A DNA stretch of 34,660 nucleotides. It comes from a virus. A model generated the notes under the pieces. It did no database searches and had not been told where the DNA came from. It saw nothing but the letters and a program-made list of their open reading frames with translations. Shown here piece by piece: positions 1 to 34,660 of the stretch (positions are counted from its first letter, which is position 1; each line of letters starts with the position of its first letter). The translations under genes and the position numbers were made by a program. The stretch covers positions 1-34,660 of the IMG/VR virus record IMGVR_UViG_3300025141_000371, one strand, 5' to 3'.

Positions 1-127
1 TCGTATCAATAATAATATCATCTTCTAAAGTACCAATAAACTCTTTACCAATCTTATCACTAACAATCTGCCTAACTTTAGCATCAGGATAAATGCAGTT
101 TTTATCATCAGTTCTTACAAGTGCAAA
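1..127. repeat. Exact 127-base repeat of 33579-33705 (contig-end overlap)
   Basis: Bases 1-127 are identical to 33579-33705; the first mismatch is at 128 (T against A). From 128 to 205 the copies differ at about nine positions without indels, then share little until the ATPase genes. Both copies lie inside the 5' part of a PAPS-reductase-like gene. An exact match that stops at 127 is typical of a de Bruijn assembly with k = 127. I read it as closure of a circular or permuted genome of 33,578 bp, not as a biological terminal repeat. Confidence 0.85.
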
Positions 128-205
128 TACATTGTAATCTGCTGGATAGTTAGCAGCTATATAACTTGATGTTTTACCGCCTGATAAACTATTTACTGTT
201 TTCAT
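1..205 (-). CDS. PAPS-reductase-like PP-loop protein, 5' part only
   Basis: The first 68 codons of a PP-loop ATP-pyrophosphatase are present, cut by the window start. The ATG is at 205-203, and the motif SGGKTSS stands at residues 8-14. The visible protein matches the start of the complete gene at 32944-33783, and most nucleotide differences are synonymous. Joining base 33578 to base 1 would give a complete 279-codon gene, so this is probably the other half of the same locus in a circular genome. The open end is an artefact of the window, not a pseudogene. Confidence 0.8.
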   Translation of the reverse strand, partial: MKTVNSLSGGKTSSYIAANYPADYNVFALVRTDDKNCIYPDAKVRQIVSDKIGKEFIGTLEDDIIIDT

Positions 206-269
206 AAAATAAATAATATATACTCATTGATAAAAGTCCGATCATTGTTATAATAATTATTGCTGTCAA
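189..269 (-). CDS. Possible 26-aa membrane peptide
   Basis: A TTG at 269-267 overlaps the TGA of the upstream coiled-coil gene as TTGA and opens a 26-codon frame ending at 189, inside the PAPS-reductase-like start. The product would be one hydrophobic segment (residues about 3-21, rich in Ile, Leu and Met) with a short polar tail. Overlapping stop and start codons are common in this genome, and a TTGA junction also occurs at 21644-21647. AT-rich DNA makes such peptides easily by chance, and the right-hand copy of the locus has no counterpart here. Confidence 0.25.
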   Translation of the reverse strand: MTAIIIITMIGLLSMSIYYLFYENSK

Positions 270-559
270 AATTCAATTTGTTTTTTTAATGAATCCATTT
301 CTTTTTTAAGATCAGCAATCTGTCTGAAATTTTTAAAATTCTGACTTCTCTCTTTGCTTATATCTTTACTTTGTTGCATTATAAAATCGTATAAAAAATT
401 GATTAATTCTATGGTTTCTTTTAAATCTTTTACAGTTTTTAAATGTTTATCCGGAATATCATAGCTTCCATCCTTCTGCTGATACCTTAATTTAATTGAA
501 TAAATCAGCTTTGTAATATTATTCTTTACTTCTATAATTTGTAAGTTTGGTTCAATCAT
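266..559 (-). CDS. Hypothetical coiled-coil protein (97 aa)
   Basis: I do not recognise a family. The protein is Lys/Glu-rich, with a C-terminal stretch (about 75-97) of heptad-like Leu and Ile spacing typical of a coiled coil. Its ATG overlaps the stop of the ATPase gene as ATGA, so translation is probably coupled. The same slot at the right end of the window, between ATPase and PAPS reductase, holds an unrelated coiled-coil gene of 89 aa (33770-34039). This position therefore varies between related genomes. Confidence 0.8.
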   Translation of the reverse strand: MIEPNLQIIEVKNNITKLIYSIKLRYQQKDGSYDIPDKHLKTVKDLKETIELINFLYDFIMQQSKDISKERSQNFKNFRQIADLKKEMDSLKKQIEF

Positions 560-1422
560 TTTATCTGTTTTAATGGATTGTTTCCACCTAACGTAAAACC
601 TAATCCGGAATTGTAATTTAAACTCAAAGGATCATCTAAAAACGTAATATTACCGCCCGTTTCCTTATCTTTTACTTTCCTTATATGAACTTCCGTAAGC
701 ATCCATAATTCCGGATGGTTAGTCATACGGTGTATTGTTAGAAAATCATCACAACGGTTAGCAAAACTTTGACCGCCCTCTGTATCACTCTTTTTAGGTG
801 GTTGGATGTATCCTCTTAAATTATGCTCCTGTGAATATACTCGTCTGGAGGCTTCTGTTTGGGGATGTGTATTAACATATACCGTTTTTCCTGTCTTATT
901 TGTAAACTCCCTTACATCGTTACAAAATTGGTAATTCCTTTCAAACTGATTTATTCGCCTATCGTGATTCAAACCCGTAAACGGATCTATCAAACACCCA
1001 TTTACATCCTGAGATTTAAAAAGCTTTAATATATCTTTATGGCTGTATAAATTCTTATTATCAATAAATTTAAAATGCCTATCAATATGATCCATTAATA
1101 TTGTAATCTTTTTTAGATCTATTTCAGTAAATTTCTTTCCCTCAATCATAGCCATCAAATCCCTTTTAATTTGCCACGTTTCATTTTCACCCGACCATAT
1201 ACACCATTTTAAATCGTATTTCAATGATAAGCAAAGAAAATACCAGATTATAAATAACGTCTTACCTACATTGTCAAGCCCGTTTATCATTACAAATTGT
1301 GATTGTTTGAACCTCAGATATTTATCAAACTCAGGAAGTCCAATGTCAAGCCCTTTTTTAATCTTTCCGGCATGATAATCGTATAAACTTTCCTCTCCAT
1401 GCCTTTCATTTAAAATGCTCAT
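556..1422 (-). CDS. RecA/DnaB-fold replication ATPase (RepA-like helicase)
   Basis: A 288-aa P-loop ATPase of the hexameric helicase or RepA type. Walker A is GLDNVGKT (residues 48-55) and Walker B is CLIDPF (143-148), followed by a conserved NTHPQTEA segment (about 184-191) and a GGQSFANRCDD segment near 220-230 that fit the sensor region of RecA-fold ATPases. It probably unwinds DNA or loads at the phage origin. It directly follows the initiator-like gene at 1419-1880, overlapping it as ATGA, which supports a replication role. A homologue at roughly two-thirds identity by eye is cut by the right end of the window (34036-34660). Confidence 0.85.
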   Translation of the reverse strand: MSILNERHGEESLYDYHAGKIKKGLDIGLPEFDKYLRFKQSQFVMINGLDNVGKTLFIIWYFLCLSLKYDLKWCIWSGENETWQIKRDLMAMIEGKKFTEIDLKKITILMDHIDRHFKFIDNKNLYSHKDILKLFKSQDVNGCLIDPFTGLNHDRRINQFERNYQFCNDVREFTNKTGKTVYVNTHPQTEASRRVYSQEHNLRGYIQPPKKSDTEGGQSFANRCDDFLTIHRMTNHPELWMLTEVHIRKVKDKETGGNITFLDDPLSLNYNSGLGFTLGGNNPLKQIK

Positions 1423-1880
1423 ACCGTTATCTCTCCTCTCTTAATCTTTCCTTTAATTAATATCTCTGCAACTTCCCTGCTCAAACATTGAGCTGGATCA
1501 TCATGTTTCATTGCTTCTTGTACGTAATCCTCATAAGTTTTTCTCTTTCTCATTGAAGCAGACTTTAACCCGCCTTTCCTTCCTGATTCAACTCGTTTAG
1601 ATTTCTTTTCCGTTCTTTCCTTGCTCTGCTTATCCAGAAATTTAATTTTAATCCTATTAGATTTCTTGTTATAAATAATGTAATTCTTTTTATGCAATTC
1701 ATGAATAACCTCTTTATTGATATACAATAAAAGATAATCCAGATCCAGATCGCAATCCCTCTGCCAATAAAAGCAACAAGTTTTTAAAAAAGATATTTGT
1801 AAGTCGTTTGATTCGTGGCTAATACGACCAAAAAGCCATTCTGTTGGGTAAAATTTATACCATGGTAGCTCTGTACTCAT
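1419..1880 (-). CDS. Phage replication initiator-like protein
   Basis: A 153-aa protein opening with WYKFYPTEWLFGRI, the kind of N-terminus seen in phage replisome organisers (DUF1376 or Lin1244/DnaD-like winged-helix families). A basic linker around residues 85-113 (many Lys and Arg, with GRKGGLKSA) could bind DNA. It overlaps the preceding HTH gene and the following ATPase gene by 4 nt each, so initiator and helicase are made together. Its length fits an N-terminal origin-binding domain with a short tail. The family is assigned by appearance only. Confidence 0.6.
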   Translation of the reverse strand: MSTELPWYKFYPTEWLFGRISHESNDLQISFLKTCCFYWQRDCDLDLDYLLLYINKEVIHELHKKNYIIYNKKSNRIKIKFLDKQSKERTEKKSKRVESGRKGGLKSASMRKRKTYEDYVQEAMKHDDPAQCLSREVAEILIKGKIKRGEITV

Positions 1881-2185
1881 TTAGTTTCATTTGTTTGTTG
1901 TTTGTTTAAATTTAAAAAAATTTCCTTTTCCTTTTTAGATAATTCAGCAAAAGTATAGGTTGGTAGTTTTCCGTAATTATCTTCATTCTCATAATACGGT
2001 CTTTGTTTTCCACTCATTTCTACGTTTATAACTTTAGGTATATGTTTCTTTTGACTTTTCACCAGAAAAAATTTATTACTCAATGTTGTAGGTTTTATAT
2101 CCCACATTTTAGCTAATTCCGGAATTGTATAACCCAAGATTAATTGTTCTTGTATAATTTCACAAAGTTTATAATTTAACGACAT
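1877..2185 (-). CDS. Small helix-turn-helix protein
   Basis: A 102-aa protein with a helix-turn-helix near residues 17-43 (GYTIPELAKMWDIKPTTLSN, then KFFLVK), followed by a polar C-terminal half ending in a Gln/Asn-rich tail. This is the layout of small transcription or replication regulators. It sits between the SSB-like gene and the initiator-like gene and overlaps the latter as ATGA, so it may help recognise the origin or regulate the replication operon. I cannot name a specific family. Confidence 0.65.
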   Translation of the reverse strand: MSLNYKLCEIIQEQLILGYTIPELAKMWDIKPTTLSNKFFLVKSQKKHIPKVINVEMSGKQRPYYENEDNYGKLPTYTFAELSKKEKEIFLNLNKQQTNETK

Positions 2186-2210
2186 ACCAACCTTTTTTTA
2201 ATAATATATT

Positions 2211-2564
2211 TCAGAACGGTAGATCCTCATTAGTATCTATATCACTAACAGGTTCATCCAATTTATTTTCTTGTTCATCTTCGTTTTTAACTTTAAACAC
2301 CTTCCATGCTTCAAGTGTATTAAATACGAAAATTTGACCTTTTTTATTAGTCCATTCTCGACCAAGCAAATTAATACTAACGTCAACTTTATCGCCAACT
2401 TTATTATATTTAATTAAATCCTCTGCTTTATCTTTATTGGATTGTAATTTTAAAGTTTGTGGATATTGCTCACTTGTTTTAACAACCCATTCAACTTTTT
2501 TAAAGCCACTTTCAAAGCTTTCAATTTCACCTATTCTTAATATTTCTACGTTTTTAATTTCCAT
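2211..2564 (-). CDS. ssb: Single-stranded DNA-binding protein, DUF3127 type
   Basis: A 117-aa protein matching the DUF3127 pattern of Bacteroidetes and their phages: IGEIESFESGFKKVEWVVKT near the N-terminus, then EQYPQTLKLQ, a VGDKVDVSINLLGREW segment, and an acidic tail ending NEDLPF. The OB-fold-like core and acidic tail with a terminal hydrophobic tip resemble SSB, whose tail recruits replication partners. It lies in the replication and recombination operon, as expected. The DUF3127 call is from remembered family features. Confidence 0.8.
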   Translation of the reverse strand: MEIKNVEILRIGEIESFESGFKKVEWVVKTSEQYPQTLKLQSNKDKAEDLIKYNKVGDKVDVSINLLGREWTNKKGQIFVFNTLEAWKVFKVKNEDEQENKLDEPVSDIDTNEDLPF

Positions 2565-2583
2565 TTTTATTTATTTTATATAT

Positions 2584-2763
2584 TTATTTTAAATTATTTG
2601 TAAATTCTTTAATGTCAAATTTCGTATATTTTTTTTCTAAAAATTTAAGAAAAATAAAAGACACATCTACACTATATTCTACTGGCATGGCATTCTTTAC
2701 ATCTTTTAATATTGCTATTAATTCATTATATTTTACTTCGTAATTGTTATGTATTGCTTCCAT
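2584..2763 (-). CDS. Hypothetical 59-aa protein
   Basis: A complete frame of 59 codons from the ATG at 2763 to the TAA at 2584, filling the gap between the ParB-like gene (stop at 2771) and the SSB-like gene. The product is Lys/Glu-rich with an amphipathic helix-like start, a short hydrophobic patch (SFIFLKFLEKKY, about 35-46) and a basic end. Tight fit between neighbours and an A/T-rich leader like theirs support it. Function unknown. Confidence 0.6.
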   Translation of the reverse strand: MEAIHNNYEVKYNELIAILKDVKNAMPVEYSVDVSFIFLKFLEKKYTKFDIKEFTNNLK

Positions 2764-2770
2764 TTTTATT

Positions 2771-3565
2771 TTATTTTATTAATTCAACTTCTTTTTTTAA
2801 TATTATTTTATCAAACCAGAAAGAGAAAATATCGTCTCCATCCGGCAACGGTTCATTTGAGTGTATTGTAAAATGATATTCAATAGCTTTAATACTTTCA
2901 TCCAATAAATAATTAGAATCCTCGTTTCTAAGAATGTGTACTGCTAAATGTTTCTGAAAATTAGCATTAAATTTTTTCTTGCCATATTTCTTAACAAGCT
3001 TTTTAAATTCCCTTAACATAACGTCAGAAAATTTTTCATTTACAAAACTTAAGTTTCCTTTTTTAATTTGATTATGTGTTCTTATAACACCGTCATAAAT
3101 CGAAGTTATCACGCCATCAGATAAATGCTTTCTATTTTTTAGGATCTTTTCCTTTAGTTTAATATATTCTCTGTTATTTTCTTTTGAAATATTCTCAGCA
3201 TACGAAGTTATGTAATCGTATAACCTCCATTTCATGTTATGAGCATTAATATTAATCATCGTATTTTGTATTTCCTCAAAGTTATCCGGATCAATCCAAT
3301 CAACGATGTAAAGAGGTATTTCTGTTACTCCTAATAGATCTAAAGCATTCTTTCTATGTTGCCCCTCCAGAATTAAATATTTATTGCCTTTTTTTATTGC
3401 AGTCGGAACTACTAAAAAGCCATAATTTGAAATAAGGTTAGAGAATTTATTTATATGTCTATCTATTATATCTCTGTTACCTTTTATAAATTCAACTTTG
3501 TTAAGTTTAACTACTTCAATTTTGCCAATTTTGATAAAATGATTCTTTGTGTTTATTGTTTTCAT
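2771..3565 (-). CDS. ParB/Srx-fold nuclease-like protein
   Basis: A 264-aa protein with a ParB-type N-terminal domain. The signature LILEGQHRKNAL (residues 64-75) is the conserved G-x-H-R segment of the ParB/sulfiredoxin fold, which in ParB binds CTP and in phage relatives is often annotated as a nuclease. The C-terminal 150 residues are Lys-rich and helical in appearance, without a motif I recognise. It belongs to the replication operon, between Gp157 and the 59-aa gene. A second, shorter ParB-like protein is at 30728-31264. Confidence 0.75.
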   Translation of the reverse strand: MKTINTKNHFIKIGKIEVVKLNKVEFIKGNRDIIDRHINKFSNLISNYGFLVVPTAIKKGNKYLILEGQHRKNALDLLGVTEIPLYIVDWIDPDNFEEIQNTMININAHNMKWRLYDYITSYAENISKENNREYIKLKEKILKNRKHLSDGVITSIYDGVIRTHNQIKKGNLSFVNEKFSDVMLREFKKLVKKYGKKKFNANFQKHLAVHILRNEDSNYLLDESIKAIEYHFTIHSNEPLPDGDDIFSFWFDKIILKKEVELIK

Positions 3566-3579
3566 GTTTATTTGTTTTT

Positions 3580-4071
3580 TTAATTAATCTTTAAATTCTG
3601 ATTTTCTTGTATTGAGCATCCTTTGATTTCTTGACCATTTTTTAATGCTTTTTTAATAGCCATTTTATCTGCTTGAATGCTTAATTTTTTTACTTTAAAT
3701 TCATTTGGTAACTCATTGACATCTTCAATAATTACAGATTCGCTTTTACGAATACCGAACTTTGTGAAACCAACCTCAAAAGAACCAAACAATTTAACCG
3801 CACGTAATAGCTTATTTTTTAATGATGTTATAAGGTAATTATTTTGTCGTTTAATTGCTGTAAGGCGTTTTATTTCTTCATCAATCTGAGTTATAAATGC
3901 TTCTCGCTCTTTAATTACTGACAAATAAGCTATCGATTTCGATTGTAGCTGAGTTTTGTTAATTGTTAACTGCTCACTTATCTCTTCTGTTATTTCACCC
4001 TCTGCCTCTTGAACTTGTCTAATTAGCTCTAAATAGCTTTCTTCAATTTTATATAATGTCTGCTTTTCCAT
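3580..4071 (-). CDS. Siphovirus Gp157-family protein
   Basis: A 163-aa protein with the layout of the siphovirus Gp157 family: LYKIEESYLELIRQ at the N-terminus, a central coiled coil (about 45-90), then a segment with FGIRKSESVIIEDVNELP and a C-terminal DKMAIKKALKNGQEIKGCSI. Family members commonly sit next to SSB and recombination genes, where they are thought to help DNA replication or recombination. The neighbours here fit that pattern. The start follows an AAAAAACAAACAAA leader. Confidence 0.75.
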   Translation of the reverse strand: MEKQTLYKIEESYLELIRQVQEAEGEITEEISEQLTINKTQLQSKSIAYLSVIKEREAFITQIDEEIKRLTAIKRQNNYLITSLKNKLLRAVKLFGSFEVGFTKFGIRKSESVIIEDVNELPNEFKVKKLSIQADKMAIKKALKNGQEIKGCSIQENQNLKIN

Positions 4072-4083
4072 TTTGTTTGTTTT

Positions 4084-4383
4084 TTAGATTTGTTTTTTTT
4101 GATGATTCCTTAAAATATCTTGTAATTCATCCATATTTTTCATTTGACATTCTGCAATTAATTGATCTATAAAATACCACTTATTATTTTTTCTTTCTTT
4201 TTTAGGTGTTAAAGGAGAATAATAATTTGAATAAGATTCTTTTATCCCATCCCCTCTAAATCCATCTGCATCAGCAATAGTTATAATTTTATCATTTATA
4301 TATCCCGCACCCTGTTGAAATCCTTTTCTGTATTGCTTTTCACAAAGTCTTAAAAGCTGATCTACTATTTTTTTTTCAGTCAT
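4084..4383 (-). CDS. Hypothetical protein (99 aa)
   Basis: I choose the ATG at 4383 (MTEKK) over a TTG at 4416, because the upstream 56-aa gene stops one base before this ATG. The protein has a basic N-terminal helix (LLRLCEKQYRKGFQQG), a middle with Asp/Gly-rich IADADGFRGDG, and a charged C-terminal helix ending KKQI. No family recognised. It lies in the replication operon between a small gene and Gp157. Confidence 0.7.
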   Translation of the reverse strand: MTEKKIVDQLLRLCEKQYRKGFQQGAGYINDKIITIADADGFRGDGIKESYSNYYSPLTPKKERKNNKWYFIDQLIAECQMKNMDELQDILRNHQKKQI

Positions 4384-4384
4384 T

Positions 4385-4555
4385 TTATTCTTTTTTACAA
4401 TCGTTATATATTTCAATTAAATCCTCGATCATTACTCTATACATGGAACTTGTCTTTATATAGTAATGGGGATCTTCTTTGTCATGTTCTGAATCGATTT
4501 CCTTAATACGTTTTTCTATGTATTCGATTTTATATTTATATCTTTCTTTTGCCAT
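4385..4555 (-). CDS. Hypothetical 56-aa protein
   Basis: A frame of 56 codons from the ATG at 4555 to the TAA at 4385, with its stop one base before the next gene's ATG. The product is highly charged (MAKERYKYKIEYIEKRIKE at the start) and probably helical. The leader AAACAAAACAAATG matches other genes of the operon. Function unknown. Confidence 0.65.
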   Translation of the reverse strand: MAKERYKYKIEYIEKRIKEIDSEHDKEDPHYYIKTSSMYRVMIEDLIEIYNDCKKE

Positions 4556-4569
4556 TTGTTTTGTTTAAA

Positions 4570-4926
4570 TTATAAAAATAATTGGGCTTTTAAACTATTC
4601 GCAACATTCTGGATAGCATCTGCCCTCTGTTCTAAAGAATTAATGTAGGTCTTTACTTTCTCTTTATCATTTTCAATCCAATAACCTTTGCTCGAAGCCA
4701 TTAAACAATGTATTAAACCGTTAATTCTAATATGATTTATGATTTTTCTTAGTCTTGCACCGGAAATATTATAGCCTTTTTCCTTTAATTTCCTCTCAAT
4801 TACTTTTGAAGTAATCGCATTATCTTCACCTATCTTTGTTTTTAATCCTAATATAATAATCGGGAGTAATACCTCTCTTTCGTAATCTGTTAAAGGCTGA
4901 GTTTGATCTTCAAACCCCCCGATCAT
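4570..4926 (-). CDS. Winged-helix protein (118 aa)
   Basis: A winged-helix fold is suggested by helix-rich residues 1-45, a recognition-helix-like GARLRKIINHIRING (about 57-70) and a wing-like SKGYWIEND segment (about 78-86). Such small winged-helix proteins are frequent in phage replication operons, but the exact role (origin binding or regulation) is not shown. Its ATG overlaps the stop of the annealing-like gene upstream as ATGA, indicating coupled translation. Confidence 0.65.
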   Translation of the reverse strand: MIGGFEDQTQPLTDYEREVLLPIIILGLKTKIGEDNAITSKVIERKLKEKGYNISGARLRKIINHIRINGLIHCLMASSKGYWIENDKEKVKTYINSLEQRADAIQNVANSLKAQLFL

Positions 4927-5354
4927 GATTGATTTTTTATAGCATTAGCAACCTCATCAGCACTTGCAACAGATTCATCTATTCCAATTCCAAAATTTCC
5001 CAAGCATCTGCCCCAAGCTGATGTTTCGCAATTCTCAATAAATGAAGTCTTATTGATAAAAGAACTCCCTTGTTTTTCATGTCCTATTCCTGTTGCTAAT
5101 ACATTTCCTTCCGGATCTCTAAGTTCTGCTTTTATAATTACTCCAGATTCATTTATGTGAGTAATTTCTGATGTTAGAGAATAGCCTGTAAAATGTTCTC
5201 TAAAATATTTAATACGTTCATTTACAGTAACGTAATTTTTTCCTTTAATATTGATTGTTTTTAATTTAACCATCTTGTTTGTTTTTTTAGGTTTTTTATT
5301 AATTAGATCATTTAACTGATCTTGTTCGTATAATTCTAAATCTTTTGCTCTCAT
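4923..5354 (-). CDS. Putative ssDNA annealing or recombination protein
   Basis: A 143-aa protein with VNERIKYFREHF, a beta-rich middle (IIKAELRDPEGNVLATGIGHE) and the signature ENCETSAWGRCLGNFGIGID (residues about 108-127). The ENCETSAxGRxLxxxGI motif recurs in phage proteins near recombination genes; I place it tentatively with the single-strand annealing group (Rad52/Erf-like). Two starts are possible. The ATG at 5354 lies two bases after the preceding stop. Met28 at 5273 follows the A-rich leader AAAAAAACAAACAAG seen at other genes here and would drop a Lys-rich N-terminal stretch. The shorter start gives 116 aa. Confidence 0.55.
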   Translation of the reverse strand: MRAKDLELYEQDQLNDLINKKPKKTNKMVKLKTINIKGKNYVTVNERIKYFREHFTGYSLTSEITHINESGVIIKAELRDPEGNVLATGIGHEKQGSSFINKTSFIENCETSAWGRCLGNFGIGIDESVASADEVANAIKNQS

Positions 5355-5356
5355 AA

Positions 5357-5740
5357 TTAAAAAGTATAATCATAATCAGTTTTAATGAAGATTTCTTTTA
5401 TCTGTTTCTTTGTTATTGGATAATCTTCTAATTTATCACAAGTATCTTGTATGTCCATTGTGTACCATGCTTCATGGTTTGCTAATTCTCTTTTAATTAT
5501 TGCATCAATTCCATTTTCTTTAATATCTTCCTGAATAGAATCTTTGTAAATTTTTTCTAATCCTTCAGTTAGCTTTTTGACATACCTTTTATCTGTAAGC
5601 ATTCCAGCTCCCATGTTAATATAAGTGATCCCTTCTTTTTTACCCTCATTAAATTGCTTCTGACTGAATGCAAAAAAGGTATTTGTTTCTTCGAATAAAG
5701 CAGTTTGTTTATCCTCCATGTAAGTGCATAAATATTTCAT
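5357..5740 (-). CDS. Hypothetical protein (127 aa)
   Basis: A soluble acidic protein beginning MKYLCTYMEDKQTALF, with an FFAFSQKQFNEGKKEG segment (residues about 22-37) and a Tyr/Asp-rich C-terminus. I recall similar small proteins in Bacteroidetes phages but no function. The start codon follows a clear AAACAAACAAA leader. It is the second gene of the replication operon. Confidence 0.75.
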   Translation of the reverse strand: MKYLCTYMEDKQTALFEETNTFFAFSQKQFNEGKKEGITYINMGAGMLTDKRYVKKLTEGLEKIYKDSIQEDIKENGIDAIIKRELANHEAWYTMDIQDTCDKLEDYPITKKQIKEIFIKTDYDYTF

Positions 5741-5755
5741 TTGTTTGTTTGTTTT

Positions 5756-5923
5756 TTATTTCTGGATCAGTCTATCTAATCCTTTTGTTTTGATATAAAG
5801 GTCAATCGCCTCTTTCATTTGCCAAGTGATAATTAGCCCATTGATTTTTTTATTAGCTTTTAAGCACCTCATTTGATGTACCGTCATTTCAATCTTAGTT
5901 GAAATCAATTTATTTCCATTCAT
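5756..5923 (-). CDS. Small DNA-binding-like protein (55 aa)
   Basis: A frame of 55 codons from the ATG at 5923 to the TAA at 5756. The layout (a beta-strand-like STKIEMTV, then a basic turn and a helix ending EAIDLYIKTKGL) resembles a ribbon-helix-helix protein, although length and motif are too weak to be sure. It is the first gene after the hairpin at 5934-5961, so it may open the replication operon and could regulate it. Confidence 0.55.
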   Translation of the reverse strand: MNGNKLISTKIEMTVHQMRCLKANKKINGLIITWQMKEAIDLYIKTKGLDRLIQK

Positions 5924-5933
5924 AATTTAGGTA

Positions 5934-5961
5934 TTAAAAAAGGGTGCTATTATACACCCTT
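5934..5961 (-). terminator. Hairpin terminator or leader hairpin
   Basis: Read on the minus strand, AAGGGTG pairs with CACCCTT (5961-5955 with 5946-5940) around the loop TATAATAG, followed by a run of T. This is a good intrinsic terminator for the 5977-6285 gene. It ends only 11 nt before the ATG of the 55-aa gene, so the replication operon would need read-through, an internal promoter or attenuation. The loop is the same octamer as in the hairpin at 13814-13837. Confidence 0.8.
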
Positions 5962-5976
5962 GTTAGTTAAAATATT

Positions 5977-6285
5977 TTATGCTGAGTAATGTTTAGTTAA
6001 ATAGGATTCTAAGTAATTTATACTATCTATATCTAAATCAAAAAGTTCGTTATTCTTTTCATAAAATGCCACAATACTAACATTATCAATATAATTATTT
6101 ATATCAAAATTTATGTTTAATTGTGAAATACATAGTTTTCCAATAGAAACCTGTGCAAATGGATGAATAAGGTCTATTTCAATACCATTCATTTGTTTGT
6201 TTTCTCCGTTAAACTTTGGCAATACATTTTCTAATTTTTTAGAGTTTATTGCTATTATGTTCTTAAATGGGTTATTTATAATCAT
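5977..6285 (-). CDS. Hypothetical protein (102 aa), monocistronic
   Basis: No recognised family. The protein is acidic, Asn/Ile-rich, and appears soluble with alternating strands (FAQVSIGKLCISQLNINFDI near the middle). It stands apart from its neighbours, with a 182-nt upstream region carrying a promoter-like box (6326-6333) and a hairpin terminator 16 nt past its stop. A gene with its own promoter and terminator inside a one-direction phage genome looks like a moron-type insertion, but on the same strand and with similar base composition. Confidence 0.7.
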   Translation of the reverse strand: MIINNPFKNIIAINSKKLENVLPKFNGENKQMNGIEIDLIHPFAQVSIGKLCISQLNINFDINNYIDNVSIVAFYEKNNELFDLDIDSINYLESYLTKHYSA

Positions 6286-6325
6286 AGTTGTAAGTTTAGT
6301 TAATAATTGTTTGTTTTGTTCGTAC

Positions 6326-6333
6326 CAAATATA
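6326..6333 (-). promoter_or_regulatory. Candidate Bacteroidetes -7 promoter box
   Basis: The minus strand reads TATATTTG, matching the Bacteroidetes -7 consensus TAnnTTTG, 40 nt upstream of the ATG at 6285. The predicted leader contains AAACAAAC as at other genes. I did not find a convincing -33 TTTG at the usual spacing, so the promoter is only half supported. Confidence 0.45.
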
Positions 6334-6392
6334 AGAAAAATATAATTAAAAAAGAGATTTAATTAAACTTTTTATCAACTTTATGATGTATA

Positions 6393-6464
6393 TTCTTTTC
6401 TTTTCTTATTCTTCTCTTTTCTTAATGCTTGACCATGCTTAAGCATTACTTGAGTAGTACTTGG
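6393..6464. promoter_or_regulatory. Pyrimidine tract plus helically phased CTT(A/G)A repeats
   Basis: After the spanin gene's stop, the plus strand has a C/T-only tract (about 6393-6424, one A) and then short repeats: CTTGA at 6428, CTTAAG at 6438, CTTGAG at 6449 and CTTGG at 6460, spaced 10, 11 and 11 bp. The same arrangement follows the terminase gene (25290-25360). Spacing by one helical turn suggests a cooperative protein-binding array, such as an operator or origin iterons. Confidence 0.5.
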
Positions 6465-6467
6465 AAA

Positions 6468-6920
6468 TTAAATTGGAAGATAATCTTTGAATCTTTTGAG
6501 TAAAAATAAAGCGATTAGAACGCTTAAAATAATGTAAATGATAGTCTTATACTTATCCCACCATGAAAGTTCCTTAAAAACGACCTTTTCCACTTTAAAC
6601 GGGATTTCTTTATAATAGTAAACTGTATCTCCTTTACATTCTATTTCATGATAGATCTCTTGCCTGAGAGTATCATAATAATAACGAGCAAAAGTATTTT
6701 CATTATTGACAATTATTGTCGTATCATGGTATCGGATCTCATTTATCGTATCATGAGTATAATTCTGAATATAAATAGTGTCATTTATCCGGATTGTGTC
6801 AAATGACACTTCCGTTAATTCTGGATGTTTTTTAATTAATCTGTTTAGTCTTTTTTGAGGTGAACAGCTACAAAGAAAAATCAGATTTATTAAATAAACT
6901 ATATGTAAACGAGTTACCAT
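6468..6920 (-). CDS. Putative unimolecular spanin (u-spanin)
   Basis: A 150-aa protein with a lipoprotein signal at the N-terminus (hydrophobic stretch and lipobox LCSC, Cys19) and a single transmembrane helix at the C-terminus (about 125-141), flanked by Lys and Arg. The roughly 100 residues between them are polar and strand-forming. An outer-membrane lipid anchor plus an inner-membrane helix in one chain is the signature of unimolecular spanins such as T1 gp11, which fuse the two membranes at lysis. It is the last gene of the lysis cassette and overlaps the lysin gene by 53 nt. Assignment rests on topology, not sequence similarity. Confidence 0.65.
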   Translation of the reverse strand: MVTRLHIVYLINLIFLCSCSPQKRLNRLIKKHPELTEVSFDTIRINDTIYIQNYTHDTINEIRYHDTTIIVNNENTFARYYYDTLRQEIYHEIECKGDTVYYYKEIPFKVEKVVFKELSWWDKYKTIIYIILSVLIALFLLKRFKDYLPI

Positions 6921-7461
6921 AAATTTCTGCCGATTTAAAAGTTAAAAACATTAATCTATTAAAATGACTATCCAATCTAAATACCTGACATCCGGCACTG
7001 TACCTATCAACATATTTTATATATGGATTCGATTTATGTATGTTAATGCCATAATATCCACTTTGCTCAGTTTCCGGATCCAAATCATGTTTAGAATCTT
7101 TGTCATTATCTCTAAAGACTGTTACCTTTCCTAATCTTTGACAAAGTGCGTCATATTTTCCTCTATGCTTATCTATTTTATAAACACTCTTATATTGCCC
7201 CTCCACTAAAATAGCAGTACCTTTCGTATTCATCGGATGTTTAAGCCAATGTTTTCCCGGGTCAGTAGTACCCTGAAATATCTCAACAATGCTTTCTAAA
7301 TTCTGATCTCTATAAGCAACGCAAATTAAATCGTCAAAAAAATTAGTATCAGTAGCACAACGTATGCCAAAGATGTTTAAGTTATATGGCTTATCCCCAT
7401 CAAAAAAAGCATATCCCTTTTTAATATAAACATCCTCAATATAATTATAATCTAATCTCAT
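6868..7461 (-). CDS. Putative endolysin, L,D-transpeptidase-like (YkuD-type) fold
   Basis: A 197-aa protein with FQGTTDPG, GTAILVEGQY and a C-terminal YGINIHKSN...YSAGCQVF segment. The His142 and S-A-G-C158 arrangement resembles the catalytic His and SxGC of YkuD-type L,D-transpeptidases and carboxypeptidases, which act on peptidoglycan stem peptides. There is no signal peptide, so a holin would release it. It overlaps the holin-like gene upstream as ATGA and the spanin-like gene downstream. The enzyme class is inferred from motif and context; these proteins are common in Bacteroidetes phages. Confidence 0.6.
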   Translation of the reverse strand: MRLDYNYIEDVYIKKGYAFFDGDKPYNLNIFGIRCATDTNFFDDLICVAYRDQNLESIVEIFQGTTDPGKHWLKHPMNTKGTAILVEGQYKSVYKIDKHRGKYDALCQRLGKVTVFRDNDKDSKHDLDPETEQSGYYGINIHKSNPYIKYVDRYSAGCQVFRLDSHFNRLMFLTFKSAEIYGNSFTYSLFNKSDFSL

Positions 7462-7652
7462 TTCTTTTTTAAGCCGTTTCCTATATGTTCTAAAGAATTA
7501 CCTACCGCATAAGTTCCAAATACCCAAATAATGAAATTAGACCATCCATTAAAATCACACTTATTCAGAAATAAAAAACTTGTAACTGCTACAAATAATA
7601 ATAATGCAAAAGTCGTTTTACGACCTCCAAAAAAATCAAATAATTTTCCCAT
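7458..7652 (-). CDS. Putative holin (two transmembrane helices, 64 aa)
   Basis: A small membrane protein with hydrophobic helices at about 13-30 and 36-54, a short polar loop (NKCDFNGWSN) and a basic C-terminus GLKKK. Size and topology fit a class II holin, which makes the inner-membrane hole that lets the endolysin out. It is directly followed by the lysin gene with a 4-nt overlap. The call depends on position and topology only. Confidence 0.6.
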   Translation of the reverse strand: MGKLFDFFGGRKTTFALLLFVAVTSFLFLNKCDFNGWSNFIIWVFGTYAVGNSLEHIGNGLKKK

Positions 7653-7657
7653 AATTT

Positions 7658-8044
7658 CTATTTATTTATCATTATATCCAACTTAGCTTTAACCTCAGTT
7701 AGATTTACGTTTACTTTATTAATTGTTAAATTAAGGTGCTTAACATCTTTATCAATCTTGTCTAATCTACTTGTAAAGGCTAAGTTATTAGAAATAATGT
7801 TAGCATCAAAATCACGTCTAATTGCTATTCTACCATTTTTAGCATTTACAAATTCATCTTTACATTCTTTATAATAGCTATTTGCTTTCTCAGTCAAATT
7901 AGAAATTTTTTCATTTTGCTTTGCATTTTCGATTTTTAATTTAAACCAAGCCGTACCAAATGAAATCAATATACCCATAATATAACCAACATCTTTTAAC
8001 GTAAAATGCAGATCGTTTGCTGTATGTCCTATTTCTAAAAACAT
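7658..8044 (-). CDS. Membrane-anchored coiled-coil protein, lysis accessory candidate
   Basis: A 128-aa protein with a transmembrane helix near the N-terminus (about 19-35) followed by a long Lys/Glu/Asn-rich helical region with heptad-like spacing (about 40-125). The layout recalls XhlA-type or antiholin-like proteins next to holins. It precedes the holin gene by 5 nt. A role in timing or localising lysis is an inference from position. Confidence 0.5.
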   Translation of the reverse strand: MFLEIGHTANDLHFTLKDVGYIMGILISFGTAWFKLKIENAKQNEKISNLTEKANSYYKECKDEFVNAKNGRIAIRRDFDANIISNNLAFTSRLDKIDKDVKHLNLTINKVNVNLTEVKAKLDIMINK

Positions 8045-8305
8045 TTATTCAACAGGGATTGGCTCTGACCATTCAGGCGATGCCATTAATTCAAGTATTT
8101 CAGAATGATTATATAAACCAACAGGAACAACGCTGCTATCCGTTATAAATGTCGGAGTATATCCGTCTTGCCACTTAATTACAAATTGAGTATCATCTAA
8201 AGACTTTCTGATCGTACTTGCTGAAGTTTCACCAATTTGATTAAAGTCTATTAATCCAACATCTGTTAAATTAATTACTGCGTATGTTTTTTTATTTAAT
8301 TTCAT
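8045..8305 (-). CDS. Hypothetical virion-associated protein (86 aa)
   Basis: An 86-aa soluble protein with the segment TSASTIRKSLDDTQFVIKW (about 28-46) and the C-terminal EILELMASPEWSEPIPVE. I have a memory of similar small proteins next to tail fibre genes in Bacteroidetes phages, but no function. It lies between the LamG adhesin and the lysis genes, with its stop at 8045 directly abutting the next gene's ATG at 8044. Confidence 0.7.
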   Translation of the reverse strand: MKLNKKTYAVINLTDVGLIDFNQIGETSASTIRKSLDDTQFVIKWQDGYTPTFITDSSVVPVGLYNHSEILELMASPEWSEPIPVE

Positions 8306-8322
8306 TTTATATATTTTTTTAA

Positions 8323-9708
8323 TTAAGGTGTATCTGTTTCAATATCACTTTCTGTCATATTGTAAGAAACTGAGTTATTATCACTATTAGGTGCATCTCC
8401 TACTCTATCTTCAACGGTCATGTTTGCCGAAGTCCCATCGTTACTTCCTACTTGATCTGGTACAGTCCAATTAGTGCTAAATGTAGCTTCTTCGCCTAAC
8501 TTCCAATAGGCAACAGGATTCAATGAAGTGATGTCGTTTGGAGTGCCTGAATTATAAATTGTAGTTACGTTTCCTGAAGTTAAAGCAGTATTCCATAGCG
8601 CAAGGTTAGATAAATTGCCACTTAAATAGTAATTGTTAAAATAAGAACCTATTTTATCAAAAGAATGTTCGCTGCCTGAAGCACCTGAAAAAATAGGTGT
8701 TGTTGTAACTTCTAAAGCTCCATTACAATAGCCTTTTAATTCATTAGCGGTACTATCATAAGTAATAGAATACTGCCTCCATTCTGTTGTTGATGTTGTT
8801 GTTGTAGTTAAAGCAGTCCAACTACCTGGTCTATTTTTAAAAGATAAAAGGTCTGAAACAAAAGTAATAGATGTTAATATTCCGCCATCAATAGCAGTTT
8901 TTCCAACTACTGTATCATAACTATCAGGATTTCCTTTATACCAAAAACTTAAACTAAAATCTGTTAAAATGCCAGATGACAAACTAATATAATCGTCAAC
9001 ACCATCAAAATCTAAAGACCAATTACTAACCTTATCTTTATTAGTATTTTCAGGCATTAATATTTGAGGTGATTTAAAGGTGGAATTATCACCCATACGA
9101 TACCAAGTAATAGGACTTAAACTTGTTAGATCGTTAGGTGTACCGCCATTGAAAATGGCTGAAGCGTTTGAGCTTTGGTCACTATCCCAAGTTGATAATT
9201 CGTCTATATTGCCTGAGTATTCTTGTCCTTTTCCAACTCCAAACCTATCTAATAACAATGCGTTTGTATTGTTTTGGGTACTTGAAAAAGTTGCACCATT
9301 TACATAAATACCTATATCACCACTTGAACTTCTATATAATAAAATATGATTCCAAGAGCCAGCTACTAAATCATTGCCACCACTTTCTGTGAATGTTAAA
9401 GTAGTACCACCAACTTTAAATCTAATTGAAGTTGTTAAATATATTTGTACCCAATTATCATTAGTAGAATGACCTAAATAATAACCTTGTACAGACGTAG
9501 GTATAGTAGGCGTATTTATCCAAGTAGATATAGTAAATTCATCTGTATAACTTAAATCTGACGACAATACTATATAATCGTCAACACCATCAAATGCTAA
9601 AGATTTGGTATTAGAAAATGAAGGTGGTGTAGGTGTAGGACTTTTCGTACCTCCTGAAGGTATCATAAAAACTCCTTTTTTCTTTGCAAAATTATATAAT
9701 GTAGGCAT
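8323..9708 (-). CDS. LamG/concanavalin-like tail fibre or adhesin
   Basis: A 461-aa protein with two copies of a LamG-type lectin fold. Copy one (about 35-200) starts SLAFDGVDDYIVLSS and ends GGTPNDLTSLSPITWYRMGD; copy two (about 230-410) starts SLDFDGVDDYISLSS and ends SGTPNDITSLNPVAYWKLGE. LamG domains bind glycans, so it probably recognises surface polysaccharide on the host. A Pro/Thr linker (PTPTPPS) follows a short N-terminal segment. The ATG at 9708 is used; Met15 is an alternative. It sits after the head and connector genes and before the lysis cassette. The internal duplication is visible by eye. Confidence 0.8.
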   Translation of the reverse strand: MPTLYNFAKKKGVFMIPSGGTKSPTPTPPSFSNTKSLAFDGVDDYIVLSSDLSYTDEFTISTWINTPTIPTSVQGYYLGHSTNDNWVQIYLTTSIRFKVGGTTLTFTESGGNDLVAGSWNHILLYRSSSGDIGIYVNGATFSSTQNNTNALLLDRFGVGKGQEYSGNIDELSTWDSDQSSNASAIFNGGTPNDLTSLSPITWYRMGDNSTFKSPQILMPENTNKDKVSNWSLDFDGVDDYISLSSGILTDFSLSFWYKGNPDSYDTVVGKTAIDGGILTSITFVSDLLSFKNRPGSWTALTTTTTSTTEWRQYSITYDSTANELKGYCNGALEVTTTPIFSGASGSEHSFDKIGSYFNNYYLSGNLSNLALWNTALTSGNVTTIYNSGTPNDITSLNPVAYWKLGEEATFSTNWTVPDQVGSNDGTSANMTVEDRVGDAPNSDNNSVSYNMTESDIETDTP

Positions 9709-9712
9709 ATCT

Positions 9713-10180
9713 TTATGTTAATGGGTTATTACAATTATCATAATTAAAAGGCATGGTAAATGATACTCCGCAACTCCACCCCGTAAGATCATCTTCAAAC
9801 CTCTCTGTAAAACTTGTCATTGTTCCGGATTTCTGAATATTAACTTTTAACCAATCAACATTGTTAGTTGTTGCCGTTCTCTGCTCAAAATAAGCAATCA
9901 TATCCATTAATACCTGAGCCATATCGCTTTTTACTTCATTCTCATTACTCTCGTTCTTTTCAATTATTGACATTGCTAAAATACTAAAGTTCCATGTAAA
10001 AACCCCTTCACCTAACGTTGCCGGACTATCCACAACCCACAACAAAGGGTAATTAAAATCTGCTAATTGATTATGCTCAACCGCTTCCCACAGGTTGCCG
10101 TTTCCAAAGCTTTCAATCTGTCTATGAGCATCAGCAAAATCATTAAACTCCTTTATAATTTGATTATACGTTAAAATCAT
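9713..10180 (-). CDS. Tail completion or head-tail connector protein candidate
   Basis: A 155-aa protein opening with the helical ILTYNQIIKEFNDFADAHRQI, followed by strand-rich stretches and a C-terminal MPFNYDNCNNPL. Similar proteins in Bacteroidetes siphoviruses stand next to neck genes. It follows the 183-aa connector candidate by 3 nt and precedes the adhesin. A tail terminator or neck role is inferred from order and approximate size; no diagnostic motif. Confidence 0.5.
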   Translation of the reverse strand: MILTYNQIIKEFNDFADAHRQIESFGNGNLWEAVEHNQLADFNYPLLWVVDSPATLGEGVFTWNFSILAMSIIEKNESNENEVKSDMAQVLMDMIAYFEQRTATTNNVDWLKVNIQKSGTMTSFTERFEDDLTGWSCGVSFTMPFNYDNCNNPLT

Positions 10181-10183
10181 CTA

Positions 10184-10735
10184 TTAACAATCTTTATAAT
10201 AATTATATTCATCTCTCCAGCACATCGTACTTTTAGCTCCACCTAAATAAAAATTAGTTTGATAAGCAGTTACCCTTGGGTTTAGATCATCGCTCGACTC
10301 AGAATAAGCAGCAAATAAACTCCTATTATCAATTAAATAATTAATTAGTCTTTTATCCCTTTCCTCTGCCTTATTTTTCCATTCATCTCTTAAAAATTGA
10401 AGATCCTGAAAACTTATAGGTTGACTATTTTCAGAGCTTTTCGTTGCTACCGATTTATTTCTATATTTAAATAACATTGATGCTGAACACTCATACATAG
10501 TCCATTGAAGCATGCTTGGTGCAACATAACCGTCAAGTAAATCAATCTCATCAGCATTTAATGTTCCGGCAGTTATCTTTGCTTTTAAATCATCATAAAG
10601 CGGTGTGCCAAGTATCGGGTGAATCCTCAATTCTTGTGCGTCTTTAATGCTCGGTAATATTAACCTCATATCGACATTCTCGTCAATTAGAGTATTGTTT
10701 TTAACGTATGTTTCTGAAATAAATAATACTGCCAT
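10184..10735 (-). CDS. Head-tail connector (DUF6712-like)
   Basis: A 183-aa protein with ISETYVKNNTLIDENVD, a helical middle (RIHPILGTPLYDDLKAKI) and a Tyr/Cys-rich C-terminus. I recall DUF6712-type proteins of Bacteroidetes phages with this opening, located after the portal and interpreted as head-tail adaptors. It directly follows the portal gene with 4 nt between. Function inferred from order. Confidence 0.55.
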   Translation of the reverse strand: MAVLFISETYVKNNTLIDENVDMRLILPSIKDAQELRIHPILGTPLYDDLKAKITAGTLNADEIDLLDGYVAPSMLQWTMYECSASMLFKYRNKSVATKSSENSQPISFQDLQFLRDEWKNKAEERDKRLINYLIDNRSLFAAYSESSDDLNPRVTAYQTNFYLGGAKSTMCWRDEYNYYKDC

Positions 10736-10739
10736 AATT

Positions 10740-12635
10740 TTATCTTTTTATTCTGACCACTTGTTGTTGCCAAATGTGGCGACAAAACGGTCTGTGTAAA
10801 ACCTCCTCTTCTGGGTTAATAACCTCACCTCTTGCATTTCTTTCCCTTGGTATTGTGTACCATCCGCCACGTTTTGTAAAAATATCCCATCCGCTCCAAT
10901 TAAAGTCGTTGTGAAGCATTTTTAATTGATCTAAAGTATATAACCTTCCTAATCCTATCATTTGTCGGCAGAAGCCACGTGAGGTATCTAATAAAATTGG
11001 TTCTCCTCTCAATCTGGGCGATAAAGCATATTTATAAACCACAAATATCTTTTCGTCTGGAATCTGTATTGAACTTATGGCTTCATCCGTTGGAATGAAA
11101 TCTTTTGTTAATGCTCCGACATCCTGTAAAGATTGAATCGTTTTATTAACACTTTCAACATCCATATTTAAAGCTTTACCAATTTCAGTAACCGGCATTT
11201 TAGGATCTGCTTTTAAAATTTCTAATACCTTTTTTTCAGATTCTGTTAAAACCATCCCAATAGCAAAAGAATAATTATTTAAAAATTTATTTTCCAACTC
11301 CTCCGCATCCTTCATACAAGTAATTGGTTCATTGAAAGTCTGGATGATTTCCAACTCGCTTTCTCTATATCCAGAATCTTTTAATTTTTCAAAAATAAAA
11401 TCATCCGTCTGGTCATCCATCATAACCCTCTCTCTTGCTTCTAAAGGTGCTAAACCTATCTTTTCGCGCAACTCGTCTTGAGTCATTACAGAAACAATAG
11501 TCTGTTCACTTAATGCTTTCTGTACCGGTTCAATTTTAACAATTTTTAAGACTTTCGGCAATCCATTGAAATTAATTAATTCGTTAAAAATCTCATTCAA
11601 CGTATCTTGCTCCGGATCTATATATAAATTTTGATATAATTCCGCCGCCGTTCTCAATTCATCTGCGTTGTTTCCAAGTCCCGTATTATCTTTTATCCCA
11701 AATAACATTGGTGAGGTCACTCCATGAGCAGTATAAATTTCTTCTCTAATCTGTTTATTTAAACTATTGAAACGATCATCTTGCCCATTCGTTGGTATTG
11801 GAATTATCTGCGGGTGGTCTGAATTTTGATCCGTAAAGCTGAGTAAAGGCTTTCCGGCATTATCACTTCCCGTAGCGTATTCTTTGAAACGTCTTTCAAT
11901 AACCTGCATTTCCTCTTCTGTTGGTTCTCCGTTGTTAAACGATATGATGTAACCAGCAGATAAATTATTTTTTATGTTTTGAAGCGTAAAATTTGCAATT
12001 TCTACATCAGCTTCAAGATACGGAACTGCCGGAATGTAATCCCCTAAAGGATAAATATGTAAGTCTGGTCTATATTCTTTGTAATAAATGATATAATTCG
12101 TTGTCGTATTAATAGAATCATCAAAAGGAAATAATCTAAGCTCTGTAAAATCCTCGTTATTTTCTGGACTCCTTGCTTTCCAATCATCTGTATAAAAGTA
12201 TTTATCCTCGTCCTCTATTGCTTTCCTGACATTTCCGAAATTAATATGCTCTAAAGCAGTAATTTTTTTATTCGCATCGATCATCACTTGCATACAAAAT
12301 CCTCCGTAAACCTTTTTATCTTTTACGATCTTATACAATAAATCGGTCATATTATCAATATCATTCGTAGTCCTTAAAAAAGCATCTATCTGTGCCCTCT
12401 CCTTAAATGAAACATCTCTGCTTATTGCAAAACCCTTTCCCACAATAAAATTAGTCTTTGCATTGATTATCGTTGCGTGTTTACTCGATTCATTATAAAG
12501 CTTCGTTAAGAAATCCGGATACGTATTTTTATAAGGTCTTTCGCTTCCATATTCGTACCAATCGCCACGTCTGGATTCTTTGAAAATCGGCAATTCGTAA
12601 CCTTTGAAATTTAATGTAATTAATTTAACACTCAT
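10740..12635 (-). CDS. Portal protein with internal winged-helix and MuF-like C-terminus
   Basis: A 631-aa protein. The N-terminal about 440 residues look like a portal: NAKTNFIVGKGFAI near 58-71, AYGVTSPMLFGI-like HGVTSPMLFGIKDNTGLG near 305-320, and a helical stretch around the stem. After this comes an apparent winged-helix domain (about 463-515; VTEIGKALNMDVESVNKTIQ) and a C-terminal region (about 530-631) ending RPFCRHIW, resembling the CRHxW end of MuF-type minor head proteins. The portal forms the ring through which terminase packs DNA. The extra C-terminal domains are unusual. The gene is the last large head gene in transcription order. Confidence 0.75.
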   Translation of the reverse strand: MSVKLITLNFKGYELPIFKESRRGDWYEYGSERPYKNTYPDFLTKLYNESSKHATIINAKTNFIVGKGFAISRDVSFKERAQIDAFLRTTNDIDNMTDLLYKIVKDKKVYGGFCMQVMIDANKKITALEHINFGNVRKAIEDEDKYFYTDDWKARSPENNEDFTELRLFPFDDSINTTTNYIIYYKEYRPDLHIYPLGDYIPAVPYLEADVEIANFTLQNIKNNLSAGYIISFNNGEPTEEEMQVIERRFKEYATGSDNAGKPLLSFTDQNSDHPQIIPIPTNGQDDRFNSLNKQIREEIYTAHGVTSPMLFGIKDNTGLGNNADELRTAAELYQNLYIDPEQDTLNEIFNELINFNGLPKVLKIVKIEPVQKALSEQTIVSVMTQDELREKIGLAPLEARERVMMDDQTDDFIFEKLKDSGYRESELEIIQTFNEPITCMKDAEELENKFLNNYSFAIGMVLTESEKKVLEILKADPKMPVTEIGKALNMDVESVNKTIQSLQDVGALTKDFIPTDEAISSIQIPDEKIFVVYKYALSPRLRGEPILLDTSRGFCRQMIGLGRLYTLDQLKMLHNDFNWSGWDIFTKRGGWYTIPRERNARGEVINPEEEVLHRPFCRHIWQQQVVRIKR

Positions 12636-12636
12636 A

Positions 12637-13038
12637 TCATGATGGGTTATATACTATGTTTGTTGTTGGTGAAACTGAATGCTGAGTAAAATCTGGTAAT
12701 TCCGTTGCATCTAACAATCTCATTTTTCCGGATTCAACTTCCGTTAATCCCGTAGGATCTAAATTCGTTGCTGATACTTGCTCAAATGCTTTGTAACTAT
12801 AATATCCTCCCTTTCCTAAAATCAACTTTCCATTAATGGCATCATCCACACCCTCAATAAAAGAAAACATATTATAACGATCTATATTAGTAGATATATC
12901 TGCAATAACCGTATAATAATCGACCTTTGTCTGTGCTGATGTAAATTGAAAGAGATAATAATAAGTACCCGTAAGGGTTGTTTTTTCCCAAAGAGTAGCT
13001 ACAAAAATTGTCGTTGCATTTTTATTCAGCACTATCAT
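12637..13038 (-). CDS. Hypothetical virion protein (133 aa)
   Basis: I use the ATG at 13038 (MIVLNKN); a TTG at 13068 would add ten basic residues that overlap the small gene upstream. The protein is strand-rich with WEKTTLTGTYYYLFQF and YYTVIADIS, and a C-terminal SPTTNIVYNP. It lies between capsid-region and portal genes, so it is probably a minor structural component or fibre attachment protein. No family recognised. Confidence 0.65.
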   Translation of the reverse strand: MIVLNKNATTIFVATLWEKTTLTGTYYYLFQFTSAQTKVDYYTVIADISTNIDRYNMFSFIEGVDDAINGKLILGKGGYYSYKAFEQVSATNLDPTGLTEVESGKMRLLDATELPDFTQHSVSPTTNIVYNPS

Positions 13039-13174
13039 TTTCCTTTTTTTTCTTCTTTTTTGGTTCAAATACGTCTGCTCCTAATTTCTTTAAAATTCCT
13101 TTATTTTCGTCTTTTATAACTATTTTAAATCCTTTTCCACACCATTGTTGTCCTTTTAAGCCTTTTTTAAACAT
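13022..13174 (-). CDS. Hypothetical basic 50-aa protein
   Basis: A frame of 50 codons from the ATG at 13174 to the TAA at 13022, overlapping the start of the 133-aa gene by 17 nt. It is basic, with KGLKGQQWCGKGFKIVIKDE, a GADVFEP turn and a run of six Lys near the end. It stands right after the promoter-like box at 13201-13218 with an AAACAAAC leader, so it would be first in its transcript. Function unknown. Confidence 0.5.
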   Translation of the reverse strand: MFKKGLKGQQWCGKGFKIVIKDENKGILKKLGADVFEPKKKKKKENDSAE

Positions 13175-13200
13175 AATTTTACGTTTTATGGTTTGTTTAA

Positions 13201-13218
13201 TATATGTGAAATATTTGA
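13201..13218 (-). promoter_or_regulatory. Late promoter-like box, copy B
   Basis: The minus strand reads TCAAATATTTCACATATA, identical over 18 bases to the box at 24382-24399 and sharing TTTCACATATA with 15496-15506. It lies just past a terminator and 26 nt upstream of the 50-aa gene that leads to the portal. A phage-specific promoter is the simplest reading; no start site is known. Confidence 0.45.
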
Positions 13219-13224
13219 ATTATT

Positions 13225-13257
13225 AAAAAAAAAAGGGACACTATTTAAAGCATCCCT
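13225..13257 (-). terminator. Intrinsic terminator after the 171-aa virion gene
   Basis: On the minus strand AGGGATGC pairs with GTGTCCCT (two wobbles) around the loop TTTAAATA, followed by ten T. It lies 27 nt past the stop of the 13284-13799 gene and should end or reduce transcription before the portal unit. Confidence 0.8.
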
Positions 13258-13283
13258 CAATAAAAGAAAATATAAAGTAGAAA

Positions 13284-13799
13284 TTAAGTGCTAATTGTTA
13301 ATCCAGCTACGACAGTTGCATCAATTTGGTAAGGAGTTTCAGACTCTTTTGCCATCAGTTCTATGTCATATCCGTTACGATCTCCAAACGCAGTACCGGT
13401 ATTAGCTACTAAAGATTGACCTTCAGCAAATGATTGAAAGCCTAAGCCCCAATACACACCATTGTTGTCCTTAACAATAACTGCCAAACGACCTAAAACC
13501 ATAAGTCTAAGTTCGTTGCTTTTAGCATTACTAAACTTATTCAATGAAAAGGCAATTACCCCCTCACTAAATCTTGTACCGTTTGCCGGATCAATCGTAG
13601 TAGTTGCTACAACGCTTCCAACTTCTTTTTTTAGTTCATATTTGTACCATGTTGCACCGCCATCTGTAATAGCAGTTACTTCATGATTCACTATTGAATA
13701 AGCGGTCATTGTGTCCCGCGACAATAGGTATAATTCTTCGATCCCACCGACACTGTCTGAGCAGTCCCTTGCAAAACCCGTAGCTAATTCACATGCCAT
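13284..13799 (-). CDS. Major virion protein, tail tube or decoration candidate
   Basis: A 171-aa protein beginning MACELATGFARDCSDSVGG, with a strand-rich core (GVIAFSLNKFSNAKSNELRL, LAVIVKDNNGVYWGLGF) and a C-terminal GYDIELMAKESETPYQ. It is flanked by hairpin terminators on both sides, directly downstream of the major capsid gene, which suggests an abundant product with its own level control. I recall this type as a common structural protein in Bacteroidetes siphoviruses, possibly the tail tube, but cannot separate that from a head decoration protein. Confidence 0.55.
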   Translation of the reverse strand: MACELATGFARDCSDSVGGIEELYLLSRDTMTAYSIVNHEVTAITDGGATWYKYELKKEVGSVVATTTIDPANGTRFSEGVIAFSLNKFSNAKSNELRLMVLGRLAVIVKDNNGVYWGLGFQSFAEGQSLVANTGTAFGDRNGYDIELMAKESETPYQIDATVVAGLTIST

Positions 13800-13813
13800 G
13801 CTTTTATAGTTTT

Positions 13814-13837
13814 AAAAAGAGGGCTATTATACCCTCT
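13814..13837 (-). terminator. Hairpin terminator after the major capsid gene
   Basis: On the minus strand AGAGGG pairs with CCCTCT around the loop TATAATAG, followed by five T. It lies 12 nt past the capsid stop and 15 nt before the next ATG. Loop sequence and position before a start codon match the hairpin at 5934-5961, so it may be a regulatory leader hairpin as well as a partial terminator. Confidence 0.75.
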
Positions 13838-13848
13838 AAAGTTATTAT

Positions 13849-14778
13849 TTACGATATTTTTAATTTACACGCTTCCGCTGGAAAAGCCCAATTAATTCCA
13901 CGTCTAAATGCAAAAGTAGTTTTAAAAATTCTGTCGTTTGGATCGTACCATGCTCTGTAATCATTTGCTTCCTCGTCTGGAAGATCAACACCAATAACAA
14001 TGTTTGAAGCTCTTGTTAAATAAGCAACAGGATCACCAACAACCGCGCTGTTTAATCCTGATAGACCTACAGTTCCAACAACTGTAACTTGTGGAAAACC
14101 TACTAATGGTAGTTCGTTTCCAGGTTGTCCGTCAACTACATAATGAAAATAATTTCCATCAGCAATAGCTCTTTGATACATAAGGAATAAATCCATTCCT
14201 AAGAATATTTTAATATCATCTGCATCTGCAATATCCTCATCCATTGATTGCGCTAAAAACGATAACGATTCAATAATGATTGAAGCAGTTTGAATACCAG
14301 CCGTTGGTGAAGCAACATCTACTACAGCAGTATGTTGTGCCATTAAACCAGCATAAGAACCAGCACCAGCAGTACCCGTCCAATCTAATATTTCAATTTG
14401 TTTCTGAATTTTAGCAATCTTTAAACCGAAATACAACTCAGCAAAAGGAATTTCCTCTTTTTCGTTTGTTACTCCTTGTTTAAGCATTGTCTGTGTGTAC
14501 TTTGCGGCAAGGTCACTCATGCATAAATCTTCGTGAACTGCCAAAGCATTTGGCGTTATAGTTCTTTGTGATAAAGTAGTAGTGCCGTCTGCAGATCTCG
14601 AGCATCCATCGTCTTGCAATTCGACATCTGTGTCTAAAATGTTAATGGTTGTCGGTCCCTTTACATCGGGTTGTATTTGTGCGTATTTTGATAATTGCCC
14701 ACCAGCAACACTTTCAACGATAAGCTTCATTGCTTGTTCGTCTACGTAATCTGTTAATCCTGTTACATTAAAACTCAT
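13849..14778 (-). CDS. Major capsid protein (HK97-fold candidate)
   Basis: A 309-aa protein opening SFNVTGLTDYVDEQAMKL, with a helix-rich middle (EEIPFAELYFGLKIAKIQKQIE) and strand-rich C-terminal parts (VTVVGTVGLSG, IVIGVDLPDE, FKTTFAFRRGINW). Its size and place right after the scaffold and protease genes fit the HK97-fold capsid. The N-terminus shows no long pro-domain; the separate scaffold gene may serve that role. A hairpin follows its stop, as is common for a highly expressed gene. The fold is inferred from order and general appearance. Confidence 0.8.
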   Translation of the reverse strand: MSFNVTGLTDYVDEQAMKLIVESVAGGQLSKYAQIQPDVKGPTTINILDTDVELQDDGCSRSADGTTTLSQRTITPNALAVHEDLCMSDLAAKYTQTMLKQGVTNEKEEIPFAELYFGLKIAKIQKQIEILDWTGTAGAGSYAGLMAQHTAVVDVASPTAGIQTASIIIESLSFLAQSMDEDIADADDIKIFLGMDLFLMYQRAIADGNYFHYVVDGQPGNELPLVGFPQVTVVGTVGLSGLNSAVVGDPVAYLTRASNIVIGVDLPDEEANDYRAWYDPNDRIFKTTFAFRRGINWAFPAEACKLKIS

Positions 14779-14793
14779 AAGTTCAATTTTTAT

Positions 14794-15474
14794 TTAGTTA
14801 ATAATATTTTTTGCTTTTAATCTTTCTATAATATCTGCTTTTTTATCTTTCTTTAAATTCTGGAAACCACTTTTTTGTTTTTTAACAGAATTTGTTGTTG
14901 GTTGATTAACTAATTTTTCGGTCAATTCCAATAAGCTTGTAAATGCAGTTTTTAATTGAATAATTTCTTTTTTCAACCCATCTATGTCCTCTGCTTTGCC
15001 AAAATGCTTTTCAGTAACAATAGATTCAATAATTTTCTTTGCTTCCTTTTTTTGATTCTCTGTTAAAGGTTCATTTTTCAATTCCTCGTCTTCAGATGGC
15101 ACCGCCTCATCCTCCTCTAATTCAGGCTCAGTAATCGCCACAATAACACCGCCCTCAGTCGTAACAACCCTTCCGTCTGCTAAAGCCCAATCTCCGTCTG
15201 GAGCTGGTAGAAGTTCATCCTCAACCATTACTACCATTGCAGCACCAAGAGTAACGTCTGGCTCAATTTGAGCAACCGTACCATCTTCAAGCACAACGTC
15301 TTCAAATTTTTCTGTTTTTGGGGTTTCTGTAACTTCTGTTTCCTTTTCCTCAGTTACTACTGTTTCCGGATTTTCTGTTACTTCTTTATTTTCTACTGTT
15401 GGGACTTCAACGTCCACACCTTCAGTTTTAAAAATATTTCTAATATCTTGAAATAATTGTCTTGCTTCATTCAT
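14794..15474 (-). CDS. Capsid scaffold protein candidate
   Basis: A 226-aa very acidic protein. The N-terminal half has a Glu/Val/Thr-rich stretch (about 20-60), then an unusual module with DGTVAQIEPDVTLGAAMVV and PAPDGDWALADGRVV (about 63-110), and the C-terminal half is a Lys/Glu coiled coil (about 130-200). Acidic coiled-coil proteins between protease and capsid genes are typically scaffolds that shape the prohead. The ALADG-type module recurs in Bacteroidetes phage proteins as I remember it. Confidence 0.7.
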   Translation of the reverse strand: MNEARQLFQDIRNIFKTEGVDVEVPTVENKEVTENPETVVTEEKETEVTETPKTEKFEDVVLEDGTVAQIEPDVTLGAAMVVMVEDELLPAPDGDWALADGRVVTTEGGVIVAITEPELEEDEAVPSEDEELKNEPLTENQKKEAKKIIESIVTEKHFGKAEDIDGLKKEIIQLKTAFTSLLELTEKLVNQPTTNSVKKQKSGFQNLKKDKKADIIERLKAKNIIN

Positions 15475-15495
15475 AACTTTAAAGTCTTTACTATA

Positions 15496-15506
15496 TATAT
15501 GTGAAA
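15496..15506 (-). promoter_or_regulatory. Late promoter-like box, copy C
   Basis: The minus strand reads TTTCACATATA, the shared core of the boxes at 24382-24399 and 13201-13218, in a 56-nt gap 22 nt upstream of the scaffold gene's ATG. It would start transcription of scaffold and capsid. The match is shorter than the other two, so it is the weakest copy. Confidence 0.35.
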
Positions 15507-15530
15507 AAAATAACTTTTTAAAAAAAATAT

Positions 15531-16121
15531 TTATTTATTCTTATAATTTTTAATTACATCCCTGATTCTTGTAATAATTTTTTCTTTTAATTCCCTTCCG
15601 TTATCTTGACCAAAAAGTCCCTCTACGCTAAAACCGTTAAAAACTCCGGCTTTAATTTGTTCCCACAATTCGTCATTTTCAACTCTCATTGATCCCCACC
15701 ATGAGCCATCCGGAACTTCGTCAAATCCCTGTGGAGTATTAATACCTCTTTCCTTGTCAATAATCAAACTTTCAATAACGTAAACCCCTTCCGCTTCATC
15801 ATTTTTATTATGCATGATATTTATATTATTTGAATAACCATGCTTAAAAAATTTATTTACAATTTTATTAATAGTATCTTTTTTAAAGACTACATAAAAT
15901 TTCTCGTTCATATCGTTAGATCTTACAATAGGTAAGTCAGCAATCATGAAAAAACCGGAAACAATTCTCTTGTCTGCATCCTGAATTTTAAATTGAAAAT
16001 CCACTTCTTTTTGTTTATTGAAAGCCAGCCAAAGCTTCTCAACTGCCGGAGCATCTACTAATGCGATGAAATCAACTCCAGATTCATCTTCGTCATTTAT
16101 TACTAATTCTAATAGTTCCAT
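15531..16121 (-). CDS. Prohead protease, XkdF-like (Peptidase S78_2)
   Basis: A 196-aa protein with ESGVDFIALVDAPAVEKLW at the N-terminus, IVSGFFMIADLPIVR (about 53-67), NIMHN (His104), SLIIDKERGINTP, PDGSWWGSM and GVFNGFSVEGLFG (Ser165). These are the hallmarks of the XkdF/Peptidase S78_2 family; His104 and Ser165 are the likely catalytic pair. The enzyme matures the prohead by cutting scaffold and capsid. It lies between the tape measure and scaffold genes, so the head module begins here. Confidence 0.8.
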   Translation of the reverse strand: MELLELVINDEDESGVDFIALVDAPAVEKLWLAFNKQKEVDFQFKIQDADKRIVSGFFMIADLPIVRSNDMNEKFYVVFKKDTINKIVNKFFKHGYSNNINIMHNKNDEAEGVYVIESLIIDKERGINTPQGFDEVPDGSWWGSMRVENDELWEQIKAGVFNGFSVEGLFGQDNGRELKEKIITRIRDVIKNYKNK

Positions 16122-16126
16122 AATTT

Positions 16127-18346
16127 TTATTTTATTGTAGCCTGTGTTTCAATCACAGCCACTTTGTTTTGTGTATTACTTATATCGGTTTCCGTTACAT
16201 ATACTTGTTGTGGTTCTTGTGGAACTAAAGTAGATGTATTTGTTACGGGTGCTATTTTAGGTGCTCCCATTCCTCCACCCCCTGAAATATTAGGTGCTGA
16301 GACTGATCCACCTCCAGAAAATTGTTGTTGACTTATTTTCGCAATTTGTGCCGTTGTTACTGCCGCTAAAATTCCTAATTGACCTACCTTGTAAACCGTT
16401 CCAAATGGATCAGGTATAGTAGATGCATTCGCTAATATATTAACAACCCCCTGACTTGCTGAAATCAAAGCTTGTGCAATCTGTAACTTTTTATTCCTTT
16501 CAAATGCTTTCTTTTGTTGTGCTTCTGTCTGACCTTGAAAAGCATCATTTAATTGCATTAAAGCATCTATTCCACCCAGAGCTAAATTAAAAGATTCATC
16601 TTGTACTTGTTTTTCAAACTCAAGCTTTTTCTCTGCTGCTTCTTTATCTGCTTCTAATTTTTTCTCTCTCGCTTCTTTCTCATTCTCGATTTTTTCATCT
16701 TGTAACTCTGCCAATCTCTCTGCTTCTGCCTGTTCCCTTTCGAACTCTGCATCTACAAACTCCTGAGAAATATCTGCAATCCTTTGTTGATACTCAAATT
16801 CTAATAATTCCTTTTCAGCATCCGTTAATTTTTTATTCTCTAATTCCTTTTCATGCTTGAATCTTTCAATATTAATTAATGCTTCTGCTTTCTTTTTTTC
16901 ATCAAGTATATCTTCTGCATCTGCTTCCTTTCTTGCAACCTCCAGATCAAACAATGCCTGTTTATCTCTTTCTAATTTTTCCTCTCTCTCTTGCTTTTTT
17001 TTCTCGCTTCTTTTATTGCTTTTTTCTTCTCTTTCCTTTTCAATTTTATTTTCAAATACTAATAAATTAGTTTGTGCATCCTCAATAGATTGTGTTGATT
17101 TTTTAACCTCTAAATCTAATTTTTTTAAGGAATCTTCTTGTGATTTTAAAAGCGTATCCATCTCTTCTTGAGACATTTGCAATATTCTAAAATTAGCGTT
17201 CATTTCATCATGAAGAATACTTAATTCTAATTTTTTAAGTCTTATACGTTCCCTTGTAAGTTCTTCTTGTTCTTTTGCACTTTCGACTAATACTTTTAAT
17301 TTTTGCCGTTCAAGTTCAATAGTTTTTTTTCCTAATGATTTTTGTATTTTAATTTCATTCTCTAAGCCTTTAATCCTTAAATCAGATATTTCCTTTTCAC
17401 GCTTTGCTAATCTTTCAAGTTCTTTAATTTGGTTTGCTATCGATTCTAATTTCGCTTTAGTTCTTTTTGCTTCTGCTTCGGCACGTTCACGCTTCGCTTT
17501 TTCTTCCTCACTTTCTAAAATACCTAATTCTTGAAGTCCCCATTTTATCGCATCAATAACCCACATTAAAGGTGCTAAAGCAATGTCAATAACCTTTTTA
17601 ACACCCTTGCCAAAAGCACCCATTCCACCCGTAATGTTTTTAACCCATTTAACAAGTTTTCCGAAGTTCATCACTAAAGCAACAACACCAATAATAATAG
17701 CTCCGATTCCTGTTGCCATTAAAGCAATCCTAAATAATTTTAATGCTCCTGAAGTAGCCCCAACAGCAGTAGTCCATAACCATTGACCAGCCGTAACGAT
17801 CTTTTGAACTATTGCAGTTGCTTTTAAATCTTCATTCCATAATTTTAAGCCATGTCTTATGCTTCCCGCAACCCCCTCAAATGCAAACATGACACCGATC
17901 GCTTTTTCTATTTTATGGGTGTTTTCCTCGGATGCACCTGTTAACAACATTAATCCCGCAGTAGCTTCACCTATAGAAGCACCAAATTGTAATACAGAAT
18001 CTGTTGAATGTAAAAATTCATCTGATAATGTTTTTACGTCTTTTTTGGTTTGAGTTAATTGTTGTTTTTCAAATCTAAATTTTGATAATTCCAGATTATT
18101 CTCTTTTATTTTTTCTTTTAACTCTTCAAGTATTTCCTCTGTAACACCAAACATGCCAAGCATAGCTTTAGGCATTCCTTTCCATTGAAGTTCTAACTCT
18201 GAAAGTTCTTTTTTTAATTTAATATTTGACTCTGTTAATTCTAATGTAGAATGGTTAACCCTGTTGATTTCTTCCTCAATTTCACCTAATGTTTTAATGC
18301 TACTCTGAGCCTCAACATCTATTCGTAACGCAACTCTTTCTGCCAT
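16127..18346 (-). CDS. Tape measure protein
   Basis: A 739-aa protein. The N-terminal region is a coiled coil, followed by a hydrophobic segment (about 185-225; WLWTTAVGATSG, IALMATGIGAIIIGVVALVM), then a very long Glu/Lys/Arg-rich coiled coil (about 280-580) and a Gly/Ser/Pro-rich C-terminus. This is the usual pattern of a tail-length ruler. At about 0.15 nm per residue the tail would be near 110 nm. The C-terminal region before the end (QIAQALISASQGVVNILANAS) also looks typical. It stands at the end of the tail module, just before the protease. Confidence 0.8.
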   Translation of the reverse strand: MAERVALRIDVEAQSSIKTLGEIEEEINRVNHSTLELTESNIKLKKELSELELQWKGMPKAMLGMFGVTEEILEELKEKIKENNLELSKFRFEKQQLTQTKKDVKTLSDEFLHSTDSVLQFGASIGEATAGLMLLTGASEENTHKIEKAIGVMFAFEGVAGSIRHGLKLWNEDLKATAIVQKIVTAGQWLWTTAVGATSGALKLFRIALMATGIGAIIIGVVALVMNFGKLVKWVKNITGGMGAFGKGVKKVIDIALAPLMWVIDAIKWGLQELGILESEEEKAKRERAEAEAKRTKAKLESIANQIKELERLAKREKEISDLRIKGLENEIKIQKSLGKKTIELERQKLKVLVESAKEQEELTRERIRLKKLELSILHDEMNANFRILQMSQEEMDTLLKSQEDSLKKLDLEVKKSTQSIEDAQTNLLVFENKIEKEREEKSNKRSEKKKQEREEKLERDKQALFDLEVARKEADAEDILDEKKKAEALINIERFKHEKELENKKLTDAEKELLEFEYQQRIADISQEFVDAEFEREQAEAERLAELQDEKIENEKEAREKKLEADKEAAEKKLEFEKQVQDESFNLALGGIDALMQLNDAFQGQTEAQQKKAFERNKKLQIAQALISASQGVVNILANASTIPDPFGTVYKVGQLGILAAVTTAQIAKISQQQFSGGGSVSAPNISGGGGMGAPKIAPVTNTSTLVPQEPQQVYVTETDISNTQNKVAVIETQATIK

Positions 18347-18350
18347 GATC

Positions 18351-21300
18351 TTAAATTATTATATAATTAGTACCGTCATATTGTACGGTAGCGTAATCGT
18401 TTATTCCTGTTAAATTATGAGTAGCACCACCATCTATTGTTTCACTACCAGCAGTTCTTAATTGTAAAGTATTAGCAGCTACAGTCTTTTTAAAATTCCA
18501 TATTTTACCAATGGTTGGCGAGGATGGTAGTGTTACTAATATCGAACCACCTGAAGTATCTGCCTCGTAAGTAACTATACTTTCATCCGCTGCTGTTGAT
18601 GATGTAATAATGACAATACTACCAGCACCTCGTATCTCACCATTTATATAAGTAACTCCAGAATTTACAACTTGAATATCATTTGTGTTAATTAATGATA
18701 CATCACTTGCGCCTTCTATTGAGTTTCCATTACCTTGAATTAATACGTTATCTGAGTTAGCAAATACAAAATTATTATCACCATTAATATCAACGTTTCT
18801 GCATGATGGATCAATATAATTGTTTTGTCCTTTAACTTCTATATTCCTATCACTTACAAAATTGCTATCAATTAAACGCTGTTCACCTCTTTTTAATAAT
18901 GGTACAAATTCACTTCCCATTTTTTCATCGCTTCCACCTGTTGCCGTTGTTGTGCTTGGTGTAAATGGATCAGCATCTTTAATTTTTAGAAACTCGCACT
19001 TTGTTACAGGATTATCCGGATTATAGTTTTCTATTTTGTTTAGTCTAAAATATGCACCATCAAAAAAGTAATAATTTTTAAAAGATAAATTCCTAATATC
19101 TGAAGGTCGTAAATAAAACCAACCTTTAACAATCTTTGAATTTACGTCTGTAATTTCTTCTATAAATGTTTTATAATAAGCATTATATAAATTATTATCA
19201 CTCCAGATAATATCGTAGAAAGTATCATCGTAGTAAATTTCTTTTGTCAATCCAAAATTAATATCTACTGTAGGTGTAAAAGGATCAGAGTAATGACCAG
19301 CATAAGGATATTGACTTTCTATAGTATTGGCAACCAAACTGCTTCTGTGTTCCCAATTATATAAACAGTTTTTTAAACCATCATAATACAAGATTCGAAT
19401 ATTACTTTCAGTTCTTATATTACCATTATTTGTATCATATTTTTTAATCGCTGGTATAACCCTATCATGGTAATTTTGACCAACTGAAGGTGTAGGTGAA
19501 AAGATAACTTCTGTTTTATATTCTTTATTTAAAAAGTCGTTATCTATTTCATATTTTCTTTGCCCGTAAATTTCACCCCAAGTATCATTGTATAATTCGT
19601 TATAATAGTCTTTATCTTGTTTGTAAGTGAATAAATATTCTTTACTATCTAAAGCACCCATCGGCAAAAATTCAAGCTGTTTACTTACATCTAATTTCTG
19701 TGACCAATCTTTAATAGTATTGTTATAAAAGTCATCTCTTGGCTCTATAAATAAATGCTTTTCATTTGACTTATCAGGCTCTATATATAAATTAAACATC
19801 TTTACAAGTGACATAAAAAAGTCTTTTTGCTTAACCTTTTTAGGAATAGCACCAAACATATCTATTGTATTTCCTTCAGCATAAGATTTATTTACAACTC
19901 TATTTCTAAAAACACCGCCTGAAATATTCAAACTTATATTTCCTTCAAAGCCTTCATTTGCATTTGAATAAACTGCTAAATCCCATTTAAATTTTAATTG
20001 TGTTGCAAATGATATAAAAGAACCATTATAATAAAAAGCATTTAATTCATTTTGAATAGTATATGTATTAGCAACAAGTTCAATTTTTATTTTGTCCGTA
20101 TCTTCAACATATAAATTTGATACTTGAACAATGTATCTATTTGGCTGCGATGATGTTGTTCGTGGATCTGTTGTTGAATAATCACATCTGCCATAAGGTG
20201 TTGTTGCTCCTGTAGTCCATAAACCAAAATTATCAGTAGTTTCTATATAATCATTATCTGAATACGAAGCCCCTGAAGTAGTTACAGATGGCGTTCCAAA
20301 AGGAATTGTATCTGTATAGGTTATGTTAAATTTTTCTACTCCTACTACTCCAGAATTAAGAATGCCACCAATCGCTGTACCTCCAGAATCTGTATGTCTA
20401 ATAAGTATATTACCTACAATAGCACAAACGCAATCAACATCAACAGTAGGTGGTAATCCTGTGCCATATTGTAACGGTTCGAAAGTTCCCGTAAGATCAA
20501 CTTCAAAATAAAAATCATACGTTCCTGTTTCATTACAAGTATATATACCTGTTGCCGGATCAAATACTAAATTAGGATCAGTTTCAACTGACATCGTTAC
20601 GTCTGAAAAATCTGAAGATTGTAAAACATTACTTGTCGTGGCTGGATTAATATCTTTGCTTGTAGTCCCAACAGGTGAAACATATTCAATCGTGTTAGAT
20701 GTAAATAACCTTTGCTCGATTGCAGTTTTAGATAAATTAAACTCTTTTGAATTAAAAGGTATTATAAGCTTTTCAAATGGATCATCATTAAAGAAATTAG
20801 AAGTATATGTAAAACCAGCAGCAGCAAATATTCTGTCAATATATTCTTTTGTATATACTGCTGGAAATAATTGATTAACATGGAATTGAATGCCAGAAAA
20901 ATTACTGCTAAAACCGTAATCAATCATCGGGTATACATAACCCGTAGTTGCTGACCATGAAGCTTGTTGTATTGCTAAAGTATAATCATGATCTAAATTA
21001 CCCCACAACATCGAAATATCATCAATTTCTTTATCATCTAAAGCTTTAATAAAATTAGCAGTACTCCCTATTATAGTACATTTATATATTACATCGTCAT
21101 TATCTAAAATATCAACTTGCTTTAATTGTAGATAGCCATCCAGGTTAATTTCACCATCAACAAGATAAAGTACATCAGTTTTTAAATTAGGATTGAAAGT
21201 TTGTAGGTCAATATTGACTTCAAATATGTTTTCAAATACTTGGTTCAATTTCTTTGATCCGGGTAGGGTTATCGTTTTAGAATAATCGCTTTTACGTTGA

Positions 21301-21647
21301 TCTGGCTTCGCTATGTCGGCAATATTAAAAGTTATATTAGGTCTTAAACTTTTAAGTAATTCAACTCGTTCTGTAATCTTTTTATATATCTTATATCCAA
21401 TCGGTGAGCTACCCGTTGGAAATATATCCACACTTAATGTTAATTGTGTATCACTATCAACGCTAACAACTTTAGCAGATAGATTAGTATTAGTATTAAA
21501 TACAAGATCATTCTCACTTATTGGTGTTGTTCCTGTAATAAATAAAGCACCACTATCTATAAGCTTATCCGTTGTATCGCTTGTAGTAGTTCCTGTTATA
21601 TATATCTGTTTTGATATATAGCTAATATATAGTTCCTCTTTAATCAA
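18351..21647 (-). CDS. Tail tip or central fibre protein (1098 aa)
   Basis: A very large strand-rich protein. The start is a TTG (21647-21645) overlapping the previous TGA; there is no nearby ATG. The N-terminal third contains segments typical of tail-associated proteins (RKSDYSKTITLPGSKKLNQV near 115-134, then GEINLDGYLQLKQVDIL). The C-terminal about 150 residues show a beta-helix-like Asn/Asp/Gly-rich stretch (INGDNNFVFANSDNVLIQGN) and a terminal domain with LPSSPTIGKIWNFKK and DGTNYIII, as in many tail fibres. It is probably the baseplate hub or receptor-facing fibre. Confidence 0.7.
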   Translation of the reverse strand: MIKEELYISYISKQIYITGTTTSDTTDKLIDSGALFITGTTPISENDLVFNTNTNLSAKVVSVDSDTQLTLSVDIFPTGSSPIGYKIYKKITERVELLKSLRPNITFNIADIAKPDQRKSDYSKTITLPGSKKLNQVFENIFEVNIDLQTFNPNLKTDVLYLVDGEINLDGYLQLKQVDILDNDDVIYKCTIIGSTANFIKALDDKEIDDISMLWGNLDHDYTLAIQQASWSATTGYVYPMIDYGFSSNFSGIQFHVNQLFPAVYTKEYIDRIFAAAGFTYTSNFFNDDPFEKLIIPFNSKEFNLSKTAIEQRLFTSNTIEYVSPVGTTSKDINPATTSNVLQSSDFSDVTMSVETDPNLVFDPATGIYTCNETGTYDFYFEVDLTGTFEPLQYGTGLPPTVDVDCVCAIVGNILIRHTDSGGTAIGGILNSGVVGVEKFNITYTDTIPFGTPSVTTSGASYSDNDYIETTDNFGLWTTGATTPYGRCDYSTTDPRTTSSQPNRYIVQVSNLYVEDTDKIKIELVANTYTIQNELNAFYYNGSFISFATQLKFKWDLAVYSNANEGFEGNISLNISGGVFRNRVVNKSYAEGNTIDMFGAIPKKVKQKDFFMSLVKMFNLYIEPDKSNEKHLFIEPRDDFYNNTIKDWSQKLDVSKQLEFLPMGALDSKEYLFTYKQDKDYYNELYNDTWGEIYGQRKYEIDNDFLNKEYKTEVIFSPTPSVGQNYHDRVIPAIKKYDTNNGNIRTESNIRILYYDGLKNCLYNWEHRSSLVANTIESQYPYAGHYSDPFTPTVDINFGLTKEIYYDDTFYDIIWSDNNLYNAYYKTFIEEITDVNSKIVKGWFYLRPSDIRNLSFKNYYFFDGAYFRLNKIENYNPDNPVTKCEFLKIKDADPFTPSTTTATGGSDEKMGSEFVPLLKRGEQRLIDSNFVSDRNIEVKGQNNYIDPSCRNVDINGDNNFVFANSDNVLIQGNGNSIEGASDVSLINTNDIQVVNSGVTYINGEIRGAGSIVIITSSTAADESIVTYEADTSGGSILVTLPSSPTIGKIWNFKKTVAANTLQLRTAGSETIDGGATHNLTGINDYATVQYDGTNYIII

Positions 21648-22918
21648 AATCTTTGTCTATAATTATCAACACTAAACTCTAAGTTAATCTCTAAATTAAA
21701 TACTGTATCGACAACCGTAACTTTCTGTTCCCAATCACCTTCGATATTCTGTACTGCTATTCTCTGCCCATTTTCGTATAAATAAATCTCCGGACTTTCT
21801 ATTAATTCTACTAACCAATTAAAAGTGTCAGCATCTACCCAATCACTTGTTAATTTCATTTTTGGTGTTCCCTTAGTATAATATTGAGTTTTTTCTTTAT
21901 CACTTTGAGCATAAGTAATAACTCCGCTTGTCATATTATCTGGGTTCTGCTTATAAAATTTCCTTTCTACCTTTTCACTAATTCTGCTAACCTTCGTAAA
22001 ATTGAAACAATCGAAGCCACCCAATGCATTTAAAAATTCTAATCTTCTAACTTCGTACCTACATTCTGAATCTACGTTAAAGTAAATTTCCTCACTTACT
22101 ACGCTTGGGGGATCTAATAAAAATATTTTATATGACGTTACGCTATTTGTAATTACTGGCTGAGTACCAACTGAAAATTCTGAATTAGCAATATTATTTA
22201 TTGAGTTAGGAGCTGAAGGAATTTTAAGCATCTTTACATCCGTTAATGGAGTTACTTTATTATCAATATCAAAAGTAGCAATAACACTTCCCGAACTATC
22301 GTATGTAATACATTGAAATTTATCAACAGGATTAGAACCATGATCGTATAAAAAGTATATCCAGCCTTCATCAGTTAATTCTACACTTTGATTGTCTGAC
22401 TTATTTGCTCCTGAACCTTTAGGTGCATTTGTTAGCCATTTCCTGTCTGTCGTATTTACTGTAAAGTTTTCAAAATAATCCGTTGCCTGATAATCTACAA
22501 AGTTTAAATCTGAACCTCTATAATTAGGCAAACATCCATTATATGTAATTACTGTTTTTGTTTGTTGATCTGCATATTGTGTTAACACACCAGCCACATC
22601 GTATTCCTCTCCTATTTTAACTGTAAATTCTTTATAGCTATTAGGATTATCTGTAAAAGCATCGGCAGTAGTAGTAGTGTTAATAGTACCCAAATCTTTA
22701 GTAAGATAACTTTCACATATTCCATGTATATCGCTTCTGCCATATCCATCAGGATCGGCTGGTACTTTTAAACGTGCTATTTGTGAAACACCATCATAAA
22801 TATCAAATAAGTATTTAAACCTATTGTTTGCTGTTGCATTACTTGTTGCAACGTATTCAATAGGATTGTAAACCGTTCTATAATCTTGAGGTTCGTATGT
22901 TACTCCTGTAATTGCCAT
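21644..22918 (-). CDS. Tail protein, distal tail-like candidate (424 aa)
   Basis: A strand-rich 424-aa protein beginning MAITGVTYEPQDYRTVYNPI. Middle segments contain many aromatic and Thr residues; the C-terminal region (SRISEKVERKFYK, KMKLTSDWVDADTFNWLVEL, VFNLEINLEFSVDNYRQRF) resembles the structured end of tail-tip proteins. It is followed by the 1098-aa gene with a TGA/TTG overlap. I infer a tail tip or distal-tail role from neighbours; no named family recognised. Confidence 0.6.
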   Translation of the reverse strand: MAITGVTYEPQDYRTVYNPIEYVATSNATANNRFKYLFDIYDGVSQIARLKVPADPDGYGRSDIHGICESYLTKDLGTINTTTTADAFTDNPNSYKEFTVKIGEEYDVAGVLTQYADQQTKTVITYNGCLPNYRGSDLNFVDYQATDYFENFTVNTTDRKWLTNAPKGSGANKSDNQSVELTDEGWIYFLYDHGSNPVDKFQCITYDSSGSVIATFDIDNKVTPLTDVKMLKIPSAPNSINNIANSEFSVGTQPVITNSVTSYKIFLLDPPSVVSEEIYFNVDSECRYEVRRLEFLNALGGFDCFNFTKVSRISEKVERKFYKQNPDNMTSGVITYAQSDKEKTQYYTKGTPKMKLTSDWVDADTFNWLVELIESPEIYLYENGQRIAVQNIEGDWEQKVTVVDTVFNLEINLEFSVDNYRQRF

Positions 22919-22919
22919 T

Positions 22920-23570
22920 TTATCTTTTTTTAAATAAGTCTTTCATTCCTTTTACTATCGCCTGTCCTCCGGCTTTGTTCAGCTCCATTACAAACCTCCT
23001 TTTAATCTCTCCATTATTAACAGACTCCAGAACCCTGTCAAAATAATATTTAGGTGTTATTCCTGAATGATAAATAATTTCCCTTAATACAAAAGGGTTA
23101 AATCTTTTTAAATAAGCCCATTCAAACAATAGAGGTGGTTTTTCATCCTTGTAAAAATATTTAGATCCTGTTGCTTTTACTACCCATGCTATTTGTTCCG
23201 GATTTCCTTGGGCATCTCTTTTTATTCTTTTATACCTATTTCCCTTTTTACTTGTAACCGTTTCATATACATTTTTAAAGCCACCTACTCCCTTTACCCC
23301 TTGGTTGATAAAATCATAATAGTCAGCCATATAAAGAGTAGCAGTAAACGTATCTCCAAACAACTCAACCGGCATACTTACTTTATGTCTCAAAGTGCTT
23401 TCCTGTAATCCTTCGGCATCAATTTCCTGTAATGTTTTGTCAATAATTCTAATAGCAAGGTTATTCATTACATCCCCTAAAGACTTCGGATCTGCAACAA
23501 TTTCATTAACATTAACAAAATTATTATCTGCTCCTATATTTAAATTCTGTGCTAAATTATTACCTGCCAT
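22920..23570 (-). CDS. Tail completion-like protein (HK97 gp10-like candidate)
   Basis: A 216-aa protein with MADYYDFINQGVKGVGG (about 81-97), reminiscent of the HK97 gp10 family's tyrosine-and-glycine edge segment, followed by a basic KKGNRYKRIKRDAQ loop and a helical C-terminus ending KDLFKKR. It overlaps the end of the frameshift product gene by 11 nt. A structural tail or neck role is likely, the family tentative. Confidence 0.5.
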   Translation of the reverse strand: MAGNNLAQNLNIGADNNFVNVNEIVADPKSLGDVMNNLAIRIIDKTLQEIDAEGLQESTLRHKVSMPVELFGDTFTATLYMADYYDFINQGVKGVGGFKNVYETVTSKKGNRYKRIKRDAQGNPEQIAWVVKATGSKYFYKDEKPPLLFEWAYLKRFNPFVLREIIYHSGITPKYYFDRVLESVNNGEIKRRFVMELNKAGGQAIVKGMKDLFKKR

Positions 23571-23853
23571 GTTTTGCCTTTTGCATCATATCTCTATGTT
23601 GTTGATCTTCCATTCTTTGTTTATCCTTATAATAACAACAAACATTTAAAGCCTTTATGACTTCCCATTCTAAAATTTGATCCCACTTGTCAACCCTTGA
23701 ATTTGTCAAAGCATCTACAAGCGACCACCATCCCCAACTGTCTGCAAATCCGTCTCCGTTTTCAACTCCTTTTTTACTTCCGTCACTATCTTCTCTGCTT
23801 CCTCCGTCAAAGAAGTTTTTATAGTTTGCATTAAGTCTGGATAACGATTGCAA
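23560..23853 (-). CDS. Frameshift extension of the tail assembly chaperone (GT-like)
   Basis: A 97-codon frame in the -1 phase relative to the upstream chaperone gene, overlapping it by 139 nt. It has no ATG; the first possible start is a TTG that is the end of the T9 slippery run itself. The product contains SWGWWSLVDALTNSRVDKWDQI (split here: SWGWWSLVDAL, then TNSRVDKWDQI), typical of the C-terminal part of GT-type chaperones, and a Gln/His-rich end. Read after a -1 slip at 23853, it would add 97 residues to the first 174 of the chaperone, giving 271 aa. Such fusion products recruit tail tube and tape measure in lambda. Confidence 0.7.
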   Translation of the reverse strand: MQSLSRLNANYKNFFDGGSREDSDGSKKGVENGDGFADSWGWWSLVDALTNSRVDKWDQILEWEVIKALNVCCYYKDKQRMEDQQHRDMMQKAKHGR

Positions 23854-24374
23854 AAAAAAACAGCAATAGGATAAGCATCTGCAATACTCATATTTTTGAG
23901 AATATTATCTGCAGTTTCTCTTATTACTTTGCCATTCATTTTTTTTGATTTCCACAATAAACCATATTTTTTGTCTATCGGTCTAAATATTACAGTCAGT
24001 ATCTTGTGAAGATTATCAAATAATATAGCATCATTTTCACTTGCTTTCTGCATGATTTCCATAATAGAAATATATTCACCAAATAACATATTCTTAGCAT
24101 CCCATTTCCATTCGTACCATTGATTGTTAAGCTTAATTCTTTTTTTCTTTATTTCTTTAGGTAGCTCAGTATTCAAGAAAGACATTTTTTTAAGCAATAG
24201 CTTATAATCCGGAAGTGTAATATTTTCGACATCCTCCCTTTTTTTATCCGTAAGAATACATAAAGTGTTTATGATCTTGGTAACCGGTTCTTGCTCTGTT
24301 TCCAATACAGGTTTTAATTTGATATACATTTCAATTGTAATATCATTCCATGACGTAGGTATAGTAACTTCCAT
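23715..24374 (-). CDS. Tail assembly chaperone (G-like)
   Basis: A 219-aa protein with SWNDITIEMYIKLKPVL at the start, an ILCI-like helix, a middle with QWYEWKWDAKNMLFGEYISI and a conserved-looking IADAYPIAVFFCNRY (about 164-178) at the slippery site. The protein type, just after terminase and upstream of the tape measure, is that of the lambda G family. The last 45 residues after the slip site are charged and Thr/Glu/Lys-rich. The ATG at 24374 is only 8 nt past the box at 24382-24399. Confidence 0.75.
   Translation of the reverse strand: MEVTIPTSWNDITIEMYIKLKPVLETEQEPVTKIINTLCILTDKKREDVENITLPDYKLLLKKMSFLNTELPKEIKKKRIKLNNQWYEWKWDAKNMLFGEYISIMEIMQKASENDAILFDNLHKILTVIFRPIDKKYGLLWKSKKMNGKVIRETADNILKNMSIADAYPIAVFFCNRYPDLMQTIKTSLTEEAEKIVTEVKKELKTETDLQTVGDGGRL
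23852..23860 (-). promoter_or_regulatory. Slippery T9 for -1 frameshifting
   Basis: The minus strand reads GCT GTT TTT TTT TGC in the chaperone frame, with nine T in a row. A slip of -1 after the second TTT moves the ribosome into the 97-codon frame. The T run contains T TTT TTT, a classical slippery heptamer, and polymerase slippage on nine T would have the same result. Confidence 0.7.
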
Positions 24375-24381
24375 ATTATAG

Positions 24382-24399
24382 TATATGTGAAATATTTGA
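24382..24399 (-). promoter_or_regulatory. Late promoter-like box, copy A
   Basis: The minus strand reads TCAAATATTTCACATATA, identical to 13201-13218. It lies between the terminator at 24452-24481 and the first tail gene, exactly where a promoter is needed. Only 7 nt separate it from the ATG, so the transcript would be leaderless or nearly so if CATATA is the -10-like part. Confidence 0.45.
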
Positions 24400-24451
24400 G
24401 AATTAACATAATGAAGGTAACTTTATTTTTTCTAATCAGATTATTATAAAC

Positions 24452-24481
24452 AAAAAAAATCCCTCCATTTCTGGAAGGATT
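24452..24481 (-). terminator. Strong intrinsic terminator
   Basis: On the minus strand AATCCTTCC pairs with GGAGGGATT over nine base pairs (one wobble), loop AGAAAT, followed by eight T. It ends the transcript coming from the terminase and small lipoprotein genes, or from an RNA made in the intergenic region, before the tail genes. Confidence 0.9.
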
Positions 24482-24511
24482 AATAAGATTAATATTCTAT
24501 ATTATTTTATG

Positions 24512-24597
24512 AATTTAAAAGAGGGACTTTATTCTCTTTTCTCCTGAATATCCTACTACACAGACTTAACCTTCGATTCGGATATAACAGAGGAGTT
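24512..24597 (-). ncRNA. Candidate structured RNA in the 426-nt intergenic region
   Basis: Between 24375 and 24800 there is no credible gene. Two hairpins can be drawn on the minus strand: CTCCT (24595-24591) with AGGAG (24545-24541), enclosing ATATCC with GGATAT and a 26-nt loop; and AAAAGAG with CTCTTTT (24540-24534 with 24523-24517) with a 10-nt loop. The strong terminator follows. Together they could be a small RNA or a long structured 3' region. Upstream are a GA-rich tract and a (TC)n(TA)n stretch near 24729-24750. No RNA family recognised. Confidence 0.3.
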
Positions 24598-24800
24598 TGC
24601 GTTGTTTTGCTCTTTTCTCTTTTCGATTCCCTTTATTTATCTTTTTTTAAGATCGAGAGATTGAAGATTTTAGTTAGGAGTTTTAAACCTCAAGGGAATT
24701 TTATACCTAATCTTTCATTCTATCTTCTTATCTCTCTCTCTATATATAATTATACGGATTTATTCAAAAAAAGTTTCACTTTTATTCAATTATTTTTGAA

Positions 24801-24998
24801 TTATTTTATTTCTATCTGATTAATAGAATTTAATCTGTATAATTTTCCTATAATTAAACTGTCTTTAGTAATTATGATCTCAATTTCTTTAGTTCTTGGG
24901 TTATGTAAATGATACATATTTACTCTTACTTCTGAAACTACTTGGTATTTAGAGCATCCAGATATTAAGACTAATATTATTAAGCTAATTCTTTTCAA
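24801..24998 (-). CDS. Small lipoprotein (65 aa)
   Basis: The signal peptide MKRISLIILVLISGC has a lipobox (LISGC, Cys15), so the mature protein of about 50 residues is lipid-anchored. The start is a TTG at 24998 inside the end of the upstream gene; the signal peptide supports it. The mature part is strand-forming (RTKEIEIIITKDSLIIGKLY). It lies between terminase and the tail genes, outside the lysis cassette. Superinfection exclusion or surface change is a possibility by analogy with other small phage lipoproteins; function unknown. Confidence 0.7.
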   Translation of the reverse strand: MKRISLIILVLISGCSKYQVVSEVRVNMYHLHNPRTKEIEIIITKDSLIIGKLYRLNSINQIEIK

Positions 24999-25239
24999 TT
25001 AATTTTTTCTCTTTCCTAATATCATTTAATCCGGATTCAATTAACTCAAGAGTTAACTCCTCTTGCTTTCTTCTTTCCTTTAAAGCTACTGTCATTAAAC
25101 TTGGAATATCATTAAAAAGGTTTTCCCCATTAAATACGATAATATCGTCATTACAAGTCTGGATCATTACCTCTCCATTTTCACTCCAGATTGTTACAAT
25201 CTCATGAACATAAATTGTTTTGATTTCTTTCTTTGCCAT
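24985..25239 (-). CDS. Hypothetical protein (84 aa)
   Basis: An acidic small protein with a strand-rich N-terminal part (KTIYVHEIVTIWSENGEVMI) and a long charged C-terminal helix (ALKERRKQEELTLELIE). The ATG at 25239 follows an AAAAACAAATAAA leader. It precedes the lipoprotein gene with a 14-nt overlap. No family recognised. Confidence 0.75.
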   Translation of the reverse strand: MAKKEIKTIYVHEIVTIWSENGEVMIQTCNDDIIVFNGENLFNDIPSLMTVALKERRKQEELTLELIESGLNDIRKEKKLIEKN

Positions 25240-25379
25240 TTTATTTGTTTTTATTGTTTACTTAAAGATAAAAAAAAAATCTTAAAAACTCTTTTCTTTT
25301 CTTCTCTTTTCTTCTCTCCTCTACTCTTAATAGTTGAGTATAGTTAAGTATAACTCAAGCACCCCTTCAACATAAAACT
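25240..25379. promoter_or_regulatory. Intergenic region with GA tract and phased repeats
   Basis: After the terminase stop, the plus strand has CTTAAT (25326), GTTGAG (25333), GTTAAG (25343) and CTCAAG (25354) at 8-11 bp spacing, then a C/T-only tract (about 25290-25320) that reads as GA on the transcript, then an A/T-rich leader. This is the same layout as 6393-6464. I find no clear -7 box. Confidence 0.45.
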
Positions 25380-26576
25380 CTAACGTATTGAGTACCAGCC
25401 TCTTTTGTTCTCTTTTAAATGGATCAATGCAACATAACGCAAAGAATCTATTAAATGATTGAATTTATCGACAGGAATATTAAGTTTTTTGCCGTTTTTA
25501 TCCACTTGCCATTTATAATTTTTAAACTCTTTTATTAAATTTAATGATGAATTTTCAATGTATATTTTATGCCTTTTTAATATATCAATGCCATTCTGGA
25601 TTGAGTCCCGACCTTTAGTTGCCGGTTTACTATTGATTCCCATACGATAAAGTTCCTCTATGCTTTTTGGTTCAGCTGAGTCGCAAATTACTTCCGATCT
25701 TTCAATAATAGGTTTTAACTTCTCTGCTACATCTTGATTCGTTAACCCTTTCTCGTACATAATCTCTTTTAAATATAAACTATCATCATGCTTATAAACA
25801 CCCACAACTGCCGTAGGATCAATAGAATAACCAAAGTCTAAGCCAAATGATATAAGTTTAGCTTTTTCCGGAATATCGTCAACCATCTTAAAGTTATTAA
25901 ATACATTATCTTCACTCGATCCCTGTAACCCTAATCCATAGACTCGCCAATAGTTTTTATCAAGTTCCTTTAATCTTAATATTTCATCTTTAATGCTCTG
26001 CTCTAAAAATGGATTATCATAAAAAGTAGTACGATGGAACTCTGCATCTTCCCTTGGTATTACTTTCTCATATATCCAATGATATTCGTCTGCTGGATTA
26101 TAGTCAATTATTATTCTGCCTGTTGTTCTGAATATTAACTGTTGCCAATCTTCATAAGATAATTCGTTAGCTTCGTTAATGAATAGTAAGTCCCTCTTTC
26201 GACCTCTGACTTTTTGTGCTTGATCCAAGCTGATGAACTCGACTAAGTTATCATAAAGCCAATACTCACTGCTCGATTTATTATGGTATTCCGGATCATA
26301 TATATTATGCTTTCTCAGGATGTCGATAAAATCCCGCATTACTGTTGCCCTGATAGCTGGGAAAGTTTTCCGACATATCGTTATAACCTTTCCAGAATTT
26401 TGACTGCAATAAACACAAATAATCCATAAAAGAATGTTATAAGTCTTTCCGGATCTCGCACCCCCCTGTTCAATGATTATCTTTTTATCAGAATTAAGAA
26501 GATGTTTAAAAACCTTATTCGTTTGGAGTTTCGTTTGTGTCAATGATCTCAATTTTAAATGAAGTAGGACTTCCAT
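25380..26576 (-). CDS. terL: Terminase large subunit
   Basis: A 398-aa packaging motor. The ATPase shows Walker A GGARSGKT (38-45) and Walker B LLFINEAN (130-137). The RNase H-like nuclease shows GLDFGYSIDPTA (Asp247), ICDSAEPKSIEEL (Asp299) and a C-terminal DKFNHLIDSLRY. It pumps DNA into proheads through the portal and cuts the concatemer. The ATG at 26576 gives a 62-nt overlap with the small subunit gene; the conserved part starts about residue 17, so a slightly later non-ATG start is possible. Confidence 0.95.
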   Translation of the reverse strand: MEVLLHLKLRSLTQTKLQTNKVFKHLLNSDKKIIIEQGGARSGKTYNILLWIICVYCSQNSGKVITICRKTFPAIRATVMRDFIDILRKHNIYDPEYHNKSSSEYWLYDNLVEFISLDQAQKVRGRKRDLLFINEANELSYEDWQQLIFRTTGRIIIDYNPADEYHWIYEKVIPREDAEFHRTTFYDNPFLEQSIKDEILRLKELDKNYWRVYGLGLQGSSEDNVFNNFKMVDDIPEKAKLISFGLDFGYSIDPTAVVGVYKHDDSLYLKEIMYEKGLTNQDVAEKLKPIIERSEVICDSAEPKSIEELYRMGINSKPATKGRDSIQNGIDILKRHKIYIENSSLNLIKEFKNYKWQVDKNGKKLNIPVDKFNHLIDSLRYVALIHLKENKRGWYSIR

Positions 26577-26886
26577 CAGCTCCCGTAATCTCTTGTCTTT
26601 CTACGTAACCTCTCCTCTTTCCTTTGGTCTTTAAATAGAATATTGTAGCAGTAGAATTACCATCTTTAATCTGCTTATGTAACTGACTTTCAGCAAAATC
26701 TAAAGCTATATCTCCAATGCTATCAACTTCTTTTTTAAACTCCTCATCCTTATTATACCAATCATAAAAGGTTGATCTATTTACTCCCGTTTGTTTACAG
26801 GCAGTAGTTACCACTCCCAATGATTTTTCCAATGATTCTACTAACTTCTTTTTTAATATGTCCGATTTCGTTGGTCTTGTTTTCAT
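26515..26886 (-). CDS. terS: Terminase small subunit
   Basis: A 123-aa protein with a helix-turn-helix near the N-terminus (VVTTACKQTGVNRSTFYDWY, about 25-44), a helical oligomerisation region (ALDFAESQLHKQIKDG) and a C-terminal part with TIFYLKTKGKRRGY. The TIFYLKTKG segment is common in small terminase subunits. It recognises phage DNA for packaging. It overlaps FolE as ATGA, so packaging and base modification genes share one transcript. Confidence 0.85.
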   Translation of the reverse strand: MKTRPTKSDILKKKLVESLEKSLGVVTTACKQTGVNRSTFYDWYNKDEEFKKEVDSIGDIALDFAESQLHKQIKDGNSTATIFYLKTKGKRRGYVERQEITGADGSPTSFKIEIIDTNETPNE

Positions 26887-27428
26887 TTTATAAAACTTAA
26901 AAACTCCTTTCTCGCACCATCATTATCTTGAAATACACCTAATAATTTTGTAGTGATAGTCCAAGTATCATGCTTTCGTACTCCTCTCATGCTCATACAA
27001 AGATGTTGAGCTTTCAAAGATACCGCCACACCCAAAGGATTGAGTTCATCTTGTAAACGATTTGCTACTTGAAAAGTTACTCTTTCCTGATTCTGTAATT
27101 TATTAGCATATAGATCAACAGTTCTGGCTAACTTTGATAGTCCTACTATTTTGTCTTTTGGAATATAAGCCACATTTGCTACTCCAAAGAAAGGTGCTGT
27201 ATGATGTTCACAAAGAGAATAAAAAGGAATGTTAGTTTGTATTATCATTTCATCTAATCCCTCAGCATCAAATGTAGTGAAGTTAAATTCTTTAGGTTTA
27301 AGAAATTCTGTTAAAAATTTAATATATCTTTTGGGAGTTTCTTGTAATCCTTCTCTTGTTGTATCTTCTCCAAAGTGTTTTAATATTTGTTGAAAATGCC
27401 ACTCAGCACTATTTTCTTTATATATCAT
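26883..27428 (-). CDS. folE: GTP cyclohydrolase I
   Basis: A 181-aa enzyme converting GTP to dihydroneopterin triphosphate, the first step of preQ0 synthesis. FYSLCEHHTAPFFG (Cys73, His75, His76) and AQHLCMSMRGVRK (His142, Cys144) give the zinc site and active site of the type IA enzyme. Length is normal for the catalytic core. It is the last gene of the queuosine-type block; stop and start overlap with QueE and with the terminase small subunit as ATGA. Confidence 0.95.
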   Translation of the reverse strand: MIYKENSAEWHFQQILKHFGEDTTREGLQETPKRYIKFLTEFLKPKEFNFTTFDAEGLDEMIIQTNIPFYSLCEHHTAPFFGVANVAYIPKDKIVGLSKLARTVDLYANKLQNQERVTFQVANRLQDELNPLGVAVSLKAQHLCMSMRGVRKHDTWTITTKLLGVFQDNDGARKEFLSFIK

Positions 27429-28147
27429 ACTCCTGTCTTTTTATTCCAGATTTCAATATGTAATCTATTAGTATATTTTATATAATTCTTTTTACAAATC
27501 TCTGCTACTATTTGCTTTGATTCATTTAATAAATCTTTATTCTCTCCGGATGGCATCAACCACGCTTTCTTTTTATTGATTAAAGGCATATATAATGATG
27601 AAATCTTTTCCCAATCCTTATAGTTAGATACTACAAATTTAAAGATAGTATTCAATTTATTAAGTTTCTTTATTACGTCTTTATGATAAAACATAACTTT
27701 TTCATTTCCTGAGTTCTCTATCTTTGGTGAACAATTCCATTGATCCACTCTCTTTGTAAGGTAATCGGACGGCTTTACTGTTCCGTTTGTTTCTATTTCA
27801 ATATACACATTTTTATATAGACCATCAATATACTCTATAAATGATTTTAAAGCGTTCTGCTGAATTAAAGGTTCTCCACCGGTTACTATTATATGAGCAC
27901 CATTTATAATAGCTCTATGCTCCTCTTTTGTTAATACTTCATCTACATTAATTACCTTGGATTTCATCCAGACTTCTATCGTATCACATCTCCATGTAGA
28001 ATTATTATGTAGTTGCTTATCGAATTGCGTTCCCATTCCACCGCACATTAAATTACATCCACCAAGTCTAACGAATACTGCCGGGTATCCGGATGTTATC
28101 CCCTCTCCTTGTATTGAATAAAATACTTCACTTATTGCTAATTTCAT
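27425..28147 (-). CDS. queE: 7-carboxy-7-deazaguanine synthase (radical SAM)
   Basis: A 240-aa enzyme converting 6-carboxytetrahydropterin to CDG. I use the ATG at 28147 (MKLAISEVFYSIQGEG); a TTG at 28183 would add twelve residues. EVFYSIQGEG, VFVRLGGCNLMC and IIVTGGEPL (SAM-binding GGEP) are diagnostic. The cluster cysteines are Cys31, Cys35 and Cys54, a CX3C-X18-C spacing rather than CX3CX2C, with the third Cys in WRCDT as usual. So about 16 residues are inserted between the second and third ligands. The start overlaps the QueD stop by 20 nt. Confidence 0.9.
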   Translation of the reverse strand: MKLAISEVFYSIQGEGITSGYPAVFVRLGGCNLMCGGMGTQFDKQLHNNSTWRCDTIEVWMKSKVINVDEVLTKEEHRAIINGAHIIVTGGEPLIQQNALKSFIEYIDGLYKNVYIEIETNGTVKPSDYLTKRVDQWNCSPKIENSGNEKVMFYHKDVIKKLNKLNTIFKFVVSNYKDWEKISSLYMPLINKKKAWLMPSGENKDLLNESKQIVAEICKKNYIKYTNRLHIEIWNKKTGV

Positions 28148-28586
28148 ATATTGCACTGTTTTTATTGTTTTCAAAACATTCAACCTTTACTACTCTACAT
28201 CTTCCGGCATCTTGTTTAGATAGAGTGTAGTTAAATTTATCGAATACTAATTTAGCCAAACTTTCACATCCCATTTTATCCATAATTTTTAATTTACATA
28301 TCCCCTCCATTTGAGCTGATTGAAAAAAATCTAAGTATGGATCATCTTTTTCTATTAATAATGTATGGTCAAACATATCGTTCATCCAGTCTTTTAAGCC
28401 CATATGACCAAAGCCACCAAAATCAACAACCCAATTCATATCGTCTAACGTATCAGCTTCAAACCAAACTTTAAATTCCAATGCGTAACCATGAAGCAAC
28501 TTACAATGAGAATGTTGTGCTTTGTGTTGCCTTAAAGCAACAGAGTAATTAGAAAATAATTTTGTTGATCTATAAACGTTCATCAT
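28128..28586 (-). CDS. queD: 6-carboxytetrahydropterin synthase
   Basis: A 152-aa member of the PTPS family that makes 6-carboxytetrahydropterin from dihydroneopterin triphosphate. The N-terminal QHSHCKLLHGYALEFKVW holds the catalytic Cys28 and the HG segment at 32-33. In typical members the motif is HGH with two zinc-binding His; here the second is Tyr34. WVVDFGGFGHMGLKDWM matches the VxDF segment, and the C-terminal VVKVECFENNKNSAIYE carries the usual glutamate. Either Met1 or Met2 may be used. It overlaps the ArcS-like gene by 17 nt. Confidence 0.85.
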   Translation of the reverse strand: MMNVYRSTKLFSNYSVALRQHKAQHSHCKLLHGYALEFKVWFEADTLDDMNWVVDFGGFGHMGLKDWMNDMFDHTLLIEKDDPYLDFFQSAQMEGICKLKIMDKMGCESLAKLVFDKFNYTLSKQDAGRCRVVKVECFENNKNSAIYEISNK

Positions 28587-29226
28587 TATTAAATTTATTA
28601 ATATAATAATGTAAGTCTGTTAAAATAATTGGATGTAAGTCTGGAAACATTCTCAACCCAATTTTATCAAATCCGCTTTTATGTGCTTTGCTATAAATAA
28701 AATCGTTTGGTGCTACAACATAATCTTTTATATGTTTTTTTTCTTTTAAATATTTACCTGCGAATTTTCCTGCTTTGCTATTTCTTAATGTTGGTCTAAA
28801 ATTAAAAACTACATATTCATAACTTTTAATAATAAAAAACCGCATTAAATTTCTTGTAGTGTAAATTATATACATATCGTCATATTCTTTTTCTCCATGT
28901 GCATCATATATTGGATATGGGTAGCTGTTTTCATATTCCAGAGGTATAACTCCTGCGTTACTTGAAATTATATAATCAACATTTTTAAACTCTGTTATAA
29001 ATTTTTTCCATTTTCTCGACTTTGAATAAGGTCTTGTAGAAGTACATAGTGAAACAAAAGCCACTCTATTTTTAGGTTTGAAATTATCTAAAATACGTTC
29101 TTGCGCTTTTACCATAATAGAATGGTTTAGTATTAATTCATCGTTACCATGTAATTCTTTATTGTCTATCCATTCTTTTTGTTTAAACAACTTTTGATCT
29201 CCTTTATTTTCTTTTTGTTTATTCAT
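28570..29226 (-). CDS. Freestanding ArcS-like domain protein (DUF5591-type)
   Basis: A 218-aa protein. After a charged N-terminus, residues 54-73 read RVAFVSLCTSTRPYSKSRKW, a variant of the archaeosine synthase signature PC-x3-KPY-x2-S-x2-H: Cys61 and PYSKS are kept, while Pro, Lys and His are Leu60, Arg65 and Trp73. Residues 88-109 (ISSNAGVIPLEYENSYPYP, then IYDAH) match ArcS's GlvPrElE..yP..YD segment. ArcS acts on preQ0 in tRNA, on the way to archaeosine. Placed between QueC and QueD, a role on 7-deazaguanine in DNA is the natural guess. Changed catalytic residues make another reaction or lost activity possible. Confidence 0.65.
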   Translation of the reverse strand: MNKQKENKGDQKLFKQKEWIDNKELHGNDELILNHSIMVKAQERILDNFKPKNRVAFVSLCTSTRPYSKSRKWKKFITEFKNVDYIISSNAGVIPLEYENSYPYPIYDAHGEKEYDDMYIIYTTRNLMRFFIIKSYEYVVFNFRPTLRNSKAGKFAGKYLKEKKHIKDYVVAPNDFIYSKAHKSGFDKIGLRMFPDLHPIILTDLHYYINKFNNDERL

Positions 29227-29872
29227 TTACATATTTCATATAACCTTTCTTTCTCAATTCACAAGCGGGACATTCTCCACATCCATAACCCCAAATATGT
29301 AAATTAGTTCTATCTCCATTATAACAAGTATGTGATAAATTTATAACCTCACTTAAACACTTTTCTTTTTCTGCTAATAAAAAAGTTTCTGCTTTAGTTA
29401 GATACATTAAAGGAGTTTCAATTTTAATATTTTCTTGTGATCCTAAATTAGTACACCACTCTATTGCTTTAATAAATGATTCTCTACAATCTGGATAACC
29501 ACTGTAATCCGTTTGGCATACTCCTGTAATTAATGTTTCTGCTCCTATCTTTTGAGCAAAAGAATGAGCCAAAGTAATAAACATTTGATTTCTATTAGGA
29601 ACAAAAGAGGTTGGTAATCCTTTTTTATTTACTTGGTTAACGTCTCCATTTGAAGTCAATGCGCTTTCTACGATAGTATTTAAAAAAGACATATCAATAA
29701 TAGTATGTTTAATATTTTCTTTATCACATATTATTTTTGCCTGTTCAAGTTCTATGCTATGTTTCTGACCATAGTTAAATGTTATTGCTTCTACTTTTTT
29801 ATATCTATTTATCGCCCAATATAAACAAGTTGTTGAATCTTGACCTCCTGAAAAAATTACTACTGCTTTCAT
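29219..29872 (-). CDS. queC: 7-cyano-7-deazaguanine (preQ0) synthase
   Basis: A 217-aa PP-loop enzyme that makes preQ0 from CDG, ATP and ammonia. The nucleotide motif is SGGQDST (8-14), with ITFNYGQKH (30-38) next. The C-terminal zinc site is Cys183, Cys198, Cys201 and Cys204 in CYNG...GCGECPAC. Length is normal. No extra amidotransferase domain is fused, unlike Gat-QueC of some modified phages. It overlaps the DpdA-like gene by 4 nt and the ArcS-like gene by 8 nt. Confidence 0.95.
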   Translation of the reverse strand: MKAVVIFSGGQDSTTCLYWAINRYKKVEAITFNYGQKHSIELEQAKIICDKENIKHTIIDMSFLNTIVESALTSNGDVNQVNKKGLPTSFVPNRNQMFITLAHSFAQKIGAETLITGVCQTDYSGYPDCRESFIKAIEWCTNLGSQENIKIETPLMYLTKAETFLLAEKEKCLSEVINLSHTCYNGDRTNLHIWGYGCGECPACELRKKGYMKYVNE

Positions 29873-30684
29873 AAATTATTTATTGCATATTTTTGAAACT
29901 TAACCCATTCCTTAAAATTATGGATTGCTACTTGTCTTGCTTTTAATCTTTTGCCTTGTGGAACTTTTATTTTTAAAATATCTTCTCCATTGAACTTATA
30001 TAAAAATCCACCTCTGTTTCCATAAATCCATGCAGTAGAATCCACTGACTCGAATCGTAATGTTTTTAATCCGTTTTGTGTAGTAAATCCTAATCCATGA
30101 ACTTTTGTATTTCTTTTTCTGGCTTCATTTATTAAATACCTAAACACATGGTGATCGTTTCTTTTAATTTCACCCGTCACTATTCCACCAATAGCAACGT
30201 AATCATATTCATCACACATTTTAAACCAATAATCTTTACCCCTCGACTTATGCCAAACAGGTATACTCTTTTTATTAGTTAGCTTCTCGAGTTTATTCCT
30301 AAGTCTTTCAACTTCTTTTATTCCTACAACTACATCAATATCTAATTCAATAAATAAGTCAATGTCAAGTTTATTTATTAGGTCTGCATACCTTTCTGTG
30401 TATTCATCCCAATTAATACCCCGATCATTTTTGTTATCACTCATAAAAGTAAATGCTCCAGAGTCTAACATGAAATGCCAATGGTTTTTTATATATGGAA
30501 ACATCCATTCTTTGATATAATAAAAAGACTCAAGCACGAAAATTTTATCTTTATTTTCTAATACAAAAGGTCTTGAGTATGTTCCGGCTAAAAATATCTC
30601 CATTACTTTGTCTGGGTTTTCGCTATACTCTTTCCATAAATAATTATTATTACCTGACGATGCTCCCGCTAAATATATTTCCAT
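29869..30684 (-). CDS. dpdA: DpdA-like DNA guanine transglycosylase
   Basis: A 271-aa protein of the tRNA-guanine transglycosylase superfamily. I use the ATG at 30684 (MEIYLAGASSG); the frame is open to a TTG at 30738. Motifs: FMLDSGAFTF (Asp74, the DSGxF of the active site), FIELDIDVVVG (110-121), IPVWH (His145), YVAIGGIVTG (162-171), VHGLGF (195-200) and VDSTAW (214-219). Length is well below tRNA transglycosylases (near 375), and it stands with preQ0 genes, as phage DpdA proteins do. It should swap guanine in DNA for preQ0 or a derivative. The zinc cysteines of tRNA enzymes are absent. Confidence 0.8.
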   Translation of the reverse strand: MEIYLAGASSGNNNYLWKEYSENPDKVMEIFLAGTYSRPFVLENKDKIFVLESFYYIKEWMFPYIKNHWHFMLDSGAFTFMSDNKNDRGINWDEYTERYADLINKLDIDLFIELDIDVVVGIKEVERLRNKLEKLTNKKSIPVWHKSRGKDYWFKMCDEYDYVAIGGIVTGEIKRNDHHVFRYLINEARKRNTKVHGLGFTTQNGLKTLRFESVDSTAWIYGNRGGFLYKFNGEDILKIKVPQGKRLKARQVAIHNFKEWVKFQKYAINNL

Positions 30685-30727
30685 GTCTTTGTATATGTAT
30701 GGATGTGTGGAGAACATAAATAAACAT

Positions 30728-31264
30728 TCACAACTCAAGTAAGTTCCAAATTATCTGTTCCTTTGATCCTTCTAAACTATCTAACTTTTCAATAACTTTA
30801 TTATAATCATCCTCAGAGTATTCCAATATTATTTTATTTACTGCTTCCTTTTCGTCTTCATTTGAATCCTCAAAGAAACTATCCAGATCAATGTCCTCGT
30901 TAAAGAATACTTCAAGTCCCCATGACTCCAACTTCTCTGTGTCCCATTCATTCGCCAACGTATCCCAATCCCATGATCCGAAGCCTACGTTATCTTTAAT
31001 GATAAATTCCTGTTGTTGTTCCGGAGTTAAATCACTTGCTTTGATTATCGGCACTTCTTTTAATCCGGCTTTCTGACAAGCTTTTAATCTCATGTTTCCA
31101 CCCAAAACAACCATGTCCTCGTTTACTACAATCGGTCTAAGCTTTAACATTTCTGGAAGATCCTTTATTGATTCAACTAATTTTTTAAACTTTTCATCCT
31201 TTATATAACGTGGGTTATTAGGATTCGTTTTAATGTCTTTAATCTTCGCAGTTATCGTCTTCAT
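30728..31264 (-). CDS. ParB-like N-terminal domain protein (178 aa)
   Basis: ParB/Srx-type domain with TNPNNPRYI (13-21), RPIVVNEDMVVLGGNMRLKA (43-62; GGNMR takes the place of GxHR) and an IIKASDLTPEQQQEFIIKDN segment (about 73-92), the typical ParB-N order. The C-terminal half is acidic (DIDLDSFFEDSNEDEKE). Phages often carry this domain next to DNA methylases or modification genes. Here it is the first gene of the preQ0/DpdA block, so a role linked to DNA modification or genome handling is possible. Confidence 0.75.
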   Translation of the reverse strand: MKTITAKIKDIKTNPNNPRYIKDEKFKKLVESIKDLPEMLKLRPIVVNEDMVVLGGNMRLKACQKAGLKEVPIIKASDLTPEQQQEFIIKDNVGFGSWDWDTLANEWDTEKLESWGLEVFFNEDIDLDSFFEDSNEDEKEAVNKIILEYSEDDYNKVIEKLDSLEGSKEQIIWNLLEL

Positions 31265-31433
31265 CTATATAGCATAAGTAGAGTATATCAACTCCGATGC
31301 TTTCGGAAATCTCACATACTCCGTTAATATCAAATTCTTGGTACAACTCCCCAGCCATTGTACTCTTATAATATAAACCATAATCATCAATATAATAACC
31401 ATAATTAATTTTTGTTTGTTTTTTTTGGGGCAT
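31239..31433 (-). CDS. Hypothetical acidic protein (64 aa)
   Basis: I use the ATG at 31433 (MPQKKQTKINYGYY); an upstream start at 31472 would add a Lys-rich segment overlapping the 84-aa gene further. The protein is Tyr/Asp-rich with YYIDDYGLYYKSTMAGELY and a Cys-containing acidic C-terminus (ILYLCYIDEDDNCED). It overlaps the ParB-like gene by 26 nt. No function suggested. Confidence 0.6.
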   Translation of the reverse strand: MPQKKQTKINYGYYIDDYGLYYKSTMAGELYQEFDINGVCEISESIGVDILYLCYIDEDDNCED

Positions 31434-31659
31434 TTTTAGGTTTTCTTTTTTTGGGTTTCTTTGTGTTTTCAATCTCTTGCCATCTTATAAGCATATTCAT
31501 ATAATTTTTCGCACACATTTGACAAGCCCAATTAATATTTAATTTAGGATCTATTGTTTTTAATATCGGATTTAAGTTCTCTTTTATCCAATTCAAATGG
31601 TATTTTCTATGAATACACTTCGTTTCGTTATAAAATTTTATACAATCTTTTACTGTCAT
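31405..31659 (-). CDS. Hypothetical Cys-containing basic protein (84 aa)
   Basis: Cysteines at CIKF (6), KCIHRKYH (15), then WACQMC (45 and 48) could make a small metal site, with INWACQMCAKNYMNMLIRW as the most conserved-looking part. The C-terminal quarter is a Lys/Pro-rich tail (KKPKKRKPKNAPKKTNKN). The ATG overlaps the membrane protein's stop as ATGA. A nucleic acid-binding role is a guess from charge. Confidence 0.65.
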   Translation of the reverse strand: MTVKDCIKFYNETKCIHRKYHLNWIKENLNPILKTIDPKLNINWACQMCAKNYMNMLIRWQEIENTKKPKKRKPKNAPKKTNKN

Positions 31660-31877
31660 AATAAACGTCTTTCAATGATTCTAACAAACAAAGGGGTGGC
31701 AAGAACAAACCACCACCCCCGAGCTAAACAAACAAACAAAATGCTTACCCAAACCGATAAGCAGAAAGTACAATTAAAAGGCTTGAAGAATAATTTACCT
31801 TTTAGCATTGGTAAAATATAATCTACCCATGTACTTGTAAAGGTAATAATTAATATTATAATTTTAATGTCATTCAT
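31656..31877 (-). CDS. Small membrane protein with PFNCTFC motif (73 aa)
   Basis: Hydrophobic segments at about 5-26 and 39-66 indicate two or three membrane passes. The motif KPFNCTFCLSVW (32-43) has two cysteines three apart; I recall PFxCxxCxxFW-type small membrane proteins in Bacteroidetes phages. Its ATG overlaps the sigma-like gene by 8 nt. Role unknown. The GC-rich inverted repeat at 31693-31719 lies inside this gene. Confidence 0.65.
   Translation of the reverse strand: MNDIKIIILIITFTSTWVDYILPMLKGKLFFKPFNCTFCLSVWVSILFVCLARGWWFVLATPLFVRIIERRLL
31693..31719. repeat. GC-rich inverted repeat inside a membrane gene
   Basis: GGGGTGG (31693-31699) and CCACCCC (31713-31719) form a 7-bp perfect stem with a 13-nt loop, very strong for this AT-rich genome. 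On the minus strand it is followed by TTTGTTTGTT, weakly terminator-like. It encodes the ARGWWF and ATP segments of the membrane protein, so it may just follow from coding. Confidence 0.5.
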
Positions 31878-32364
31878 AAAAATCTGTTAATTCCCAATTT
31901 TTTTTTATTCTTTCTGCCAAATTATCTAACATCATATTTATTGTCGAATAACTAATATTAGCTTTTTTTGAAAATGAATATTTATTGCCTCTACATACTA
32001 ATAATTGTTCAAGTAATTGTTTATCCATTCCTTTTAATGATTCAAGCAAGTCACTTAATCTCTCCTCCTTAAAACTTATAATTTCTGTTTTTTCGATTCC
32101 TGTTAAATCGGATCTAATGTTTTTATGCTGAATATATTTTTTGTAGTAAGCACCTTCTTTTGAATAAAGAAGCAATACGCATATTTTATAAACGTAATTT
32201 TTAAGTTTATTATCAGCATTCAGCTCTAAAATAAAATCTTTTCCTTTCTCGAATAATATCAAAAGAACTTCTTGCCTATAATCCTCTAATGCCGGAACTC
32301 TATAATGTTTGCCTATATTTTCAATATATACTTCTAAATCCTTGACAATCATTGTAAAGTCCAT
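31870..32364 (-). CDS. Sigma-70-like transcription factor candidate
   Basis: A 164-aa protein. LEDYRQEVLLILFEKGKDF (about 26-44) resembles sigma region 2 of ECF-type factors, and the C-terminal KKANISYSTINMMLDNLAERIKKNW (split: KKANISYSTINMML, DNLAERIKKNW) resembles a region 4 helix-turn-helix. A middle linker carries TGIEKTEIISFKEE. If real, it could direct host RNA polymerase to the repeated box found before three late gene groups. A short inverted repeat CCATT/AATGG straddles its start. Confidence 0.55.
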   Translation of the reverse strand: MDFTMIVKDLEVYIENIGKHYRVPALEDYRQEVLLILFEKGKDFILELNADNKLKNYVYKICVLLLYSKEGAYYKKYIQHKNIRSDLTGIEKTEIISFKEERLSDLLESLKGMDKQLLEQLLVCRGNKYSFSKKANISYSTINMMLDNLAERIKKNWELTDFYE

Positions 32365-32396
32365 TCATGGTAAATGGTAAAGTTAAAGAAATTTTT

Positions 32397-32759
32397 TTAT
32401 ATACTTTTTTTCCTCAAATCCTCCAATTCTTTAATGATGTTTAAAAAATCTTCAAACTCCAACGCAACGTAATCCCTTTCATGATTCTTTGTGAATACTA
32501 CAACGGGCATTTTTCTTTGTGGTGCATCATTTCTGGACTGTTCCAGAGCTTTCCAAATGTTTAATTTTTCTTGGTTCTTACATTCAAAACTAAATTCAGA
32601 GATTATCGAATTATCATCAATGCAGATAATGTCACCTTTAAAGTCCATTCCTCCGGATAAAGGTGTTCTTCTGACGTTGGTTTCAAACTTCTTATTTATC
32701 TGTTTAGCTACTTCACGTTCAAAACGTTTTCCTTTTTGCTGACTACTTTTACCGCCCAT
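32397..32759 (-). CDS. PD-(D/E)XK nuclease, Holliday junction resolvase-like
   Basis: A 120-aa enzyme. GKRFEREVAKQINKKF carries Glu14, FKGDII carries Asp43 and FSFECKNQEKL carries Glu59 and Lys61, forming the E-D-ExK site of small PD-(D/E)XK nucleases such as archaeal Hjc. VRRTPLSGGMDFKGD is the typical segment before the catalytic Asp. It probably resolves branched replication or recombination DNA before packaging. Confidence 0.75.
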   Translation of the reverse strand: MGGKSSQQKGKRFEREVAKQINKKFETNVRRTPLSGGMDFKGDIICIDDNSIISEFSFECKNQEKLNIWKALEQSRNDAPQRKMPVVVFTKNHERDYVALEFEDFLNIIKELEDLRKKSI

Positions 32760-32860
32760 AGTTAGTTATTTGTATTGTTAAAATTTGGCTGAATAGTTGG
32801 CTAAGTCTTTCTGATTTACTATTCATTTAATGATGTTATTAAGCCACTCAATCTACCAAA
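32760..32860. promoter_or_regulatory. 101-nt intergenic region with TTGGCT direct repeats
   Basis: TTGGCT occurs at 32785 and again at 32797, 12 bp apart, and GAATAG/CTATTC could form a weak stem nearby. This is one of few gaps in the early region and lies directly upstream of the nuclease gene, so it may hold a promoter with an operator. No TAnnTTTG box in the right place. Confidence 0.3.
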
Positions 32861-32947
32861 TTATTCGTTTATTTTCATTCCAGCAAATACTCCAAACACA
32901 AAGCAACCTAAACAAAGTATTATTATGTATATTAATATTTCAGTCAT
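32861..32947 (-). CDS. 28-aa membrane microprotein
   Basis: A 28-codon frame whose ATG overlaps the PAPS-reductase-like stop as ATGA (32947-32944), the junction used by many genes here. The product is one transmembrane helix (YIIILCLGCFVFGVFAGM, about 6-23) with short ends, including two Cys and a GxxxG-like pattern. Placement supports translation; function unknown. Confidence 0.45.
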   Translation of the reverse strand: MTEILIYIIILCLGCFVFGVFAGMKINE

Positions 32948-33783
32948 AGTCCACAATAACCGCTATCGCACTCATTAAAATCGTCAAAAGATAATTCAGT
33001 TTGTAATTCCCAATTTTTAATTTTATCGTAAGTAACATCTTTTTTAAAAGTTCCTTTTCTTATTCTTTCCTGTTTAGCAAACCACTCCATTTTGTTAGGA
33101 TGCTTTTCGAACATCTTTTTTAATAATAATTCACTTCGCCACCAACAACCCACGCAATTATTCATATAAGCAAATCTAACAGGCTTACCAACCCAAAAGG
33201 CTTCAATGTTATCTTTATATATATTATCATTAATTAATGGAAATTGTGGCTTACAATATCTAACATCTTGCCAACTATTTCTACCATCTTTTAATTTACT
33301 AAATGTTGCTTTAACTTTCGTGAAACCTTTTTCATCAACTTTAGACATCATATTTTTAGCTCTGTTTGTTTCATTTGCTCTATATCCAAATCGCATAACA
33401 ACAGGTTCTTTTATAATTTCATATATCCAATAAAGTATTGGCATTGTTTTCATTTCAGTAGTACAATATCTTGCAACCTTATTTGGTAAATAACCACTTT
33501 TATATTCAATAGTTTCATCAAATGTTTTACCACTTGTCCAATGTATTTTTTTACCAATAAACTGTTCTAAATCTAACATCGTATCAATAATAATATCATC
33601 TTCTAAAGTACCAATAAACTCTTTACCAATCTTATCACTAACAATCTGCCTAACTTTAGCATCAGGATAAATGCAGTTTTTATCATCAGTTCTTACAAGT
33701 GCAAAAACATTATAGTCTGCTGGATAGTTAGCAGCTATATAACTTGATGTTTTACCACCACTTAAACTATTAACTGTCTTCAT
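32944..33783 (-). CDS. PAPS-reductase-like PP-loop protein
   Basis: A 279-aa member of the adenine-nucleotide alpha-hydrolase/PAPS reductase family. Motifs are SGGKTSSY (8-15), FALVRTDD (27-34), ARYCTTEMKTMPI (about 104-116), a MRFGYRANE segment (about 130-138), then CVGCWWR (about 213-219) and a C-terminal CDSGYCGL. True PAPS reductases reduce sulfate; phage relatives are often of unknown role, and some relatives (DndC) work in DNA phosphorothioation. Here it stands between ATPase/coiled-coil genes and the nuclease. The first 205 bases are duplicated at the window start. Confidence 0.75.
   Translation of the reverse strand: MKTVNSLSGGKTSSYIAANYPADYNVFALVRTDDKNCIYPDAKVRQIVSDKIGKEFIGTLEDDIIIDTMLDLEQFIGKKIHWTSGKTFDETIEYKSGYLPNKVARYCTTEMKTMPILYWIYEIIKEPVVMRFGYRANETNRAKNMMSKVDEKGFTKVKATFSKLKDGRNSWQDVRYCKPQFPLINDNIYKDNIEAFWVGKPVRFAYMNNCVGCWWRSELLLKKMFEKHPNKMEWFAKQERIRKGTFKKDVTYDKIKNWELQTELSFDDFNECDSGYCGL
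33579..33705. repeat. Exact 127-base repeat of 1-127
   Basis: Second copy of the contig-end repeat. The sequence from here to 34660 is homologous in gene order, but not identical, to 1-1082: PAPS reductase start, coiled-coil gene, ATPase. It therefore behaves as an alternative version of the left end, joined at this overlap. Confidence 0.85.
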
Positions 33784-34039
33784 TTAAAAATTCTTTTAAG
33801 TCTTTAACTTCTTTTTTTAATATAGCATTATCTAACATTAACTTACTGTTATCATGTTTTAAAGTGCCTATATGTTTATTTAAAGCCTCTATAAGCTCTT
33901 GTTGTTGGTTAAGTAGTAGTAAACTATCATTTAATATATGCAACGCCTTAAACTGTTTTTTTGTTTTTGCTTTTTGTTCAGCTTCTATTATTAAAATATG
34001 TAGTTGATTTTTTCTTAGTATTGTTTCTAATTCATTCAT
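33770..34039 (-). CDS. Hypothetical coiled-coil protein (89 aa)
   Basis: A helical protein with heptad-like Leu spacing over most of its length (LLLLNQQQELIEALNKHI, NAILKKEVKDLKEFL). It overlaps the ATPase stop as ATGA and the PAPS-reductase-like start by 14 nt. It takes the place of the unrelated 97-aa coiled-coil gene at the left end. Function unknown. Confidence 0.75.
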   Translation of the reverse strand: MNELETILRKNQLHILIIEAEQKAKTKKQFKALHILNDSLLLLNQQQELIEALNKHIGTLKHDNSKLMLDNAILKKEVKDLKEFLNEDS

Positions 34040-34660
34040 TTAAATATTTCTTTTGCTGTTGTGTCAAATTCATCTATTGGTTTTTTAAGTGGATTAACAC
34101 CACCTATTGTAAAACCTAAGCCATTGTTATAATCAAAACGTAAAGCATCAAAAGTACATTTACCGCCTGTTTCAACGTCTTTAATTTTACTTATTGTTAG
34201 CTCGGTCATCATCCATAAGTCAGGATGATTAGTCATTCTGTGGACCGTCATGTAGTCATCACAGCGATTAGCAAAACTTTGACCGCCTTCGGTATCACTT
34301 TTTTTAGGTGCTTGTATATATCCTTTTAAAGTATGATTGTCTGGATATACTCTTCGCGCTGCTTCTGTTTGTGGATGTGTATTAACATAAACTGTTTTTT
34401 TAGTTCTGTTTGTAAACTCTCTTATATCGTTACAGAAATTATAATTCCTATCGTACTGGCTTATCTTTACTCTGTCGTGGTTTAAGCCTGTATAAGGATC
34501 AATTAAACAACCATGACAATTAACCTTAGCAAACAAATTTAATATATCGTTATGGCTGTATAATTTAGTGTTATCTATAAAAGTAAACCAGTTTTCAATT
34601 TTACTTAAATACATTCCTAATAAATTTTCATCTAAATCTTTAAAACTTTGTCCTAAATAC
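34036..34660 (-). CDS. RecA/DnaB-fold replication ATPase, C-terminal part
   Basis: The C-terminal about 208 residues of a homologue of the ATPase at 556-1422, with GCLIDPYTGLNHDR (Walker B), VYVNTHPQTEA and GGQSFANRCDDY. The frame stays open to the window end at 34660, past the internal Met at 34614, so the N-terminal Walker A part lies outside. By eye about two thirds of residues match the left copy; the C-terminus is longer by about ten residues (DEFDTTAKEIFK). Confidence 0.8.
   Translation of the reverse strand, partial: YLGQSFKDLDENLLGMYLSKIENWFTFIDNTKLYSHNDILNLFAKVNCHGCLIDPYTGLNHDRVKISQYDRNYNFCNDIREFTNRTKKTVYVNTHPQTEAARRVYPDNHTLKGYIQAPKKSDTEGGQSFANRCDDYMTVHRMTNHPDLWMMTELTISKIKDVETGGKCTFDALRFDYNNGLGFTIGGVNPLKKPIDEFDTTAKEIFK

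Follow-up and report, generated by a model that had tools for sequence, protein, structure and literature searches.

Based on the analysis of a 34,660-nt viral contig with a GC content of 31% (record IMGVR_UViG_3300025141_000371; "the window" below means this whole stretch of DNA), we propose that a gene pair located after the terminase genes is expressed, in the manner of lambda G/GT, through a programmed -1 frameshift, here at nine consecutive Ts (T9). Leaving aside the mechanism of the slip, we assign this reading a probability of about 0.92. From one start codon, both a 219-aa G-type chaperone and, via a -1 shift at T9, a 271-aa GT-type fusion would be produced. The G/GT arrangement had been suggested by a sequence-only reading of the window, and it is supported by the conservation of the run, the coding signature of the -1 frame, the architecture of distant relatives and the place of the pair in the tail module. 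As the comparison of relatives showed, selection has preserved the run and the -1 ORF together throughout a very wide phage family.

Organization of the locus

The G-type ORF, T9 and the -1 ORF all lie on the minus strand, together with the following neighbours:

25380..26576, minus strand: terminase large subunit gene, upstream of the pair on the same strand (PHROG 2, E 1e-42; also matched in phage records)
24374..23715, minus strand: G-type ORF in the zero frame, 219 aa, with residues 1-174 common to the fusion
23860..23852, minus strand: T9 slip site, G-U9-GC in the mRNA, with codons 172-175 reading GTT TTT TTT TGC
23853..23859, minus strand: in-phase heptamer T TTT TTT within T9, the bases for which nucleotide-level selection was shown
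23560..23904, minus strand: open -1 frame, stop included; its 97 codons from 23853 onward make up the T-type extension, which carries a WGW motif
22920..23570, minus strand: gene that follows, 216 aa, with its ATG overlapping the -1 ORF end; it served as an independent bait in the search for relatives
16127..18346, minus strand: gene downstream of the pair whose 739-aa product is probably the tape measure protein (weak PHROG tape measure match, E 0.021)

The sequence-only reading had described a 219-aa ORF overlapping a 97-codon -1 frame, the zero-frame codons GTT TTT TTT TGC at T9 and a slip product of 271 aa, all of which were recovered here, the product as the sum of 174 and 97 aa. Its coordinates for the locus and for T9 also stand, and the strand, which it had left unstated, is minus. 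Its placing of the opening of the -1 frame inside the nine Ts was incorrect: the previous stop is located at 23907, and the frame is open from 23904, i.e., 16 codons before the slip. It had further described this frame as having no ATG. ATG codons do exist there (MEDQQ.. and MMQK), but all of them are near the C-terminus; additionally, a TTG is located at the junction, at position 23853 of the window. The stop codon of the -1 ORF (23562..23560) falls within the opening codons of the gene that follows (AAACATGGCAGGTAA), leaving no non-coding gap between the two zero-frame ORFs. T9 is the sole mRNA-sense nine-T run in the genes of the window.

Conservation of the T run among relatives

Among the baits with which relatives were collected, two were independent of the slip site, namely the neighbouring gene and a distant member of the family that was searched with patterns excluding the site. 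Slip sites were placed by the Phe-Phe pair and the open -1 frame, i.e., by amino acids and not by codons, which after duplicate removal gave 215 distinct relatives. The question that the sequence-only reading had posed, whether homologues keep the run, was answered in the affirmative at all 215 placed sites: 213 carry T9 and two carry T10, with none shorter, and the relatives with T9 or T10 extend down to about 20% protein identity. A read error merging the two frames, which that reading had named as its possible refutation, is ruled out by these relatives, since a T9 kept in hundreds of distant phages is a real signal and not a sequencing slip. The sole exception among the relatives examined was L153, with T8 near locus position 2758, which probably reflects an indel or assembly error, or else a broken copy. 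Eight Ts cannot join the G frame of L153 to its -1 frame by a simple -1 slip.

The size of the family was apparent from several overlapping sets: 158 stretches were confirmed in viral contigs with the first family profile, 30 loci came from the search with the distant member and 63 from that with the protein of the cultured phage P12024S, and at least 596 stretches were matched by the profile of this last protein. No match was obtained by tblastn of the 219-aa protein against 50,697 phage records or in the first scan of genome contigs.

Nucleotide-level selection on the run

In 29 genes with less than 90% identity, codons 172-174 were invariably GTT TTT TTT; all other conserved residues with a choice of codons used several codons in these same genes. 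Substitutions were then counted along a 212-sequence tree. Codon 172 underwent 17 residue changes (V, L, I, F), all of them via base 1, and codons 173 and 174 underwent zero changes at any base. At codon 175, 11 residue changes were counted (Y, W, C, S, L), with its first base changed only once, in L251, which reads ATG TTT TTT TTT CTG; here, the 3' T is gone and a 5' T stands in its place, and the total is still nine. Third bases changed 0 times at codons 172-174, compared with 15-52 times in each other hydrophobic column of G.

On these tree-based counts, selection on the in-phase T TTT TTT, the inner seven bases of the run, was shown, and selection on a length of nine as such was suggested. 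As to the latter, each of the outer two Ts falls on the second base of a hydrophobic codon, either in the zero frame or in the -1 frame. These two Ts had appeared convincing at first as proof of selection on length, but this argument was weakened when second bases were found to be frozen in about half of the hydrophobic control columns. T TTT TTT is an in-phase heptamer of the X XXY YYZ form under nucleotide-level selection, as is characteristic of -1 frameshift sites.

Coding signature of the -1 frame and alternative readings

The closest relative short of near-identity, L005, differs from the window at 105 positions in 830 nt. In the stretch covered by the -1 frame only, 18 differences were found, 12 of them at position 3 of the -1 codons. 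Read in the -1 frame, 11 of these differences are silent and 7 change a residue, compared with 4 silent and 14 changing in the zero frame, and 1 silent and 17 changing in the remaining frame. Family-wide, the first, second and third positions of the -1 codons changed 244, 192 and 415 times, respectively. Judged by these substitution patterns, the -1 frame is protein-coding and conserved, and it evolves as -1-frame codons. A second frame without a start of its own, joined to the G frame by a conserved slip site, is the arrangement of a G/GT pair, and it is the one found here.

The -1 ORF could alternatively be a separate gene that is translated from its own start codon with no frameshift, as the TTG at the window junction and the annotation of P12024S gp39, which begins at an internal ATG, would allow. 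Nevertheless, ATG, GTG and TTG are all absent from the -1 frame ahead of the conserved WGW motif in 145 of the 215 relatives, and only 15 have an ATG or GTG there. We rejected an own start on the grounds that start codons are absent in most relatives; it would also leave the frozen third bases of the T run unexplained, and we consider it very improbable. A still less probable alternative, to the point of being negligible, is that a single ORF has been broken in two, by decay of the gene or by an error made within the run in sequencing or assembly. Homopolymer runs are indeed error-prone in reads; however, T9 accompanies two intact frames in a cultured isolate as well as in more than 200 distinct loci from metagenomes, and no relative was found with both parts fused in a single frame. 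Relatives and isolate thus agree, and this alternative was also rejected in favour of the programmed frameshift.

Cultured carriers and probable host

The only cultured carriers found were the Nonlabens phages P12024S and P12024L. In P12024S, the site reads ATA CTT TTT TTT TAT (T run at 23578-23586), and the two parts, gp38 and gp39, were deposited as two separate hypothetical proteins. This locus shares with the window the T9, its phase, an ATG-less opening of the -1 ORF and the adjoining terminase gene; it differs in having CTT and not GTT ahead of the two Phe codons and in its shorter G, of 175 aa. By profile comparison, the G parts of the family and of P12024S matched with a probability of 96% (E 4e-9). 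The match between the T parts was weaker (61%, E 8e-5), with the WGW motif common to the intermediates between the T parts of the window's family and that of P12024S.

Five relative loci were located in bacterial or archaeal genome bins, including a Bacteroidetes bin and a Winogradskyella bin; the other loci, in bins labelled as unrelated organisms, may be misbinned. The host is probably a member of the Bacteroidota, a conclusion drawn from P12024S and the two named bins and not from the window itself.

Other cultured phages were considered and rejected. The gut Bacteroides phages BV741P1, EMB2 and BT23 and the Flavobacterium phage Fpv8 have no equivalent T9 site in the stretch after the terminase gene, and the EMB2 gene did not match G or T when profiles were compared. 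Gp10 of the Flavobacterium phage 6H showed a weak structural likeness to G (TM 0.31), with no usable -1 site. In 6H, gp10 (10927..10352) is followed by a -1-frame ORF (10361..10044) without an early ATG, and no slip site joins the two.

Comparison with known frameshift systems

Like the window, the lambda gpG/gpGT system has one start, a short product and a -1 extended one, and co-directional tail genes (PMC5009743). There is no recognisable sequence match between the two, and in the window, unlike in lambda, three genes lie between the pair and the probable tape measure gene. The slip site of lambda, G GGA AAG, is a mixed heptamer, whereas that of the window is a homopolymer run. The E/E+E' system of P2 resembles the window in its T-rich heptamer T TTT TTG, its -1 direction and the lack of a downstream hairpin (PMC3091744); P2 differs in its contractile tail and in having six Ts followed by G where the window has nine Ts, and no sequence match was found between them. 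In transcriptional slippage genes such as Shigella mxiE and Thermus dnaX, as in the window, two frames are bridged by a long run of T or A (PMC5009743, PMC3711429, PMC1088944). Slippage has been experimentally established in those genes, which are not phage tail genes; in the window it is no more than possible.

Probable tail chaperone role and fold

We infer the chaperone role from architecture and place, since no named chaperone family was matched. A search of Pfam with the G protein gave nothing significant. PHROG matches were to families without a function, plus, for 3 of the 44 members of the G-type family alignment, a weak match named "tail protein"; PHROG 32199, which holds the P12024S protein, does not name a function. 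The AlphaFold2 model of G was confident (mean pLDDT 83.5). Fold searches of the PDB with this model gave no match, and its matches in BFVD were mostly unnamed phage proteins, including the P12024S protein, with one weak structure match named tail assembly chaperone. The model of the T domain (pLDDT 57.7) was too poor for a structure search.

Regarding its place, the G gene follows the terminase genes and precedes the probable tape measure gene with three genes in between, an order that is common in outline to P12024S. G/GT genes are usually, although not strictly, found between the major tail protein and tape measure genes. In the tail module of the window, the tape measure gene is a probable assignment, and the major tail protein had no certain match. 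By analogy with lambda, G would bind to the tape measure protein along its length, the T extension would recruit tail tube subunits, and the efficiency of the slip would set the G:GT ratio.

Ribosome or polymerase

We lean towards a slip by the ribosome, with two tRNA-Phe shifting in tandem on the in-phase U UUU UUU, which would need no RNA stimulator, as in P2. The in-phase heptamer is frozen, tail chaperones count among the classic cases of ribosomal frameshifting (PMC5009743), and the T TTT TTG slip site of P2 operates without a hairpin (PMC3091744). No downstream stem-loop or pseudoknot was detected by single-sequence z-scores or by consensus folding in three clades, and Rfam gave no match in the 34,660-nt window. 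A downstream stimulatory RNA structure is common but not required for -1 ribosomal frameshifting.

The host RNA polymerase could instead add one U at T9 in some of the messages, with U10 then read straight through as GT, an explanation already named in the sequence-only reading, and one that we hold as serious though less probable. Runs of more than eight Ts are the class reported for transcriptional slippage, which T9 reaches (PMC3711429), and the E. coli enzyme prefers slips on poly(T), with an insertion rescue of about 5-10% at T7/T8 (PMC6260861). Moreover, all 215 placed sites have a run of at least nine, L251 exchanged a 3' T for a 5' T and retained nine, no RNA structure is conserved downstream, and the ribosomes of Bacteroidia work without Shine-Dalgarno pairing (PMC9976891). 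In the other genes of the relatives' loci, fewer A runs of nine or more occur than synonymous shuffling predicts (12 vs 28.8 expected); A7 and A8 runs in the coding sense are near expectation, so the depletion of A is length-dependent. T runs elsewhere, however, numbered 2 vs 3.0 expected, too few to reveal avoidance, the outer two Ts are explicable as second bases of hydrophobic codons, L251 is a single case, and the frameshifts of like kind in lambda and P2 have been described as translational (PMC5009743, PMC3091744). Neither the phase of the heptamer nor the junction peptide alone can separate ribosome from polymerase, since an in-phase T TTT TTT occurs within every T9 and both mechanisms would give the same main junction, VFFL in the window phage. 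A contribution of ribosome and polymerase together seems unlikely, and the ribosomal slip is the reading we favour.

Other genes of the window

On the minus strand, positions 26883..30738 hold a run of genes that we take to be FolE-, QueE-, QueD- and QueC-like, names assigned by reading the sequences; within it, 29869..30738 encodes a queuine tRNA-ribosyltransferase-like protein (PHROG 887, E 3e-50). These genes resemble the 7-deazaguanine pathway and may serve to modify phage DNA. Helicase-like genes are located at both ends of the record (556..1422 and 34036..34614, both minus strand); their identity of 68% over 180 aa indicates paralogues and not an end repeat. The 461-aa protein encoded at 8323..9708 (minus strand), whose two halves are alike by eye (LamG-like), is possibly a tail fibre or adhesin.

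Significance

The general -1 trick is already known from phage lambda, and the family described here is without a named function in Pfam and the PHROGs. Our search of the open-access literature for tail-chaperone frameshifts in Bacteroidetes phages returned no earlier report of it. The present analysis points to a likely function for a gene pair listed as unknown in phage databases, across hundreds of environmental phages and the cultured ones, and indicates that gene callers split the G/GT pair wrongly. Since one nearly invariant run is found family-wide with no conserved stimulatory structure, the family also provides a clean test case for whether the polymerase is able to set the G:GT ratio, or the ribosome alone, in hosts whose ribosomes lack Shine-Dalgarno pairing. 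We put forward tentatively that this very large, mostly uncultured and probably Bacteroidota-infecting family makes its GT protein by RNA polymerase slippage at T9. If this is true, the G:GT ratio would be set during transcription and not during translation, which would suit hosts whose ribosomes ignore Shine-Dalgarno stimulators.
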